Part shown: one piece after another, positions 1-64,000 of the stretch
How the letters are laid out: each line of letters starts with the position of its first letter
Numbering within the stretch: position 1 is the first letter of the stretch
Assembly: GCA_028293625.1 (NCBI GenBank)
Contig: JAQGOL010000036.1
Location: 62,001 to 126,000, forward strand
Source: Chthoniobacteraceae bacterium
Lineage (GTDB): Bacteria > Verrucomicrobiota > Verrucomicrobiia > Chthoniobacterales > Chthoniobacteraceae
DNA: 64,000 bases
Direction: 5' to 3'
Program-made: the position numbers and the translations under genes
The notes under the pieces: generated by a model
The model's database searches: none
Told to the model about the DNA's origin: nothing
What the model saw: the letters and a program-made list of their open reading frames with translations, nothing else

Positions 1-226
1 CGATCACCATTGAAGCCGTCACGGGATGGGATTTGAGGAGACGTCTAAAATTGGGCGGGATGATGGGACCTCCTGCGGATGGGAACCAGCGCTTTGCCAG
101 CTCCTTTGCGCTCTTTCCGTCACGCCAATGGTAAGCTTTTCCCAACGGTCCCCACTCTACGGACCATTCTGCGACTGATTCGACTTTAAAGGCGCATCGC
201 CTGAGCGTGGGGTGGATTGATTTATG
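1..226 (-). CDS. Partial unrecognised ORF after pglX, runs off left edge
   Basis: An open minus-strand frame of about 75 codons runs from a stop at 227-229 to the window edge. Its translation looks protein-like (for example EWGPLGKAYHWRDGKSAKEL, then a basic RRLLKSHPV stretch) and recalls small DUF6946-type proteins with an hW..G.SA.eLA..W pattern; that is recollection, not a search result. No ATG, GTG or TTG precedes the conserved-looking part. An ATG at 192-194 is one base out of frame, which suggests a frameshift in a short T run or an upstream unusual start. It lies directly downstream of pglX, where pglZ would be expected in a BREX operon, so it may be an extra accessory gene of that operon. 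Confidence 0.4.
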
Positions 227-229
227 GAA

Positions 230-3200
230 TCATGCATCTGGAGGTGCCTCTTTCGTTGCTGACTTTTTCGCCCGCTTCACCTTCGGTTTAGGCACTTCGA
301 TTTTGCAAAGGTCTTGGAGGCCGTGGGCGATGGCCAGGGAGCGGTCGGTCTCGCATTTTTTGCGCACCCGGTCTGGCCAGAGCGTAAGTGTTAGATGCGC
401 CCAGTCGTAGGTGCCTCGGTCGAGGTCTTTCCAAGTGGCTTCGAGGAGCTTTTGCCACTTGGGCAGGCGGAAAAGTTTCCAAAGTGGGCTGGCGGTGATT
501 TGCACGCCGTCGTTCAAATTCGGCTTCCATCGGGGTGCCCACTGGGCGAGTTCGTCGCGGAGGGCGTGGAGTTCGGTGCGGAGGATCTCAGCTTCTTCGA
601 GCTGTTTCCTATCTTTGGCGCCGCTCTCCTGGGCGGCTTCCATTGCGCGGAGGCGGACGATGGCGTTTTCCACGTCGCTTAGCTTCGGCTCCACGAAGTC
701 CTGGAGGCACTTGAAGAGTGTATCGGGCGTGAGGCGGTGGTAGTAAACCCAGAGAGTATAGCTGCCGCTGGCGGTGGAGAGCGGCCAGTAAATGGGGGCT
801 TGGCGGCGGCTCTTGGAGTAGCGTTTCAGGTGGTCGGCGAAGAAGCCGGCGGGTTTGCGGAGCCATTCGCGCAGGGACTTCACACCGAGCAAGGTGCAGG
901 CTTCGTCGGCGATGGCTTCGGCGTGGCCGGGAAAAAGCACGGCGAGGACTTCGCGCACGCGGCGTTCGATGTCTTCCGGGTGGGCCGGATCATCCACGAG
1001 GAGGCCGGGCCAGGTGATGCGCATGGGATAGCTAGCGGGCACGTCGCTAGGCGCGGCAGGGATGCCGGCGGAGTTTTGTAGCATGCCGGGCGGGCTGACG
1101 GGGATCGGGGCAAAGGGGGTGGGCGCGGGCGGGGCGGAAAGTTCGCCGGTGGCGTAGCGGATATCCCAGCGGCCGAAGGCGCAGCCTAGGGCGTAGGCCA
1201 GCAGGTCGGCGGCGAGCGCTGGAGCGTCGGCCGTGGGGGCTTCCTCTTCCTCATCTTCGCCGGCTTCAGCCTCGCCAGTGGCTGCCGGGGCGAGGGTGGA
1301 GGTCAAAGCGGCGCGGTCCGCGACGTCGAGGCCATAGAGGTTAAAGGCGAGGTCGTCGATTTCTGCTTGGATGGCGGCGACGGTTTCCTCGCTCGTGCGC
1401 ACGCGGGTGACCCATGCTGAGGTGCGTTCGGCTAGCGTTGCACCGTCAGACGTGGCGAGAAGCGCCGGCAGTTCAAAAGCGTGCGAAAGCGGGTCGGCTG
1501 TTCCGATTTCCCGCTTTGTGCGCCATGCGGTCACTGCATGCCTACCAAGAGTTAGCTCTCCCGTGAGTATTTCGGGGACGGGTAAAGCTCGGACTACGTT
1601 AGTGACGAACTCTGGGTGTCCGCTACGACCCAGTGACACCTTCAGCAAAAAATCCACGGTCTTTGAGGCAAAGAGGCCGAGGAACTGAGGAATTTGCTCT
1701 TGAGGTATAAGCGCAGCATAAGTGCGTGCGCTGAAGAAATAATTGGTCGGCAAAAATGAGGGGCTGAAAGCATGGGTACGTAATGGCCACGCAATGGCGG
1801 GCGAGCGGTAGTCATTTTCATCATGCAGAATCCAACCTGTATTCCCACCAAGATAAGGGAACTTGGCATTGATGTAGGCTCTGAGTTGAGTAAAGCCATT
1901 TTCTGCGAGCACCACTGCCGGGTAACTGAAATAGAAGGGGCTGAAATTCCCGCCGTTGGCATAGTTTCCCCACATGCTGTCCCGACCGACTCTCTGTGGA
2001 TCGACCTCCCACCAGACGCGGACAAAACGAAAATCACACTTAGTCGAAAGGCCCAACGCAATCCGACGGTCGTCCGCTTCAGCAGACGCAAGTGTGGTGA
2101 ACAAGTCACGCACGCGCTTGCCAACCCAGTAAGAAAATGGAACCGAAGGAATCTTTTTGAATTCTTGCGGGTTCGCGACGAAAATTCGTGAGTTGGTTGG
2201 GTTCGTGATGGCCTGTAGCAGCGTCGAATCTTTCTTATTATCCGCAAGCGCCCGGATGCATACGAGCAGTGGAAAGACTGGCTCCGGCGGTGCGGTGACC
2301 TTCCTCACCGTGTGCCAGAGCGGCGTGTATCGGATGGCGTCTCCGGGAATACTTTGGATGAAACCGTGCAGTTCGAGACGCTTTAGCTCAGCGACGGCTT
2401 GATAGCTCTTGAGTCCGCCGCGAGCGATCTGCCATTTCGGTAGGCTAAAGCGATCCTGGCGGTGGCACACGAGTTTTTCCAGTAATGGTGCGAGGGATAG
2501 GGTGAGATCGCGGGCTTCCGGTGCGGAGAGGCTGCGCAAGACATAGGCGGCGACTTCGACCATTGCATCGAGCACACCCATGCCCAGGTCGGCGAGGGCG
2601 ATGGGCCGGAAGAGTCGGAGAACGACGCGGGTGCGCCAGTCTTCACTTTGGCCAAGGAAGAAGCCGGTACGGGAGCTGATGATGCCGAGGTAGCCGGCGG
2701 GGAGTAGCCGGGCGTGGAAGCATTCGACAAATGCTTTGTAAACGTCGCCCTTGGTGTCGCCGTAGGTGTCCTCAATGTAGGCACGGGACGGGAGGCTGGC
2801 GTCGCCAAAAGGCGGGTTCATCAGCGCCACGTCGTAACGCTGACGGCAGAGGTCGATGAAGGCGAAGCCGCGGGCCGCATCATCGGCAAAGAGGCGTTGC
2901 TGGTAACTGCCACCGGCACTTTCGGCAAAAGTACGAAGGGCGGTGTAGATCCGTTCTTCTGCATGTTCCCAAAATGCTTCGTCGGTGATTCCCGAGAGAT
3001 CCAGGGTCAGCTCTTCCTGCTGTGCTTTGAGAGTATCGAACCCGAACAGGAAAGTTTGGTCGACGCGCGGAGGCGCTTTCCACCGGAGCTTGGATTCAGC
3101 AATGGCGCTGCGGATGTCTTCCTCAATCTGAAGCAGCGAACCGGCCTCACCCGCGAGCTGCATGCGATCAAAGATCGATTCGAGGAATTGGAGAAAGACC

Positions 3201-4690
3201 GCGCGCTCGGCGAGAGGGAATTGCTGTTCGACGAACTCGCGCAGGAACGCCTTTTCGCCCGGCATGGATTCGGCGCAGACGATGTGAGAGCGGCGCACAG
3301 AGGGCCGGTCGCTCACCGCGAGATCCTGATCCTGCCAGGCCCGCTGGGCGCGCAGCCAAAGCGAAAGGCCCGCGATCTGCGCGGCCCGGGGATCGATATC
3401 GACCCCGTGAAGATTGCACTCGATGATGAGACGCGGGATTTCGCGGGCGAACGCAGCCTTGGAAGAAAAGGATGAGGTATGAAGGATGAAGGATGAAAAC
3501 GCCGGATAGGTGCCCTCGAGTTCTGCCATACTGCGGCCTTCTGCGTTAATTTTTGCCGCCATGTCCCAGGCTTCCTCGTAGAGGACCGTGAAGAGGTCGA
3601 AAGCGTAGAGGCCGAAGTGCATGGAGCCGCACGCCGGGTCGATCATTCGGATCTCGCGAGGATCCTTGAGCGGGCGATGCGGGATGTGGACGGTTTGACG
3701 AAGCAAATCTTCCTGCGAGAGATTCCCGCCAGTTTCTGAGTCAGTGCCGCCGCCGGTTTCCGGTGCGGACTCGCCTGCATTTAAAAAAACCTCCGAGGGA
3801 CGGCGGATAAGGTAACGGCAACGGTCGCGGAGGACGGTTTCACCGTGTGTCATTTCATACCAAAGGCGGCCCAGCGCGTTGTCTGTGAGAAATTCTACGA
3901 CGTATCGCGGGGTGAAAAATTGGTTGCGGACGGCCATCTCGCGGCTGTTGCGCGGGGCAGCGGATTCGTCGCGCATTTTCTTCCGCTCAGCGGGATCGTT
4001 GTAATACTGGTAAATCCAGCCAATGGTCTCGTCCTCGCGCCAGAGCCCTGCGAAGGTTTCGGGGGAAACGGCGTCGCGGCTGGCAGCGGTGCCCGAGCCG
4101 TTCAGTTCGGCGAGGACCGCTTCCAAAGCGGCCTGGCGCGGGAATAAGAGACCATGGGGATCCCATCGGTCGAAGAGTGAGCCGAGGTCGAAAGCCAGTT
4201 CATCAAACACCACCGAGAGATAGGCTCGATAGCTCTCGAATGTGCCCCCCAGGGCGTTGTCGGTCGACTGTTGAAAAAGCTGGAAGCCCTCCGATTGCAT
4301 ACCTTTCCGGACGCATTCCAGGACAATGCCACGCTCTTCTGCGAGTCGGAGCGCGGCAAGGCGGTTGAGCACGGTGAAGGCCTGTTCCCGAACGATGCGC
4401 GCCACGGATTCCGCGCGCGCGTCGGACTCTGCTTTGCCTTGGGCGACAAGACCCGAAGCATAATGGTCGAGAGTCTGGCGCAGGATGCGAGCAGTCTCCA
4501 ATTCCTCATCCGAGAGGTGGGCAATCGCACTCAGCGGCGCAGCGCTGCCGTCAGGATTGATGCCGTAGATCTGCTGAAGCTGCTGGGTAAATTCGCCTTC
4601 ACTTGGCTGGTCCCACTTTCCAGCGAGAAGGTTGCGGCATGCGGCAACGGTGCGCTGGAGAAGATTGCGGGTGGATTGGTCAAAGGCCAT
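230..4690 (-). CDS. pglX: BREX adenine-specific DNA methyltransferase PglX
   Basis: A 1486-residue protein, the usual size for BREX PglX, which methylates adenine in an asymmetric site on the host chromosome and is needed for phage exclusion. Visible motifs are the SAM-binding motif I DPACGSM (residues 351-357), HGVDIDP (428-434) and the catalytic N6-adenine motif NPPF (625-628). A long C-terminal target-recognition and helical region follows. Residues 305-325 are a low-complexity Glu/Gly/Thr linker, and an acidic EDEEEEAP stretch occurs near the C-terminus. It is the last complete gene of the minus-strand BREX cluster, 102 bp after brxC. The ATG start gives the conserved-looking N-terminus MAFDQSTRNLLQRTV. 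Confidence is high because of the motifs, the length and the neighbours. Confidence 0.95.
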   Translation of the reverse strand: MAFDQSTRNLLQRTVAACRNLLAGKWDQPSEGEFTQQLQQIYGINPDGSAAPLSAIAHLSDEELETARILRQTLDHYASGLVAQGKAESDARAESVARIVREQAFTVLNRLAALRLAEERGIVLECVRKGMQSEGFQLFQQSTDNALGGTFESYRAYLSVVFDELAFDLGSLFDRWDPHGLLFPRQAALEAVLAELNGSGTAASRDAVSPETFAGLWREDETIGWIYQYYNDPAERKKMRDESAAPRNSREMAVRNQFFTPRYVVEFLTDNALGRLWYEMTHGETVLRDRCRYLIRRPSEVFLNAGESAPETGGGTDSETGGNLSQEDLLRQTVHIPHRPLKDPREIRMIDPACGSMHFGLYAFDLFTVLYEEAWDMAAKINAEGRSMAELEGTYPAFSSFILHTSSFSSKAAFAREIPRLIIECNLHGVDIDPRAAQIAGLSLWLRAQRAWQDQDLAVSDRPSVRRSHIVCAESMPGEKAFLREFVEQQFPLAERAVFLQFLESIFDRMQLAGEAGSLLQIEEDIRSAIAESKLRWKAPPRVDQTFLFGFDTLKAQQEELTLDLSGITDEAFWEHAEERIYTALRTFAESAGGSYQQRLFADDAARGFAFIDLCRQRYDVALMNPPFGDASLPSRAYIEDTYGDTKGDVYKAFVECFHARLLPAGYLGIISSRTGFFLGQSEDWRTRVVLRLFRPIALADLGMGVLDAMVEVAAYVLRSLSAPEARDLTLSLAPLLEKLVCHRQDRFSLPKWQIARGGLKSYQAVAELKRLELHGFIQSIPGDAIRYTPLWHTVRKVTAPPEPVFPLLVCIRALADNKKDSTLLQAITNPTNSRIFVANPQEFKKIPSVPFSYWVGKRVRDLFTTLASAEADDRRIALGLSTKCDFRFVRVWWEVDPQRVGRDSMWGNYANGGNFSPFYFSYPAVVLAENGFTQLRAYINAKFPYLGGNTGWILHDENDYRSPAIAWPLRTHAFSPSFLPTNYFFSARTYAALIPQEQIPQFLGLFASKTVDFLLKVSLGRSGHPEFVTNVVRALPVPEILTGELTLGRHAVTAWRTKREIGTADPLSHAFELPALLATSDGATLAERTSAWVTRVRTSEETVAAIQAEIDDLAFNLYGLDVADRAALTSTLAPAATGEAEAGEDEEEEAPTADAPALAADLLAYALGCAFGRWDIRYATGELSAPPAPTPFAPIPVSPPGMLQNSAGIPAAPSDVPASYPMRITWPGLLVDDPAHPEDIERRVREVLAVLFPGHAEAIADEACTLLGVKSLREWLRKPAGFFADHLKRYSKSRRQAPIYWPLSTASGSYTLWVYYHRLTPDTLFKCLQDFVEPKLSDVENAIVRLRAMEAAQESGAKDRKQLEEAEILRTELHALRDELAQWAPRWKPNLNDGVQITASPLWKLFRLPKWQKLLEATWKDLDRGTYDWAHLTLTLWPDRVRKKCETDRSLAIAHGLQDLCKIEVPKPKVKRAKKSATKEAPPDA

Positions 4691-4792
4691 TTGTTCGGAG
4701 GGGCTGATTCAGGAGGCCGAGGTAAACCTTCGGCGGGGTGCTAATGCGGAACGATATAGTAAGTGAACCAAAACGGCGGGATAGACAGGCCG

Positions 4793-7700
4793 TCAGGACT
4801 CGGTTTCAAATATCACTTCGCTGATTGTTGCATTGGTTAATTCCACGGCGGCAGCGCTGAGATCCAAGACTGCCTGTTTGAGTTGGCCAACATCGGACGG
4901 CAAGTAACGTTTTTTAAGACGCACTTTTTTGGGTGAGAGACCCTTCAATTCAACGTCAGGCAGCTCGATTTCGGGGTCCGGTTGCGGCTCCGGCGGCTTG
5001 GTTTTTTCCTTGTGTTCAAGAGCCCGGCTGATCACGGCGCTGCGGACTGAGGAGAGGCTTGAATCGATCTCGATGCGCCGATTGAGTAGGGTGCGGATTT
5101 CGTTAATGTTCGACGCGCCTGGCAGGCTCAACTCGTCCAATCGCGTGGCAAGATCGCTCCGATCATCCTCGGGCAACTGGCTCCACTCTGGCATGGCGGT
5201 GATTTGATTGATCTCGGTTTGGAGATGCGCATTGAACTCTTTGGTCTGATCGCCCGCGGCGACTTCCACCATTTTCTTCAAAGCAGTATGGCGCTGACGA
5301 ATGTCCGACTCTGCTTGATGAAAATCGACCCGGCTTAACAGCTCTTCTAACTCGGCGCGCAGTGTCGTTGAGGAATCGCGCAATTGCTCCAGGACGCCCA
5401 CCTTTGGAAGTCCGTGAATTTCGAAGGAAAGTTTGGAGGCGCTTTGGGCTTCGTTTCCCAAGCCATTTTTGAGAGCGGCGCTGAGTGCCTGGGCCCACTT
5501 CAAGTTATCGACAATGCTCGCCTCTTCCGCACCCAGAGTCATCGGGGCATCGGATGCGTCGCGGTCAAGAATTTGCGAGAGTTGTTTGTTAAGAGTCTGC
5601 GCGCGGTCCGCGCCTGGTAAACCGGCGCCGGTCAGCTCGACAGCCAAAGAAGCGTAATCGTTCCTTAATTTTGGGAACTCCTTTTGAACGGCCTTAGAAA
5701 TATTGGGTGCCATGGGAAGCACCTTTTCGCCCGTGAGATCGAGCATTCGTTTGGAAGCGCGGGAGAGGACCTGTATAGGGATCTGAGTGAAATTGGTGCC
5801 TACGTCGACCTTCGCAAAAGTGTTGTTGTTCTTGAGGGCTTCGATGGATTTCGGGCCTACCACATCGAGCCACTGGCCGGCCACCCGGATCCTGATTTTT
5901 TGGGCAATGAGCAAGGCTGCTACCAACTGGCGAGTCGTGTCCTTGAACCAGCCAAACGGCGGACGGTTGAAATCAGAAACAAGCTTTTGACCGTCGACTT
6001 CGCCGGCTTTGCCCAGGTAATCCACAATTGCCACCAGCGCAGGGTGTTCGGTCCTGATGCGCGTGGCTGCTCCGGCTTTTTCGACAACACCCAGGGGATC
6101 GTAGGCCGAAGGGATCAGCGAAAGGTCGGGGGCATGAAGGAGTTTTTCAGCAGCGGCTGATTCAAGATTCTGGGAGGCGTCTTTGTAGTTGGGAAAGACC
6201 CGGGCCGCGACATGGGTAAGTTGCAGATTGGTGGCCACCCGCAATTCAGTGCCACGGATACTGACCGCCACGTCGGTGCCCTGGAAGACGAAGCTGCCTT
6301 TGAGAAAGGCGTTTTGGAGGGCGGTATCAAGATCTCGCTTGAGCGTCTCTGCTCGCCCAAGTTGCGCGCGCACAAAAGCCGCCACTTCTTTGTCTGCGGC
6401 TTCGGTGCGGTGCCTGCGGTGGATCTCTTCGCAACGGAAAATTTTTGTGATTAGAGTCCGGATGTCGTGGCTGTTTTCTCCAAGCAGGAAAACGACATTT
6501 CGGTTGGTGGGTTGAATCGAATCGTTACGCCGATCCTGAAGGCGGCCGGCCATTTCGGCAGCCGAAACCATTTCAAGGTGCAGTTCGACGTCTTCCTTTG
6601 ACTGGGTCACCGCTACCGGCATTGAGCCGCGGAGCATTTTGACCTGCGCCTTGACCGTCTTGGTGTTCTCAAGCCGGGCGCTGGGCTCGGGCGAGAAAAT
6701 GTGATCCCGAAGAACGTCGTCGATGATCCGCTGTTCATCGTTGAGGGAAGCAATGAGCGAAGCCTGATCGGCGAGGATTTGAGCGACCGCTTCGCTCATA
6801 AACCGCAGGGAGCCATCAATCTCCTCAAGCGGCAGTTGCTTGTCGTCTACGAGTTCCCGGACTGCTTCGTTGACCTCTTCTTGAAGCGGTGTGGCGCCGA
6901 TTTCCGGCAGCAGCATGGCAGCCACGTTATGCCGGCTCACTGGGAATCCCTCGATCAATTGAAGAATGGCCACTGTCTTGGCCACCTTGTGGTGGATGGA
7001 ATTGACTCCATACGCTGCGCCGACCTTTGCCACCGTTTCCACCAGCGGCCGATTGCCACTTGAGCGTTCCAAATCGCGAATCAGCGTATCGAAGAAATTA
7101 TCTCCGGTGGCCAGATGACCCACTGGAAGATCAGCCAGGGCGCTACCCGACCCACGTTTCCCACCGACATCGACTAGCACGTCCTGGATGACCTTGAGCG
7201 TGGACCGCAGGCCGACGCCGCCAGTGGTACGCGCCAGGCTTCGGAGCAGTTCCATCAGGATATTGAAATGCTGGGGAAGAAAAGGATAGAGCCGGGCAAA
7301 AATCTCGGCATCGACATGGGCCTGCGTGTGCTTGGTATTGCGAAGCTGAGTGGCTTGCAGAAGCGATCCTGAATGCTTGGAAAAGAGCTCTTTGAGTTGA
7401 GTCACCGCCTCGGGCGATTTCTTGAGCAATCGGCGGTATGTGATCTCTCGGATATCGTTGGATTCGATATCCACCCTCAGGGGCTCAGGGAACCGATCCT
7501 TGAGCTTAAAGAGAGGCCCGGATACCGGAAGTGTTTGCTGGGCGGTGGCCACGATCCACGCATGGCCTGCTCCGATATTTTTGAGGTTTTCCGCGAATCC
7601 TTGGAGGTTGAGGATCAGGCGGTCGGTGCCCTCAATGAACTGCCCGACTTCGTCCAGAATGAAAAGGACCCGTGGCGAACTGGTGCGCTTTTGGATGAGA

Positions 7701-8437
7701 GCCAAGATCTGTCGCAGGCGATCGTCTTCACCGTAGATAGCGTCCACTTTGATCGTGGAGAAGTGCTCGGGATTCTTCCATATGGTCGGATACATCTGGT
7801 GGGCGACTTCACTGGCAATTGTGTTGGCCACCAGCAGATCGTTCTGGAGCTCTGCCCATTCAAACCCACTTTGCCCAACTAGTGAAAGGAACTCGGCCTT
7901 GCGTTCATCGCGTTCGACCATGAGTTCCAGCAAGGCGATTTTTTCATCTTTGGAGTAACTGGCCCACTCCATCACTTTGTTGAAAACGAGCCGGGAGATG
8001 CCCTGGGCATTGCCGTCAGCGGAAGCGATTGATGCCAGATCGACCATGATCACTGTGGCCGGAAACTTCTTCGCCAGCACACCGAGCTGCGAGCGGAGCT
8101 GCTGTGAGGGGAACTGGTTTTGAAGATAAGTCAGAAATGGCTCGGCGCCGATTTGCCGTCGTGGATCCAAGGCGAATCCCAGATACTTGGTGAACGAGCT
8201 CTTTCCTGAGCCGTAAAAGCCCGAGACCCAGACCCCTACTTCGTGGCCGCCCCCTCCTTGGAACGCATCGGAGAGGTTCGTCATGAACCGCTCGTAATGG
8301 CGACCCAGGCTGTCGGTGACCTCGTACTCCGAGATTTCCTGCTGAAGCAGTTTTTCGGTATCCGCGGCGTAATTGATCACGGCCACTATCTGGCGGTCAA
8401 TTGGGCGGGTCTGATCAAAAAGCTGGCGAATACTCAT
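4793..8437 (-). CDS. brxC: BREX P-loop ATPase BrxC
   Basis: A large AAA-type ATPase of 1214 residues from the chosen ATG; BrxC (PglY-like) is a core BREX component required for defence. The Walker A motif GFYGSGKSS is at residues 73-81 and the Walker B motif VLFILDEVGQ at about 257-266. The C-terminal half is helical and charged, and ends in a Pro/Glu linker plus a short conserved-looking tail. The open frame extends 24 codons further upstream, but that extension would overlap brxB. The internal ATG at 8437 starts MSIRQLFDQT and lies 22 bp after the brxB stop, so I prefer it. No strong Shine-Dalgarno sequence is visible. It sits between brxB and pglX on the same strand, as in BREX types 1, 5 and 6. 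Confidence 0.95.
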   Translation of the reverse strand: MSIRQLFDQTRPIDRQIVAVINYAADTEKLLQQEISEYEVTDSLGRHYERFMTNLSDAFQGGGGHEVGVWVSGFYGSGKSSFTKYLGFALDPRRQIGAEPFLTYLQNQFPSQQLRSQLGVLAKKFPATVIMVDLASIASADGNAQGISRLVFNKVMEWASYSKDEKIALLELMVERDERKAEFLSLVGQSGFEWAELQNDLLVANTIASEVAHQMYPTIWKNPEHFSTIKVDAIYGEDDRLRQILALIQKRTSSPRVLFILDEVGQFIEGTDRLILNLQGFAENLKNIGAGHAWIVATAQQTLPVSGPLFKLKDRFPEPLRVDIESNDIREITYRRLLKKSPEAVTQLKELFSKHSGSLLQATQLRNTKHTQAHVDAEIFARLYPFLPQHFNILMELLRSLARTTGGVGLRSTLKVIQDVLVDVGGKRGSGSALADLPVGHLATGDNFFDTLIRDLERSSGNRPLVETVAKVGAAYGVNSIHHKVAKTVAILQLIEGFPVSRHNVAAMLLPEIGATPLQEEVNEAVRELVDDKQLPLEEIDGSLRFMSEAVAQILADQASLIASLNDEQRIIDDVLRDHIFSPEPSARLENTKTVKAQVKMLRGSMPVAVTQSKEDVELHLEMVSAAEMAGRLQDRRNDSIQPTNRNVVFLLGENSHDIRTLITKIFRCEEIHRRHRTEAADKEVAAFVRAQLGRAETLKRDLDTALQNAFLKGSFVFQGTDVAVSIRGTELRVATNLQLTHVAARVFPNYKDASQNLESAAAEKLLHAPDLSLIPSAYDPLGVVEKAGAATRIRTEHPALVAIVDYLGKAGEVDGQKLVSDFNRPPFGWFKDTTRQLVAALLIAQKIRIRVAGQWLDVVGPKSIEALKNNNTFAKVDVGTNFTQIPIQVLSRASKRMLDLTGEKVLPMAPNISKAVQKEFPKLRNDYASLAVELTGAGLPGADRAQTLNKQLSQILDRDASDAPMTLGAEEASIVDNLKWAQALSAALKNGLGNEAQSASKLSFEIHGLPKVGVLEQLRDSSTTLRAELEELLSRVDFHQAESDIRQRHTALKKMVEVAAGDQTKEFNAHLQTEINQITAMPEWSQLPEDDRSDLATRLDELSLPGASNINEIRTLLNRRIEIDSSLSSVRSAVISRALEHKEKTKPPEPQPDPEIELPDVELKGLSPKKVRLKKRYLPSDVGQLKQAVLDLSAAAVELTNATISEVIFETES

Positions 8438-8459
8438 CAGGCGGGGGAGGGGGGATGGA

Positions 8460-9035
8460 TTAACCGATGTGGATCGAGCGATAGCTGCCGTTTTCCCGAT
8501 GGATTCCAAGGAAACGGAGGCTGTAAGCGCCGCCCCGCTCGCCTGGATAAAGCACGACCGTGGGAACCCGGAACTGGCCGACGAGTTGTTGTTCGATTCC
8601 GCTGAAGTGCAGGAATGGATGCAAGGCTTCCAAATCCGTGACGATCAACAGGGCGTGGGGATCACTGGCAAGCTCTTGGATTTTCTTTTGAAGGGCGTCC
8701 GCCAACACGCGATCCTTTTCAAGCTTTTGGGCAAACTGCTTGCGGAAAACGTCGTAGTCATTGCCCCCGCGCTGCAAAGCCTTTTGCCAGAGGCTGCGCA
8801 TTTTGTGCTCGCGGAACCAAGCGTTCAGGATGGTGGAGATGGAGAATACCGTCGGGTGATAGCCATCGAGCTTCAGCTTTGCGATGATCTCAGGCAACAT
8901 TTGCTTGGCCTGAAGGATTTCCAAGGCTGGGAAGACGACGTAATAAACCGGGTCGAACCCCGTTTGCTTCATCGAGCCGACGCCGGATTTAAGGCACTGC
9001 CTGAGTTCGCTGAATTTTTCAGTGAGCGATTGCAT
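8460..9035 (-). CDS. brxB: BREX protein BrxB (DUF1788)
   Basis: A 191-residue protein from ATG 9035, matching the usual size of DUF1788/BrxB, a small BREX component of unknown biochemical role. Recognisable stretches are FDPVYYVVFPALEIL near the N-terminus, a central LIVTDLEALHPF strand-helix unit, and the C-terminal QFRVPTVVLYPGERGG segment characteristic of the family. The frame could begin 19 codons earlier, but the ATG at 9035 gives MQSLTEKFSELRQ and leaves only a 17-bp overlap with the end of brxA, so it is the likelier start. It lies 22 bp upstream of brxC and is translationally close-packed with brxA, consistent with a single transcript. Confidence 0.93.
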   Translation of the reverse strand: MQSLTEKFSELRQCLKSGVGSMKQTGFDPVYYVVFPALEILQAKQMLPEIIAKLKLDGYHPTVFSISTILNAWFREHKMRSLWQKALQRGGNDYDVFRKQFAQKLEKDRVLADALQKKIQELASDPHALLIVTDLEALHPFLHFSGIEQQLVGQFRVPTVVLYPGERGGAYSLRFLGIHRENGSYRSIHIG

Positions 9036-9804
9036 CGAGGGTGTGGTCCATGTCGGAGTATTTCCATTCGATTCGCAGAATTTGGCCGGCATTCTGAACC
9101 TGCATGTGTCCCCGGGCAGCTTCTTTCTCCAGATGAGCGATCACATCGGCGGGCATGAGCCCGAAGAGGCCCCAGTCAGGATGGGCCGGCAGATCACGGT
9201 CATCAATGCCGCGAAAGTGCAGGTCGTGGGCGAGGAATCGGACTGTTTCCGGGTGGATTGTGAGCGGGCGCGTCAATCGCCGGCCGGTGCGGTTCTCTTC
9301 GATCATCTGGAAATCTTCCAGTGTCCCCAGAAGATAGCGGGTGACGCGCTCCATTATGCTGTCCGCCCAACGCGGTTGAATGCGGCCCTCCGAAGCGGCG
9401 CGCTCTAAAAACTCCCGGGTATCCGCTTTCGTGATTTCCCCGCTGCCGGCAAACACCTTGCTCCAGTAAGTAGAGGTCAGGAAATCGTGAAGAACAGGGT
9501 TATGGCGGGCGGTGAAGATCAGGATGATTTGCCGAAGGGCCGAGCGACTGACTTGGTCCGCAAGCATCCGTTTCAGCCAGGCTGCCGGTTTTCCACCTTC
9601 GATCAGATACCGCTGCGCAAAGCCGCGCGTGACGATGTCGTTGACCCGGGTTTCCGTGGCTTTCCCAAGGGCGCCCGTTGATTGAACTTGGCTCTTGAGC
9701 TGGATTGGTGTCATGCCGGGCTCCCAAAGCGCCAGAAGTTCAAAGGTCTCGGGGATTAGGCCCTGAGCTTTTGACAGGTTGGTATTGTAAATGACTCCGC
9801 TCAT
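9019..9804 (-). CDS. brxA: BREX protein BrxA (DUF1819)
   Basis: A 261-residue DUF1819 protein. BrxA is a small DNA-binding BREX component with two winged-helix-like parts in characterised homologues. The N-terminus (YNTNLSKAQGLIPETFELL) and the middle segment (NPVLHDFLTSTYW, then RYLLGTLEDFQMI) fit the family. Its ATG overlaps the brxE stop by four bases (ATGA), a translational-coupling junction, and its 3' end overlaps brxB by 17 bp. The tight packing supports one operon, brxE-brxA-brxB-brxC-pglX. The family call is firm; its precise role in this BREX type is inferred. Confidence 0.93.
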   Translation of the reverse strand: MSGVIYNTNLSKAQGLIPETFELLALWEPGMTPIQLKSQVQSTGALGKATETRVNDIVTRGFAQRYLIEGGKPAAWLKRMLADQVSRSALRQIILIFTARHNPVLHDFLTSTYWSKVFAGSGEITKADTREFLERAASEGRIQPRWADSIMERVTRYLLGTLEDFQMIEENRTGRRLTRPLTIHPETVRFLAHDLHFRGIDDRDLPAHPDWGLFGLMPADVIAHLEKEAARGHMQVQNAGQILRIEWKYSDMDHTLDAIAH

Positions 9805-10343
9805 CGACCCTTTGTGGCGAAATACGGATAAACCCGGGTCCCGGTGCGGAAAGCAGCATGATAATGCCGGGCGATTTCAGCAATGGCAGTGGGTGTGGCG
9901 CAGTCCTCAAGCAACCCGACTTGGACTGGCCCTTCGGGAGCATCGATCTCCATCTCGGCCTTGGTCTGCAAATACGCCATCGCCTTGGGTGGATCAAAGA
10001 GGTCCGCCGCTTTGATCAGATGCGGCATTTTCGCCACGACTCCCTGGACCTGGGCTTCCAGGCCGCTTGGCAGCCTGAACAAGTGGACGGTCCCTGCCTT
10101 ACCGATGCGTTCGTCATGGAGCCTTTTCGCAGCAAGGACGGTGGCCCGATACGAGGCGACTTCGGGGTGCCTTGGGAAATTGTAAGCTGAGATGTCCCGG
10201 CCTGATTCAGAGAGGAAATCGCAGCTCCACCACCGCTCTCCCTCTGGTCCTCCGAGCACGCAGACAGCAAGGCGAAGGATGACGAGGTGTTCGGGGGCTG
10301 AGTTCACCGCAGGTGTATAAAGGTCGGTTCCGGGTGGCTTCAA
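9801..10343 (-). CDS. brxE: BREX type 6 protein BrxE
   Basis: A protein of about 180 residues that opens the BREX operon. The segments LRLAVCVLGG, ERWWSCDFLSESGRD, HDERIG and HLFRLPSGLEAQVQ match my recollection of the BrxE family, the gene that marks BREX type 6 (order brxE, brxA, brxB, brxC, pglX, pglZ, brxD, brxHI). Its role is unknown. The longest frame starts at a TTG at 10343; there is no in-frame ATG near the 5' end, and a GTG at about 10307 is the other candidate. An ATG at 10350 is out of frame. The 3' end overlaps brxA by ATGA. The family call rests on motif memory and position, so it is a little less certain than its neighbours. Confidence 0.82.
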   Translation of the reverse strand: MKPPGTDLYTPAVNSAPEHLVILRLAVCVLGGPEGERWWSCDFLSESGRDISAYNFPRHPEVASYRATVLAAKRLHDERIGKAGTVHLFRLPSGLEAQVQGVVAKMPHLIKAADLFDPPKAMAYLQTKAEMEIDAPEGPVQVGLLEDCATPTAIAEIARHYHAAFRTGTRVYPYFATKGR

Positions 10344-11658
10344 TGTTCATGTGAGATCATTTCCATCCACTTCCGAGGCAGCGCATCGGAGCTTCAGAGA
10401 AGCGCGCCTGCGGTAAGCATCGAAAACGTGTTATTAAAGCAGTGTTAATGGAGTGTTAAGATTGTCTGAGCAGGATCTGCGAAACGGGTTCCCGGCGGCA
10501 GTCGCAAATCGAAACAAGCGTCCGTGGCTCTGCAGAAAGATTGAGGCAGCTCGGCAGCCATCCACTACCTGCTCAAACTGTGCTGCGGGCGCGCCCTAAC
10601 CCGTTTTGAGCAAGTAGCGTCTCTCCGGGAAAATTTTCCCTAACCTCATTTTCTTTTCAGGCGCTTAAAGCGGAAATTTAACAAGGCGGAACATCTTGCC
10701 AAGGCAAGCCTGTCCAATTAACCACCTTCACGCTGGTCCTTGCACTCGCTTCATGGCCTTTGACGCGGCGCCAGCAGTAGTCACGATTTCGGTGGAACGG
10801 TCGTGGCGGGGACGCCAACGGCCCACGTTCCCAGGCGAACGGAATCAGGCGCGCCACTGGCGACCACTTTCGTGCTCGAAGATACTGGCAAGCCAGATGC
10901 CGGTGACCGGCAAGAGCAAGTCTTCCAACCGGCAGTAACCGACACTTTTACTTACGCCTTACAGGTATTTATCTGATAGTGGAAATTCTGGGCGAAGTTT
11001 GGGGTCTGATGGAGCGCGCGAAGCATTGGAGGAAGCGCTTGCAGCCAATAAGCAAAGAGAGTGTGGCATCACGGCCGTGGATGCACACCCTCCCGCGATT
11101 CGGCAGTTTGCAAAGAATCCAAAACTCTTGCTGCAGTGCGTAGGTAGAAGTTCTTCAACGATCGGCATTATGCGTTAAAGCGATAATTCCTTGCCATTTG
11201 TGGCTTTTCCCGGATCTTCATCTTCGCTGACGCACCGCGACAGCAAATTGTGCGGCTTCCGGCGCCGCGTTACAACACCGGGGACATTATCGCTTGTGGC
11301 CACCAAAAAAAGCGAAGTATGCCGACTGTAACGGAGGGGAATACCTCTTCGTTTGCGCTGAATCGGCTGCCGCCCTTGCACGGCGTAACTACATAGCAAA
11401 CAGCTTTCACGGAGACACTTCTGATGCGAGGCCCAATGAATTTGCGCGCCCGAGATCTGTCCGTAACTTGCTGCTGCCCCACTCGTCCAGTTAATGACTG
11501 CGAGTCGGTGCTGGTGCTCGGACTTACTATCCGACTTTTCTCAACCGCCCCTTTTGTGGCCGCGCATCGCGCGCTCACATTTCTCACGCACGCCTGAAAT
11601 AGGGGTTGGCTTGTGCGTCTAGCACTGAAAAGCCAAACCAGTACATGCCCACGGCTTT
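10344..11658. other. Gene-free stretch between BREX operon and nuclease gene
   Basis: About 1.3 kb with only short unsupported frames. Apart from the GTGTTA repeats near brxE I see no recognisable coding or RNA feature. The composition and the short broken frames suggest decayed island DNA. Confidence 0.5.
10429..10458. promoter_or_regulatory. Triple GTGTTA direct repeat upstream of brxE
   Basis: Three copies of GTGTTA begin at 10429, 10442 and 10453, that is 13 and 11 bp apart, roughly one helical turn. They lie about 85 bp upstream of the brxE start. Helically phased short repeats of this kind can be regulator binding sites; that role is inference only. Confidence 0.3.
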
Positions 11659-11673
11659 GTGTTCTTAGAGGGG

Positions 11674-12390
11674 ATGGAACACAAAATCTCTGCAGAGCTC
11701 CCCGGTGTGAAGTTTGAAATCAAATCAGGAAAGTGGCGTGCCTTCCTCTACGACCCAAAAGAGTGCCGATCCTGGACAGTTGGCTATTTTAAAACGCGAG
11801 ATGAAGCTCTTCGAGCGCGGGATCTTGCCGCACTGAAACACTTCGGGAACAGCTGTCCCCTGAACTTTGAAGAATCTCGCCGCGAAAAACCTAACCAAGA
11901 GGCGTTGCCTCAAGTCTGTGCACGCTGCAAAGGATTTGCCGTATCTGAAAAAGGAAGATTCGTAAAATCGCGTGAGGCATTTGGCAAACGTCGTTGGCTA
12001 TGCACTACGTGCTTAACCACACCGGCCTTTGCGCCGGACAACGTAACAAGGCCCAAACGGCGCGAATCTCCTGTCGAGAAACGTGCCCGCATGGTGCTGC
12101 TCAATATCTATAACGAGCACATGCTCATTTTTGTCCCGGAATACCAGATGGACAAGGCAACGTTCGACTTTGCGATTCCATCCCTCAAGCTACTCATCGA
12201 AATCGATAGCAAATCGTATCACAGTTCCGAACGACAAAAGAAAAGAGATCGGTGGAAAACCGCTGTGGCGAAGGAGAATGAATGGACGCTCTTTCGAATT
12301 CAGCCGTGTCCCAAGATGGAGTTGAAAATTGAGAGGGCTGTTCTTGAAATCCAACGTCGTATTCTTCGAACTGCGGACGCTGCAAGATAG
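11674..12390 (+). CDS. AP2-like / zinc-ribbon / PD-(D/E)XK-like nuclease protein
   Basis: A 238-residue protein with three recognisable parts. Residues about 10-65 look like an AP2/ERF-type DNA-binding domain (GYFKTRDEALRARDLAALKH, then the terminal PLNF). A four-cysteine zinc ribbon follows, with C82/C85 and C110/C113. Residues about 132-235 resemble the DUF559/Vsr-like PD-(D/E)XK nuclease fold: FDFAIPSLKLLIEID gives candidate D165 and E176/D178, then H183 and a basic helix RQKKRDRWK. AP2 domains are known in homing endonucleases, usually with HNH, so this protein may be a homing-type or defence nuclease. A GTG five codons upstream could start it, but the ATG at 11674 is preceded by TTAGAGGGG, a good ribosome site. 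It stands alone among decayed sequence in the defence island. Confidence 0.7.
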   Translation: MEHKISAELPGVKFEIKSGKWRAFLYDPKECRSWTVGYFKTRDEALRARDLAALKHFGNSCPLNFEESRREKPNQEALPQVCARCKGFAVSEKGRFVKSREAFGKRRWLCTTCLTTPAFAPDNVTRPKRRESPVEKRARMVLLNIYNEHMLIFVPEYQMDKATFDFAIPSLKLLIEIDSKSYHSSERQKKRDRWKTAVAKENEWTLFRIQPCPKMELKIERAVLEIQRRILRTADAAR

Positions 12391-13183
12391 GTTGCTCGTC
12401 ATAGCGGTGCATGGGTGTCGGTCACAAACATCGGGCTGGTTGTCGGCGGCTAGCCGGGTCCCAGCCTTCTCGCGCCCATTTGCCTCTCGACCAATTTAGT
12501 TTTTCCAGCCGCAAAATCGCTTTCTGCCAGGCTTCATGATGAAAGCAATGGCTCAACCGACCCCAAGGAGACTGTCGCCGTCACCGTGGTACCGCTTTCG
12601 GCTGAACGATCTCTCCACAAGGAGGAAGGCGAGCATGGAGCTGTGCTGGATGCTGGAGTCCTCACCAGCAGCGCGGCGCAGTCCAGTACACAGGAGGTCG
12701 AGGTTCGTGTGAGCCTTGAATCCAACTTTGCGGCTTATCGGGCGCGAGAATCTGCCAGGGCTGCAGAGGTACTTCTCCGCGCAAGCGAGCAGGGCACAGA
12801 TGCTTAAAGTGAAGGACCAGATGCCTGGGCAGAAATCGAGATGACGCCACCGTGATACGGCAACTCAATGGCGCCATGGCAAACGCTCTCAAAAGGCTTT
12901 AAAGCAGTCTGGTCACACGAACGCCTTCGCAACCCATCTAAACGGCCATACCGTCACTTGCGCGATCCACGAGCGGGCTTGGTGGCTGTTGATCCATGCC
13001 AACTTCAGATCCTGCAAAGAATCCAACAACTGATCGCTCCCTGCTTCAGATCGCCCTGAAGGGAAGCGCATGGGTTAACTTTTGGACTCAGACGCTTGCT
13101 GCACGAACGGCGTCGGAAAGCCCGGATAATATTCTCGCAGCATCCCCTCAGGCGCTAGCTTGGCCGGAACGGTTCTAAACAGG

Positions 13184-13309
13184 ATGCCCGCTATCGCGCT
13201 TGAGGAAGCGGTCTGCGCTCTTGGGCTCCCTTGACGTATGGAGGCCGATAGAGAGGCGCTGGAAGCCTCAGCCGTCGTAGCGTGCCGGAAAGCACGAGTC
13301 AGCTTTTGC
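13184..13309. repeat. Diverged duplicate, copy 1
   Basis: Begins ATGCCCGCTATCG and ends GAGTCAGCTTTT, with matching blocks in between shared with 13668-13791. The copies are clearly diverged, with substitutions and indels. The minus-strand translations also align (KLTRAFRHATTAEAS against KLTLAPKQLTTIEAP), suggesting decayed copies of a once-coding segment. Confidence 0.45.
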
Positions 13310-13667
13310 TTCCCATGGGGCTTGCGGTGCTCCGCATAGCGGCACCTTTGCCACGGGCAATCACAACGTGCGTTGGTTCCAGCTCCAGAGTCGGACACAT
13401 CGGCTGTGGAGTGCGCCAACCCCGAGTATAGAAAGATAGCGCGAGCCAGGGCGGCTCCGTAAGTGCTCAGAAAGAGCAGGAGAGGGTGGCGCACAGGGTT
13501 GCGAGCGGCGGAGGAAAAACCCCAAATAGATCGGCCGATTTGGAAACCTCAAGGCAGACGTTAACTCCGCCCATTGAGGAAAACCTCTCTCACTTGAATT
13601 CGGCTTTTCTCCCAAAGCGACCCGGTCAGTACTCGGGTTTGATGGGCGTGGAGAGATCCTGAGCACA

Positions 13668-13791
13668 ATGCCCGCTATCGTCGTTGAGGATGCGCTCTGC
13701 GCTTTGAGGCGCGGCGGACGTTTCGACGCGAGTAACGGGCCGTGGGAGCCTCAATCGTCGTAAGCTGCTTGGGAGCGAGAGTCAGCTTTTC
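13668..13791. repeat. Diverged duplicate, copy 2
   Basis: Direct-orientation partner of 13184-13309, starting ATGCCCGCTATCG and ending GAGTCAGCTTTT. A further related block (CCGTTC-AAACAGG) occurs near 13169 and near 13830, so the duplicated unit may be longer than marked. Confidence 0.45.
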
Positions 13792-14429
13792 ATAATCATT
13801 GTCACTGAACTTCAAACGTGCACCCGTTCCAAACAGGGTACCTGCAAGGTCTGAACAGGATAGTTGCAACGCCTGCTGAGTTTTGGATTCGTTGCCAGTC
13901 AGACACTCACTGTGCAGCACGCGCGGTTAACAAAAGATCGTTTAGCGCGTTTTAAAAAGCCACCCGATCACCGAATCACCCGTTGTCGTCGACAAGGACG
14001 TGGCATCGGACAGCTTGTGTAGACGCAAGGCATTCTCAAAACTCGGCGCGCTATGAGTGCCCTCATTGACGTCGCGGGCACAAGCTTTCAAACACCGCGG
14101 AAGGCAATTCCGACTCCCGCATCCAGTCATCGAGTGCAGGCATTGGCATCAGATCAAGCGCGTGGCCGGTCGCCCCTACCTCCTTTGAATCACGTTGTCG
14201 TCGCCGACTTCATGGCAAAGAGGAGCTTACAGGCATTTGCTTCAAGCGACAAACAGAGTGGCACTTTCACATTTTATCACAACTGCTCACTTGTGGCCGT
14301 GCATGGCACGACCACAATTACGACACGTTACTACAACGAAATGCGCTAATGTATTCGTCGCAGAAAGGGTGAATCATCTTACTCAGGCTTAATCGCTCAA
14401 ACCGGAGTCAGATAAAGAAAAGTGCCTTC

Positions 14430-15617
14430 CTAAGGAAGCCGTTCAGTTGCTAAGGCAATATCCAGCCCATATTTCATTAATCCTTTCGGAGCCACCACCC
14501 GGCTAAATTTCATGATTTGACCTATCGTAGAGGCCGATAATTCATTTGATGAATTAAACATCATAACAACAGCTTGTTGGACAATCTTTAGCTCTGTAGG
14601 GGTTAGTCGGCCATTCTCCTTGGATAGCTTTGCGTTGTCTTTTACAAGCGATTTAAATACGTTTTGAAGGCATTTAATTGAAAGCCTGTCACAAAACACT
14701 TCTGAATCGAAAAGTGAAGTTCCATCTGCATAGTTAAATAGCAATTTAATGATTGGCCTAAATTTGATAGCTTCGTCGTTATCATGATCAATCGATGGTT
14801 CCACATTTCTGGTTAGTTCAGCTGCTTTTAACGTCCCTGTGCCGATGAATCTGTCCTCCAGAGCATTCAGGTCTTGGTAATCCCGCCTATAGATCTCGGG
14901 CGGATGTGTTGATTCCAAGCGTGCTTCAAAGCTGGCAGCATTCTCAGGAGAGATTATGTTTAGGAAGGCGGCTACGCTTACCCCTGCAGCTATGCTCGAA
15001 TTTAACGCTGTGCGAACAGTAGCCACGCTGTCTGGGGGGATTTCTAATCGCCTTGCCTCAAGCGCCTCCAAGAGTGCGTATCCAGGACCAACCTCGTGAT
15101 TTTGAAGGCCAACCTGAGCCGCTGCATAATCACGTATGAAATTAGGTTCGTATTCGGCGAAACCGCCCTGCATTTCCAAGCTCTTGATCTGATCGGCTAG
15201 GGTGCCTGACTTGAAGATACGCATGTACGTGCCAAACTCTCTTAGTCGCTCTTCGTTTGACTTTTCGCGGTTTTTGTTGGCTTGCAAGATAGCGATTTCG
15301 ATTTCTGTCGCGTCATACAGGTACTTGACGCAGACCGGCACCAGAGTGCGTTCGAGATAGCTGAGTGCCCCCCCTCGACGCCACCCGTCGATCATGGTCG
15401 AGTCCGGCGTGACCATGAGTCGTTCCTGCAGACCATGGTTCCGGATATCTTGCGCAAGATGATCGATGGGGACATGCCGGTACACGAGTTGGTTCAATGG
15501 ATGAGGTTTAAGATCAGATAGAGCCAAGCTGCTAAGCTTTGTTTTCGCATTCATTATGTTAGCAACGATTGCGATTAATGGGTGAGTGATGCCTTTTTTT
15601 GATTTGTGGGTTTTCAT
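14430..15617 (-). CDS. Solitary ParB/Srx-fold domain protein
   Basis: A protein of about 395 residues. Residues about 25-115 match the ParB N-terminal (ParB/Srx) fold: LKPHPLNQLVYRHVPIDHLA, HGLQERLMVTPDSTMIDGWRR and AILQANKNREKSNEER follow the usual strand-helix order. The GERR-like box is replaced by DGWRRGGALSY. The rest is helical with no family I recognise and does not look like a canonical ParB HTH plus dimer domain. No parA lies beside it, so chromosome partition is unlikely; plasmid, phage or defence roles are possible. The frame opens at 15650, but the ATG at 15617 is preceded by CAGGGGCTC, a fair ribosome site. Base composition is more AT-rich than the BREX genes. Confidence 0.65.
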   Translation of the reverse strand: MKTHKSKKGITHPLIAIVANIMNAKTKLSSLALSDLKPHPLNQLVYRHVPIDHLAQDIRNHGLQERLMVTPDSTMIDGWRRGGALSYLERTLVPVCVKYLYDATEIEIAILQANKNREKSNEERLREFGTYMRIFKSGTLADQIKSLEMQGGFAEYEPNFIRDYAAAQVGLQNHEVGPGYALLEALEARRLEIPPDSVATVRTALNSSIAAGVSVAAFLNIISPENAASFEARLESTHPPEIYRRDYQDLNALEDRFIGTGTLKAAELTRNVEPSIDHDNDEAIKFRPIIKLLFNYADGTSLFDSEVFCDRLSIKCLQNVFKSLVKDNAKLSKENGRLTPTELKIVQQAVVMMFNSSNELSASTIGQIMKFSRVVAPKGLMKYGLDIALATERLP

Positions 15618-15913
15618 GAGCCCCTGAAGAACAGAGTCGGAAAGGCTCATTGGCTGAAAATTCAGATTTTTTTAGTGTCAGGTCTAACGGCCGTCAGCGC
15701 ACGCTGTATTGAAAATGTGCGAGCTTCCCTTTTAGGGCTTCTTACAGCGGAATTCATGCTGATGGGCCACATCAATAGACTGGAGATCATTTACAGTGCT
15801 TGATTCAGCAATATTATTGTGGGCCACACTCGAATGAATTCCGCTCTCGGGTCTCTCTCTCCGAGAGCATAATCGGCCAAGAAAAAGCTTGGCTGCCACT
15901 CCAGCTGATGCAC

Positions 15914-16184
15914 GCAGAGGCGGACGTAGCGATTTGCAGACGGCCTGCCCAGTTGAGGAGGACCCCGACTCGGGCATGAAACCGCTGACACCTACGACCC
16001 TGTTGTGCTCGAGGCACGACATACGCGCCTTCACTGTGAAGATCTACGTCACGAGGAGATGTGAGTGGCAATTGGAGCCGACATCCGCAAGTGGAACAGG
16101 CCGCACATTTACTGGCTGATCTCCTGGGGGAAAGGGGTGGTTACGGTCCTATATAGTGTCGGCCGAAGCCTTAGTAAAACGGAG
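15914..16184 (+). repeat. 270-bp direct repeat, copy A
   Basis: Starts GCAGAGGCGGACGTAGCGAT and ends near AGTAAAACGGAG. It aligns over its whole length in the same orientation with 22604-22873, at roughly 85-90 percent by eye. The two copies bracket the antitoxin-like gene, the IS5 fragment and mcrBC. No intact gene lies inside. Confidence 0.85.
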
Positions 16185-16191
16185 TGTAAAA

Positions 16192-16386
16192 TTACGGATG
16201 CTTCCTGCCCTGCGAGCCTGCGTTCTTGCCTTTCCCGGCTGGCTGCTCGTGTTGAACCGATGCTTCCACTGATCCGTCTGTGAGCACCACCTGCCACATC
16301 CCGTCTTCCTCCGAGCCATAGCCGACCTGCTTCGTCTGGCCAGTGATACGATGACGGACAACCCAGAATGGACGGTGGATAGGCAT
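16192..16386 (-). CDS. Possible small hypothetical protein
   Basis: A 64-residue frame from ATG 16386 (MPIHRPFWVVRHRITG) with a plausible beta-rich N-terminal half and a charged Gly/Lys tail. It is not recognised as any family. It lies immediately beside repeat copy A, upstream of nothing obvious. It could be a chance frame. Confidence 0.25.
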   Translation of the reverse strand: MPIHRPFWVVRHRITGQTKQVGYGSEEDGMWQVVLTDGSVEASVQHEQPAGKGKNAGSQGRKHP

Positions 16387-16747
16387 TCTGCAGCGTAGCA
16401 TGGCTTACAAGGCATCTGATTTATCGTGTCCGTAGACCGGCCAAAGGGATCTCAAACCGGTCAGTCCACGCGGTAGACGTAGAGCCTATGAGGGACCCTG
16501 TAGCGGGCTTTTCCCTTCGTAAAGCAGAGCTACTCGTCCAAGGGGGGATGCGTGTGGTCGCGTGATCCAAACCACTTCACCATGAGCCCGCGGCTTGGAC
16601 GGGTGGAGTTGCGGCCTGACCTGCATAGGGTAAAGCAGACACCCTTTATGGCTTCTTCATTGTAAATCCCGTGCCACCTTTTACCCCGTCCATTTGTCAG
16701 CCCGTCTTGAGCTTGCTCCTTTGTGACGCCCACTATCGCTCGCTCCG

Positions 16748-17056
16748 ATGAATGCCCAGGAAATCAAAGCCCAAATCCGCCTTCTGCCCGACGATGATGT
16801 GGGTCCATTGCTGGAGTGGCTTAAGGATTATTACGATGGCGAGGTCTGGGACCGCCAGATCGATGCAGACGTCCAGAGGCTCGGACCTGAAGAATTTACA
16901 AAACGCCTTCAGCAAGAAATGGAGGATGCATCGGAACCACGTCAGGCGGCATTGCGCCTTCTAAATTCGATGCATTTCAAGTCGGACTCGGCTCGACAAG
17001 CATACATTTGTGACGTGGAAACCATGCTTGGGAGCGCATTGCTCAAGAACAGATAG
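16748..17056 (+). CDS. Small hypothetical protein with antitoxin-like N-terminus
   Basis: A 102-residue protein. The N-terminal half (LLPDDDVGPLLEWLKDYYDG, then VWDRQIDADVQRLG) resembles the small antitoxin-like proteins that contain an EWL...EWDRQIEAD pattern and sit beside RelE/ParE-type toxins. The C-terminal half is not familiar. The next gene lies 54 bp downstream on the same strand and could be its partner, but it is not a recognised toxin. It lies inside the segment bracketed by the 270-bp direct repeats. The family link is a tentative recollection. Confidence 0.55.
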   Translation: MNAQEIKAQIRLLPDDDVGPLLEWLKDYYDGEVWDRQIDADVQRLGPEEFTKRLQQEMEDASEPRQAALRLLNSMHFKSDSARQAYICDVETMLGSALLKNR

Positions 17057-17110
17057 AAGCGACCGCGGAGGCAAACTGCCGTCAACAGCTCTCCCGGAAA
17101 TCACAAACCT

Positions 17111-17581
17111 ATGTTGCCTGCACTGCCGATCACGCCTCGTTTTGATGGCTATCGCACCGACGCCCTGTGCTCAAAGGCGTGGATCTTGCCCGACCTGATC
17201 ATCATTCCGCTCAAGCAAATGCACTTTCGCTGGATTTTGGAGCATCACGTAATGCTGAGCCAAAGGTATCAAATCGACTTCAGCGGGTTGCCTGCCGAGG
17301 AGCAGCCCGTCCGACTACACGCTCTCAATCACGGGTTTGTTCGAGTCAATTACGAGCGGAACCGGGGACGGCTCACAGTAGAAGCCAACACCGCCTTCCT
17401 TGGCTTGGACCTCCAGAATGTGATTGCCGGGCTCATTACGGGGAATATTGACCTGATCGACAACGTCCGTGTCCATTGGCTGAACACGGCCGGCGTGGCA
17501 ACCCGAGTAGTCCGAAGGAATCTGGTCGGGATGGGCGATGCGGATAAAATCAGTGGGATCACGAAGATATTTGTTGATTAA
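17111..17581 (+). CDS. Hypothetical protein downstream of antitoxin-like gene
   Basis: A 156-residue protein that I do not recognise. It has a proline- and aromatic-rich N-terminus (PITPRFDGYR, then SKAWILPDLIIIPLKQMHFRW) and a beta-rich C-terminal half (NRGRLTVEANTAFLGLDLQN). There is no signal peptide or membrane segment. It follows 16748-17056 by 54 bp on the same strand, so the two may be co-transcribed. It could be the second member of a two-gene module, but no toxin motif is visible. Confidence 0.45.
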   Translation: MLPALPITPRFDGYRTDALCSKAWILPDLIIIPLKQMHFRWILEHHVMLSQRYQIDFSGLPAEEQPVRLHALNHGFVRVNYERNRGRLTVEANTAFLGLDLQNVIAGLITGNIDLIDNVRVHWLNTAGVATRVVRRNLVGMGDADKISGITKIFVD

Positions 17582-17608
17582 TACAACGGAGACGTGTTTG
17601 TGAACTGT

Positions 17609-17636
17609 ACAGCCTTTTGCGATAGCAAAAGGCTGT
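17609..17636. repeat. Perfect 12-bp stem-loop
   Basis: ACAGCCTTTTGC, loop GATA, then GCAAAAGGCTGT. It follows the preceding plus-strand gene by 27 bp but has no T tract, so it is a poor intrinsic terminator. It lies just left of the IS5-like fragment and could be an IS-end or insertion-target hairpin. Confidence 0.5.
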
Positions 17637-17720
17637 AATCATTACTGAACCCGCCTGGTTGGCTAGAGCGTGTTCACAATTCCATTCGAACGGCGCGCCC
17701 TGGTTTGCCAACGTTTTTGC

Positions 17721-17955
17721 ATGACGATTTCTACCCCTGATCGACTGCACTGCCTTGAAGAGGAGCCTTGGGCGCATATCAAAGACTCTTTTCCCCGCGC
17801 CAAGGGTAACAAAGGCTTTCAGCCTGAGATCTTCAACCGCGAGGTGCTTGAAGCGGTCATTTACCGTTCGCGCACAGGCTGCCCATGGCGGGATCTGCCC
17901 AAAGAGTATGGATACTGGCACGCTATCTACATGCGCTGGACGCGCTGGCATGAGA
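17721..17955 (+). mobile_element. Truncated IS5-family transposase fragment
   Basis: From ATG 17721 the frame reads an IS5-type transposase N-terminus: a LEEEPWAHIKDSFP segment, GNKGFQPEIFNREVLEAVIY, then RSRTGCPWRDLPKEYGYWHA and a WTRWHE end. Homology stops near 17955 and the catalytic DDE part is missing. Upstream, GAGCGTGTTCACAATTCC at about 17665 resembles the left end of such elements. The fragment abuts the 3' end of mcrC, so the right part was lost or the insertion was one-ended. It is a relic and cannot transpose by itself. Confidence 0.75.
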
Positions 17956-17968
17956 TACAATCCTGTCG

Positions 17969-19216
17969 TCAGTCACATGTCTTGCCCCCGGCACCACGAA
18001 CCACACGGACCGCCTGAAGGGTGAGCATTTGGCCATCAAACGTCCTCAATACCTGCGCCACCTCCGCACCAACGGTCGGGTGCAAAATCATCAGGTGGCT
18101 TGTGGCAACTGCGTACTTTTGGACCGCGAGTTGGCCGTAGCAGATAAGCTGGCGCACGTCGTCAATCCGCGGCCAGGACTCGCCGCCGGCAATTTTGTAT
18201 TTGGCGTCGCCGACAAAAACCGCGCTTTGCGCGTGCCACACAAAGTCTGCGTCCTGTCCGAGCCGCTCGGAGGGAGCGCCCAACAGGTGACCAAGCCGCA
18301 CCTGCTCATAGACAGGCACGCCGAAGCGCTGTTCAAGCCAGCGGGCGCAGAAGCTCTCAAACAAGGCGTTCATGTTAAGGAGGAAGACGAAGCTTTTCGT
18401 GCGACCCGCGTGCATGGTGCGGCCAAGTCCTTGCAGAATGCTGAGTGCGAGATCGTGGCAGGCGCGCCAGCGCGCGTTCCGGCGCGACCAGCAAATACCT
18501 GCCGTACCACTGAGCGCTTCCAGCGAAGATACGGATTCTGCCTCTTCGAGTACCCCGATGACCTTCCTTAGGTCGGCTGCTGCAGCTGGCAGCCGGACGC
18601 GCGCGAGCAGAATTTCCGCGGCGCAGCGAAGCAACCGCGCAAGCGGCGTATCGGACGTAAATTCATCCCACTGGCAGGCGATCGTATCAGGCCGGTTGAA
18701 GAGGGCGGACGCCTGGCGCGCGAAGCGGATCCGGCCCCGCACCAATGGAATATCGTCGCTGCGGGCTATGAAATCCTGCGGTGCCCCGAACGCGAGTTGC
18801 TTGCTCATGCGCTTGGCGAAAAGCCACGCCAGGAGATCGCCAATGGCCTCCGGAGCATCCTCGACGGAAGCTTCGCCCGCATCCACAAGTCCGCCATAGC
18901 CGGATTCCTCCAAGAGCCAGAGCAAGTTGCCCATGACGCTGGAGGCACGCACGGTATCGAGGATGGCGCCAGCCATCAGAGCCGCATCGAGCTTAGGGTA
19001 AATCTCTACGCATACCCCGCCCGCTTCGATGATTCCTACGTATTGCTGGACGCGAAGCGTGCAGCCGTCAACGCCTTCGAAAGCCAGAGGCGAAATCGGT
19101 AGGCGGTGCTCATCGCGCCATGCCTCGGCGGCAGCGGCGATCGCCTCGCGCTGCTCACGGGTCCAGCCGACGCGCTGTGTCTGATACTCGCAGAGGCGGA
19201 GCGGCTCGATTGTCAT
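17969..19216 (-). CDS. mcrC: McrC-family restriction subunit
   Basis: A 415-residue McrC homologue, the partner that supplies nuclease activity to McrB in modification-dependent restriction. It has the McrC N-terminal beta region (RVQQYVGIIEAGG, VEIYPKLD), the LVRGRIRF segment, and the NMNALFESF motif before the nuclease core. The PD-(D/E)XK core is visible as QDADF (residues 321-325) and DAKYK (337-341). The ATG overlaps the mcrB stop by ATGA; the frame opens 12 codons earlier but inside mcrB. The 3' end abuts an IS5 fragment, so the last residues may be altered, although the nuclease core is intact. Confidence 0.92.
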   Translation of the reverse strand: MTIEPLRLCEYQTQRVGWTREQREAIAAAAEAWRDEHRLPISPLAFEGVDGCTLRVQQYVGIIEAGGVCVEIYPKLDAALMAGAILDTVRASSVMGNLLWLLEESGYGGLVDAGEASVEDAPEAIGDLLAWLFAKRMSKQLAFGAPQDFIARSDDIPLVRGRIRFARQASALFNRPDTIACQWDEFTSDTPLARLLRCAAEILLARVRLPAAAADLRKVIGVLEEAESVSSLEALSGTAGICWSRRNARWRACHDLALSILQGLGRTMHAGRTKSFVFLLNMNALFESFCARWLEQRFGVPVYEQVRLGHLLGAPSERLGQDADFVWHAQSAVFVGDAKYKIAGGESWPRIDDVRQLICYGQLAVQKYAVATSHLMILHPTVGAEVAQVLRTFDGQMLTLQAVRVVRGAGGKTCD

Positions 19217-22200
19217 GCCTGACTGAGCGTCACCTGCAGACGTGACCAGCAATCCATCATTGGATCCTCATCGGTAAACCAGCGCCACCGGTTGCGATGC
19301 CAGCGCGAATCAAAGGCAGGCAGCGGTCGCAGAAATCCGATTAGGTCTGTGCGATCGTGCTCGCCGAGAACGTAGCGAACCCCGTCGATATCATTGAAAA
19401 AGAACTCCTGAAGTAGCGGCACAACCTTCCGGCGGAAGACTTCGTTGAACCCTGCCTGGTCCGACACTTTGGTGAAAAAGGCGTGGCCGATCCGGTGGTC
19501 ACGATCTTTGCGTAACTCGAGCCGCTCGTTCAGCCGGGTGAGCACAGTTTTCATGAGCTCGGGCAGCGAGGCGCACTTACTGAAGTCCGGAGCGAGTTCC
19601 TCAAAATCAAAGCGCCTGCGTAATGCCACATCGAGCAGCGCGAGGCTTTTGTCGGCTGTATTCATGGTGCCCAGCAGAGAAAGGTTTGGGGGCACCGTGA
19701 AGCGCTCGCGCGAAACCGGCAGAATGACTGCGAGTGCGTTCTCGGCAGTGTGGCGTTTGTCGTCTTCGACCAACGTGATGAGTTCGCCGAAGATGCGGCT
19801 GATGTTGCCGCGGTTGATCTCGTCAATGACTAGGACGTAGGGAGGAAAAATGCCGTCCGTCCGCAATCGCCAGCCGGACGCTTCGCCCAGCTCAAGGTAG
19901 CTCTGCACGATCACCGGTTTGTTGGCGCCTTGGCTCGTGTGCTCGGCTGGTGGCAATACCGCCTGGGGGACTGTTGCAGGAAGAGAAGAGAGGGCATGCA
20001 TGAAGTTGTAGACCGCGGCAATGACTCCAAAATGGGCGCCGCGTCCGAGGGCCTGTGAAACTTCGGGAGATGCGATTTTTTGCTGGGGATGCAGCTGGCC
20101 CCAAACCTTTGTCAGTGCATTCCGGCCGCATTGCATTTCCTTCCGCGTTTTTTTGTTGATCGCCTGAAGATTTCCCTGGCTGGTTTCGCTGAGGATCCAT
20201 GTGGTGTTTTTCAGTCCTGGAATCTCCAAGTCCCCCGTTTCGGAAATCAGCGAGATGAGCGTATTCCAGAGTGGTTCAAAGCGAATGGCTCCGTCGTCCT
20301 GCGGCACGCGTTCCAGGCAGGCGAAGAGAGCGTCGATGGCGATTTCCTTGAAGACACCGTCCCGCACCGTGAAGCGCGCCATGCCGCTTTCGTTATCCAT
20401 CTCGGGGCGGATCCCCTCAATAAAATCCTCGTAACCGAAGGACTGATGAAAGGTCGCTAGGCGGATTCGCCCCTGTGCGGACCATTCGTCGTAGCGGCGT
20501 TTGGCCTCGGTATCCTCGAATGCTTGCCCTGCGACGATGGACGCCGCTCGCCGGATGACGGAATAGGTTTTGCCGGTGCCGGGGGGGCCGTAAAGGATAC
20601 GATTGAGGGCGTGTGCGGACATGGTGAGAGGTAAAGGTGGAGGGAATACAATTGAGAGGGCACCGCCATCAATGATCAGGCGCCGCTGCTCTGCGCTGAG
20701 TTCATCGACGGTAACAAAGGCCCACCGTTTTTGGGTGGGGATGTCGCGCGCGCGGCTTGTATCCCACTCCACGCAAAGGACGTGATTGAAGTCGGCGCCA
20801 TACGGCTCTTCCAAGTATTCATAACCCGGCTGAACGACCCGGCCGACGGCAAGAATCTTACTGGTTCCTTCATTGGCGACGATCCAATCGCCAACTCGGA
20901 TGTTTCGAAAGCACCAGAGTTCACCGGCTTTTTCGGAAGCTTTCCCTTTGGACTTGTTGTAGTCGTTGGCGATCAGGAATTGCTTGAGTTCGTCCCGCGA
21001 GTCGACGTCCCGCAAATCCCCCACGCCTCCCCAACCCACCACAATCACCCCGTCGCGCAGGCACTCCTGCCAATACTTGGCATTGGGCCCGGGCGCGATC
21101 TTGAAGGCGCGCTCGGTCATGGGCGCCCATGCCTGCAGCAGTCTGGCGAGCTCAATGGTTGACCAGCCACCGATCTCGGGAATGGAGCGGAGGTGTTCGA
21201 GAATTCGGCGATTGCGAGTCGGATTCCACCCGCCTTCACCTACGTGATCCTCAAGTTTGAGGGCGCGCAGATAATGGGTGATCTCGGCAGCGTTGCTGAC
21301 AGGCAGGAACTCTTCGGGAAAATAAATATGCAGTAACTTCGCGCGTTTGGCCGAGGGGATGCCGTTCTTAGCGCTGAGCTTTTCGATCTCCTCCCATTGG
21401 CCTGCGGCTGCTGCTTGCAACCCTTCATGGAGCGCGTTGCGCAGTGGCTCCCAAAGAGGCTGCGCGTCTGCGGGAGCGGTAAGCGTTTTTTGAAACAGGC
21501 CTGTGTGGCGCAGATAATCAATGCCCGTTTTGGAGCGTCTGGGCGCCCCGGCTTCCCCGAGAGTAGGCGTTTTAGACTCAAGCCAGTCGACGATTCCTTC
21601 TAATGCCTCGGATGGCGCGGCAAAGCGCTCCATGGGCATATGCGCAAAGTCCGCCAGAGGAAACTCCGCGATAAAGGCCGCACGCTCCGATTGGGCTCGC
21701 GAGATTTCAGCGGCCAACAGGTCGCGATTAAAACGTCCGGCGAAGACCCCGAGAGATCCTTCCTTGGCTGGTAACCGCCAGGCGTAGAGCAGCAACCCCA
21801 ACTCGTCGGTGCTCCAGCCAGCCAGCCCAGGAAATCCACGCAGTTCCATGAGCAATCGGCGATTTGCCGTAAGCGTGTATTCGTCTTTGCTCTGTTTCCA
21901 ATCGACTCCCAGTTCCCGAAGGAAATGGAGGAGATGGGTGAAAGAAAAGATCGGCAGGACCTCTGTAGGAAACGCCACATTGAGCATCTTGGCCCTCAAT
22001 GCCGGCACTGAGCGCGCGAAAGGAACGGCATCCATGCCTTCCCAGCGGCCTTCAACGGCAAGGTCGAGCGACTCGACGAGCCCAGTGCGCAGCTTCTTCC
22101 AGAGCGCCTCCGGATCGGGTTCGCCTTTGAGTCCGCTTACCAACGCATTTTGTTCCCTGCTGAAATAGATAAGGTGCTTGCTTGCCGAGCCGCCCCGGAT

Positions 22201-22419
22201 GCTGCCCACCGCACTGCTGCCAAATTCATAGGCGTAACAAAGGGTATCCTTGTCGCCCCGGCCTACCACGTAGCGCTCCAGGGGCAGGGTCGCTAAGGTT
22301 TCCCTGGGGAACAACTCCGCCAGCATTGAGCGCTGCCGGGCCGTTTCCCGAACCATCCGCTCGACTGCGGCGCGATCAAATGCGGCGGCGAATTCGAGAA
22401 GGGGGGAGGCGGCTGTCAT
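19213..22419 (-). CDS. mcrB: McrB-family GTPase/AAA protein with duplicated N-module and EVE-like domain
   Basis: A 1068-residue McrB-type motor, longer than classical McrB. Two related N-terminal modules are visible, residues about 1-215 and about 230-432. They share KMLNVAFPTEVLPIFS against KLLHIYFPEEFLPVSN and GWSTDELGLLLYAW against GWSTIELARLLQAW. Residues about 445-575 resemble an EVE domain (VIVVGWGGVGDL, LWCFRNIRVGDWIV, VGRVVQPGYEY), a fold that reads modified bases. The AAA+ core has Walker A GPPGTGKT (611-618), Walker B VLVIDEINR (862-870), GTMN (917-920) and LRRRFDF (933-939). The ATG at 22419 begins MTAASPLLEF; the frame extends 87 codons upstream into the repeat and is not credible there. 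mcrC follows with an ATGA overlap. Target specificity is unknown. Confidence 0.92.
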   Translation of the reverse strand: MTAASPLLEFAAAFDRAAVERMVRETARQRSMLAELFPRETLATLPLERYVVGRGDKDTLCYAYEFGSSAVGSIRGGSASKHLIYFSREQNALVSGLKGEPDPEALWKKLRTGLVESLDLAVEGRWEGMDAVPFARSVPALRAKMLNVAFPTEVLPIFSFTHLLHFLRELGVDWKQSKDEYTLTANRRLLMELRGFPGLAGWSTDELGLLLYAWRLPAKEGSLGVFAGRFNRDLLAAEISRAQSERAAFIAEFPLADFAHMPMERFAAPSEALEGIVDWLESKTPTLGEAGAPRRSKTGIDYLRHTGLFQKTLTAPADAQPLWEPLRNALHEGLQAAAAGQWEEIEKLSAKNGIPSAKRAKLLHIYFPEEFLPVSNAAEITHYLRALKLEDHVGEGGWNPTRNRRILEHLRSIPEIGGWSTIELARLLQAWAPMTERAFKIAPGPNAKYWQECLRDGVIVVGWGGVGDLRDVDSRDELKQFLIANDYNKSKGKASEKAGELWCFRNIRVGDWIVANEGTSKILAVGRVVQPGYEYLEEPYGADFNHVLCVEWDTSRARDIPTQKRWAFVTVDELSAEQRRLIIDGGALSIVFPPPLPLTMSAHALNRILYGPPGTGKTYSVIRRAASIVAGQAFEDTEAKRRYDEWSAQGRIRLATFHQSFGYEDFIEGIRPEMDNESGMARFTVRDGVFKEIAIDALFACLERVPQDDGAIRFEPLWNTLISLISETGDLEIPGLKNTTWILSETSQGNLQAINKKTRKEMQCGRNALTKVWGQLHPQQKIASPEVSQALGRGAHFGVIAAVYNFMHALSSLPATVPQAVLPPAEHTSQGANKPVIVQSYLELGEASGWRLRTDGIFPPYVLVIDEINRGNISRIFGELITLVEDDKRHTAENALAVILPVSRERFTVPPNLSLLGTMNTADKSLALLDVALRRRFDFEELAPDFSKCASLPELMKTVLTRLNERLELRKDRDHRIGHAFFTKVSDQAGFNEVFRRKVVPLLQEFFFNDIDGVRYVLGEHDRTDLIGFLRPLPAFDSRWHRNRWRWFTDEDPMMDCWSRLQVTLSQA

Positions 22420-22603
22420 GTCGGCATAATTCGCGGCGCATAGGGCATGTCGAGCAAAGGATGGTTGCCACAGCGCTGGAGCTTTTGAAGCCAGCTTAAA
22501 ATCAAGCTTTCTCCGTCTGAAAGGAGTGCGCGCTTGCCCGCCTGAAGACTGGCAATGGCCTGCGGCGAGTGTTCGAGGAGCTTGGAGATCAGGCGGGCGC
22601 CGG

Positions 22604-22873
22604 GCAGAGGCGGACGTAGCGATTTTCAGACGGCCTGCCCAGTTAGGAGCAATCCAATCTGGGCATGAAACCGCTGACACCTACAACCCTGTTGTGCTCG
22701 AGGCACTGCACGCGCCATCACTGTGACCGTCTACGTCACGAGGAGATGTAAGTGGCAATTGGAGCCGGCGTCCGCAAGTGGAACAGGCCGCACATTTACT
22801 GGCTGATCTCCTAGGAAAAAGGGGTGGGTACGGTCCTGTATAGTGTCGACCGGAGCCTATGAATAAAACGGAC
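22604..22873 (+). repeat. 270-bp direct repeat, copy B
   Basis: Same orientation as 15914-16184. It starts GCAGAGGCGGACGTAGCGAT and contains the shared block CCGCACATTTACTGGCTGAT. It lies about 185 bp upstream of the mcrB start. The pair could have arisen by recombination, by insertion of the McrBC segment, or as two copies of a small element. Confidence 0.85.
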
Positions 22874-23369
22874 TCCAATCGAAAGAGAGATCGGTGACGA
22901 ACTTGCGAACAAGGAATTTAGTGGGTTGAAGTTTAAGAAAGTTGTATGGCTCTGCGCTCCTAGAAGGAAACGTGCATTCGCCGGTCCGGAACCTCGAATG
23001 CTCAAGCCAGAAAGGGGGAGCACAACAAATCGTGGTTGGATTTGGCCATTTTGCCGAGGAGAGGACGGGCATTGGCGAATGTGGTTTGTAGGCATGTGGG
23101 CATGCATTCACCACTGAGGGTGAAACGGGTTACTGGATCCTCATCTTGGCCAGGCTATACGGGACCGATCGCGGCGACGGTGTACGATGATGCCGGAAGA
23201 GGAACGCTATTGCCGCTTTTATGCGGACTGTCAGATACCGGATTCACGCGCGCCAACGTCAAAGCTACGCTCTCCCAGACCGACCCGGTGGAAAACCGGC
23301 GCGTGGGCCAGGCCTTGGCCGAAACCTACCTTGTCCATCACCTTGAGTGTCACTTTCGCTGGCCGGATG
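22874..23369. other. Gene-free stretch after repeat B
   Basis: About 500 bp with only short frames that I cannot support. No recognisable protein, RNA or repeat was seen. Confidence 0.4.
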
Positions 23370-23719
23370 GGCGGGACACCGGCACCGTCCGCGTTGATCC
23401 ACTGTTTCCAGCGCACGAACCGACGCGCACTACGGCGCGAGCGTTACCGTCGAACCCGGCGCGCGCACAGCGTGGCACACGCATCCTCTCGGTCAGTTGT
23501 TGATCGTCACCGCCGGCTCTCTCTGGCTGGGTGCAGCAGGAAGGCGGACCAATTGAAGAAATTCATCCGGGCGGTGTGGTCTGGTTCCTGCCGGGAGTCA
23601 TGCACTGGCACGGCGCCACGCCAACCACGAGCCTGACCCATATCGCCATTCAGGAAGCACTAGATGGGAAGGCTGTCGAGTGGATGGAGAAGGTCAGTCC
23701 GGAGCAATACTCCAAATAA
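23370..23719 (+). pseudogene. Frameshifted cupin-domain protein remnant
   Basis: Three frames read consecutive parts of one small cupin protein. First [16 protein letters not shown], then [20 protein letters not shown] with LLIVTAG, then a third frame with [20 protein letters not shown] and the end segment [16 protein letters not shown]. The metal-binding HTHPLGQ and HWHG histidines are still visible. Two frameshifts separate the segments and the 5' end is not clear, so the gene is inactivated. Such cupins are common in soil bacteria; here it is a relic within the island. Confidence 0.75.
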
Positions 23720-23965
23720 CAAATGCTAAACTGCGCCCCTCAGCGCTTCATTTCCTGGAGCTTGTTCACGCACTCCGCTTGCCGTGGGTAAGGACGTCGC
23801 TCCGAGGGCTTCCATAGGGCCGACCCTTGACCGTATTGCTCGGCGCTGATCTTTTTCCCGCCAATCGACGTTCGTGCTATCGAGTTCCTCCAAGAGCGCG
23901 GTATAATGGCGGGGATTTGTTTGCCGATGCAGTGAAATTACGCGCTCGTGACAGGTAGGGTACGC

Positions 23966-24172
23966 TCACACCGTTGCGGGCGTATTGACTGGGCTACGGC
24001 TGCTCATTTGGAGGATGAATTGATCTACATCCGTTACTAGAAACCGCACCGTCTTGCGGCTCAGGCGGATCGAAGGGATTCGTCCCTCCTTTGCCCAGGA
24101 AAGCAGTGTTTGCCGAGGAATCGTCAGGCGGTCGGCAACTTCGTTGGGTGTAAGCAGGCCTTGGGAGTTCAT
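23966..24172 (-). CDS. Excisionase-like MerR-type HTH protein
   Basis: A 68-residue protein of the HTH_17/excisionase type: LLTPNEVADRLTIPRQTLLS gives the helix-turn-helix, followed by WAKEGRIPSIRLSRKTVRFL, the wing, and a short tail. Such proteins bind DNA and often act as recombination directionality factors or small regulators on integrative elements. The ATG start gives the usual short N-terminus. It lies about 2.3 kb from the tyrosine recombinase on the same strand, so a role in excision is possible but not shown. Confidence 0.75.
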   Translation of the reverse strand: MNSQGLLTPNEVADRLTIPRQTLLSWAKEGRIPSIRLSRKTVRFLVTDVDQFILQMSSRSPVNTPATV

Positions 24173-25380
24173 GAGTTAATTACGCTTCTTCTCCACGCTT
24201 TCCTGAAGGTGGGTCGGTATCGCTAAAAATCGCCGTTTTACGAGCGGTGCAGGCATAGGATGCCCCCTTCCCCACCGTGATTCCTCAGTAAGTTGCACTG
24301 GGCGGATGAGCGAAGTGGCATGCTTTCCAAGGGCACGCACAGGTTATGGCTAGGGTATGTGGCCACCCTCTGCGCGATTCCGCGTTCACTCCGTCCACCG
24401 ACGCAACCGCATGAATAATGACCGCGAGCCACCGCAATCTACGAACGACTGGTGCGCACGAAAATTCCGCGAATCACAGATAGCACCCTTAATGTACCCG
24501 CGCATGCGCACCCGCTTCACGGTTCGACGCTCACAATGAGCACCGTAAGTGGCGGCATGTTGTTCTGCGCGGCATGACCACACTACCCTATCGAGGACCT
24601 TTCACGAGGGCTAGATCGTGTCATGAACATGACGTCCTGTCCGAGGGCGTGCAACACCTAGCCTTGAGGGTATGGTGCCCAATCATTGTCGATACATTCC
24701 AGTAAATCAGGCTCGGCGTTGAGGCTGGTTGAACTGCAGAGGAGTGGCTTCTCCGAGTCACGGGCGCTCTCCGCGTGATGATACCCAATTTTCAAGCTAA
24801 GGGAGATCTCACTCAAATATACCCTGTTGAAATATTAATAGCTGAATGCACACCATCTGCTACGCGCGTCAGGGTGGCAAGGGTTCTACCCTACCCACCC
24901 TCAACGCCAAGCGCGCCTGACGCTCTCACATGGTAGGAGCCGCGTGCAAGCCGACGCATTCATAGCCCTGGACGCCGCCTTTGAAGGAGATTGGTAGCAA
25001 GCACCACCACCCTGATGGCCAGGGTAGCCGTGCCCCGCGGTCCTTCCGCAACGAAATCCTGCAGGCCACGCTGGCGCAGGGGAGGAACTGTACCCCTACC
25101 TTGGATGAGAACGGTGTTGGGACCTCAGTCTGAGCCTTAGCAGGAACGGATTCTGGGCTTCGTCAAATTTGCCGGATTTCCAATGCGCGGTAAGAATTGG
25201 CGTCAGCCTGCCACAAAGCGACTGCTACCGGGCGTTGGAAACACGGCAGCATCCTAAACGCGTCCGGCGCCTGCTTGCCAATTTGGCTCACAGCCTACCG
25301 GACGCCGCCCTACAATGGGGCGGCGTCCCATCTCATTCGCAGATTGAGGGCAGGGTGACTTTCGTTAAGCCACGAGTGCC
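24173..25380. other. 1.2 kb stretch without convincing genes
   Basis: Only short broken frames. A 24-codon frame at about 24846 begins MHTICYARQGGKGSTL and faintly recalls a ParA P-loop, but it stops quickly and has no supporting downstream motifs. Likely decayed island DNA. Confidence 0.4.
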
Positions 25381-25683
25381 TCAATAAGCTTTTTCCAGCC
25401 GAGCCATATACACCGGACGTCGGATGCCAGGTTTGATGCCTTCACATTCCGGCTTGCAGGCAACATATCCAGCTACCAGCAGTTTCTGGAGGGCCTTCTG
25501 GATAGCGGGCCTGCTATCAGGATTCTTGGCTTCCAGATCTTCGACGGTAAGCCATGTGTTTGGCTTCGAGAGGAGGCAGTGGAGGAGCCCAATGCTTCTC
25601 AGTGAGAAGCGGCATGGGTCATTCATGGCTTTTAACGAGATCTTCGTATAACCAAGTAGGTTTTGTTTAATTTTTTTTGTCAT
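25381..25683 (-). CDS. Small winged-helix-like protein
   Basis: A 100-residue basic protein. The middle (FSLRSIGLLHCLLSKPNTWL, then TVEDLEAKNP, then AIQKALQKLLVAGYV) follows a winged-helix pattern with a recognition helix and a wing, like replication-initiator or MarR-type small DNA binders. The frame extends upstream to 25941, but the ATG at 25683 is preceded by AGAAGGAGC, an excellent ribosome site, so that start is chosen. No close family is recognised. It sits between the two excisionase-like genes and may regulate the element. Confidence 0.7.
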   Translation of the reverse strand: MTKKIKQNLLGYTKISLKAMNDPCRFSLRSIGLLHCLLSKPNTWLTVEDLEAKNPDSRPAIQKALQKLLVAGYVACKPECEGIKPGIRRPVYMARLEKAY

Positions 25684-26261
25684 GCTCCTTCTAGAACTGC
25701 ATGCGATAGCACAACGGCGAAAAAGTTTTGAAGATACCGAACTGCCTGTGGAGTCCACGTTTGGAATCCACTGGCCCATGCGGAAGGCACGGCGGCCATC
25801 ACGGAGTGGTTTGACTCTGCCTACTTCTCCATCACAACTGCGGAGGTGGCAAAGCTCGCAATCTTGCTGGTCAACATTCCGCTGCGAGAGTCCAAGTGAA
25901 ATTGTCTCTCGCGGCCGATCCGATCGGTTGCTGGCCGGCAACCATGGATGATCGTGGCGTGTTTCTCTTTGCGCTCAGCACATGCCGTGGCAATGACGAT
26001 ACCGTGCGCAAAGCATTCCAACGCGTGTCGACGATCCGTAGACCGAAGACCGCCGAGCCCGCGGCCATCATCGATCATTGGACGCCCCTATTGATGCGAA
26101 CTCTTCGTATATCAAAGGACCTGCACGCACGTTTGTGCAGTTTGAAATTGCGGAGCGCTCCAGAGTCGGGCTTAAAGGCATCGTTCAACTCCAATCCAAA
26201 AACGTGGTGCTGCCTCTCCCGATTGCTACGGGAACGGCAGCACCATGGGTTTTGAGTGATG
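25684..26261. other. Gene-free stretch beside winged-helix gene
   Basis: About 580 bp. Plus-strand frames exist here but show no recognised motif or convincing start. It probably holds the promoter of the minus-strand winged-helix gene at its left end. Confidence 0.35.
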
Positions 26262-26474
26262 TTAGTGGCCGTAACCGCGCGCTCTCTCTGTCAGCCAACG
26301 CTCAACCTCGCTCATACGAAATCGGTAAACTCGTTGATTGATGCATATGCAGGGTAGATCTTGCCGGTGCACAGCATCCCAAAATGCGTTTCTCTTTAAT
26401 GAGAGGTGCTTTGCGACGTGCTGCCAGCAAACGAGGGGTTCACATGAAGAATTTTTGTTATCCATGTTCTCCAA
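26262..26474 (-). CDS. Second excisionase-like HTH protein
   Basis: A 70-residue protein with an HTH_17-like fold: LVCWQHVAKHLSLKRNAFWD, then a wing CICINQRVYRFRMSEVERWL. It lies 43 bp downstream of the integrase stop on the same strand and reads away from it. A small HTH protein next to an integrase is typical of a recombination directionality factor, although the sequence alone does not prove it. The start could be the first ATG or the one three codons later. Confidence 0.65.
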   Translation of the reverse strand: MENMDNKNSSCEPLVCWQHVAKHLSLKRNAFWDAVHRQDLPCICINQRVYRFRMSEVERWLTERARGYGH

Positions 26475-26516
26475 GAACTGCCCCAGGAAGGCACGAATTG
26501 GAGAAATTGAATTATT

Positions 26517-27761
26517 TTAAGGCGCTGAACTGAACCACATTTTCGCGAGCTCGGGCGTTACGGCTCTACCGTCGGGAGTGCGAATTTGACGATAGTGACG
26601 ATTAATGATTGTCGGGGAATTCCCGGCTTCCAGCGCGACAAGCGGCATGTCCCGTGTTTCTGCAACTCGGTAGGTACAAAACGAGTTCCTAAGCCCGTTT
26701 TTGGGCCAGTTGGGCAGTATTTCCCTGATGTGGTCCAGGAAGACCCGATGTGATGAGCTTTTGGAAAAAACTCTTCCCTTGGGCTTACGGTGCTTTTGGA
26801 TCCACAACTTAAGCGTTTCGCACACGGGAACGACACGTCGCTGGCCAGTTTTACATTCACTGCTGACCTCAATCCCGGCTTCATCGATGTTGCTCCAATC
26901 GAGCCGCATGAGTTCTGACGAACGAAGTCCGGCCAAACCGCCGATCGCTGCATAAAGCTGCGCTTCCCCGGTTGTGCCTTTTAATAAGGAGGCAAATTCT
27001 TCCGGCGAAAGGATCTCTTTTGAAGCCGATCTGATTTTGATGCGCTCTGTCAACTCTGCTTCCGTTTTCGCACCGCTTGGTAAATCCCCATGCTTCTGGG
27101 CGAAACGGAAAAGATTGATTAGACTTGCCCGCATATTGTGGCGCGAACGCGGCCGGGGAGCCACGCGGCAAAGCCAATTCTCGATGTCAGCAACCTTCAC
27201 ACTCGCAATTTCAGACTGAAACGTTTTCGCAAACTTTCGACAATGCGCTCGAAGGGTTTCCATGGTTCGGAGCGATCTCTCGGCCGCGGTTTTGGTTTCA
27301 ATCATGTGTTCCACGATGACCGTGATCCTGCGCGAGTTCAGAGCCTCTCGTCGACGGACTGCAAAGTCTTCAACGGCTTCTTGTAGGCTCGTTCCCTTCG
27401 GCAGCTTCGCGAAGGCGGTCGCGTAAGTTTGGACTGCTTCGATAACAGAGATCCCAAGCGGGGAGAGAATCCGTTTAACCGCGGCGATCGTGTCTCGATC
27501 GTCCATGGTCATAGTAGCTGCATTGATTCTACCGCGAGCAACCTGCTCTGCCGCAAGCTGCGCGGCTACTTTCGCTTCCGACAAATTTGTAAATGTCTGT
27601 CGCTCACGTTTCCCAGCAAGGCTGTAGACGACCTGATACGCCGTGGTGAGGCGATTTTTCACCTCGTAAACTTTGACTTTGACCGCTCCCCTCGTTTCAA
27701 AAACGGGGCCGCGAGCAGAGGGCTTTTTGCATGACACTGCATGACACTTATCTTGGATCAT
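26517..27761 (-). CDS. Tyrosine recombinase / phage-type integrase
   Basis: A 414-residue site-specific recombinase. An N-terminal arm-type region, a SAM-like core-binding domain (about residues 120-225) and a C-terminal catalytic domain are visible. Catalytic residues are Arg in GLRSSELMRLDW (about 280), Lys in ECKTGQRRVVP (about 304), Arg in NGLRNSF (about 358) and Tyr in NRHYRQI (about 390). The usual histidines of box II and of the GH position are asparagines (NGLR, GNSP), so the set is R-K-R-Y with His replaced by Asn. The frame opens at a TTG seven codons earlier, but the ATG at 27761 is preferred. The gene lies beside a tRNA-end-like site, as expected for a tRNA-integrating element. 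Confidence 0.88.
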   Translation of the reverse strand: MIQDKCHAVSCKKPSARGPVFETRGAVKVKVYEVKNRLTTAYQVVYSLAGKRERQTFTNLSEAKVAAQLAAEQVARGRINAATMTMDDRDTIAAVKRILSPLGISVIEAVQTYATAFAKLPKGTSLQEAVEDFAVRRREALNSRRITVIVEHMIETKTAAERSLRTMETLRAHCRKFAKTFQSEIASVKVADIENWLCRVAPRPRSRHNMRASLINLFRFAQKHGDLPSGAKTEAELTERIKIRSASKEILSPEEFASLLKGTTGEAQLYAAIGGLAGLRSSELMRLDWSNIDEAGIEVSSECKTGQRRVVPVCETLKLWIQKHRKPKGRVFSKSSSHRVFLDHIREILPNWPKNGLRNSFCTYRVAETRDMPLVALEAGNSPTIINRHYRQIRTPDGRAVTPELAKMWFSSAP

Positions 27762-27869
27762 GTAGGCTAGAACTCGGTTCAAGTGGCTCAGCGAAAATAT
27801 TTCTTAAAAGCCCAAATTGCCTAGGACAGGAGGCAATTTGACCCGTTTTTTGCCCCGAGCCGCGCCCTG

Positions 27870-27893
27870 TTTCGAATCCCGTACGCGCTACCA
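27870..27893 (+). other. tRNA 3'-end-like sequence, probable attachment site
   Basis: TTTCGAATCCCGTACGCGCT followed by ACCA reads as a T loop, the 3' strand of a T stem, the 3' strand of an acceptor stem, a discriminator base and CCA. The matching 5' half is absent (no AGCGCGT at the expected position), so this is not a complete tRNA. It lies 109 bp outside the integrase start. It fits a duplicated tRNA 3' end left by integration; that is inference. Confidence 0.5.
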
Positions 27894-28835
27894 TTCTGTA
27901 ACCCTGAAAAAATAAAGGGTTCGGAGCGGTTTTCTTCCCTTTGCATCCCTTGGCGGTGAAATGCCAATCAGCAGCCATCCGGTTGGCACTGGATTTGGCG
28001 CCGTTCATCGCTTGATCGTAAATCACGAAAACCGCGGAGCCGAAGGGAGGTTTTTGGCTTGGAAAAGACGGTTTTTGGTGGCGGAGAAAGTGAGCAAACA
28101 GGAGAGTCTGTGCTCAATGGCCTGGGAAAAGCTTGGCTTTACCGGAAAGGCGCCTATCAGCCCCAACCACGGGTGCGCTTATTTCTTACGACGCTGCGGT
28201 CATGATTCGGTTCTGCAGACGCGTTAAAAAAACCGGCGGCGTTTTGATGCGTCTTGAGACAGCACCCCAGGCCGCTAACTTGCGCGCCGGGACCTGAGTA
28301 CCTGTTCTGTACAAGCATCGGGTGATTCCTCGCGCGATGAGTTGAATCAGCGCACGCCCCGGGAGCTCGCGCCAACCACGACACCCGCCTCAATAAGAAG
28401 CGGCTCTCTGGTGATGTCACGTGGTCTGTAGATACGCCTCGCCCGATCTTGTTAGCATCCGGAAACTGCCACGCTGCACGCACTCTTGCGCGCAAGTGAT
28501 AATCGGAATCTTTGGCAAAGGACATTCAGTCTCCGCGCGGGATTGCTGAGTGGCGGAATGTAAATCACTTCATTTTTAAGCGCGCGCGCGTCTTGGGAAG
28601 GGCGATACACGGGACCGAGATTATTTAGTTACTGCTTTCATTGAAGAGGTCCCGCTCTCCCATGGAAACCCCAAGCTTATCCCCGCGATCCATATATCGA
28701 ATTCGGCCACCGACTAACTGAAGAAGCCGGTTACCCTAATGATGATACGCATTTCATTGTAAGAAACCCTCTATTTAGAACTCTCGAGCGTTACTCTGGA
28801 ACAGAGCGGATTTATAGCTCCCGGATCTTTACTCT
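27894..28835. other. Gene-free stretch at the island/backbone junction
   Basis: About 940 bp. AACCCT-AGGGTT arms at about 27900-27921 could form a weak hairpin. Otherwise only short frames without support. The right end presumably contains the promoter of the giant secreted protein gene. Confidence 0.4.
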
Positions 28836-31800
28836 ATGGCATTAGCATACTTCAAAGAGGCCAAGCTGCGTACCGTCACGGTAGCGTCAGTCATGCTGGT
28901 TATTTCAACCGTTTTGTTCGCCGCCGCCAAACCCGACTGGTGGGTGGAACGCGGAGCGGTCAACCTAAAGCCGGCGGACGATTTTGCAGTCGCTAATATA
29001 GGTCAGCTTAAACAAATTGCCTCAAAGGCACGCGATGAACTTGATGCGTGGCTTTTGCCGGACGGTGCCGGTCCCGAAATCAAAAGCCTGATCGAGCGCT
29101 TTGGAATCAACCTAACGCAATTGCCGGGCGTGACTGCCACTCAATCAACTACCGCTTTTGGCGGCCTGGCATCGCGTGGAATCGATAATAACACCGATGG
29201 CGATTACAATCACGCATCGGTAACTCATACCGAAGGCGCCATTACTACCGCTGGCACGGTAAATTCCTCGTGGCAGGATCCATGGTGGCAGGTGGACCTC
29301 GGCACATCCCGTACAATTCATACTATCGAACTTTGGAATCGCACGGATAACCAGTGCGGCCCCCGGTTGGCCAACTTCTACGTTTTTGTCTCGGAAACAA
29401 GCATGGCGCAGACTTCACTTAAAACCCTGCTTGCCTCAAGCAGTGTCTGGAAGAGCGCAAAGGTGGCCGCGCCTCCATCACCTAACATACGCCTCAATGC
29501 AGGCAGCCGCCGCGGGCGCTATGTCATGATCAGAATCGAAGGACCGCAATACCTGCATCTTGCCGAGCTTAAAGTCTACGGAGCGGAAAGTCCCACGGCA
29601 GTGCCACCGGATGACTTTGCTGCGCTCACACTTGGCCAGCTTAAAACCGTCGCCAAGCCATTCTACGATAGACTTTCCAAGGCCGGATACAACGCTCCTT
29701 ACCCATGGCAAGGCCGCGAACTGGCAGCCGACGATCTGGCGCTTGCAAACATCGGGCAACTAAAAAGCATTTTTAGCTTCGATGTGCGCCCGCTTGATTC
29801 CATCCACGACTCTAATGGAAATGGCATCCCTGATTGGTGGGAAAATTTATATCTTGGTCACCTGATTACTAATCCGAATGACGATAAAGACGGTGACGGA
29901 ATCCCCGATGCCCAGGAGTATATGGCCGGAGGCAATCCCAATGCGTCTGATACTGATCATGATGGTATATCCGATGCCGACGAACTGGCGCTTGGAACAA
30001 ATCCAAATGAGAGCGACACGGACAACGATGGAGTAAAAGATAAGTTAGACCTCTATCCGACCGATCGGCGCCGCTCTTCCGATATTCCCGTCCTTCGCTA
30101 CGCAGTCATAGATGTCAGCACACCGATCACAAAAAATGATGACATCGAGATGGTCGCAGTGGACGATTCTAATAAAATCGGGTTCGTGCGAACCAATGCA
30201 CAAAGCACCGATGGTTTTTCAGTTCCTCTTAGTGCACTTGGCACATCTGTAATCGGGGCCCGGCTTCCGATGAAGTTCTCACCTCCTTACGAAAAGATTT
30301 CCGAAAATGATGTGAATTTTCTGTTGCGCGAGGATTACAGATACAATGTAAGAGGAATCAACGCGGACGGGAGATTTGTAGTAGACATTACTCTGCACGC
30401 CACGCTTTGCAGAGAATGGGCGGACGGCGATCCCTCTCCTCCACCTCCGCCACCCATCCCTGGGATGACCGGGTATCCAATTTTGGTTACGGAAACCAGT
30501 TTTATCGGTGTTAGTACATGGCTTGACGGCGCGATGCCGACGATGAAGCGCGCTTCAGTCTCTCCTTATTTAAGCTATGAAATGCAGCACTTGGGTTACT
30601 TCGGAAAAGGAATTGCAAACGGCGGCACTTTTTGGGGAAGAGACGGCGAGGACGATTTTAATACGTTTATCGGAGAGAGCCTCTTTGGCGGCGCATCAGG
30701 CGCTGCCAATATCCCTGGATTTGACTTTGGAATTGGGCAAATCAGCCAAAATGCGAAGGTTGCAGCAGGCAAAATAAAGGGCCCGGCAGGCCTGCCTTAT
30801 ACCGCTTATTGGAAGGATAACACGTTTCGCCCGTTATTCTCGGTAGAAGACTCTGAAACCGAGGTGCAGCTTATCGATGACAAGGCTGAAATGTTCGGCT
30901 TTTCACGATGGCTATCGCCGCTGCTTTATTTCAGCCATCTCGACCCCGGGGCCCAGCATCCTTTCTGGTATGTGGGTAACAACGCAGTCGATTTCTATAT
31001 CATGCTTCCAAAGGAATTCCAGCAGCAGGTTGTCTTCCTGTACGGGGATCGGGGCATTGTAGCTAATAGTGTGGGTGACATGCTTTTCTACGCCCATGTG
31101 GCGGATTCGCGCGATGGGGAGCCGATATGGCGGGAGGCTTTTCTATTGTGGGAAGTGCCAAAGAACGGGCGCGATTCACAACTGCGCGAAGTCGAATTTC
31201 CAGAGGGCTTCGAGGTAAAGCAAATGACGCCAAAGCTTGCCATGGCGGGCTTGGCAAAGCAGCCAAAGCTTGATGAATCCGGAATCCCCATTCCGGACCC
31301 CAGCAATCCGACGCTGGTTCTTAGAACAAGGCGAGCTGCGCTTCTGCTGCCCAGTGAAATATTGGTAGATGCAAATCGGGATAGAAAAATGAGCTTCACG
31401 GATCCTGCTATTCACCGAGGAGACTTAACGGCCATGGAAAAGCCCTACCAATTCTGGCTCAACAACGACTATGACAAAGGGGGATCGGTTGATCTGGATG
31501 ATACAATCAATTCCGGCCCAGGCGATCACTGGGAAGAGGATGATCAGGAAGGGGACCACGATCGCAACGACGGCGTCATTGAATGGATGCGCGACCTGGA
31601 AGACTTCACTCGACTTTGGATTTCCTTTCAAGAAATCACAGAACTTATCAGTCAGCCCGATGTTAGCGTTACATTGAAATTTGAACCCCCGGATGGGATC
31701 TCATGGAAGGCGGCGGATGGAGACCCAAAAATCAGGATCTTCAAAGCCGTCGAGCGTGATGGTGGGAGGAAGTATTTGGAGGATCCGAATGTCAGTTGGC

Positions 31801-33146
31801 TGCAGCTTGACAGTCACCAAGGGCCGGGAGGACAGCGCGACTTTAGCAAGGAGATGGGTATCGTTACTAAATCGGGTGCCTGCCAACTATCCAAAGAGTT
31901 TTTAAAAGATCTGTCGGAGACCAATCCGAATCGATACCTGCTGTTTGAGGGGCTCGAATCTGGCAAAGGAGCGTTGGTGCTGGCAATCAAGGTTAAAGGA
32001 AAGGAAATCGCCAAATATCCAGCCATCTATCTTGAACTAAAGGACGTTAAGGACATGTATGAGCAATGGAGCGTGGGCGAGGTTGTTCAACCTGGTGTCC
32101 AATACGCCGCCTGGCCATCCCTTGATTTGACTCCATTTTATGGGCCGACGACCAAGCCGATGATAGCCCCCTACGACGAAACCAAAGATTACATTCTCTA
32201 TGTCCATGGCTGGAACATGAAAATGTCCGAAAAGGGTTTTTATTCCGATACGGCATTTAAGCGATTATGGCATGAAGGATACAAAGGCCGGTTTGGAAGT
32301 TTCCGCTGGCCTACCTTCTGGTTCGCCGACAGCGCGCAGGACTCCTGGACGGGCCCGGGCTCGATATACGTTCCTATAATTGGAAGCTATATTCCCAGCC
32401 CCAAGCATTTTGATGGCAGCGAGCATCGTGCGTGGGTTTCCTCGGCTGGCTTGCTTAAGCTCTTCAATCAAATTAACCGAAGTAAATTTAAAGGGAATAT
32501 CCGGGTGTTTGCCCACAGCATGGGTAATATCGTCGTAAGCGAGGCGCTACACAGATCAAAAAGCGGCCAAGTTGTTGATACTTACATAGCTTCCCAAGCG
32601 GCACTCTCCGCGAACCTTTATGACGCTGCAGCTCCTCCTATGAAATACAGATCTAGCATGGGGCCAAACACGCCTGATGTTTTTTCTCATTACTACAAGG
32701 CTAGTAGCGTAAATTATATGAATTCTGTTTATATGAGAAACAAGGCGCGTAGGATACTAAACTACTTCAATCCGCAGGACTGGGCACTTGATTGGCCACA
32801 CTGGGAGCTAAATCAGCAGTTAAAGCCTGACGATAAATATGGCTATGTTGATCAAGCTTACGTGCGTTCTGATTATGATTGGTTTGCCCGTGCATTTACA
32901 CAACTTCATTTTGCCGCTGACTCTCATGAGATTTTCGCATGGGCTGCCGAGTCACGTTCTTACGCATTAGGCGCACAATGGGTGCAAGGAGTGATATCCC
33001 AGAATGTGGATTTAAGTGCAGCGCCAACAAAATTCGGTGCAGCTCACAAATGGCATAGTGGTCAATTTCGTGGAGCTTACAATGAACGTCGGTTATATTG
33101 GAAGCAATTGATGAATAATTTTGAGTTAAATAAAATATCTCAATGA
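28836..33146 (+). CDS. Giant secreted F5/8-type and alpha/beta-hydrolase protein
   Basis: A 1436-residue protein with an N-terminal signal segment (about residues 10-31). GQLK motifs recur three times at 54-59 (NIGQLK), about 266-270 (TLGQLK) and 305-310 (NIGQLK), each after an ADD/PDD-type lead-in; I recall such motifs in verrucomicrobial secreted proteins. Residues about 100-250 form an F5/8 type C-like (fucolectin) carbohydrate-binding domain. Residues about 325-410 are calcium-binding thrombospondin-3-type repeats (DSNGNGIPDWW, DKDGDGIPD, DTDHDGISD, DTDNDGV). The C-terminal part is an alpha/beta-hydrolase-like domain with HGW (1124-1126) and the nucleophile motif AHSMGN (Ser1228). It is probably a surface or exported esterase or lipase-like enzyme. 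The downstream gene overlaps it by ATGA. Confidence 0.75.
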   Translation: MALAYFKEAKLRTVTVASVMLVISTVLFAAAKPDWWVERGAVNLKPADDFAVANIGQLKQIASKARDELDAWLLPDGAGPEIKSLIERFGINLTQLPGVTATQSTTAFGGLASRGIDNNTDGDYNHASVTHTEGAITTAGTVNSSWQDPWWQVDLGTSRTIHTIELWNRTDNQCGPRLANFYVFVSETSMAQTSLKTLLASSSVWKSAKVAAPPSPNIRLNAGSRRGRYVMIRIEGPQYLHLAELKVYGAESPTAVPPDDFAALTLGQLKTVAKPFYDRLSKAGYNAPYPWQGRELAADDLALANIGQLKSIFSFDVRPLDSIHDSNGNGIPDWWENLYLGHLITNPNDDKDGDGIPDAQEYMAGGNPNASDTDHDGISDADELALGTNPNESDTDNDGVKDKLDLYPTDRRRSSDIPVLRYAVIDVSTPITKNDDIEMVAVDDSNKIGFVRTNAQSTDGFSVPLSALGTSVIGARLPMKFSPPYEKISENDVNFLLREDYRYNVRGINADGRFVVDITLHATLCREWADGDPSPPPPPPIPGMTGYPILVTETSFIGVSTWLDGAMPTMKRASVSPYLSYEMQHLGYFGKGIANGGTFWGRDGEDDFNTFIGESLFGGASGAANIPGFDFGIGQISQNAKVAAGKIKGPAGLPYTAYWKDNTFRPLFSVEDSETEVQLIDDKAEMFGFSRWLSPLLYFSHLDPGAQHPFWYVGNNAVDFYIMLPKEFQQQVVFLYGDRGIVANSVGDMLFYAHVADSRDGEPIWREAFLLWEVPKNGRDSQLREVEFPEGFEVKQMTPKLAMAGLAKQPKLDESGIPIPDPSNPTLVLRTRRAALLLPSEILVDANRDRKMSFTDPAIHRGDLTAMEKPYQFWLNNDYDKGGSVDLDDTINSGPGDHWEEDDQEGDHDRNDGVIEWMRDLEDFTRLWISFQEITELISQPDVSVTLKFEPPDGISWKAADGDPKIRIFKAVERDGGRKYLEDPNVSWLQLDSHQGPGGQRDFSKEMGIVTKSGACQLSKEFLKDLSETNPNRYLLFEGLESGKGALVLAIKVKGKEIAKYPAIYLELKDVKDMYEQWSVGEVVQPGVQYAAWPSLDLTPFYGPTTKPMIAPYDETKDYILYVHGWNMKMSEKGFYSDTAFKRLWHEGYKGRFGSFRWPTFWFADSAQDSWTGPGSIYVPIIGSYIPSPKHFDGSEHRAWVSSAGLLKLFNQINRSKFKGNIRVFAHSMGNIVVSEALHRSKSGQVVDTYIASQAALSANLYDAAAPPMKYRSSMGPNTPDVFSHYYKASSVNYMNSVYMRNKARRILNYFNPQDWALDWPHWELNQQLKPDDKYGYVDQAYVRSDYDWFARAFTQLHFAADSHEIFAWAAESRSYALGAQWVQGVISQNVDLSAAPTKFGAAHKWHSGQFRGAYNERRLYWKQLMNNFELNKISQ

Positions 33147-34177
33147 AAATTCAACGCATCACACTCACCGTTGGCCTTATTGTAATTGGATCTACTTGCG
33201 TTTTTCTTTTGTCATTTCTATCGCATAAATCCATTACATCTAACAGTGCAAGTCAATTAGATAACTCAGCTGCTTCTTTCCAAGTATCCAACTCGGATGC
33301 TACTGATACTCTGAAACGCAGAAATGACGAGAGAATACTAATGGCGTTTAATGCGGTTGAGTCATCCAATCAGCCTGTTGATTTTTGGGGTAAAATTATA
33401 GATCAAAATAATAATCCGGTGGCTGGGGTGAGGGTGGTGTATAGTTATATAACCGAGCATGGAACAATTAGTGACTTGTCGTGGGGCTTTGAGCGATATC
33501 ATCAGAGTGAGATAATAAGCGATCTTGCAGGAGAATTTTATATTGGAAATTTTCGAGCCAGGTTGCTGGAAATTAAATCGCTTGCTAAAAGTGATTACGA
33601 ATCTACAAAGCGCGGTGTTCAAAATTATGATTACTATGGTAGTACTTCAGAAGGGCGGTTTATCTCGAATAAGGATGTTCCGATAGTTTTTTTCATGATT
33701 GATAAAGAAGCAATGAAAGATGTGGTTACCTATGGTAGTGCTTTGGAAAGCGGAATGCAGGTGGTCGGTGATGGAGTGCCTGTTCGTTGGAACGTACGTT
33801 CTGGTAAAGCTGATTCAAACGGCGAGCTTCAAGTGACTTTTAAACGAGAACCAATTTTCTTAAGCAATTCCAGCGAACGATTGCAATGGAGCTTAAAAAT
33901 CGAATTGATTGGTGGCGGAATTATTGCGGCATCTCCGGCGGATGCCATTTATCGAGCGCCAGAAATCGGTTACTTGTCTACTATAGACTATCCCAAGGTC
34001 GAGCAGAAGCGGGGCTATCCTAATCAGGCTTTTTATTTTAAAGCTGCTGATAATAAATATGGACGGCTTCACTTGGAGCTTTATGCGGAGGATAAAGGCG
34101 AGTCTGCGCGCCTTTATATCCAGTCATGGCTGAACTCGAGTGGAGGGCGGCTTTTGGAGGCGGGATCAAATCCCTAA
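33143..34177 (+). CDS. Exported or membrane-anchored hypothetical protein
   Basis: A 344-residue protein with one N-terminal membrane/signal segment (about residues 7-27, LTVGLIVIGSTCVFLLSFLS). A beta-rich region at about 80-165 (FWGKIIDQNNNPVAGVRVVY) resembles a carboxypeptidase-regulatory-like fold. The remainder is not recognised. It overlaps the preceding hydrolase gene by ATGA, so the two are translationally coupled and probably function together at the cell surface. Its DNA and the end of the preceding gene are noticeably AT-rich compared with the neighbours, hinting at recent acquisition or weak selection. Confidence 0.6.
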   Translation: MKIQRITLTVGLIVIGSTCVFLLSFLSHKSITSNSASQLDNSAASFQVSNSDATDTLKRRNDERILMAFNAVESSNQPVDFWGKIIDQNNNPVAGVRVVYSYITEHGTISDLSWGFERYHQSEIISDLAGEFYIGNFRARLLEIKSLAKSDYESTKRGVQNYDYYGSTSEGRFISNKDVPIVFFMIDKEAMKDVVTYGSALESGMQVVGDGVPVRWNVRSGKADSNGELQVTFKREPIFLSNSSERLQWSLKIELIGGGIIAASPADAIYRAPEIGYLSTIDYPKVEQKRGYPNQAFYFKAADNKYGRLHLELYAEDKGESARLYIQSWLNSSGGRLLEAGSNP

Positions 34178-34259
34178 AGTAGTCAGTCAGCCCCGTGGGT
34201 TATCCGGAGGATGATCGCCGCCATAGCATGGGAGCGTCATGAATATCGACACCTGCCTC

Positions 34260-34502
34260 TTAATGCGTGCTGTATGTTACGACTTCCTTGTATTCCTCGT
34301 GCGTGACCGTGCGGCTTCGGGAATGAGTGGTTGGGCGATAAACGACGCCGGAATTGCCGCGGGGATTCGAGTGAACCAATCTGCTCGAAATGTAAGGGTT
34401 GTAAGCGACGTTGCGGACGGGGGCAGTGTCCCAGAAATCGTCATGATGGACGCAGGCGCAGCTTAAAACACACAAGGCGAGGGCAATGCCAATCTTAGGC
34501 AT
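34260..34502 (-). CDS. Small probable lipoprotein
   Basis: An 80-residue protein from ATG 34502 (MPKIGIALALCVLSCACVHH). The hydrophobic stretch ends in Cys-containing LSCAC, consistent with a lipobox-like cleavage, though the residues around the cysteines are not the textbook LAGC. The mature part is polar, with a basic His/Arg/Ser/Thr-rich region (HSRSRTVTHEEY). It is not otherwise recognised. A longer frame from 34565 is less likely because the signal would be internal. Confidence 0.55.
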   Translation of the reverse strand: MPKIGIALALCVLSCACVHHDDFWDTAPVRNVAYNPYISSRLVHSNPRGNSGVVYRPTTHSRSRTVTHEEYKEVVTYSTH

Positions 34503-34648
34503 AAGCCGCTGTTTGCGCACGGTATTTGAAGTTTCAACAGCAACGCGGAGGCAGTGGGCAGGCATAAATAGGTGGTCTGGACGCCTGCAACCGGATTGCT
34601 TGGCAGACGGTGATGAGCGTTTTGCCAGACAACGCGGGTGAGAGAAAA

Positions 34649-35152
34649 CTAAAACTGAAGCCGGCCGTGTTGTTCGCCTTCCTCAATATTGGGAGTGGTT
34701 CCGGTCGCGTAAGCTTTGGCAGCTTCAAACAGGTAGGATATTTTCTTTAATCCCTGGGTATCCCAGAACTCGCCTTCGATGGGCTCTACGCTAATGAGTG
34801 CCAGGTTCGGCTCCTCTTTGCCTTTGGGAAACCAAACCTTGAATGGCTCCTGCCATAGCTCCTCGATTTTTTCTCTGTCATGGATCAGACTGGCCCGGCC
34901 TTGGAGAGAGAGGTAAGTGCTTCGATCGTTCTGGCAAACCACCTGCACGTCGGACTCGGTCTCGATTTCGTGGGCCTTGGCGGTTTCCGAATCGGTGATG
35001 AACCAGAGTTGCCCATCGGATTCCACCTTGGCCAGGGCCATCGGACGCGCCCGAAGTTTGCCGTTCCCGGCGTGAGTCACCAGCATGGCCACTTTGAATT
35101 GCTCCAGGAGCCGGTGAAAGTGCTCGTGTTGCTTGGAAATGGTGGGTGTCAT
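34649..35152 (-). CDS. Pyridoxamine 5'-phosphate oxidase-family protein
   Basis: A 167-residue protein of the PNPOx-like split-barrel FMN-binding type (general stress protein 26 group). Family segments include VAMLVTHAGNGKLRARPMAL, LWFITDSETAKAHEIE and VVCQNDRSTYLSLQGRASLI, and the end has FWDTQGLKKISYLF. It probably binds FMN or a related flavin, but the exact reaction is unknown. It stands alone, downstream of the CPA2 antiporter genes on the same strand and separated by 72 bp. Confidence 0.85.
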   Translation of the reverse strand: MTPTISKQHEHFHRLLEQFKVAMLVTHAGNGKLRARPMALAKVESDGQLWFITDSETAKAHEIETESDVQVVCQNDRSTYLSLQGRASLIHDREKIEELWQEPFKVWFPKGKEEPNLALISVEPIEGEFWDTQGLKKISYLFEAAKAYATGTTPNIEEGEQHGRLQF

Positions 35153-35224
35153 ACTAATAAAATCGCGTGCCTTTCCAAAGCTGGCCGGACCGCCGTATAA
35201 CTCCCGCGCGCTCCAATAAGACCG

Positions 35225-37267
35225 TTACGCGTTTTCTCTACCCGCCGGCGTGTCGCTCAGGAACAGACGTGCTGATGCGAGTTGTTCACTGCTTCCGAGG
35301 AGAATCAGGACATCACCGGTTTGCACTTCCTCGTCCGGACCGGGGTTGATGATGTTGCCGCCCGAACGCTCAATGCTGACCACGCTGGCGCCGGTTTTTG
35401 TCCGCAACCGCATCTCGCCGATCATCCTGGCAGTGGCGCGGGAGGTTTCAGTAATGACGACGCTGGCCAATTCGGCGTCCCGGAGTGCCGGCGGCAGCGC
35501 AACAGGCTCGGCGGCGGCATGAGCGGTGGAAGGTTGCGCGAAGGTTTCGTGCAAGGCGATCTGCGCTTTGGCGTGGATCTGAATCAGTGAGCGCCGCAGC
35601 AGGATGACGGACGCAATGAGCACCAATGCAAGCACCAGGAGCACATTCCACGAGGGAAGAATCGCCGCGCTTAATAGAAAAATAAAGAGCAGCAAGGCGA
35701 TGCCGCCGGCAATGAGCACGGTGTGGGAGACGATCGCACGCAACGGGACAGTGTTCTCGTCCTTGGTTGTCACGCTCATTTCGGAAATGAGCATTCCTGC
35801 GGCCTGGAGTTTGCGAAATACGGCGATGAGCATCGGCAAACTGACCAGCATCGCGCTTAGCCAAAGGATCGCTTTCACGTTGTTCTCGCTCCCTGGGATA
35901 TGGCCGAGCCACGTCAATTCCCGGGTTCTTAAAAAGTTTGCCGTGATGAAAACAGCCGTCACAAGGATCAGGTTGAGCCCGATCTGCAGGCCCCAGCGCC
36001 GAAGCAGTTTGGCTCCCAGGTTGCCGCCGCCACTTTCCCCCAGCCTGCCAACCCAGCTTGTATACGAGTCCAATGAATTTAAGACCGCCACGGGTGCGAC
36101 TCGATCGAGCCGGTTGACGAGCCAGTCGGAACTCCGCACAAGATACGGCGTTGTGAGAGTGGTGAGCGCGGAGACCGCGACGGCAATGGGATAAACAAAG
36201 TCGCTGGTGACTTTAAGCGAGAGTCCCATGGCGGCGATGATGAATGAGAACTCGCCAATCTGTGCCAGGCCCATGCCGACCCGCACCGAGGAGCGCAGGT
36301 CATTGCCGGCGACAAAAGTCCCGAATGCGCACGCCACGAGCTTGCCTAAAATGACCACGGCGCTGATGACCAGGATCGGCACCCAATATTTGACCAGCAG
36401 GGCCGGATCGATGAGCAGTCCGATGGAAACAAAAAAGACCGCGCTGAAAAGGTCGCGCACCGGATGGGTAAGCGCTTCAATTTTCCCGATCTGGCGCGCT
36501 TCGGCAATGATCGCCCCGATTAAAAAAGCCCCCAGCGCGACGCTGTAGCCTAGCTTGACGGCAAGCAGCGCCACCCCAAAACAGAGCCCCACGACGGTGA
36601 TCAGGAGCGTTTCGTTGCTTTTAAATCTGGCGACGTAATTAAGCAGGCGCGGCACGGCGATCAGTCCGGCCACGAGCAGCACGCCAAGAAACGAGGTCAG
36701 CTTGATCACCGTGGTTCCGATGTCCGCCACCGAAAGCGAACCGGTGGTGGCGAATCCGGAGAGAAGCGCGATCATCACGATGGCGAGGATATCTTCGACA
36801 ATCAGGATGCCGAAGATGAGCTGGGCGAATTTCTCACGCGACTTGCCGAGCTCTTCAAGCGCCTTGATGATGATGGTCGTCGAGGAGATGGAGAGGATCG
36901 CTCCGAGGAAAATGCTATCCATTTGGCCCCAGCCAAAAAGCAAGCCGATCTCGTAACCGGCCCAGATCATGAGGACGATTTCCAGCGAGGCGGCAATCAG
37001 GGCGGTGGCGCCGACTTCCGTGAGTTTGCGCAGGCTGAATTCGAGCCCGAGTGAAAACATCAGAAAGATGACGCCCAGCTCAGAAAGCGTCTCGATCGTA
37101 TGCTCGTCGGCGATGAGCGGAAACGGCGGCGTGTGCGGGCCGATAATGACCCCGGCCAGGATGTAACCGAGCACGACCGGCTGCTTAAGCTGGCGAAAAA
37201 GCACGGTGACAACAGCCGCCACGATCATGACGATCGCCAGGTCCTGTAAAAATGTAGCGTTATGCAT
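35225..37267 (-). CDS. CPA2-family cation/proton antiporter with TrkA-C domain
   Basis: A 680-residue membrane protein of the CPA2 (KefB-like) family. The N-terminal Na+/H+ exchanger domain has about twelve hydrophobic helices, with the LGYILAGVIIGP start motif, LGVIFLMFSLGLEFS and SISSTTIIIKALEELG typical of this group. A second hydrophobic region (about residues 430-560) leads to a C-terminal TrkA-C-like domain (about 600-675). It likely exports K+ or Na+ in exchange for protons. It lies 33 bp downstream of a second CPA2 gene on the same strand, suggesting an operon. The substrate is not shown by the sequence. Confidence 0.9.
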   Translation of the reverse strand: MHNATFLQDLAIVMIVAAVVTVLFRQLKQPVVLGYILAGVIIGPHTPPFPLIADEHTIETLSELGVIFLMFSLGLEFSLRKLTEVGATALIAASLEIVLMIWAGYEIGLLFGWGQMDSIFLGAILSISSTTIIIKALEELGKSREKFAQLIFGILIVEDILAIVMIALLSGFATTGSLSVADIGTTVIKLTSFLGVLLVAGLIAVPRLLNYVARFKSNETLLITVVGLCFGVALLAVKLGYSVALGAFLIGAIIAEARQIGKIEALTHPVRDLFSAVFFVSIGLLIDPALLVKYWVPILVISAVVILGKLVACAFGTFVAGNDLRSSVRVGMGLAQIGEFSFIIAAMGLSLKVTSDFVYPIAVAVSALTTLTTPYLVRSSDWLVNRLDRVAPVAVLNSLDSYTSWVGRLGESGGGNLGAKLLRRWGLQIGLNLILVTAVFITANFLRTRELTWLGHIPGSENNVKAILWLSAMLVSLPMLIAVFRKLQAAGMLISEMSVTTKDENTVPLRAIVSHTVLIAGGIALLLFIFLLSAAILPSWNVLLVLALVLIASVILLRRSLIQIHAKAQIALHETFAQPSTAHAAAEPVALPPALRDAELASVVITETSRATARMIGEMRLRTKTGASVVSIERSGGNIINPGPDEEVQTGDVLILLGSSEQLASARLFLSDTPAGRENA

Positions 37268-37300
37268 TTGAACAAACGTGCGGGCTTAAGTGACCCGGCT

Positions 37301-39031
37301 TTATGTGAGTACCTCGCGGCGATCTTTTAGCAGACCTTGAAGCACGGTTCGTTTCTCTTCCAAAAGTCCCTCGGTTGCCGCGCGCACGGCTTCAAGCAAA
37401 TCGTCGGCCTCGCGCAACCGGGCGATGGAAACGTAATCGGCTCCGGCTTCAAGCAACACCTCGGCCTGGACAAGCATTTCGGCCGTGGCAATGATCTTCG
37501 CGTGGGGATTGAGTCCGCGCAGGAGCCGGACAAGCCGTTCATTGGAAGTCCCCTTGAGCATGGAATCCGGCACGGTGGAAATGAGCACCTCGGCGCGTTC
37601 AACTCCCGCATGAAGCAGGGTGTCACGCTGGCTGATATCGCCGTAGATGACACGCACTTTGCGTTCGACCAGGCCAGCCCTTGCCACCGGGCTGAAGTCA
37701 ATGACTGCCGTGTCGCCGATCAAATCGGGCGCGTGCCGTTGCATCTCTTCAAGCAGCGAGCTGGCAGTGCGAAAAAAACCAAGAAAAATGATGCGCGCCG
37801 CGCCGTGGCCATGAGCGCCATCGGTATGCACATCGTCGGGAGTGTGGTCGAGGTCGCGCAGGCCGGCCTTTTTCAGCCATGGAATGACGGCAAGGGTGAC
37901 GCCGGCCGAGCGCGTCATTCCAAAGGTGGAGACAGCCGCGAGCAGGGTAAATGCGAGCGCCACCATGCCGGAGGTGGCCGGATGCCTGAGATGCCCGGCC
38001 TGCGCTCCAAGAGCGAGGACCACGAGTGAAAATTCGCTCACCTGGCTGAGATTGATGGCTGGAATGAGGCTCGTTCGCAGCCCTTGCTTCATCAGATAGA
38101 GCGGAATGAAAGTGCTCAGGAAACGGCTGATCATCACAAAACCGGCAAAGACAATGGCCCAGCCGACCAGCTGTCCGGTCGGCATCGGGATTTGCATGCC
38201 GAGCCCGACGAAAAAGAGCGTTACAAAAAAGTCGCGCAGGCTGGTGACTTTTGCCGTGACGTCGAGCGCATAGGGAAATGTGGAGAGTGCCACGCCGGCA
38301 ATCAGCGCGCCCATTTCACGCGAGAGATGCAGACGTTCGCCCAGTTCACCGATCAGAAAACACCATGCCAACGCTCCGACTTGCACCAGTTCGGGCAGCC
38401 GCGCGATATGGCGGAACACGGCAGGCAACACGTATCGGCTCACAGTGAGTGTCACGGCCACCATCAGCACGACCCGCGCAATCGACATGAAAATCACGCC
38501 GGGCGCCAGGTGTTCGAGATTGGGCTGCACGGCCAGGAATAAGATCGCGGCAAGATCCTGTAGAACCAGCACTCCGAGCGTGATCCGGCCCGTCAGGGTG
38601 TCGAGCTCCTGTTTTTCATAGAGGAGCTTGACGATAATGACCGTGCTGCTGAGCGCCCCGGCGATCCCCAGGTAAAGCGCGTCCCAGCCACCGAGCCCAA
38701 GCCCGAAGCCGCATAAGCGAAAAAATGTGACTCCAAGCAGCGCGCCTCCCACAATCTGCGAAAGCGCGGTCAAGGTGATGGAACATCCGGCGCTGATGAT
38801 TTTTTTCAGATCGATTTCGAGTCCGATCATGAAAAGCAGGAAGATGAGTCCGAGTTCGGAGATGGCGGAGATGCTTTCAGCGGACTCGATCAGTTTAAAT
38901 CCGCAGGGACCGAGGGCGAATCCGCCAATCAGATAAGCGAGCAAAAGAGGTTGCCGGAAAAACTGGGCGCCCAGGCCGAGGATCCATGCGGCGGCAATGC
39001 TGTAGGTGATATCTCGGATTAGATCGTGCAT
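37301..39031 (-). CDS. CPA2-family cation/proton antiporter with RCK-like domain
   Basis: A 576-residue membrane protein similar to KefB/KefC transport domains: LLAYLIGGFALGP, LGLIFLLFMIGLEIDL and GALSSTVIIVKLLYEK near the N-terminal helices. The C-terminal domain (about residues 410-535) resembles an RCK/TrkA-N domain, with TAVIDFSPVARAGLV, VRVIYGDISQRDTLL and VLISTVPDSML. The first glycine motif is degenerate (GFFRTAS), so nucleotide binding may be altered. It is first in a two-gene unit with the other CPA2 antiporter. Substrate and direction are not known. Confidence 0.9.
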   Translation of the reverse strand: MHDLIRDITYSIAAAWILGLGAQFFRQPLLLAYLIGGFALGPCGFKLIESAESISAISELGLIFLLFMIGLEIDLKKIISAGCSITLTALSQIVGGALLGVTFFRLCGFGLGLGGWDALYLGIAGALSSTVIIVKLLYEKQELDTLTGRITLGVLVLQDLAAILFLAVQPNLEHLAPGVIFMSIARVVLMVAVTLTVSRYVLPAVFRHIARLPELVQVGALAWCFLIGELGERLHLSREMGALIAGVALSTFPYALDVTAKVTSLRDFFVTLFFVGLGMQIPMPTGQLVGWAIVFAGFVMISRFLSTFIPLYLMKQGLRTSLIPAINLSQVSEFSLVVLALGAQAGHLRHPATSGMVALAFTLLAAVSTFGMTRSAGVTLAVIPWLKKAGLRDLDHTPDDVHTDGAHGHGAARIIFLGFFRTASSLLEEMQRHAPDLIGDTAVIDFSPVARAGLVERKVRVIYGDISQRDTLLHAGVERAEVLISTVPDSMLKGTSNERLVRLLRGLNPHAKIIATAEMLVQAEVLLEAGADYVSIARLREADDLLEAVRAATEGLLEEKRTVLQGLLKDRREVLT

Positions 39032-39161
39032 GTAGAGCGTGGTTTACCGGCAGGGGAGAAAAAGGTTGTCGCGGATCCGCGTAGTAACGGGCCGCGCCTG
39101 AAGCAACTCAGCTGCCCGACGTTGTGCCAAATGATTGGCCATGTAGCCCGTGCCGGGCCGG

Positions 39162-39509
39162 TCAGCAGCGAGCGCTCACCGGCGGGCCACGTTCCTGACG
39201 GTTACCTATGTCGGCGAAGCCTGCGCCGAAGTTCTCAGGCTGCGCAAAAGCAGCATGGCTGAAATTGAGCTCGCAATGGAGAAGCTCATTCCGCGGATCG
39301 GCCATGGGCGCCGGAGTCGATTCCCACCGTTTTTGCCCCGATCCCTTGATCTCATCCACCATGAACACTGAACTATGAGCCGCGCTCGTAGTTCGCATCT
39401 TGGGGTAAGGCTCAGTTTTTTGCCCGCGATTTGAGCCAAAAGAGGCAATCACGATAACGAGCAGAGTGCTCATTAAAGCGCGGCACAGTTTTGGATTAGC
39501 TTTGAGCAT
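39162..39509 (-). CDS. Possible small exported protein
   Basis: A 115-residue frame with a signal-like N-terminus (MLKANPKLCRALMSTLLVIV, then IASFG) and a polar remainder with a VDEIKGSGQKRW segment. No family recognised. It occupies the gap between the DUF1080 gene and the CPA2 gene. It could be genuine or a chance frame; no clear ribosome site is visible. Confidence 0.35.
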   Translation of the reverse strand: MLKANPKLCRALMSTLLVIVIASFGSNRGQKTEPYPKMRTTSAAHSSVFMVDEIKGSGQKRWESTPAPMADPRNELLHCELNFSHAAFAQPENFGAGFADIGNRQERGPPVSARC

Positions 39510-39622
39510 GGCGTATGAAGGCGCGCGGAGGCTAGGCAAAGAAATTTGCCGAGTCCAGCCTGCGCTGAGGCCCTTCTTCTTACGCCGATGCCGCCGGCTA
39601 AAACCGGCTCCGAACCCGATGC

Positions 39623-40408
39623 CTACTCTTTGAAATCGGTGGTCGCTTCTTTCAAGTCGAGGCTTTTGATCCAGGCATTGCGATAGCGCACATCGTGGCC
39701 TTCGCATTGCAGTTTAAGGCCTCCGGGCGTGTCGGTGATTCCTTTTCCTCCGTCGTTGCCGCCATCCATGCCGGAGTTGGGGCCGCCCCAGACCTGGCTG
39801 ATAGTCTGGTTGGTATGCACCTTGATCCCGTTGAAATACATGGTGACCATCGGCTGCTCAACCCGCTTCCCTTCCTTAAAGCGAGCCGCGCGGAACTCGA
39901 TGTCGTACGCGTTCCATGCCCCAATGCCTTTGTAAGCGTGATAGGGCGACTCGGTTTCATTGATCACCGCCCCCATGCCGTGTTTGGTCTTATCGCCATC
40001 AAAGACCTGAATTTCGTAGCGGTTCTGCAAGTAGACGCCGCTGTTGCCGCCTGGGTTCTTGATGAGAAATTCAATGTGCAGGCGGAAATCGCCGTATTCC
40101 TTTTTAGTTACGATATCCGCGGCCCCGAACCTGCCGCCAGCCGCTGCGGGATCATCGGTCATCACGACAGTCCCTTTATCGACAGGGTCCTCGACGATTT
40201 TCCATTTGATTGGCATGGCCGATTTAAAGCCGGGCCCCTGCCAGTAGATCCATTTGTCATCGAGCATCTGACGGGAGCCATCGATGATCACCTCGGCGCC
40301 GGGCAATGGTGCCGCGCCTACTCCGACGTCTGCAAAAACTGACGTGGAGGTGCAAATGGCGGCGCCGGCAAGGCAAAGTGTCGCGAAAAAATGAGAAGGT
40401 GAGTGCAT
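39623..40408 (-). CDS. Secreted DUF1080 (3-keto-disaccharide hydrolase-like) protein
   Basis: A 261-residue protein with a signal peptide (about residues 1-26, ending VFAD). The DUF1080 fold, a concanavalin-like beta sandwich, is clear from KKEYGDFRLHIEFLIKNPGG, NSGVYLQNRYEIQVFD, WNAYDIEFRA and GGLKLQCEGHDVRYRNAWIK. Members are glycosidase-like or carbohydrate-binding proteins, and some act on 3-keto-disaccharides. The longer frame begins at 40501; the ATG at 40408 gives the signal peptide and is preferred. It is divergent from the CotH gene, with about 180 bp between the starts. Confidence 0.9.
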   Translation of the reverse strand: MHSPSHFFATLCLAGAAICTSTSVFADVGVGAAPLPGAEVIIDGSRQMLDDKWIYWQGPGFKSAMPIKWKIVEDPVDKGTVVMTDDPAAAGGRFGAADIVTKKEYGDFRLHIEFLIKNPGGNSGVYLQNRYEIQVFDGDKTKHGMGAVINETESPYHAYKGIGAWNAYDIEFRAARFKEGKRVEQPMVTMYFNGIKVHTNQTISQVWGGPNSGMDGGNDGGKGITDTPGGLKLQCEGHDVRYRNAWIKSLDLKEATTDFKE

Positions 40409-40591
40409 GGGGAGATGGATTGGAAGGAGACCCGTTTGGGACCGCAGCGTCAACCTTCGGGGAAATCGATCCTTAGTGCGGCTTTCCCGCTTTTTGTCCA
40501 AATAGAGAATCGCGGAAAAACGTTTCGCTTTTTTTGGCTTCTTCGATTCAACAGGCAGCGCGTGGGGAAAGTCTTTATTCGCCGAATTTTC

Positions 40592-42430
40592 ATGAAAGCC
40601 ATCTGTTGCTCCATGCTGAGCGCACGCCTGTTTGGCGGAATCGTGCTCGCTTTCTTCGTCGCATCAAGCCCGCTTCGCGCTGCCAAACCGCGCGAAGAAC
40701 TGCCTCCGGCAACCGTCGCGCGCGGCGTGACGGTGCGGCTTGTTCGCGATGAGATCCTTCGGCTTTATGATAAACCGCTTCGAGCCGCCAAGGCCGGCGA
40801 GACCTTTGAAGTGATTGAGGTACGGGCTTCGGTGAAAAAGGTTTTCCTTGGGGTCCAGGATCGCGGCCGTTTGGTGGCGGTCTCGGTTCCCCTGGAGGCG
40901 GTTGCAGCGGGGAGCAAGCCCGCGGTTCCCGGCCGTATATCAAAGGCGGATGCGTTGTTCGCGGGAGTGATTCCGATTTTAAAGCTAACAATCGATGGGC
41001 CGGAAATGGATCGCTTGCGCAAGGATCCGCACAGTTATGTGGAAGTATCTCTCGAAGAGGCCGGCGGAGCGATCATCAAACATGCCGGGCTTAAACTAAA
41101 AGGATCGGCCGGAAGCTTTCAAAATATCGACGAACACCCGGGTTTTTCGATCAATACGGACAAGTTCAAAGGGGGCGAGCGTTTCCATGGGCTCAAGCGG
41201 TTTCAGCTTAACAATTGCGCGCAGGATTCCACGGCGCTCAACGAGATTATCTGCGGCGAGATCGCCAGGAAAGCCGGCGTCCCCGCCTCACGCTGCACCC
41301 ACGCATTGGTTAGTTTGAACGGGCGCGACATGGGGATCTATGTATTGAAGGAAGGATTTACCGAAGACTTCCTCTCCGCGTTTTTCACCCGGACCGACGG
41401 TCACTTATACGATGGCGGGTTCCTTAATGATATTGGAACAAACATGGAGCTCGATCACGGTGATCCGGCCGATAAAACGCGGATCACTGAATTTGCCGGC
41501 GCGATCAATGAGCAGGATCCGGTTCGCCAGCAGGAACGCATGGCCGGCGTGCTCGACATCGACGCCTTCATGCGGTTTGCCGTCATGGAAAGTCTTTTCT
41601 GTCATTGGGATGGTTATACCTTCAACCGCAATAACTATCGGGTTTATGAAAACCCCGAGACCGGCAAGTTTCATTTCATCTTGCACGGAATGGATCAGAT
41701 GTTCGGGGATGCCGGATGGAGTATGCATCGGCAGCCGGTCGCGGCTGTAGGGAGTATCCTTTGGCGCAAGCCCGAGAACAAAGAACGTTATGCTGCGCAG
41801 TTACTCGACATCTATGAGAAGGTGATAAAGCCCGTCGATTGGGCGGCGCGTGCCGAGGAAGTCGGACAACGTCTCTACAAGGTGCTGGCAGCCAATAATC
41901 CTGGGACCGCCGGATCTTACCTGCCCAATATCGCGGACGCGCGCGGCCGGATCGCGGACCGGATGAACAATGTACGGCGGCAGATGGAAGGAAACAGCCT
42001 GCTAAAAACCGTCGCTTCAAAGGGGAGCGCTGAGCTCGGTTCGGCCCCGTGGGTTGCCCAGCTGGAAAATGCCCAAAGTCAGGAACTCAAAAGCGAGGGG
42101 CGCCAGCTTTTGTATATACGGGCGGCAGGCGAAGCCGGCAACGGCTCGTGGCGGTTGCCGATTCAAGTAGCTTCCGGCAAGTACCGCTTCGAAGCTCAAA
42201 TAAAGGTAAGAGGTGTTCTGCCTGTTGCCGCCCAAACAGGCGCCGGCGCCGGTTTGAGAATTTCCGGGGAGAGCCGTCCGGCAGGACTCAAGGGAGAGAC
42301 CAACTGGCAGAAGGTAAGTTACGATTTTGTTTCCGATGGCGGCGAGCAGGTATTGATCATTGAGTTGCGCGCCAGGGCAGGTGAAATGTGGGCTCCGCGC
42401 GCCGCACTCAGACTACTTAAGCTCCCGTAA
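40592..42430 (+). CDS. Secreted CotH-kinase-family protein
   Basis: A 612-residue protein with a signal peptide from ATG 40592 (MKAICCSMLSARLFGGIVLA). A basic and acidic N-terminal segment is followed by the CotH domain: RFHGLKRFQLNNC, EIICGEIARKAGV, HALVSLNGRDMGIYVL and FHFILHGMDQMFGD are family-like blocks. CotH proteins are atypical secreted kinases best known from spore coats and are common in Verrucomicrobia and Planctomycetes. The C-terminal part (about 505-612) is beta-rich and carbohydrate-binding-like. The helicase gene follows within 5 bp. A longer upstream frame from 40403 lacks a signal and overlaps the divergent promoter. Confidence 0.88.
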   Translation: MKAICCSMLSARLFGGIVLAFFVASSPLRAAKPREELPPATVARGVTVRLVRDEILRLYDKPLRAAKAGETFEVIEVRASVKKVFLGVQDRGRLVAVSVPLEAVAAGSKPAVPGRISKADALFAGVIPILKLTIDGPEMDRLRKDPHSYVEVSLEEAGGAIIKHAGLKLKGSAGSFQNIDEHPGFSINTDKFKGGERFHGLKRFQLNNCAQDSTALNEIICGEIARKAGVPASRCTHALVSLNGRDMGIYVLKEGFTEDFLSAFFTRTDGHLYDGGFLNDIGTNMELDHGDPADKTRITEFAGAINEQDPVRQQERMAGVLDIDAFMRFAVMESLFCHWDGYTFNRNNYRVYENPETGKFHFILHGMDQMFGDAGWSMHRQPVAAVGSILWRKPENKERYAAQLLDIYEKVIKPVDWAARAEEVGQRLYKVLAANNPGTAGSYLPNIADARGRIADRMNNVRRQMEGNSLLKTVASKGSAELGSAPWVAQLENAQSQELKSEGRQLLYIRAAGEAGNGSWRLPIQVASGKYRFEAQIKVRGVLPVAAQTGAGAGLRISGESRPAGLKGETNWQKVSYDFVSDGGEQVLIIELRARAGEMWAPRAALRLLKLP

Positions 42431-42434
42431 ATCA

Positions 42435-44090
42435 ATGGCTGACAAAAGCGGACATCCGCAGATTCACGTTCTTCAAATCGACTACAGTGGCTATGCCGCA
42501 GCCGGTAAACTCGGCGCGCGTTGGGACACTGAATGGCAGGTATGCACTTATATCGGAAACCCGCTTCCGATTGAACTGGCCGCTTTTGCGCCGCGCGCTT
42601 TTTCCTACGAAGCTTATGTCGAGCGATCGCTAAACAAGCAGACGCCCACTCTTCAGCCCGAGGATTCCACGCCCGGGAAAGATCGGCACGTGCTCAGGCC
42701 GCATCAGGCGGAGGCAATGAAAGAGGCGCTAAAGGCGTATGAATCGAAGTTGCCAGGATTTCTCTTTGCCGATGAAGTCGGTCTTGGGAAAACAGATGCC
42801 GCGTGGGAAACCGTGTTGCGGCTGCCCGGCAGAAAGATCCTGATAGTCTGTCCGCTCGGTGTCATCCCGGTTTGGCGCGAAACGCTGCTGCGGCAGGGAA
42901 CCGGGAACAAGGAGGTGATTATCCTCAATTACGACCGGCTCAAAAAACTGATCAGGGTGGAAGACCGCACGAAGGTTAAAAGCCTCAAGGGAGTCGCCCG
43001 CTTTGGAGAGGCGCTCGCATTCGATGTCGTCATTTTCGATGAGTCGCATCGGCTCAAAAACATGACTTCAGCCCGCTTCAAGCTCGCGCACGAGGTCGGA
43101 AAGAAGGCGGATTTTCATCTATGGCTTTCCGCAACAGCTGGGCAAAACCCGCTTGAGTTGGGTTATCTTTCCTCGCTGCTCGCTGCCCGGACTGGCGATT
43201 CGATCAAGGACATCAGCAAAGATTTTGAAGGCTGGTGCTCAAAGCGTGGACTCGGCATTTCAAGAGGCAAGTTCGGTAAATGGGATTACATCGAGTCGAA
43301 GGAAAGTTGTGAGAAGGTGCAGCGCCTTTTGTTTATACCGCAAAAAGGGATTGTGGGCGCGGTAAGAAGGACTCCGCGCGATATTGCCGGATGGCCTGAG
43401 ATCCAGCGCATCCCATTTCCTGTGGAGCTGACGCCCGACCAGCTGAATCTCTACAAATTGGAATGGAATCAGTTCCTGCTGGCGCTACGTGGAGAGGCCA
43501 AAAAAGTGGGAAAAGAGAAGGCTTCCCGAAGCATCAATGGCCTTGCGGCCATCACGCGTTTTCGCCAGAAAGCGGGCCGCTTGCGGGTCGAATCGACGAC
43601 CAATAAAATTATTGAGTTGCTGGAAAACGGACGCCAAGTGGCGGTTTCCTGCCAGTATCTGATGAATGTGGAAGAGATCGAGGAAGCGCTCCTAAAAGAG
43701 AAGGTGGAATGCCTGACATTTACCGGCGCCGTCAGCCCGGCGGATCGCGAAGTAAACCGCGTAGCTTACCAAAAGGGAGAGGTGCCAGTCATGCTATTTA
43801 CCAGCATGGAAGGCTTCAACCTGCATCAAGGTGAGTATCCGGGCAGGGGTGGCAATGTGCCGCGCGCGCAGATCGATCATGATCTGCGCTGGAGTGCCAT
43901 TGAGATGAATCAGATTGACGGGCGCAGCCATCGCAATGGCCAGTTCGCGCCGGTCTTCTGGAGCTTTGCCAAAGATACAATTGAAGAGCGCGTGGCGGAA
44001 GTGATGCTCTTGAAACTCAACTCAATGCAAACCCTGCATGGCGATGCAAGAGTGCCCGAAATCGATGCGCTTCTACAGAGTCTGATTTAA
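42435..44090 (+). CDS. SNF2-like DEAD/DEAH superfamily 2 helicase
   Basis: A 551-residue helicase of the SNF2-like type with a phage-like compact layout. An N-terminal region (about 1-85) is followed by the Q/HQ entry motif LRPHQAEAMKEAL and Walker A DEVGLGKT. The DEAH-box position reads DESH (VVIFDESHRLKN), and LWLSATAGQNP and QIDGRSHRNGQ are motifs III and VI. It probably remodels DNA or nucleoprotein. No nuclease domain is fused. The start ATG at 42435 lies 4 bp after the CotH stop; the frame opens earlier inside CotH. The link with CotH may be simple adjacency. Confidence 0.88.
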   Translation: MADKSGHPQIHVLQIDYSGYAAAGKLGARWDTEWQVCTYIGNPLPIELAAFAPRAFSYEAYVERSLNKQTPTLQPEDSTPGKDRHVLRPHQAEAMKEALKAYESKLPGFLFADEVGLGKTDAAWETVLRLPGRKILIVCPLGVIPVWRETLLRQGTGNKEVIILNYDRLKKLIRVEDRTKVKSLKGVARFGEALAFDVVIFDESHRLKNMTSARFKLAHEVGKKADFHLWLSATAGQNPLELGYLSSLLAARTGDSIKDISKDFEGWCSKRGLGISRGKFGKWDYIESKESCEKVQRLLFIPQKGIVGAVRRTPRDIAGWPEIQRIPFPVELTPDQLNLYKLEWNQFLLALRGEAKKVGKEKASRSINGLAAITRFRQKAGRLRVESTTNKIIELLENGRQVAVSCQYLMNVEEIEEALLKEKVECLTFTGAVSPADREVNRVAYQKGEVPVMLFTSMEGFNLHQGEYPGRGGNVPRAQIDHDLRWSAIEMNQIDGRSHRNGQFAPVFWSFAKDTIEERVAEVMLLKLNSMQTLHGDARVPEIDALLQSLI

Positions 44091-44215
44091 AACAAAGTCG
44101 ACGTCTTCTCGCTTCCAATCATGTTTAAAGTGCCCGGCTATTCTTGCCAGAGTGGCGTGTTCAGCCTTTCATAAAAACCCCATGCCTTTTTGTAGCCATC
44201 GAGTCATCGCTCATT

Positions 44216-45565
44216 GTGAATGATTTCACGCCCCTTTCCGAAGAGGAAATCCCTACCCAGGCAACTGCTTCCGGCGACTGCGGTCGGGATCAGCCGCCGG
44301 TAAAAAACGCCCGGGTTTTGTTGCCGCTGCTTTTTGGCCGCTATCGGCCGATCCGCGAGCTGGGCCGTGGCGGAATGGGTGTGGTTATGGAGGCGCGTGA
44401 TGAAGTGCTCGGTCTTTCGGTGGCGTTAAAAATGGTGCCTGACCAGGTCTTTCATGACACCGAGGGAATCGGCGACCTCAAGAAAGAAGTGCTTCGTGGA
44501 ATGGCGCTCACTGACCCGGGCATCGTGCGTGTTTATAGTTTCGAGCAGGATGCAACCGGCGCGGCGATTGTCATGGAATGTGTGCGGGGCGAAACACTGG
44601 CTGCGTTGAAAGCGCGGCAGCCGGATCGTTGTTTTAACTGCGAGGAATTGCTGCCCTGGGTGCAACAGCTTTGTGCCTCGCTCGATTACGCGCATCACGA
44701 CGCGCGGATTGCTCATCGCGATCTAAAGCCGGCCAACTTGCTTCTAACTTCCACTCAGCGGCTCAAGATTGCCGATTTTGGGATCGCCGCAAGTTTGTCT
44801 GAAGCGCTGACGCGCGTTTCAGTGCGTTCGGATTCGACCGGTACGCCGCCTTACATGAGTCCCCAGCAGGCGATGGGTGAGCGTCCATCCCATCTGGATG
44901 ATATCTATTCATTGGGTGCCACCATTTACGAGTTGCTCACCGGCAAACCGCCTTTCTTTCGCGGCAATATTCTTGCCCAGACGCTTCACGAACAGCCTCC
45001 TTCAATGGCTCAGCGTCGTGCCGAGTTTAAAATCGTTGACCGTCCGTCAATCCCTGAGGCGTGGGAAAAGTTGGTCATGGCGTGCCTGGCTAAAGAACCG
45101 AACGGGCGGCCGCCAAACGGGGCTGCGGTTCTTGCCATTCTTGCAGCACCGGTGGTTGTGGCAATAAAACCGGCTGATGTGATCCAGGTAATTCCAGTCA
45201 AGGCTGCCGTGCCGCTGGCGCAGCCAGTTACCCAGGAACTGCCCCCGCTGGCGTTTGCTGATGCTTCTATCGCGGCGGAGCCGATCCCTTCGATGATGAA
45301 GTTCAACCGGGCGCGCCGCGATTCGGGACACTTTCCTTTTCGCGATTGGGCATGGACATTTCTTTTGATCACTACCGCGGCGGCGTTGACAGCCGGCGCA
45401 TTGCACATGGCGCGTCCGTATGTTGCCGGCCTGAAACCGGAAACCTTCAAGAAGTCTAAAGCGGCTTCTCCGGCGCCATCGGTTTCCCTGCTCGATCCGA
45501 AAGGGGAGGCGAAACCGTTGCGTGGCGCGGTCTTGGACAGGCTTGATGAAACCAGGAAGAAGTAG
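44216..45565 (+). CDS. Membrane-anchored Ser/Thr protein kinase
   Basis: About 449 residues from the GTG chosen. The kinase domain has the glycine loop ELGRGGMGVV, Lys in VALKMV, the catalytic loop HRDLKPANLL, IADFGIAAS and the PPYMSPQQAMGE activation segment. A low-complexity Pro/Ala linker leads to one C-terminal membrane helix (WTFLLITTAAALTAGALHM), so the kinase is cytosolic and anchored. It is a PknB-type kinase without an extracellular sensor domain large enough to name. The longest frame starts at a TTG (44144); the GTG at 44216 is a reasonable alternative, but no good ribosome site decides the start. Confidence 0.85.
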   Translation: MNDFTPLSEEEIPTQATASGDCGRDQPPVKNARVLLPLLFGRYRPIRELGRGGMGVVMEARDEVLGLSVALKMVPDQVFHDTEGIGDLKKEVLRGMALTDPGIVRVYSFEQDATGAAIVMECVRGETLAALKARQPDRCFNCEELLPWVQQLCASLDYAHHDARIAHRDLKPANLLLTSTQRLKIADFGIAASLSEALTRVSVRSDSTGTPPYMSPQQAMGERPSHLDDIYSLGATIYELLTGKPPFFRGNILAQTLHEQPPSMAQRRAEFKIVDRPSIPEAWEKLVMACLAKEPNGRPPNGAAVLAILAAPVVVAIKPADVIQVIPVKAAVPLAQPVTQELPPLAFADASIAAEPIPSMMKFNRARRDSGHFPFRDWAWTFLLITTAAALTAGALHMARPYVAGLKPETFKKSKAASPAPSVSLLDPKGEAKPLRGAVLDRLDETRKK

Positions 45566-45664
45566 CAGCTGCCAATAGCGTCATGGATGATTCTCCACAA
45601 GCCGTGCGTGCAGTCTCAGCCTAATAAGTATAAGCGTCACGCAATGCCGAATTCCTATTGTCTA

Positions 45665-46186
45665 ATGAAAATCCCCCTTATCTGTCTTGCCGCACTGGCC
45701 GCCGCTTATCCGTTGTTTGCCGAGAGTCCCGCTGTTCCTGAGGATGCGCCAGCGGATCATCAAGGCTCTCAAAGCGTCCTTGTTGAAGGAGCCGATGGAA
45801 CAGTGCTGCTGCACGCAAAGGATGTCAGCGTCCATGGTTCCACCGTGCGGTATGAACCGAAGCCGGAGAAATTTACGATCGGTTTTTGGAGTAAGGTTGA
45901 GGATTGGGTTAGCTGGCAGTTTGACCTGGATAAACCGGGCAAGTTCGAAGTTGAAGCAATGCAGGGCTGCAGCGGTGGCGGCAGCGAAGTCGAGATTGAA
46001 GCAGGCACGCAGAAACTGACCTTTACCGTGGAAGAGACCGGTAGCTTCCACACTTTCATTGTACGAAAGCTTGGGACTTTGACTCTGCCCGCCGGCCGCA
46101 ACACTCTCTCTGTCAGGCCCAAGAGTAAAAAAGGCGGCGCCGTGATGGACTTGCGGCAAATTCTGCTTCGCCGCCGCACGGAATAA
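45665..46186 (+). CDS. Secreted CBM-like domain protein
   Basis: A 173-residue protein with a signal peptide from ATG 45665 (MKIPLICLAALAAAYPLFAE). The mature part is a single beta-sandwich domain with WVSWQFDLDKPGKFEVEAMQ, GCSGGGSEVEIEAG and LTLPAGRNTLSV, like the carbohydrate-binding modules appended to planctomycete and verrucomicrobial sulfatases and fucosidases. Here it stands alone. It probably binds a glycan or stabilises a partner enzyme; no enzyme lies beside it. Confidence 0.7.
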   Translation: MKIPLICLAALAAAYPLFAESPAVPEDAPADHQGSQSVLVEGADGTVLLHAKDVSVHGSTVRYEPKPEKFTIGFWSKVEDWVSWQFDLDKPGKFEVEAMQGCSGGGSEVEIEAGTQKLTFTVEETGSFHTFIVRKLGTLTLPAGRNTLSVRPKSKKGGAVMDLRQILLRRRTE

Positions 46187-46214
46187 AATCCGGTAGGCAA
46201 ATTCAGAGCGGAAA

Positions 46215-46270
46215 AACAGCAAAAAAAATGCAGCCCCTCGGAGCCGACTGGCTGCCAAAGGGCTGCTGTT
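46215..46270. terminator. Possible bidirectional terminator hairpin
   Basis: An imperfect stem: AACAGC/GCTGTT as outer arms, GCAGCCC (46230) and GGGCTGC (to 46266) as inner arms, with an A tract inside. It lies between convergent genes. The loop is long and the U tract is poor, so the call is weak. Confidence 0.3.
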
Positions 46271-46406
46271 CCCCCCAGAACGGGGCTTGTATGACGGATT
46301 GGAATTTAACGCGCAAGCATATATTCCATTTTTTTTCAGCGTATTTCCGGACTACGCCTGAAGCGCGCTCAGTTCTGGTTCCCGGCTCGCGGGACCAAAC
46401 GCGCGA

Positions 46407-46691
46407 CTATGCTGACTTGATATGGACGGAGACCAGCTTGGTCATCTCGAACATGGTCACCTGCTCTTTGCCACCGAAAACTACCTTGAGAGCGGCATCG
46501 GCATTGATAAGGGTCTTTTTCTTTTCGTCCTGAAGTTTGTTTTTCTTGATGTAATCCCAGAGCTTTTTGGTGAGCTCACCACGGGGGATGGGGGTGGATC
46601 CTACAATGGCTGCGAGCGCTTCGTCGGGCTGCACTGGTTTCATCAGGGCGGCGTTCGGCTTGCGGGCAGTGGTCTTTTCGGCTTTAGGCAT
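46407..46691 (-). CDS. SWIB/MDM2-domain protein
   Basis: A 94-residue protein consisting of a basic N-terminus (MPKAEKTTARKPNAALMKPV) and one SWIB/MDM2 domain: ELTKKLWDYIKKNKLQDEKK, then TLINADAALKVVFG and a KEQVTMFEMTKLV end. SWIB domains occur in chlamydial and planctomycete-verrucomicrobial proteins and are linked to chromatin or DNA compaction. The start ATG at 46691 fits the domain; an upstream frame adds 12 residues without support. The role here is inferred from family knowledge only. Confidence 0.88.
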   Translation of the reverse strand: MPKAEKTTARKPNAALMKPVQPDEALAAIVGSTPIPRGELTKKLWDYIKKNKLQDEKKKTLINADAALKVVFGGKEQVTMFEMTKLVSVHIKSA

Positions 46692-47057
46692 AATGGGTTG
46701 CTGGTAAAAGGTTCGTTTCCGTTTCAAACGGAGGTCGATCTGGGCTGTGTATCACCCTTATCGGGTTTGCGGAGCTTCTTTTCTTCTTTTTTTAGAGATT
46801 TTGGTCAGGGCGAATTCCCGCTTTTAAGTTCTGCTCTTTTGTTTTGTCAATTGGCGATTAATCAAGTCTGACACTGCTCCTTAGGAGGGCTTTCACTCGT
46901 GTAAGCAAGTTTTTGATTAAATGCGCTCCGAGGAAAAGCTTGGGGTGTTGCGGGTCAGGCCAAGGCCTTAATCGGGCGATTCCTATCGGAAACGTCGTTC
47001 ACACGTTCTCAGAGTGTAATCAATTTGACGGCTTTCAGGGATGGTCGCCGACGGCTT
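46692..47057. other. Gap between SWIB and helical-protein genes
   Basis: About 366 bp without a supported gene. Presumably holds the promoter of the SWIB gene and the 3' untranslated region of the neighbouring minus-strand gene. Nothing else recognised. Confidence 0.35.
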
Positions 47058-47408
47058 TTACGCCGGTTCAGTGCCTGCCTCACTGATCACGCCCTGTTTG
47101 CCTGCCTCAAATTTCGCATTCAGCGCCGCGGCAGTTTCAAGGAAAAGGTGAAGTGCGTCAGGGACTCCGCGGTATTCCTTGCCAACCTTCTTTACAACCC
47201 CTGCCTGCACCAGGTTTTGCAGTTTTTCATACGCGCGCAGCCTGAGCATTTCCTCTCCGCCCAGGGCTGCATTGCGGGAGCGCAGATTGGCGTGAACAAG
47301 CAAAAAGAGCGGCTTGAATTCATAAGAATCCTTTGCCGAGAGCACGATGGCGAGCTCCTCAGCGATGCGATCAGGACCGCGGCGAGAGAACCCGTAGGAT
47401 GATTTCAT
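47058..47408 (-). CDS. Small helical hypothetical protein with winged-helix-like part
   Basis: A 116-residue protein from ATG 47408 (MKSSYGFSRRGPDRIAEELA). The middle region (EEMLRLRAYEKLQNLVQAG, then VVKKVGKEYRGV) follows a winged-helix pattern with a recognition-type helix and short wing. A basic GFSRRG N-terminus suggests nucleic-acid contact. No family recognised. It points toward the SWIB gene on the same strand with a gap of about 370 bp, and is divergent from the beta-propeller gene. Confidence 0.5.
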   Translation of the reverse strand: MKSSYGFSRRGPDRIAEELAIVLSAKDSYEFKPLFLLVHANLRSRNAALGGEEMLRLRAYEKLQNLVQAGVVKKVGKEYRGVPDALHLFLETAAALNAKFEAGKQGVISEAGTEPA

Positions 47409-47580
47409 CGTCACAGATAGCCCAAATTTGGACGATGTCGAAGGATCATGCACTTACGCGGTTTGTTTTCTTGCGGCTTTCCCAAGGCAACGTTTGAAAA
47501 AATGGGTGCCCGAGTCAAATTGCCATGGCTTTTCCCACGAAGATGCTGCACCGGATCACGGTTTTGTACATGCTCGCGGC

Positions 47581-48477
47581 ATGTCCCTCGCTGCCGTGCT
47601 TCGTTTCATGGTTTTTTCGCTCGCCGCTTCGTGGAGTGCCGCTGCCGCGCACCCGTTTCTTTGTTGTGATTATAATGGAGGCAAAGTGTGCGCAGTCTCC
47701 TCCGACGGGGTGATCCAATGGGAATATGCGGTGAAAAATCCCCAGGATTGCTGGCTTTTGCCCAATGGCAATTATCTCTTCGCCCATGTCGGAGGGGCGA
47801 TGGAAGTGACGCTCAACAAAGAGGTCGTGTGGGAATACAAAACGCAGCCAAAATCCGAAGTCCACGGATGCCAGCCGTTGCCCGGCGGCAACGTGCTCAT
47901 TATTGAATGCGGCGCGAGCCGGCTGATCGAGGTCGATCGCAAGGGCAAAATCGTCAAGCTCATCAAGCTGGAGACTGACCCGGTCATCACCACCCACAAC
48001 CAGTATCGCGGCACGCGCAAGACTCCCGAGGGCCATTACCTTGTCTGTTTTAAAGAAGAAGGAAAAATCGTTGAGCTCGATAGTGCCGGTAAAGTAATCC
48101 GCAAGATTGCGGTCCCCGGCGATCCGCATGAAGTGGTGGCATTGGCCGACGGGCATCTCCTGATCACCTGCGGTGATGGACACAAGGTCATCGAGATGGA
48201 TGCCGAGGAAAAGATCGTGTGGGAACTTGATGAAAATGACCTGCCGGGAAATCCGTTGCGCTTGATGGCCGGCTGCCAGCGGCTTCCCAATGGGAATACA
48301 ATCATGTGCAACTACCTCGGGCACGGCCATATCGGCGAGCAGTCCCAGGTTATTGAAGTCACGCCTGAGAAACAGGTGATCTGGCAGTTTGGCGATCACG
48401 CCAGGTTTACGACCATCAACCAGCTTCAACTTCTTGATGTACCGGGCGACGTCACGAAAGGGGAGATCTATCGCTAA
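47581..48477 (+). CDS. Secreted beta-propeller protein
   Basis: A 298-residue protein with a signal-like N-terminus from ATG 47581 (MSLAAVLRFMVFSLAASWSA). Repeats of the PQQ/WD-like kind follow, with recurring G.V..W.. or G.I..L..D blades: GVIQWEYAVKN, KEVVWEYKTQP, GKIVKLIKLET, GKVIRKIAVPG and KIVWELDEND. Such propellers often form an extracellular binding platform. A longer frame starts at 47428 but the signal peptide favours 47581. The downstream beta-lactamase/NamZ gene begins 15 bp after its stop, so they are probably co-transcribed. Confidence 0.8.
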   Translation: MSLAAVLRFMVFSLAASWSAAAAHPFLCCDYNGGKVCAVSSDGVIQWEYAVKNPQDCWLLPNGNYLFAHVGGAMEVTLNKEVVWEYKTQPKSEVHGCQPLPGGNVLIIECGASRLIEVDRKGKIVKLIKLETDPVITTHNQYRGTRKTPEGHYLVCFKEEGKIVELDSAGKVIRKIAVPGDPHEVVALADGHLLITCGDGHKVIEMDAEEKIVWELDENDLPGNPLRLMAGCQRLPNGNTIMCNYLGHGHIGEQSQVIEVTPEKQVIWQFGDHARFTTINQLQLLDVPGDVTKGEIYR

Positions 48478-48492
48478 CCTCCGGCACATTCC

Positions 48493-50838
48493 ATGAACCA
48501 CCCATTTTTTCCACCCCGTCTGTTGCTTGGCGCGTTTTTTGCCTTCTTTTCCGCGCTGCTGCCCCTGAGTGCTTCTCCGCCTTTCCGTCCCGAAAAGCTG
48601 GCACAGATGGATGAAGCGGTCGACGCGGCGGTCACCCGCCATCAGCTGCCCGGAGGAGTGCTCTGGCTGGAGCATCGCGGCACCATTTACGAAAAGGCTT
48701 ATGGTAATCGATCGCTCGATCCGATCGAGCCGATGAGTAAGGAAACGCTTTTTGATGCGGCTTCTTTGACCAAGGTTATTGCGACAACTCCTTCTATCAT
48801 GCTGCTTTATCAGCGTGGCAGGATCGACTTTGACGCGCCGGTCTCAACCTATCTGCCGGAGTTCAACTCAGCCAAGCAGCAGCCCGTTACTATTCGGCAT
48901 TTGATGACGCATACTTCCGGTTTGCGCCCGGGGATCGCCATGCCGGCTGTTTCAAGCGGATACGAAAAAGGGATTTCGCTGGCGCTGGCCGAGGAGCCTA
49001 ACGCGGCACCAGGAAGTTTGCTGAGATACAGCGACATCAATTTTATTCTGTTGGGGGAAGTGGTGCGGCGGGTGAGCGGCCAGACGCTTGATCAGTTTGC
49101 AGCGCACGAGATCTATGAACCGCTGGGAATGCGGGATACCATGTTCCTGCCCAAAGCCGATTCCATTGCGCTCATCGCGCCAACTACCAAAGAAGCGAAT
49201 GGAAGCTACATTCGCGGCGTTGTTCATGACCCTACTTCACGCAGGATGGGAGGCGTCGCCGGACATGCCGGTCTCTTTACCACGGCGGCGGATCTGGCGA
49301 TTTATGCCCGGATGCTGCTTAACCAAGGGAACCTCAACGGCGTGGAACTTTTCAAAAAAGAAACGGTCGCGCTGATGACCTCGGTCAATACGCCGCCCAA
49401 TCTGCCACGGCGCGGGCTTGGCTGGGATATCGATTCACCTTACGCGGGGCTTCGTGGAAAGTATTTTCCCGTCGGCTCCTATGGACACACCGGTTGGACG
49501 GGCACCTCGCTTTGGATCGATCCGTTTTCGGAAACCTTTCTCATCTTTCTTTCCAATCGCAACCATCCCACCGAAGCCGGCAGTGTGACAGCGTTGCGCT
49601 CGCTCCTTGGAACTCTCGCCGCCGAGGGTATTCCCGATTTTAATTTCCTCTTTGTTCCCGGCGCGCTTGACCGGGCGCCCGAGACTCGCAAGGCGCCTGC
49701 CAGCATTCCATCCAAGCCGGTCCTCAATGGAATTGATCTATTGGTGCGCGAAAAGTTCGCCAGGCTGCAAGGGATGCGGCTTGGGCTTGTCACCAATCAC
49801 ACCGGCCAGGACAAAGATCGCAACCCGACGATTGACCTGCTTCACGGCGCGGAAGGTATTCAGTTAAAAGCGTTATTTAGTCCCGAGCACGGCATCCGCG
49901 GGGCGTTCGACGAGAAAATCAATGATAGTGTGGATGAGAAGACCGGCCTGCCGGTTTATAGCTTGTATGGCGAACGCCGCGCGCCTGCGCCCGAGCAATT
50001 AGCCGATCTTGATGCCCTGGTTTTCGACATCCAGGATGTCGGGTCGCGATTTTATACCTATATCTCGACGATGGGTAACTGCCTTGAAGCGGCAGCGAAG
50101 GCCCATATCAGGATCTTCATCCTTGATCGCGTCAACCCGATCAATGGCGTGAGCGTTGAAGGGCCGATTGCCGAAGGGAAATCGAGCTTCACCGCTTACC
50201 ACGCCATCCCGGTCCGCCATGGCATGACTGTTGGCGAACTGGCGCAGCTTTTTAACGTCGAACGCGGATTTAATGCCGCGCTGACAGTCGTCCCCGTGGA
50301 GGGATGGAGCCGCGATTTTTTCTACGATCAAACAACGCTCCCATGGACCAATCCATCGCCCAATATGCGCAGCCTCAACGAGGCAATTCTTTATCCGGGA
50401 ATTGGATTGCTTGAAACGGCGGCCGTTTCAGTCGGGCGCGGAACCGACACGCCTTTTGAAGTCGTTGGGGCGCCCTATATGGATGATCGAAAACTGGCTT
50501 CCGAGTTGAATGCGGCAGGCCTGCCGGGCGTGCGTTTTGTGCCGGTCCAATTCACGCCGGCAAGCAGTCTGTTCAAAGCGCAGCTTTGCCGCGGCGTGAA
50601 TATTATCCTCACTGATCGCACGGCGCCCGTGGTCGATATCGGGATCACGATCGCGTTAGCCGTGCAGCGACTTTATCCCAAGGAGTTTAATCTGCCCAAA
50701 TTCAACAATCTTCTCGTTAGCGCCACGACGCTTGAGGCAATCCGCAAAGGCGACTCGATGGACGACATCAGGCAGTCGTGGGCGGCAGGATTGACGGAGT
50801 TCACCGCGTTGCGGGCCAAGTATCTCATCTACCGCTAA
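48493..50838 (+). CDS. Exported beta-lactamase-like / NamZ (DUF1343) fusion
   Basis: A 781-residue protein with a signal peptide (about 1-28). Residues about 35-400 are a class C beta-lactamase-like serine hydrolase: SLTK (91-94), YSDIN (about 179-183) and a GHTGW motif in place of the KTG box. From about 415 to the end is a DUF1343 domain like NamZ, an exo-beta-N-acetylmuramidase of peptidoglycan recycling: GLVTNHTGQDKDRNPTIDLL, LFSPEHGIRG, VFDIQDVGSRFYTYIS and DRVNPINGVSVEGPIAEGKS. The fusion would combine peptide-side and glycan-side peptidoglycan processing in the periplasm. The start ATG is 16 bp from the preceding stop. Confident domain calls; the biological link is inferred. Confidence 0.9.
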   Translation: MNHPFFPPRLLLGAFFAFFSALLPLSASPPFRPEKLAQMDEAVDAAVTRHQLPGGVLWLEHRGTIYEKAYGNRSLDPIEPMSKETLFDAASLTKVIATTPSIMLLYQRGRIDFDAPVSTYLPEFNSAKQQPVTIRHLMTHTSGLRPGIAMPAVSSGYEKGISLALAEEPNAAPGSLLRYSDINFILLGEVVRRVSGQTLDQFAAHEIYEPLGMRDTMFLPKADSIALIAPTTKEANGSYIRGVVHDPTSRRMGGVAGHAGLFTTAADLAIYARMLLNQGNLNGVELFKKETVALMTSVNTPPNLPRRGLGWDIDSPYAGLRGKYFPVGSYGHTGWTGTSLWIDPFSETFLIFLSNRNHPTEAGSVTALRSLLGTLAAEGIPDFNFLFVPGALDRAPETRKAPASIPSKPVLNGIDLLVREKFARLQGMRLGLVTNHTGQDKDRNPTIDLLHGAEGIQLKALFSPEHGIRGAFDEKINDSVDEKTGLPVYSLYGERRAPAPEQLADLDALVFDIQDVGSRFYTYISTMGNCLEAAAKAHIRIFILDRVNPINGVSVEGPIAEGKSSFTAYHAIPVRHGMTVGELAQLFNVERGFNAALTVVPVEGWSRDFFYDQTTLPWTNPSPNMRSLNEAILYPGIGLLETAAVSVGRGTDTPFEVVGAPYMDDRKLASELNAAGLPGVRFVPVQFTPASSLFKAQLCRGVNIILTDRTAPVVDIGITIALAVQRLYPKEFNLPKFNNLLVSATTLEAIRKGDSMDDIRQSWAAGLTEFTALRAKYLIYR

Positions 50839-50890
50839 CTGCGCCCGCCTTGGCCCTGAACCTATCCGGATAGATACAGAGATGGAGCGC

Positions 50891-51859
50891 TTACATCACC
50901 CGATCTTTCATCGGCGAATCGGTAATGTATTGATTCAGGTTATCGATGAAGTGTTCCACCAAAGCCTCGGGTTCCGCGTCGTAGCCGCCGGCCATGTGCG
51001 GTGTGATCAGGCAGTTGGGCGCGCTCCAAAGCGGATGCTCGGCAGGCAGCGGCTCCGGGTCAGTGACATCGAGATAGGCGCCGGAAATCGTCCGGGAATT
51101 GAGCGCTTTTAAAAGTGCCTCCTGATCAATGGTGGTGCCGCGGCCGATATTATAAAAAGCCGCGCCCGGTTTCATTGAAGCGAACCGGTTTGCGGACATA
51201 AACCCCCGGGTGACGGCCGTCTCAGGCAGCAGGTTGACGACGTGATCCGCTTTGGCAAGCGCCGCTTCAAGTTGCTCTTCGGGAATGGTCTCCACGCTTT
51301 CGTGTCCCCTGGTATGGCGTCGAAGGGCGGTGATATTTGCCTTGAATGGTGCCAGCAATTCCACAAGCCGGCGGCCGATTGCGCCAAAGCCCAGCACCAC
51401 CACATTCTGTCCTTTTAATAGCCGGCCCTGCGCGCGAAAAGGGAGTGTCGGCCAAGTTCGGTCGGCGCGCTGGATGTCGAGCGCCTGTGGGAGCCGCCGG
51501 CCGTGAGCCAGCATGAATGCGAGCACGTGTTCCGCGCCAGGGCCTGCATAGACCTGGGAGCTATTGGTGACAATCATTCCCTCTTCGTCCACCGCGGCGC
51601 GAAATTCGGCGGTGTCATACCGGGTGTATCCGGCGCTGGTAAGCTGGATCCACCGCAGCCGTTCCGATTGTAATATGCATGCCGGATCAGGCTGTCCAAA
51701 GGCAATGTGCGCGGTAAGCAGTTCCGGATCAGCTTCGGCCGGAGCCAGGTTGGAAGCGGAAAGTTGAGGGGCAAAAACAAGATGATGCGGACTCACTCCT
51801 TCCATAAGGAGAGTCAACGCTTTGCCGGAGAATTGGGTGTTACACCAGATTTTGAGCAT
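50891..51859 (-). CDS. D-2-hydroxyacid dehydrogenase
   Basis: A 322-residue NAD-dependent D-2-hydroxyacid dehydrogenase. The N-terminal catalytic part is followed by the Rossmann domain with VVVLGFGAIGRRLVELLAPF (GxGxxG), and the C-terminal part has LLPETAVTRGFMSANRF, FYNIGRGTTIDQEALLKAL, the acidic DVTDPEPLPAEHPLW and the catalytic His in ITPHMAGGY. The likely reaction is reduction of a 2-keto acid to a D-2-hydroxy acid; the substrate is unknown. The frame opens 124 codons upstream, but the ATG at 51859 (MLKIWCNTQF) fits the family and is preferred. Confidence 0.9.
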   Translation of the reverse strand: MLKIWCNTQFSGKALTLLMEGVSPHHLVFAPQLSASNLAPAEADPELLTAHIAFGQPDPACILQSERLRWIQLTSAGYTRYDTAEFRAAVDEEGMIVTNSSQVYAGPGAEHVLAFMLAHGRRLPQALDIQRADRTWPTLPFRAQGRLLKGQNVVVLGFGAIGRRLVELLAPFKANITALRRHTRGHESVETIPEEQLEAALAKADHVVNLLPETAVTRGFMSANRFASMKPGAAFYNIGRGTTIDQEALLKALNSRTISGAYLDVTDPEPLPAEHPLWSAPNCLITPHMAGGYDAEPEALVEHFIDNLNQYITDSPMKDRVM

Positions 51860-51957
51860 GAAGGGGGGGGTGGAGCTATCGCAATGAGCTGCGGGACGAA
51901 TTGCTTTGATTCTGCATGGTTCAGGTTTCGGAGTAAATAGCCTGGAACCGGGATTCC

Positions 51958-53055
51958 TTAATGCTGCCCCGCCAATCCCTGCCACCCCTGCCATGCCATA
52001 TAGGCCGCCAGGATAATCAGGAGCAGGCAGGAGATGTAAGGCGCCTTTCGCATTAGCTCGCCAAACCCGGTGAATTTTTTCTCGGCATGCCGGATACTCC
52101 ACGCGGCTGCCGTACCGACCGTCACCATGGTAAGCGCCAGCCCAATGCTGAATGCGGCGACCAATGCGAATCCCAGGGTGAACTGTTTTACCTGAAGACA
52201 AACAATGAGAACCGTGAACGCCGCCGGACACGGGAGCAATCCGCCGGTTAATCCAAAAACCATGATCTGGCCTGTGGTGACTTCGCGATTGGTAAATCGT
52301 TTTTGGATGTCGAGGGCATGCGCCGCCTCATGCGCATCCTGAAACTCGCCATCGCTCATCGAGCCGTCGTGATGATGATGATCATGCTCGGCGAGCTGGG
52401 CCGAGTAATCGTGCGGCTCCCCCTTCTCAATCAGCGTGAGTTGGATCTCAAACTCGTGCGGCTCGGGAATGGTCTGGATTGATTCCAGAAAGGTCCCTTT
52501 TTTCACAAACTCGAACCTTTGCCGCGTCTGCCCGGGCCGGATCGTTTCAATACACACATCAGCCGGGCTTGGCAGGGTGCCTGCAAACGCCAGCCGAAAT
52601 ACCGGGGGTACGCCCTCTTCAAAAACGGATAGCTGCGCGGTCCCGAGAATTGTCTCTATTTTCAGAGGCTCTTCCTCGTGGGAATGATGATGATGGTTGG
52701 CTGCCGCTTTTGTATCGCGCCGGGTCCGATAAAACATCCAGACGGCGAGCACAAAGATAATCGCGGCTGAAGCGAGGTGAAAATAAGGTTCGGTGCTCTC
52801 GGCATTCCACTGGCTGCCAAAGCGCAAAGCGACTGCCGCCAACAGCCAGATAATCAGCGAGTGCGAAAACGCGGCTGACAATCCAAGCAACGCCGCCTGC
52901 GCCACAGTTCCGCGCACGGCGATGATGAAAGCCGCCATCATCGTTTTGGAATGTCCAGGCTCAAGGCCGTGCAGCGCGCCGAGCACGACGGCGGTCGGAA
53001 TAAAAAGCCAGGCGTGCGCGGTGCCTTGTTGAAGAAGATGCGTAAGATCGGTCAT
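51958..53055 (-). CDS. NicO/RcnA-type nickel/cobalt exporter
   Basis: A 365-residue membrane protein of the NicO/RcnA group. Motifs LGALHGLEPGHSKTMMAAFI and GLLPCPAAFTVLIVCL are the two conserved signatures (HGLEPGH and LLPCPAA). The two long loops are histidine-rich (HHHHSHEEE and EHDHHHHDG), consistent with metal binding. It likely effluxes Ni2+ or Co2+. The start is taken at ATG 53055 (MTDLTHLLQQG); the frame opens three codons upstream. The gene is divergent from the radical-SAM gene, with about 130 bp between them containing the LexA-like box near the other gene. Confidence 0.88.
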   Translation of the reverse strand: MTDLTHLLQQGTAHAWLFIPTAVVLGALHGLEPGHSKTMMAAFIIAVRGTVAQAALLGLSAAFSHSLIIWLLAAVALRFGSQWNAESTEPYFHLASAAIIFVLAVWMFYRTRRDTKAAANHHHHSHEEEPLKIETILGTAQLSVFEEGVPPVFRLAFAGTLPSPADVCIETIRPGQTRQRFEFVKKGTFLESIQTIPEPHEFEIQLTLIEKGEPHDYSAQLAEHDHHHHDGSMSDGEFQDAHEAAHALDIQKRFTNREVTTGQIMVFGLTGGLLPCPAAFTVLIVCLQVKQFTLGFALVAAFSIGLALTMVTVGTAAAWSIRHAEKKFTGFGELMRKAPYISCLLLIILAAYMAWQGWQGLAGQH

Positions 53056-53172
53056 CGCCCTCATCTATGGCGCGAAGTGCGCCGGGGACAAGGGGCATTC
53101 AAAGCATGGAAAACCTTTTTCATGTGAATTAAAGGCGACCCGCTCTTGTCGGCGGATGGACTTGAATTAACA

Positions 53173-53186
53173 TGTTCAATAGAACA
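53173..53186 (+). promoter_or_regulatory. LexA-type box TGTTC-N4-GAACA
   Basis: TGTTCAATAGAACA is a perfect inverted repeat of TGTTC with a 4-bp spacer. This is the motif I recall being reported for verrucomicrobial LexA. It overlaps the first base of the ATG of the radical-SAM gene, and the flanking bases extend the palindrome to CATGTTC...GAACATG. The position would block transcription of the DNA-repair operon until LexA is cleaved. Binding is inferred, not shown. Confidence 0.7.
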
Positions 53187-54433
53187 TGACGCTCGATTCG
53201 AAGCTTTCCATTCTCGCTGACGCCGCCAAATACGACGCATCGTGCGCAAGCAGCGGCACCACCAAGCGCAACTCGCGCGAGGGCGGGATCGGTTCAACCA
53301 CCGGCGCCGGGATTTGCCACAGCTACACGCCCGATGGACGTTGCGTGTCGCTTCTTAAAATTCTTCTTACCAACTATTGCATCTACGATTGTCTCTACTG
53401 CATCAACCGTGCCTCAAGCGGCGTGCAGCGCGCCCGGTTTACCGTGGAGGAAGTCGTCAATCTCACGCTCGATTTTTATCGGCGCAATTACATCGAGGGG
53501 CTTTTCCTGAGTTCGGGCATCATCCGCAATCCCGATTACACGATGGAAAGCGTGGTTGAAGTGGCCCGGCGGTTGCGGGTCGATCATGGGTTCCGCGGGT
53601 ATATCCATCTGAAAACCATCCCTGAAGCCTCTCCGGCGCTCATTGCGGAAGCGGGACGCTGGGCCGATCGGCTTAGCATCAATGTGGAGCTCGCCACCCA
53701 GCCCGATCTTGACAGGCTCGCTCCGGAGAAAAACCTTCAGCGTATCGAAACGAGCATGGGCGCCATCAAAGGGCGGATCGATGAGTTTAAAACAGAGCGG
53801 AAGAAGTTTTCCAATGCGCCTCCTTTCGCGCCTGCCGGCCAGAGCACCCAGATGATCGTCGGCGCTACCGGGGCGACTGATTCGGCCATTTTAAACCAGG
53901 CATCGCATCTCTATGGTAAACACCGGTTGCGCCGGGTTTATTACTCGGCTTTCAGCCCGATCCCCGACGCTTCAAACAAACTGCCGTTGGCGTCGCCGCC
54001 GATGGTGCGCGAACATCGGCTTTACCAGGCGGATTGGCTTTTGCGCTTTTACGGCTTTCAAGTCAGCGAACTCGCCGGGGAAACCGCGCCGAACCTTGAT
54101 CTTGCCGTCGATCCGAAGATGGCATGGGCGCTGCGCAATCCGGCGGAGTTTCCCGTGAATATCAACCGTGCGCCCCGGGAAACGCTGCTGCGGGTGCCGG
54201 GATTGGGCGTGCGCAATGTCGACCGCATCCTGGCGATCCGGCGCTGGCATCGGCTTCGCGTTGATGATCTGGTGCGATTGCGTGTTTCCCTCAAAAAGAC
54301 GCTTCCGTTTATTGAAGTAGCCGATCATCGCCCCAGCCTGATCGGGCCTGCGTTACCCGCGCCGGCTCCTTTTAAACTGAAGCAAATGGATCTGTTCGGA
54401 CCGCCGGTTTCAGTCGCCAGCGGGCAATTGTAA
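53186..54433 (+). CDS. Putative DNA-modification/repair radical SAM protein
   Basis: A 415-residue radical SAM protein. The [4Fe-4S]-binding CxxxCxxC is CIYDCLYC (C65, C69, C72). The start LDSKLSILADAAKYDASCAS and the segment GICHSYTPDGRCVSLLKILL are family-like (TIGR03916-type). A C-terminal helix-hairpin-helix region at about 327-360 (PRETLLRVPGLGVRNVDRI) indicates DNA contact. Such proteins are annotated as putative DNA modification or repair enzymes and are usually paired with UdgX. Here udgX starts 2 bp after its stop. The LexA-type box overlaps its start codon, so the operon is probably SOS-controlled. The chemistry of the family is not established. Confidence 0.88.
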   Translation: MTLDSKLSILADAAKYDASCASSGTTKRNSREGGIGSTTGAGICHSYTPDGRCVSLLKILLTNYCIYDCLYCINRASSGVQRARFTVEEVVNLTLDFYRRNYIEGLFLSSGIIRNPDYTMESVVEVARRLRVDHGFRGYIHLKTIPEASPALIAEAGRWADRLSINVELATQPDLDRLAPEKNLQRIETSMGAIKGRIDEFKTERKKFSNAPPFAPAGQSTQMIVGATGATDSAILNQASHLYGKHRLRRVYYSAFSPIPDASNKLPLASPPMVREHRLYQADWLLRFYGFQVSELAGETAPNLDLAVDPKMAWALRNPAEFPVNINRAPRETLLRVPGLGVRNVDRILAIRRWHRLRVDDLVRLRVSLKKTLPFIEVADHRPSLIGPALPAPAPFKLKQMDLFGPPVSVASGQL

Positions 54434-54435
54434 TC

Positions 54436-55836
54436 ATGATTACGCTGACCGTGCCACCCACGTTCGCCGGCTGGCGTTCCGCGGCGCGCAAGGCATTGCA
54501 AGAAGGCATCCCGCCCGGGGAGATTCTTTGGGAGGAAGCCGGCGGCGATGCGCCCTTGCTCGATCTTTTCACGCTGGAACCGGCTTTGCCTGCTTCCATC
54601 CAAAGCCCGGTCCGCGTGCCTCCGGCTTTTATGGAATTGGCCAAACGCGTCGCATGCCATCGGGCTCCCACGCGCTGGGCGATTCTCTACCGGGCGCTTT
54701 GGCGCATCACTCACGGTGAGCCGCATCTGCTCGATGTTTTTGTTGATTCCGATGTTCATCAGTTGATGGGCATGGACAAAGCGGTTCGCCGCGATGTGCA
54801 TAAGATGCGTGCCTTTGTGCGTTTCCGCGAAGTCACTCATCCTGAAGGTGTTTGGTCGGTGGCGTGGTTTGAGCCCGCGCACCTGATTGTGGAACTTAAC
54901 GCCTCGTTTTTTGTCGATCGTTTTGCCGGGATGCGCTGGTCAATCCTCACCCCTGATCGCTGCGTCCATTGGGACGGTGAGTCACTCGGTTTCTCCCCGG
55001 GAGTCGATCGTTCCGCCGCGCCGGGCGAAGACGCGGTGGAAGATCTTTGGCGCACCTATTACTCGCATATTTTCAATCCTGCCCGGGTCAAAATTCACGC
55101 GATGCAGGCCGAAATGCCCAAGCATTATTGGAAGAATCTCCCTGAAGCGGCGTTGATTCCCGATCTGCTCCGCGCCGCCCCCGGCCGTGTCGCTGAAATG
55201 CTCTCCCGCAGTCTCATCAAATCCGCGCCGGCCGAGTCCCGCGAGACAATCATTTCCGAAGTGGCTGATTGGGAATCACTTAAAGAGTCGGCATCAACAT
55301 GCCAGGCATGTCCGCTCTATAAAAACGCGACACAAACCGTCTTCGGGGAAGGCCCGCGTTCCGCCCGGATCGTCCTTCTTGGGGAACAACCCGGAGATCA
55401 GGAAGATATTCAAGGCAGACCATTTGTTGGTCCGGCCGGACAGCTCCTCGATCGAGCTCTGACAGAGGCCGGCATCGATCGCAAAGAATGTTATGTGACC
55501 AACTCCGTAAAGCATTTCAAATGGGAGCCTCGTGGCAAGCGGCGCATCCACGAAAAGCCGAACAAAACCGAGGTCAGCGCCTGCAAACCGTGGTGGAAGG
55601 CTGAATTGGCATTGGTGCGTCCAAGTGTGCTGATCTGCCTGGGAGCGACGGCCGCCCAAACGGTTTTTGATCGCGATGTCCGGGTATTGGCCGAGCGTGG
55701 AACCGTGGTTGAAACCGTTCATGCGGCAAAAACGCTGATCACCGTCCATCCTTCCTCGCTCCTGCGGATTTCGGACCCGGAGCAGCGCGAGCACGCCTAT
55801 CGCCGTTTTGTAGAAGATCTAACGCTGGTCCTTTAG
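54436..55836 (+). CDS. udgX: UdgX uracil-DNA glycosylase fused to DUF4130
   Basis: A 466-residue fusion. Residues 1 to about 250 are a DUF4130 (TIGR03915-like) domain, with AILYRALWRITHGEPHLLD, HKMRAFVRFRE and LTPDRCVHWDGE. From about 285 to the end is UdgX: GEQPGDQED (316-324), VGPAGQLLDRALTEAG, and HPSSLLR (438-444). The UdgX-specific loop KRRIH (368-372) provides His372, the residue that forms a covalent bond with abasic DNA after uracil removal in characterised UdgX. Candidate Fe-S cysteines are C289 and C292 (CQAC), C383 and C401. It follows the radical SAM gene by 2 bp, so the two are one transcription unit behind the LexA-type site. Confidence 0.93.
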   Translation: MITLTVPPTFAGWRSAARKALQEGIPPGEILWEEAGGDAPLLDLFTLEPALPASIQSPVRVPPAFMELAKRVACHRAPTRWAILYRALWRITHGEPHLLDVFVDSDVHQLMGMDKAVRRDVHKMRAFVRFREVTHPEGVWSVAWFEPAHLIVELNASFFVDRFAGMRWSILTPDRCVHWDGESLGFSPGVDRSAAPGEDAVEDLWRTYYSHIFNPARVKIHAMQAEMPKHYWKNLPEAALIPDLLRAAPGRVAEMLSRSLIKSAPAESRETIISEVADWESLKESASTCQACPLYKNATQTVFGEGPRSARIVLLGEQPGDQEDIQGRPFVGPAGQLLDRALTEAGIDRKECYVTNSVKHFKWEPRGKRRIHEKPNKTEVSACKPWWKAELALVRPSVLICLGATAAQTVFDRDVRVLAERGTVVETVHAAKTLITVHPSSLLRISDPEQREHAYRRFVEDLTLVL

Positions 55837-56253
55837 CCTTGCCGTTTCTTTACCGCGCCAAAAAGGCCGCGCTTTTGAATTTGTTCAAAAAGGCAGGGAA
55901 CAATCCAGAGGGTGGGCGCGTGAGAACGGCTTGGTGAATCTTCGAAATCAATGCTCCACGAATTCAGGAGCCGATTGACGCGAATCTCATTTGCCAATCT
56001 TCGAGTTGCAGACCCGGCACTCGCTGAAACTCGTCAGTGTTCACCCATTTCTTTCAATTATGAGTGGTTACCGTGAGGAATATATAAAAAGCTTTATGAA
56101 CGTGGAAGTCGCACAATTCGTCGAGTTCCTTTCAAGCGAACTCTGCTTGCTTTTGATAGCATTGAAAAATTGCGTGCTGGTTCATCAATTCCAAACAGCG
56201 AAGAAACCGCGAAAGCCTATTTGGTTGGTGCCGGCATTATCAACACGCCTTCA
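55837..56253. other. Gene-free stretch after udgX
   Basis: About 417 bp without a supported gene. It contains GGCCGCGCTTTTGAA at 55865-55879, identical to 15 bases of the CRISPR repeat that lies 5.5 kb to the right; possibly chance. Confidence 0.4.
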
Positions 56254-57237
56254 TCAATTTTCGGTCGCCTTTTTTTGTCTTTTTAGGACGGCATGGCTTG
56301 CGCAGACCAATAGCAACAATAGCGATGATGGTTCAGGAATGCTCGCTACGCGAAATCCAACATGTTGGTAGGAGTCTGTGGGATCACCATCCCCGCGCCG
56401 CGTTGCGCGTAAATCAAATTCCGAGCTCGTGGAAAGGAAATTGCCTCCGCGGTGAAGGCGGGCTTCAAATGGATCATCATTTGTATTATCAATGGAACTC
56501 TCACACCATTCAGAAGCGTTGCCTCCTTGTGCAAACGTACCATAGGCACTTGGGCCTCCTGCGGAATTTACATTTGCGATGCTGTCATTTCCAAATACCG
56601 CAGTTCCATCGGCAGTTCCGCTGACAACTGCTTTAGGTGCACTGTTGCTCGCGGTGGGGTAGTCCCAATAATTAGCCGTTGAGCCGTCGTTTTTATGAAA
56701 GGCAGCTTTATACCATTCGTCTTCACTCGGTAAGAAGTAATGAGCGTTGCTGTTTCGGAAAAGATTTTTAGGATTGTAGCCTGGGTCGGTGGGTAGCCAG
56801 AGTTCGATGTTTGCGTTAGGGCTATAGCCGGAAACTCCAGGTTGTATGCTGAACTTATAGGCTGGTGAATAGCCTTGGTTGGTATTCAGCCAGTTTACAA
56901 AGCGCGCTGCTTCATTCCAGCTTACGCTCGTCGCAGGTTTGTTATCAAGCCGAACGTCTAGTGTGATTCCAAGATTGGCTATTGCATTGGCTGAATTTAT
57001 CATGCTAGTGCTCGTTTCGTAGATAGACATCTGGAATGCATGATCTACAGCTCCATGAGGAGACTTGTAAGCTCCACCTCCCGCTCCTGAATCGGAAGCA
57101 TTTCCCGGATTATCAATCGTTACAAATTCAATTGTAAATTGATTGCCAGGAACTCCAAAGTTGGCAGCTTCGGTCCCTGCATTTAATAGAAATAGCGCGG
57201 GTGATGATTGGATTAATTGTTTTATAAGTGATATCAT
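56254..57237 (-). CDS. FGE/SUMF1-fold protein with PEP-CTERM sorting tail
   Basis: A 327-residue protein with the formylglycine-generating-enzyme-like (SUMF1) fold: PATSVSWNEAARFVNWLN, FLPSEDEWYKAAFHK, NVNSAGGPSAYGTF, GGNASEWCES and LHRGGNF, then the end GFRVASIPEPSS. The last about 30 residues form a PEP-CTERM signal: VPEPS-like PEPSS, a hydrophobic segment, then a basic LKRQKK. The protein is therefore exported and probably anchored or released by an exosortase. The two active-site cysteines of true FGE are not evident, so it is probably not a sulfatase activator; such family members are common as exported non-enzymatic proteins. Start ATG 57237 has no obvious signal peptide, so an earlier start is possible. 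Confidence 0.8.
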   Translation of the reverse strand: MISLIKQLIQSSPALFLLNAGTEAANFGVPGNQFTIEFVTIDNPGNASDSGAGGGAYKSPHGAVDHAFQMSIYETSTSMINSANAIANLGITLDVRLDNKPATSVSWNEAARFVNWLNTNQGYSPAYKFSIQPGVSGYSPNANIELWLPTDPGYNPKNLFRNSNAHYFLPSEDEWYKAAFHKNDGSTANYWDYPTASNSAPKAVVSGTADGTAVFGNDSIANVNSAGGPSAYGTFAQGGNASEWCESSIDNTNDDPFEARLHRGGNFLSTSSEFDLRATRRGDGDPTDSYQHVGFRVASIPEPSSLLLLLVCASHAVLKRQKKATEN

Positions 57238-57595
57238 TTTTATGTATTAATCTAAATTAATTTTGATTGATAGCATATATAATGACTGCTATTGCTATAA
57301 TTAATTATAGCAGGCGGCGACCATTTTGCCTGCTTGCCCGGCGTAACGGCCGTTTTCCTTCGATGCCCGTTTGGTAGGTCAAAGATCTCACGCTGAAGGC
57401 TAGGGCAAAGGCGCAACCAGCTACTCTCCGGCCGCTGCATAGAACTCAGAGCAGAGTTGCTCTCAACTTCCATGCTCTTCTCCAGCGACCGCTTAGACCG
57501 GCGTCAGGCAGCAGACCGACTATCGCCTGATCAATGCCGGCAGATCGCTGACCGGCAGAATCCCTGCTGCAGGGGATCGGCAAGGCGGCGACGGG
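57238..57595. other. AT-rich intergenic region before the FGE-like gene
   Basis: Holds the palindrome listed separately and TATATAT-like -10 candidates for the minus-strand gene. Past about 57320 it becomes GC-rich; no gene is seen there. Confidence 0.4.
57293..57312. promoter_or_regulatory. Perfect 20-bp palindrome upstream of the FGE-like gene
   Basis: TGCTATAATTAATTATAGCA is a perfect palindrome without a spacer, in an AT-rich stretch about 55 bp upstream of the gene start on the minus strand. It contains TATAAT on both strands, so it could be an operator that overlaps a -10 element. Binding is inferred only. Confidence 0.5.
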
Positions 57596-60331
57596 CTACG
57601 GCGTGATCGTCACGCTGTCGCTGCCACCAAGACGCAACGAAAAGCCAGCTCCAGCCCCCGTATTTGAAGACTGCGACATGATGAGCCCGGAGAATTTGCG
57701 AGTGCCAAGCGCAGGCGTCGGGTCGACAAACGTGCCTGAGAAAATACCGGAGGTCGGCATAATGGTCAGTTTTAGGTGTTTGGCGTTGATCCCAACTACG
57801 GTTGCACGATTCCGGGCGTCAACCGTGAAGCTTTCGGAGAGGTATGGGCCACTCTCGTTGGCTGCCTCGAAGCTTCCGCCCGGCAAATGCTGGCCCGCAG
57901 GGGGCGCTGTATAAGCGCGTCCCGAAGCGGCAAGCGCGGCGGTGAAGTTGGTGCTAAAGCTCGGGGTTTTCACAGGATGCTGCCAGGAGAGTGAACCGGT
58001 GACGTCTGTCGGCACTTCGGTAAGCGTGCTTGCTCCGTTGAAGCTGAGGGTTCCAACCAGCATGCTGCCCAAGGTATCGAGGGGAACAAAGAAGGACATG
58101 TTGGTGGCGATTTCGAATGTTCCGTCGCCGTAATCATAGGCCGAGGAAAGCAGGCTCCCAATGAAGCTGAACTTGGTGCCGTCGGGCATCGTCCCCGCCA
58201 CCCGATAGGCGCCATTCTTGTCCCGGACGAGCGACATAAATCCGGCACCCGTGAGCGCGGACGGAACGTCGACGTTCATCGCTTGGGAATCGGGATCAGG
58301 CGCGAAGCTCACATTGTAGCGTGGCGCCCCGGGCAACCGACGGATATCGGCGTAGCTGGATCCCAGAAAGCTGTTGTCGTCCGAATAAAGGTCGGCTTGG
58401 AAGTAGGGCGAAGGACTATCGTAGCCGAGCGAGATATAGAGGTTGAGAGCTTTTGTTTTTTTCGGTCCCTTGAGCTTGACGGATGCGGAGCCTGACGCGT
58501 CGAGAATGCCCGAAAAGGAGTAGGTTACTCCGTGGTAGGTGACCTTGCCCGAGTAACCGCCGGTCTTGGTAAGCGCAAAGGTGATGACCCCGTCGTGGGT
58601 GTGGGTTAATTCGTTGCCGTCGTCATCATAAGTAACGGTTTCGAATAGTGAGTTGTAGGTACCTGCGTTCGCGGGAAAAGGATTCGGGATAAAATTCGCG
58701 ACCAAGGTGTGCTGCGACCGATCCTCGACATGCAGGGTGAATTTCGGGCCCCTGGCATCATAGGAAGAGTCATCCAGGGTCCAATCGCGAAGGATCTGGC
58801 CAGCCTTGGGTTTGGCCACAAAGGTTTGGTCCATGCCGACCAGATATTGGCCGGTGCCCGGGGAGACCGTTCCCTGCCCCGTCTGACTCACTGTCACGGT
58901 CGATAATTTTACAAACTGGAAAGCCAGACTGGCCCACGCCGAAGAATTGCCGTCGCTGTCGATGGCTCGGGCCTGGATGCTGTTGATCCCCGGAACGACC
59001 TGCACAGTGCCCGTCCAGCCAACGGCGCCAGGCTTCGTGCCTGCCGGAGCCGGAAGCAGTTGCGCCAGCAGATCCGGGCCGTCGGATGGCCTCAGCTCGA
59101 TCCTGGCGATGCCGCCCTTATCGAAGGCTGTGCCGGTGATGCTGATCTGATTTTGCGCCACAAACGGTATCTTCGCTCCCGCCTTCGGCGAGATGATGCG
59201 GATCGTGGGCGGTGGCGGATCCATCTGAAAGCGGAAGCGCCGGTCGAGGTCTGTGCCGAGTTTGGCGAAGAATTCATCGGCCCGTGCCAACGAAAGCCCG
59301 GGCAGAACGCCGGCAAAAGCAGGGTCGGGCGCATGCACACCAGCCGCCGGATGATTATTGGTAAAAGTCGAAGGTAACAGGCTGCGCACAGAGGCCGCAG
59401 AGGTGAGGTAAACGCCCGCGGAAACCTGGGTGCGATTGTCGAAGGCTCGCACGCCATTAAATGAATTGCGGACACTCAAAAACTCGCCGCGCAGCTTTGC
59501 CTCGTCCGCGGCAAAATCCGGGTCGATCATGATCAAGCGCTCCGTGCCGGCCAGCCGCGCCCGGATAAAGGCGGAGGATTGCAGATAGAGATCCACCGCT
59601 TGTTGGAAGGCCAGGGCGGCACTGGAAAGCTTCCCGGCGCTGTTCGGTTCCGGCGTAAGCAGCGTCGGATATTTCTCGAAGAGCTTCTGCAAACTCATCG
59701 CCTTCGACGACAACCAGAGGGCAATATCGGCGATCTTCACGTTTGACTCCTGGCTGTCCAAAAGCTGAAGCGCACAGATGCCGGCACGCAGGAGTGCGCG
59801 CAGGAAGAGCACATCGCCGTAGTCGATGGTGACATCGGGCATCCCTGTCTCCGCCATGGAGAGCGTGGTTAGGAAGGTCGTGTTCGTGACTTTGGCCAGG
59901 TTTGCCTCCGCGGCGCTGAATTCCATGAAGAGCACCGCGACCCCGTAATCCTCGAAATTGTCGCTGGTGAGCCCCGCGTTGGTGATTTTTTCCGGTCCGC
60001 GGGCTTTCCATTGAAACACGTTTCGCCCTGCTTTGCTCACGCCGATCTTGTCGAGCAACGACTGAGCCTGCGGCTGGGTTTCGAGCACGAGAAGCCGGGT
60101 AAGAGCAAAAAGGACATTGGCCTGCGCGTCATTCGGGTCTGCAACCACAGCGGCTTGAAAAGCGGCGTTGGCGGCGACGAGATTTTTGCTTTTCAGGGCC
60201 GCGCGCCCTGTGGCGATCGAGGCAGCCCCGTCGGCCCATGCCGCGTGGGCTAACACAACTGCCGCGATGAGCACCGTCACGAGGCGGTAGAGTTGGTGAA
60301 ATCTGGATGGCGTTCGCGGGATCATGGTCAT
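57596..60331 (-). CDS. Secreted multi-domain protein of unknown function
   Basis: A 911-residue protein from ATG 60331. A signal peptide is followed by a helical, TPR-like N-terminal part (about residues 35-330; AALKSKNLVAANAAFQAAVV, then ADPNDAQANVLFALTRLL). From about 370 there is an Ig-like beta region (IRIISPKAGAKIPFVAQNQI, then SITGTAFDKGGIARIEL). A further PKAGQILRDWTLDDSS segment and beta-rich C-terminal repeats follow. No catalytic motif recognised. The ATG overlaps the stop of the upstream gene by ATGA, so both are translated from one message. The chosen start removes a 48-codon upstream extension that overlaps the neighbouring gene. Confidence 0.7.
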   Translation of the reverse strand: MTMIPRTPSRFHQLYRLVTVLIAAVVLAHAAWADGAASIATGRAALKSKNLVAANAAFQAAVVADPNDAQANVLFALTRLLVLETQPQAQSLLDKIGVSKAGRNVFQWKARGPEKITNAGLTSDNFEDYGVAVLFMEFSAAEANLAKVTNTTFLTTLSMAETGMPDVTIDYGDVLFLRALLRAGICALQLLDSQESNVKIADIALWLSSKAMSLQKLFEKYPTLLTPEPNSAGKLSSAALAFQQAVDLYLQSSAFIRARLAGTERLIMIDPDFAADEAKLRGEFLSVRNSFNGVRAFDNRTQVSAGVYLTSAASVRSLLPSTFTNNHPAAGVHAPDPAFAGVLPGLSLARADEFFAKLGTDLDRRFRFQMDPPPPTIRIISPKAGAKIPFVAQNQISITGTAFDKGGIARIELRPSDGPDLLAQLLPAPAGTKPGAVGWTGTVQVVPGINSIQARAIDSDGNSSAWASLAFQFVKLSTVTVSQTGQGTVSPGTGQYLVGMDQTFVAKPKAGQILRDWTLDDSSYDARGPKFTLHVEDRSQHTLVANFIPNPFPANAGTYNSLFETVTYDDDGNELTHTHDGVITFALTKTGGYSGKVTYHGVTYSFSGILDASGSASVKLKGPKKTKALNLYISLGYDSPSPYFQADLYSDDNSFLGSSYADIRRLPGAPRYNVSFAPDPDSQAMNVDVPSALTGAGFMSLVRDKNGAYRVAGTMPDGTKFSFIGSLLSSAYDYGDGTFEIATNMSFFVPLDTLGSMLVGTLSFNGASTLTEVPTDVTGSLSWQHPVKTPSFSTNFTAALAASGRAYTAPPAGQHLPGGSFEAANESGPYLSESFTVDARNRATVVGINAKHLKLTIMPTSGIFSGTFVDPTPALGTRKFSGLIMSQSSNTGAGAGFSLRLGGSDSVTITP

Positions 60332-60906
60332 TTCTGGCTTTTTTGGAAAATGTTGATGGCACCCGATGCGGGGCCTTTCTCGAAAATGAGTTTGCCCGCG
60401 TGCGCACCGGAGGCTTCGAGGCGCGCTGCCTCCACGGTGGACCCATCGGGCAGTCGCACGCCGCGCAGCTTCCACGCCCCTTCACCCTGGGTCTCGGCAG
60501 TTTGAGCCCGCAAGGCTGGCTCGGACGCGTCGCCGAAGTAGATAGCCAGTTCGTGCAGCTCAATCGAATCTGTCTTGATCATGACTGCAAACGCGGAGGG
60601 CAGATCGCCGAGCGCCGTTGGATCAGTCTTCAAAAAGCGAATCTCCACGGCATTGGCGACGGCAAGCGGAAACGCGCCGATCCGGAAAAATCCCCGGCGC
60701 TGCGAGCCGAGCGACAACGAGCCGATCGTCACCTTGGCTGCGGGAGCCAGGCGATCGGCACCAAAGATCGGCAACGCCACGCCAGTGGCCCCGAAACGCC
60801 GCGACACCAGATCACCCGCCAGCAGTTCGCGGCCAAGCAAAAGCCCCAAGGCAACGAGGATGACCTCGGAGTACCGCCACCTTATTGTTACCTTTACGTT
60901 TTCCAT
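60328..60906 (-). CDS. Hypothetical exported protein, first in a pair
   Basis: A 192-residue protein with one hydrophobic N-terminal segment (about residues 12-30, YSEVILVALGLLLGRELLAG). The rest is beta-rich (VTIGSLSLGSQRRGFFRIG, IELHELAIYFGD) with a charged C-terminus. No family recognised. It overlaps the large secreted protein gene by four bases and is likely co-translated with it. It lies upstream of that gene and next to the CRISPR array. Confidence 0.6.
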   Translation of the reverse strand: MENVKVTIRWRYSEVILVALGLLLGRELLAGDLVSRRFGATGVALPIFGADRLAPAAKVTIGSLSLGSQRRGFFRIGAFPLAVANAVEIRFLKTDPTALGDLPSAFAVMIKTDSIELHELAIYFGDASEPALRAQTAETQGEGAWKLRGVRLPDGSTVEAARLEASGAHAGKLIFEKGPASGAINIFQKSQK

Positions 60907-60953
60907 CAGGACCGGCTTGTAAAGAGTGAAAACAAACTGGTAAAGCGTAAAAT

Positions 60954-60959
60954 ATTATA
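60954..60959 (-). promoter_or_regulatory. Possible -10 box for the secreted-protein pair
   Basis: TATAAT on the minus strand about 50 bp upstream of ATG 60906, within an AT-rich segment. No good -35 element is seen at 16-18 bp, so it is a weak call. Confidence 0.3.
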
Positions 60960-61434
60960 CATTTAAATTTCATCGCTACGATGAAGGAATATGGCATTAA
61001 GAAAACAGATTCCAATCAGTCAGGATTAGAAGAAATTACAACGGTTCATAACTTGATCAAAAGACGCGATTCGGCCGTTTTTTTCGTTCCTCTGTCACCC
61101 TGACAGGCTCCTATGCTTCCCCAACTGGATGAAAGTATGTTAATAATGCGAACACAAATCGAGCAAGCCGTCGCGATTTGGAGTTTGTGAATTCAGCGCG
61201 CACCGGGATGCCCCTGCTCCATCGAGTGCGTTTTCCGCTGGGAACCAAGCCGGATCGGCGGTTTTTCCGCTCTCCTCGCATTCTGCCCAGTGGGGAAGCT
61301 CTCCTGCAATACTCGCGCATTTATGAACCGGTATCGACCTGGTAAAGAAGGGCTCGAATGATCACGTACCCAAATTCTCTCCAATACTTTGGTCATGAGT
61401 CGACAGTGTACCGTTATGGCGTGATTTGGTGTCG
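60960..61434. other. Intergenic region left of the CRISPR array
   Basis: About 475 bp. AT-rich at its left end (promoter of the minus-strand pair), GC-rich toward the array. No gene is supported and no cas gene occurs here, so this is the distal (trailer) side of the array. Confidence 0.45.
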
Positions 61435-63713
61435 GCCTCAACGGGGCCGCGCTTTTAAAAGCGCGGAAGGGATGTTTGGGGTGTTGCAACGCGCACGCTT
61501 ACCGCGGACTTCAACGGGGCCGCGCTTTTAAAAGCGCGGAAGGGAGCCGGCATACCTCCGGCGAGACGTTTACCAGGGAGCTTCAACGGGGCCGCGCTTT
61601 TGAAAGCGCGGAAGGGACGCTCACGAGTCGTCTGGGCGCCGGCCAGACAAAGCTTCAACGGGGCCGCGCTTTTGAAAGCGGAAGGCGCGCGCTCGGGAAG
61701 GTTTACACGCACATAGCCTTTGCTTCAACGGGGCCGCGCTTTTGAAAGCGCGGAAGGCCGACCGAGCGCGGCGGACTCCGCGCACCAAAACCAAGCTTCA
61801 ACGGGGCCGCGCTTTTGAAAGCGCGGAAGGTGGTAACTGCGGAAGAGATTCAAATTCCGCGATTAACGTGCTTCAACGGGGCCGCGCTTTTGAAAGCGCG
61901 AAAGGTCTGGAATGGTTCGGTATGGGGAGTCCTGCCGAATGGGCTTCAACGGGGCCGCGCTTTTGAAAGCGCGGAAGGGCGTGCAATTCCCTCAGTCTGT
62001 TCTTGATGTTCTTGAGCTTCAACGGGGCCGCGCTTTTGAAAGCGCGGAAGGCGCAAATGACGGGACCTTCTCAACCACGGTAGTTAAGCTTCAACGGGGC
62101 CGCGCTTTTGAAAGCGCGGAAGGGGCAACCCGACGTGATTCGCACTTTGAACGGTGTGATGCTTCAACGGGGCCGCGCTTTTGAAAGCGCGGAAGGACAT
62201 GCCCCGAGCCCGATAAAATGGAATCCTACTGCGCTTCAACGGGGCCGCGCTTTTGAAAGCGCGGAAGGATCGAGGACGTGTTTTAAATTCGCTCCGGTAG
62301 TCCTAAGCTTCAACGGGGCCGCGCTTTTGAAAGCGCGGAAGGCACCCAGAGGTCACAAAGACTCTCCGCCAGATGTGCATCGCTTCAACGGGGCCGCGCT
62401 TTTGAAAGCGCGGAAGGTCGGCGACGAAGACAGCGCGCCGCGCGCTTGTTACACGCTTCAACGGGGCCGCGCTTTTGAAAGCGCGGAAGGGACTCATTTA
62501 CTGAGAAGTTGACACTCAACCCAGCTGCTTCAACGGGGCCGCGCTTTTGAAAGCGCGGAAGGGTTTTCCGAAGGTGCGGCTGCGGCGGCTGTAACCAGCT
62601 TCAACGGGGCCGCGCTTTTGAAAGCGCGGAAGGAAGCAGTGGTTTATCTTTGCCTCTAATGAAGCAACGCTTCAACGGGGCCGCGCTTTTGAAAGCGCGG
62701 AAGGGAGCTTATCTGATTCGCAGGAAATAAGCACGCAGCTGCTTCAACGGGGCCGCGCTTTTGAAAGCGCGGAAGGAAAGAAACCGGCCGCCTTGCTTCC
62801 GTCTCGGTTAATGCTTCAACGGGGCCGCGCTTTTGAAAGCGCGGAAGGGCCTCCTCTTATTACAATTACGCGTTCGCGGGAACTGCTTCAACGGGGCCGC
62901 GCTTTTGAAAGCGCGGAAGGGTCGAGACACGATCCGCTTCTGCGCCCTTTTCGGGGTGCTTCAACGGGGCCGCGCTTTTGAAAGCGCGGAAGGAACGGCT
63001 TGCTCGTGATTACACGTTTGGCCAGCTCGCTTCAACGGGGCCGCGCTTTTGAAAGCGCGGAAGGCACCATTGCCCCGACCTAGGCGTTGGTTATAACCAC
63101 GCTTCAACGGGGCCGCGCTTTTGAAAGCGCGGAAGGTGAATCCCGTATCCCACAACGTCGCAAACGATATGGCTTCAACGGGGCCGCGCTTTTGAAAGCG
63201 CGGAAGGTTGGATAATCCAAACTACCCGGCAGAGCTGGCAGCCGCTTCAACGGGGCCGCGCTTTTGAAAGCGCGGAAGGTGGGAATGCGCGAACGCGTGC
63301 CTTTGACCAGTTGCGAGCTTCAACGGGGCCGCGCTTTTGAAAGCGCGGAAGGTGGGACGCGGCAGCTACTGCACTTGTAGAATTGCGAGCTTCAACGGGG
63401 CCGCGCTTTTGAAAGCGCGGAAGGCTCGTTGAGATACGGTTTAGCCTGTGCACCGCGAAGCTTCAACGGGGCCGCGCTTTTGAAAGCGCGGAAGGGCTAT
63501 GAGATTCCTCAGGACATGGAGTTTCCACATGAGCTTCAACGGGGCCGCGCTTTTGAAAGCGCGGAAGGCAGCATCTTGATGGAGAAGCGCGCATCATAGA
63601 CTTCGCTTCAACGGGGCCGCGCTTTTGAAAGCGCGGAAGGTGGTAATGGTATCAGCACCTAAGATTCCATTATCCATGCTTCAACGGGGCCGCGCTTTTG
63701 AAAGCGCGGAAGG
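61435..63713 (-). CRISPR. CRISPR array, 32 repeats and 31 spacers
   Basis: A 36-bp repeat recurs 32 times, starting GCTTCAACGGGG on the plus strand and ending GCGCGGAAGG. Its centre CCGCGCTTTTGAAAGCGCGG is a near-perfect hairpin. Spacers are 35-39 bp and appear all different. Repeats 1 and 2 (61435, 61508) carry TTTTAAAA instead of TTTTGAAA, repeat 1 also has a C change, repeat 4 (61652) lacks two bases and repeat 7 ends GAAAGG. The right-hand repeats are identical, so the leader is at the right and the crRNAs read on the minus strand, ending GTTGAAGC. No cas gene is visible in the window, so the type is not assigned. Confidence 0.97.
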
Positions 63714-64000
63714 TGCTCCTTTCTAACTGCCTTGCGGGCAGGTGCAAAGGAGGGAGTTTGCGAGCGGTGCGATTTCTGCAGCCGTGTGCGGAGGCGGCAC
63801 TTGAGGGCGAGACGCACGAAAAAGACGCAAGTGGCTGATTTTAAATGCCCGCGAGCGGTCTTCCTGCGGGACGCGGCATCTCACTGCTCGCGGTTCAAAT
63901 GTCAAAGAGTCCAATAGGAAGCGCACATGATACAACAATGTCACCGGGCAGGCTACTTCGCTTCTCTGCCTGCGACAAGCAGAGGGCGCGTACTTTAGGG
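63714..64000 (-). promoter_or_regulatory. Probable CRISPR leader region
   Basis: The 286 bp right of the last intact repeat, where the leader is expected. On the minus strand it contains CTGCCCGCAAGGCAG, a short hairpin, just before the first repeat. A minus-strand open frame enters from the right edge and stops at 63895-63897; it could be the 3' end of a cas gene, but no Cas motif is recognised in its 35 codons. Confidence 0.45.

Follow-up and report, generated by a model that had tools for sequence, protein, structure and literature searches.

The palindrome TGTTC-N4-GAACA, which we take to be the consensus LexA operator of Verrucomicrobia, was reportedly described for that phylum in 2016 by Erill and colleagues; GAAC-N7-GAAC is presumably the alphaproteobacterial LexA box, and CTGT-N8-ACAG the LexA motif of Burkholderiales. 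Proteins of the UdgX family are established to be covalently trapped at uracil sites. COG4277 presumably corresponds to TIGR03916, a protein model titled 'putative DNA modification/repair radical SAM protein'. In the excerpts of PMC8565304, an SOS-regulated operon of a COG1573 uracil-DNA glycosylase and COG4277 is predicted for Bacteroidetes, with its SOS control cited for Verrucomicrobia and Alphaproteobacteria and GTTC-N7-GTTC given as the alphaproteobacterial LexA motif. As far as these excerpts go, SOS control of the glycosylase/COG4277 operon is therefore already known, Verrucomicrobia included. According to the excerpts of PMC7739468, Gram-positive bacteria and Balneolaeota likewise have an unspecified radical SAM protein among the members of their SOS regulons. 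The hallmarks of UdgX, according to the excerpts of PMC10359453, are the motif GEQPG, the loop KRRIH with its nucleophilic histidine, and a motif B of the form HPS(S/A)(L/V)(L/V)R, H109 being the residue that bonds to DNA. The excerpts of PMC10776899 make no mention of the SOS response or of an operon. In a literature search of incomplete coverage, we found nothing joining UdgX with LexA or with a radical SAM protein; neither an identification of the SOS-controlled gene as UdgX nor the missing recA box reported below was found in print, which within that coverage is weak evidence of novelty.

We analysed a stretch of 64,000 nucleotides (the window), in which TGTTCN4GAACA occurs exactly once, as the palindromic 14-mer TGTTCAATAGAACA at 53173-53186. 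The original prediction had described a perfect copy of the verrucomicrobial motif overlapping the ATG of a DNA-repair operon, and both parts hold: the match is exact over all 14 bases, and its final A is the A of the radical SAM start codon. With one mismatch allowed, the window holds two sites where 1.67 are expected in shuffles, so that only the exact match is informative at this scale. No sigma-70-like promoter was found in a scan of 53040-53260. The box, the operon and the divergent neighbouring gene are listed in Table 1.

Table 1. Features of the radical SAM-UdgX locus, in window coordinates.
Feature	Position	Strand	Evidence
LexA operator (predicted), TGTTCAATAGAACA	53173..53186	.	palindrome; same geometry at lexA and at the operon of genomes G066 and G254
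Radical SAM protein, family TIGR03916, 415 aa	53186..54433	+	574.1 bits, cut-off 343.5
CX3CX2C radical SAM cluster motif (C65, C69, C72)	53378..53401	+	sequence; three Cys invariant in 21 aligned proteins
DUF4130-UdgX fusion, 466 aa	54436..55836	+	TIGR03915/DUF4130 at residues 6-238; UdgX at 240-465
UdgX motif A, GEQPG	55381..55395	+	motif definition in PMC10359453
UdgX nucleophile His codon (predicted; H372 in KRRIH)	55549..55551	+	alignment with the KRRIH loop in UdgX chains (E 4e-58)
Nickel/cobalt efflux transporter, NF007454	start 53064	divergent from operon	368 bits, cut-off 195

A genome scan for the motif and an inspection of the lexA, recA and imuA/dnaE2 promoters had been proposed together with the original prediction. 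Across the 6.83 Mb assembly (96.4% complete), the exact pattern occurs 12 times, against five for the same pattern reversed, which served as the control. The surroundings of all 12 sites were inspected, and seven lie over or upstream of the starts of SOS-type genes: lexA, the imuA-imuB-dnaE2 cassette, a GyrB/ParE-type gene, the radical SAM-UdgX operon and three integron-integrase loci. Of the other five, two fall within long coding frames, and the remaining three, left unassigned, have no recognised SOS gene nearby. Since these five equal the number predicted by the control, an exact site alone is no proof. Sites with one mismatch were set aside as evidence, given the window figures above and a genome count at up to one mismatch of 133 against 88 for the reversed control (among the matches listed).

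The gene encoding LexA (154.4 bits against TIGR00498, cut-off 110.95) carries an exact box whose last A is again the start-codon A, a geometry identical to that of the window operon. An exact box is likewise found at the start of imuA, so that the motif is borne by two of the three promoters to be checked, those of lexA and imuA/dnaE2. The name ImuA rests partly on the place of the gene in the cassette, the protein scoring 35 bits against NF033429 (cut-off 150); the DnaE2-type error-prone polymerase scores 1094 bits against a cut-off of 939, in an open reading frame that runs off the contig. At the GyrB/ParE-type gene the box lies 94 bp before the likely ATG, and the fragment in the fetched locus scores 261.5 bits, below the full-length cut-off of 740. 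The leader regions of the three integron-integrase loci align with one another. The copy on contig C29, the only one scored, reaches 434 bits against a cut-off of 265; that on C19 apparently spans more than one reading frame, as judged by eye, and that on C33 runs off its contig, both loci being assigned via their alignable leaders. Searched against Rfam, the regions of the three integrases gave one tRNA and nothing else. A wider survey of intI (52 matches; 30 loci fetched, including the C29 copy, 27 of them with at least 150 bases upstream) found an exact box only in the copy from this genome and shuffle-like matches at the other loci, so the intI box is no class trait.

The third promoter, that of recA, gave the opposite answer. 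Within 300 bp of the only RecA above cut-off in the genome there is no box, the best match having three mismatches, and the regulon here is therefore an SOS regulon without recA and not the canonical one. In 15 class relatives from other families that carry a TIGR03916 gene, the recA box is exact in 12, has one mismatch in two and two mismatches in one. For lexA in the same 15 genomes, taking the best of several LexA matches per genome, the box is exact in 10, at one mismatch in three, at two in one and absent in one; two extra LexA copies, both in one genome (G187), have no box. On the other hand, none of 13 relatives from the same order has a recA box at up to one mismatch (two mismatches in three genomes, more in 10). 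A LexA match, weak in some cases, was found in 10 of these 13, with an exact lexA box in two, one mismatch in three and no box in five. In the same-genus genome the lexA box is exact and overlaps the ATG as it does here, and a second, weak LexA match of that genome has no box. The presence of a lexA box at up to one mismatch in five of the 13 order relatives indicates that the motif is in use in the order, and none of these five has a recA box at that threshold. The missing recA box thus looks like a trait of this order: judging from these promoters, recA has apparently been lost from LexA control, with the lexA box retained in part of the order. In the remaining order relatives, LexA may recognise another motif.

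Conservation of the box was then considered at the operon itself. TIGR03916 proteins above cut-off occur in 27 of 288 genomes of the phylum sample, 16 in the class (the window included) and 11 outside it. Within 100 bp of the radical SAM start, the best box in the 16 class members has no mismatch in seven, one in three, two in four, three in one and four in one. In dinucleotide shuffles, the mean counts for zero, one and two mismatches are 0.01, 0.08 and 0.87, and none of 300 shuffles reaches the observed counts. A box at up to two mismatches is therefore present in 14 of these 16 class members, and in 14 of 18 once two order relatives are added; it is absent from all 11 genomes outside the class at the same distance. 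The same-genus genome G364 and the order relative G347 lack the operon box (best match three mismatches), and the class members G215 and G217 have no good one (four and three mismatches). In G066 and G254, the box touches the operon ATG exactly as in the window. Downstream of the radical SAM gene, six of the 16 have a DUF4130-UdgX fusion, six a DUF4130 protein without UdgX, and four neither within about 1.4 kb. With this variable downstream content, it is the radical SAM gene, and not UdgX, that the box accompanies.

Outside the phylum sample, we searched positions -150 to +10 of the start in the 80 best-matching named homologous loci out of at least 593, mostly Alphaproteobacteria by their titles, with expectations from single-base shuffles. 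Exact GAACN7GAAC occurs in 53 of these 80 (0.24 expected) and exact GTTCN7GTTC in seven (0.14 expected), so that an alphaproteobacterial LexA box is exact in 60. Exact CTGTN8ACAG is present in two of the 80, from Burkholderiales and Comamonas (0.16 expected), and exact GAACN4GTTC in one (0.18 expected). Exact TGTTCN4GAACA is found in none of the 80, and three of the five rows among them labelled Verrucomicrobiota have it with one mismatch. Caulobacter also has a TIGR03916 match above cut-off. Judged from these promoters, the LexA motif predicted to control this one gene changes from phylum to phylum, a pattern for which chance offers no explanation.

A gene tree was built from 44 proteins (27 from the phylum sample, two order relatives and 15 of the best 80 named loci), leaving out L048-L050 as weaker TIGR03916 matches. 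In it the class relatives cluster with Prosthecobacter and other named Verrucomicrobiota, from which we take the window to come almost certainly from a verrucomicrobium. The window protein groups with those of G217, G066 (family f11) and G347, and not with that of the same-genus G364. With a support of 91/83, this placement is suggestive only, and so is the horizontal transfer of the operon to which it points.

These observations bear on several explanations of the box. Were it a chance palindrome, about five exact matches would be expected in the genome without any function, and one of them would simply have landed on the ATG; the five sites of the reversed control agree with this, as do the two of 12 real sites in coding frames and the three near no recognised SOS gene. 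Such a coincidence is nevertheless very improbable, given the placement on a start codon in the very geometry found at lexA, the retention of the box at up to two mismatches at the orthologous promoters of 14 of the 16 class members, and the alphaproteobacterial LexA box at 60 of the 80 best-matching named homologues out of at least 593. A chance origin was rejected on the shuffle test of the orthologous promoters together with the boxes at lexA and imuA. The nickel/cobalt exporter gene is divergent and has the intergenic region in common with the operon, so the box might instead serve the exporter. This can scarcely be believed, however, of a box that lies 108 bp from the exporter start and overlaps that of the operon, and whose counterparts in the class relatives (at up to two mismatches) are close to the radical SAM start.

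A further reading, compatible with a LexA operator, is that operon and box were recently imported from another family, leaving a partly orphan operator which the present LexA binds and whose SOS role is weak for want of recA induction. The tree placement away from G364 speaks in its favour, as does the recA promoter, which has no box anywhere in the order sample. We consider it unlikely, though, since the boxes at the operon, lexA and imuA are all exact, so that the regulon looks alive; moreover, the release of LexA depends on RecA activation rather than on recA induction. Two of the three tree neighbours (G217 and G347) are without a good box and accordingly lend no support to a joint import of operon and box. 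We conclude that 53173-53186 is very probably an operator for the genome's own LexA. On the opposite side of the balance are the missing recA box, the operons of G364, G347, G215 and G217 with no good box, the five exact sites away from SOS-type genes and the negative promoter scan. The remaining claim of the original prediction, predicted SOS control of the radical SAM and UdgX genes, is well supported by sequence through the exact boxes at lexA and imuA and the operon box kept in the class.

Turning to the proteins, the TIGR03916 match begins at residue 4 of the radical SAM protein, equal to profile position 2, which supports the start at 53186. The protein has both marks of its family, a model score above cut-off and the CX3CX2C motif, and scores 27.6 bits against Pfam Radical_SAM, under the cut-off of 29.5. 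Cysteines C20, C44 and C53 are also invariant in the 21 aligned proteins and may be ligands of another cluster. Its C-terminal region shows a weak likeness to a ComEA-type helix-hairpin-helix (ComE/ComEA chains at E 0.054 and 0.12), and a sequence search of solved structures returned no relative below E 0.04. The AlphaFold2 model (pLDDT 79.8) has a radical SAM fold, with residues 20-57 and 391-415 poorly modelled. The closest folds include lipoyl synthase (Z 17.8), HydE (16.9) and biotin synthase (16.3); as many radical SAM enzymes score alike, the fold cannot name the reaction, and we know of no reaction assigned to this family. The fusion gene follows after a gap of 2 bp. Its UdgX half scores 297.4 bits against TIGR03914 (cut-off 189.95) and contains all three UdgX motifs (GEQPG, the KRRIH loop and HPSSLLR as motif B), the histidine of KRRIH being invariant across six fusion proteins.

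Mechanistically, a LexA dimer would sit on the promoter region and the start codon and keep the two genes from being transcribed; since the operator extends as far as the ATG, the transcript probably has little or no leader. Upon DNA damage, activated RecA would trigger self-cleavage of LexA, and the radical SAM protein and DUF4130-UdgX would then be made alongside the ImuA-ImuB-DnaE2 mutasome. By analogy with the chemistry of its family, UdgX would excise uracil and stay covalently bound to the abasic site through the KRRIH histidine. The radical SAM/helix-hairpin-helix protein and the DUF4130 domain could then carry out repair of the same lesion, or of one related to it, or else process the UdgX adduct. 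One candidate function of the operon is thus the capture of uracil in DNA by UdgX with radical repair of the resulting lesion.

Taken globally, the SOS regulon of this order would have lost recA, while in this species imuA-imuB-dnaE2, radical SAM-DUF4130-UdgX and the three integron-integrase loci would stand under LexA. The operon may then be a roving SOS module recaptured by the LexA specificity of each host (TGTTC-N4-GAACA here, GAAC-N7-GAAC in Alphaproteobacteria, CTGT-N8-ACAG in Burkholderiales), in which case what it does must be connected with the products of SOS mutagenesis. We offer this picture tentatively, as somewhat short of an even chance. The analysis gives sequence support for SOS control of a widespread operon around the TIGR03916 radical SAM protein. 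Its likely co-induction with ImuA-ImuB-DnaE2 and the LexA boxes across phyla suggest that the substrate should be sought in damaged, SOS-induced cells with uracil in their DNA. Independently of this, the missing recA box in the order sample marks a change, itself open to testing, in a stress network that is conserved in other respects.

Compared with the LexA operator known from Verrucomicrobia, this genome has the exact consensus at lexA, imuA and the radical SAM-UdgX operon, and most class relatives have the box at recA and lexA; the recA of this genome and of the order sample differs in having none. The position differs as well, the operator lying here on the ATG of both lexA and the operon, whereas the exact lexA boxes of the class relatives start 23-38 bp before the start codon. 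With the COG1573-COG4277 operon of PMC8565304, the locus has in common two genes, one of them of uracil-DNA glycosylase type, and predicted control of LexA type. Here, however, the glycosylase is fused to DUF4130 and carries the UdgX motifs, and the excerpts of that paper name no UdgX. With UdgX of Mycobacterium smegmatis (PDB 6ail, 8iie and others), the window protein belongs to the same family (E 4e-58) and has GEQPG, KRRIH and HPSSLLR in common. The solved UdgX chains are 205-229 aa long with no second domain, whereas UdgX here makes up the C-terminal half of a fusion protein, whose gene shares an operon with a radical SAM gene.

No predicted LexA box was found in a search of the organism's own recA (C26:367015-367974), nor did any of 13 order relatives (L194-L206) carry one with at most one mismatch at recA, and a recA box at that same threshold is present in 14 of 15 class genomes belonging to other families. 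At intI, an exact box is found only at the own genome's locus among the 27 class loci examined. Comparison of the three own-genome integrase loci showed that both arms of the box are intact in the third copy (C33), with two of the four spacer bases changed. The tandem arrays beside the C29 and C19 boxes read as a repetitive open frame, and by eye, a frame resembling it adjoins the C33 site.

Three further exact boxes of this genome (C6, C41 and C43) do not lie at recognised SOS genes; the open frame close to the C6 box had no match in Pfam or NCBIfam.

Exact LexA boxes (predicted, no mismatches) and tandem arrays in the own genome (C, contig; L, fetched locus)
Feature	Position	Setting
Integron-integrase box	C29:1644-1657 (L007/L222)	11 nt upstream of ATG
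Integron-integrase box	C19:1249-1262 (L004/L221)	11 nt upstream of ATG
Integron-integrase box	C33:39214-39227 (L009/L223)	11 nt upstream of ATG
GC-rich tandem array, 42-bp unit, 126-bp higher order	L222 1784-2049	far side of C29 box
GC-rich tandem array, 42-bp unit, 126-bp higher order	L221 1389-1655	far side of C19 box
Box	C6:277273 (L001)	close to 186-aa open frame
Box	C41:61193 (L011)	upstream of tryptophan-halogenase-like gene (named by eye)
Box	C43:6526 (L012)	no clear gene seen in surrounding stretch
Box	C21:73662-73675 (L005)	94 bp before probable ATG of GyrB/ParE-type gene

The radical SAM protein of the window (53186-54433) carries, beside its CX3CX2C motif, three cysteines (C20, C44 and C53) that are invariant in an alignment of 21 proteins from within and outside the class, and which might form a second Fe-S site. 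In the gene tree, this protein clusters with those of family f11 (G217, G066) and of the order relative G347 (L208), while the copy of the same-genus relative G364 (L207) falls outside its group, suggesting that the gene moved between families.

As for the box before the GyrB/ParE-type gene on C21, SOS regulation of topoisomerase IV genes has been found in Bacteroidetes, according to PMC8565304.
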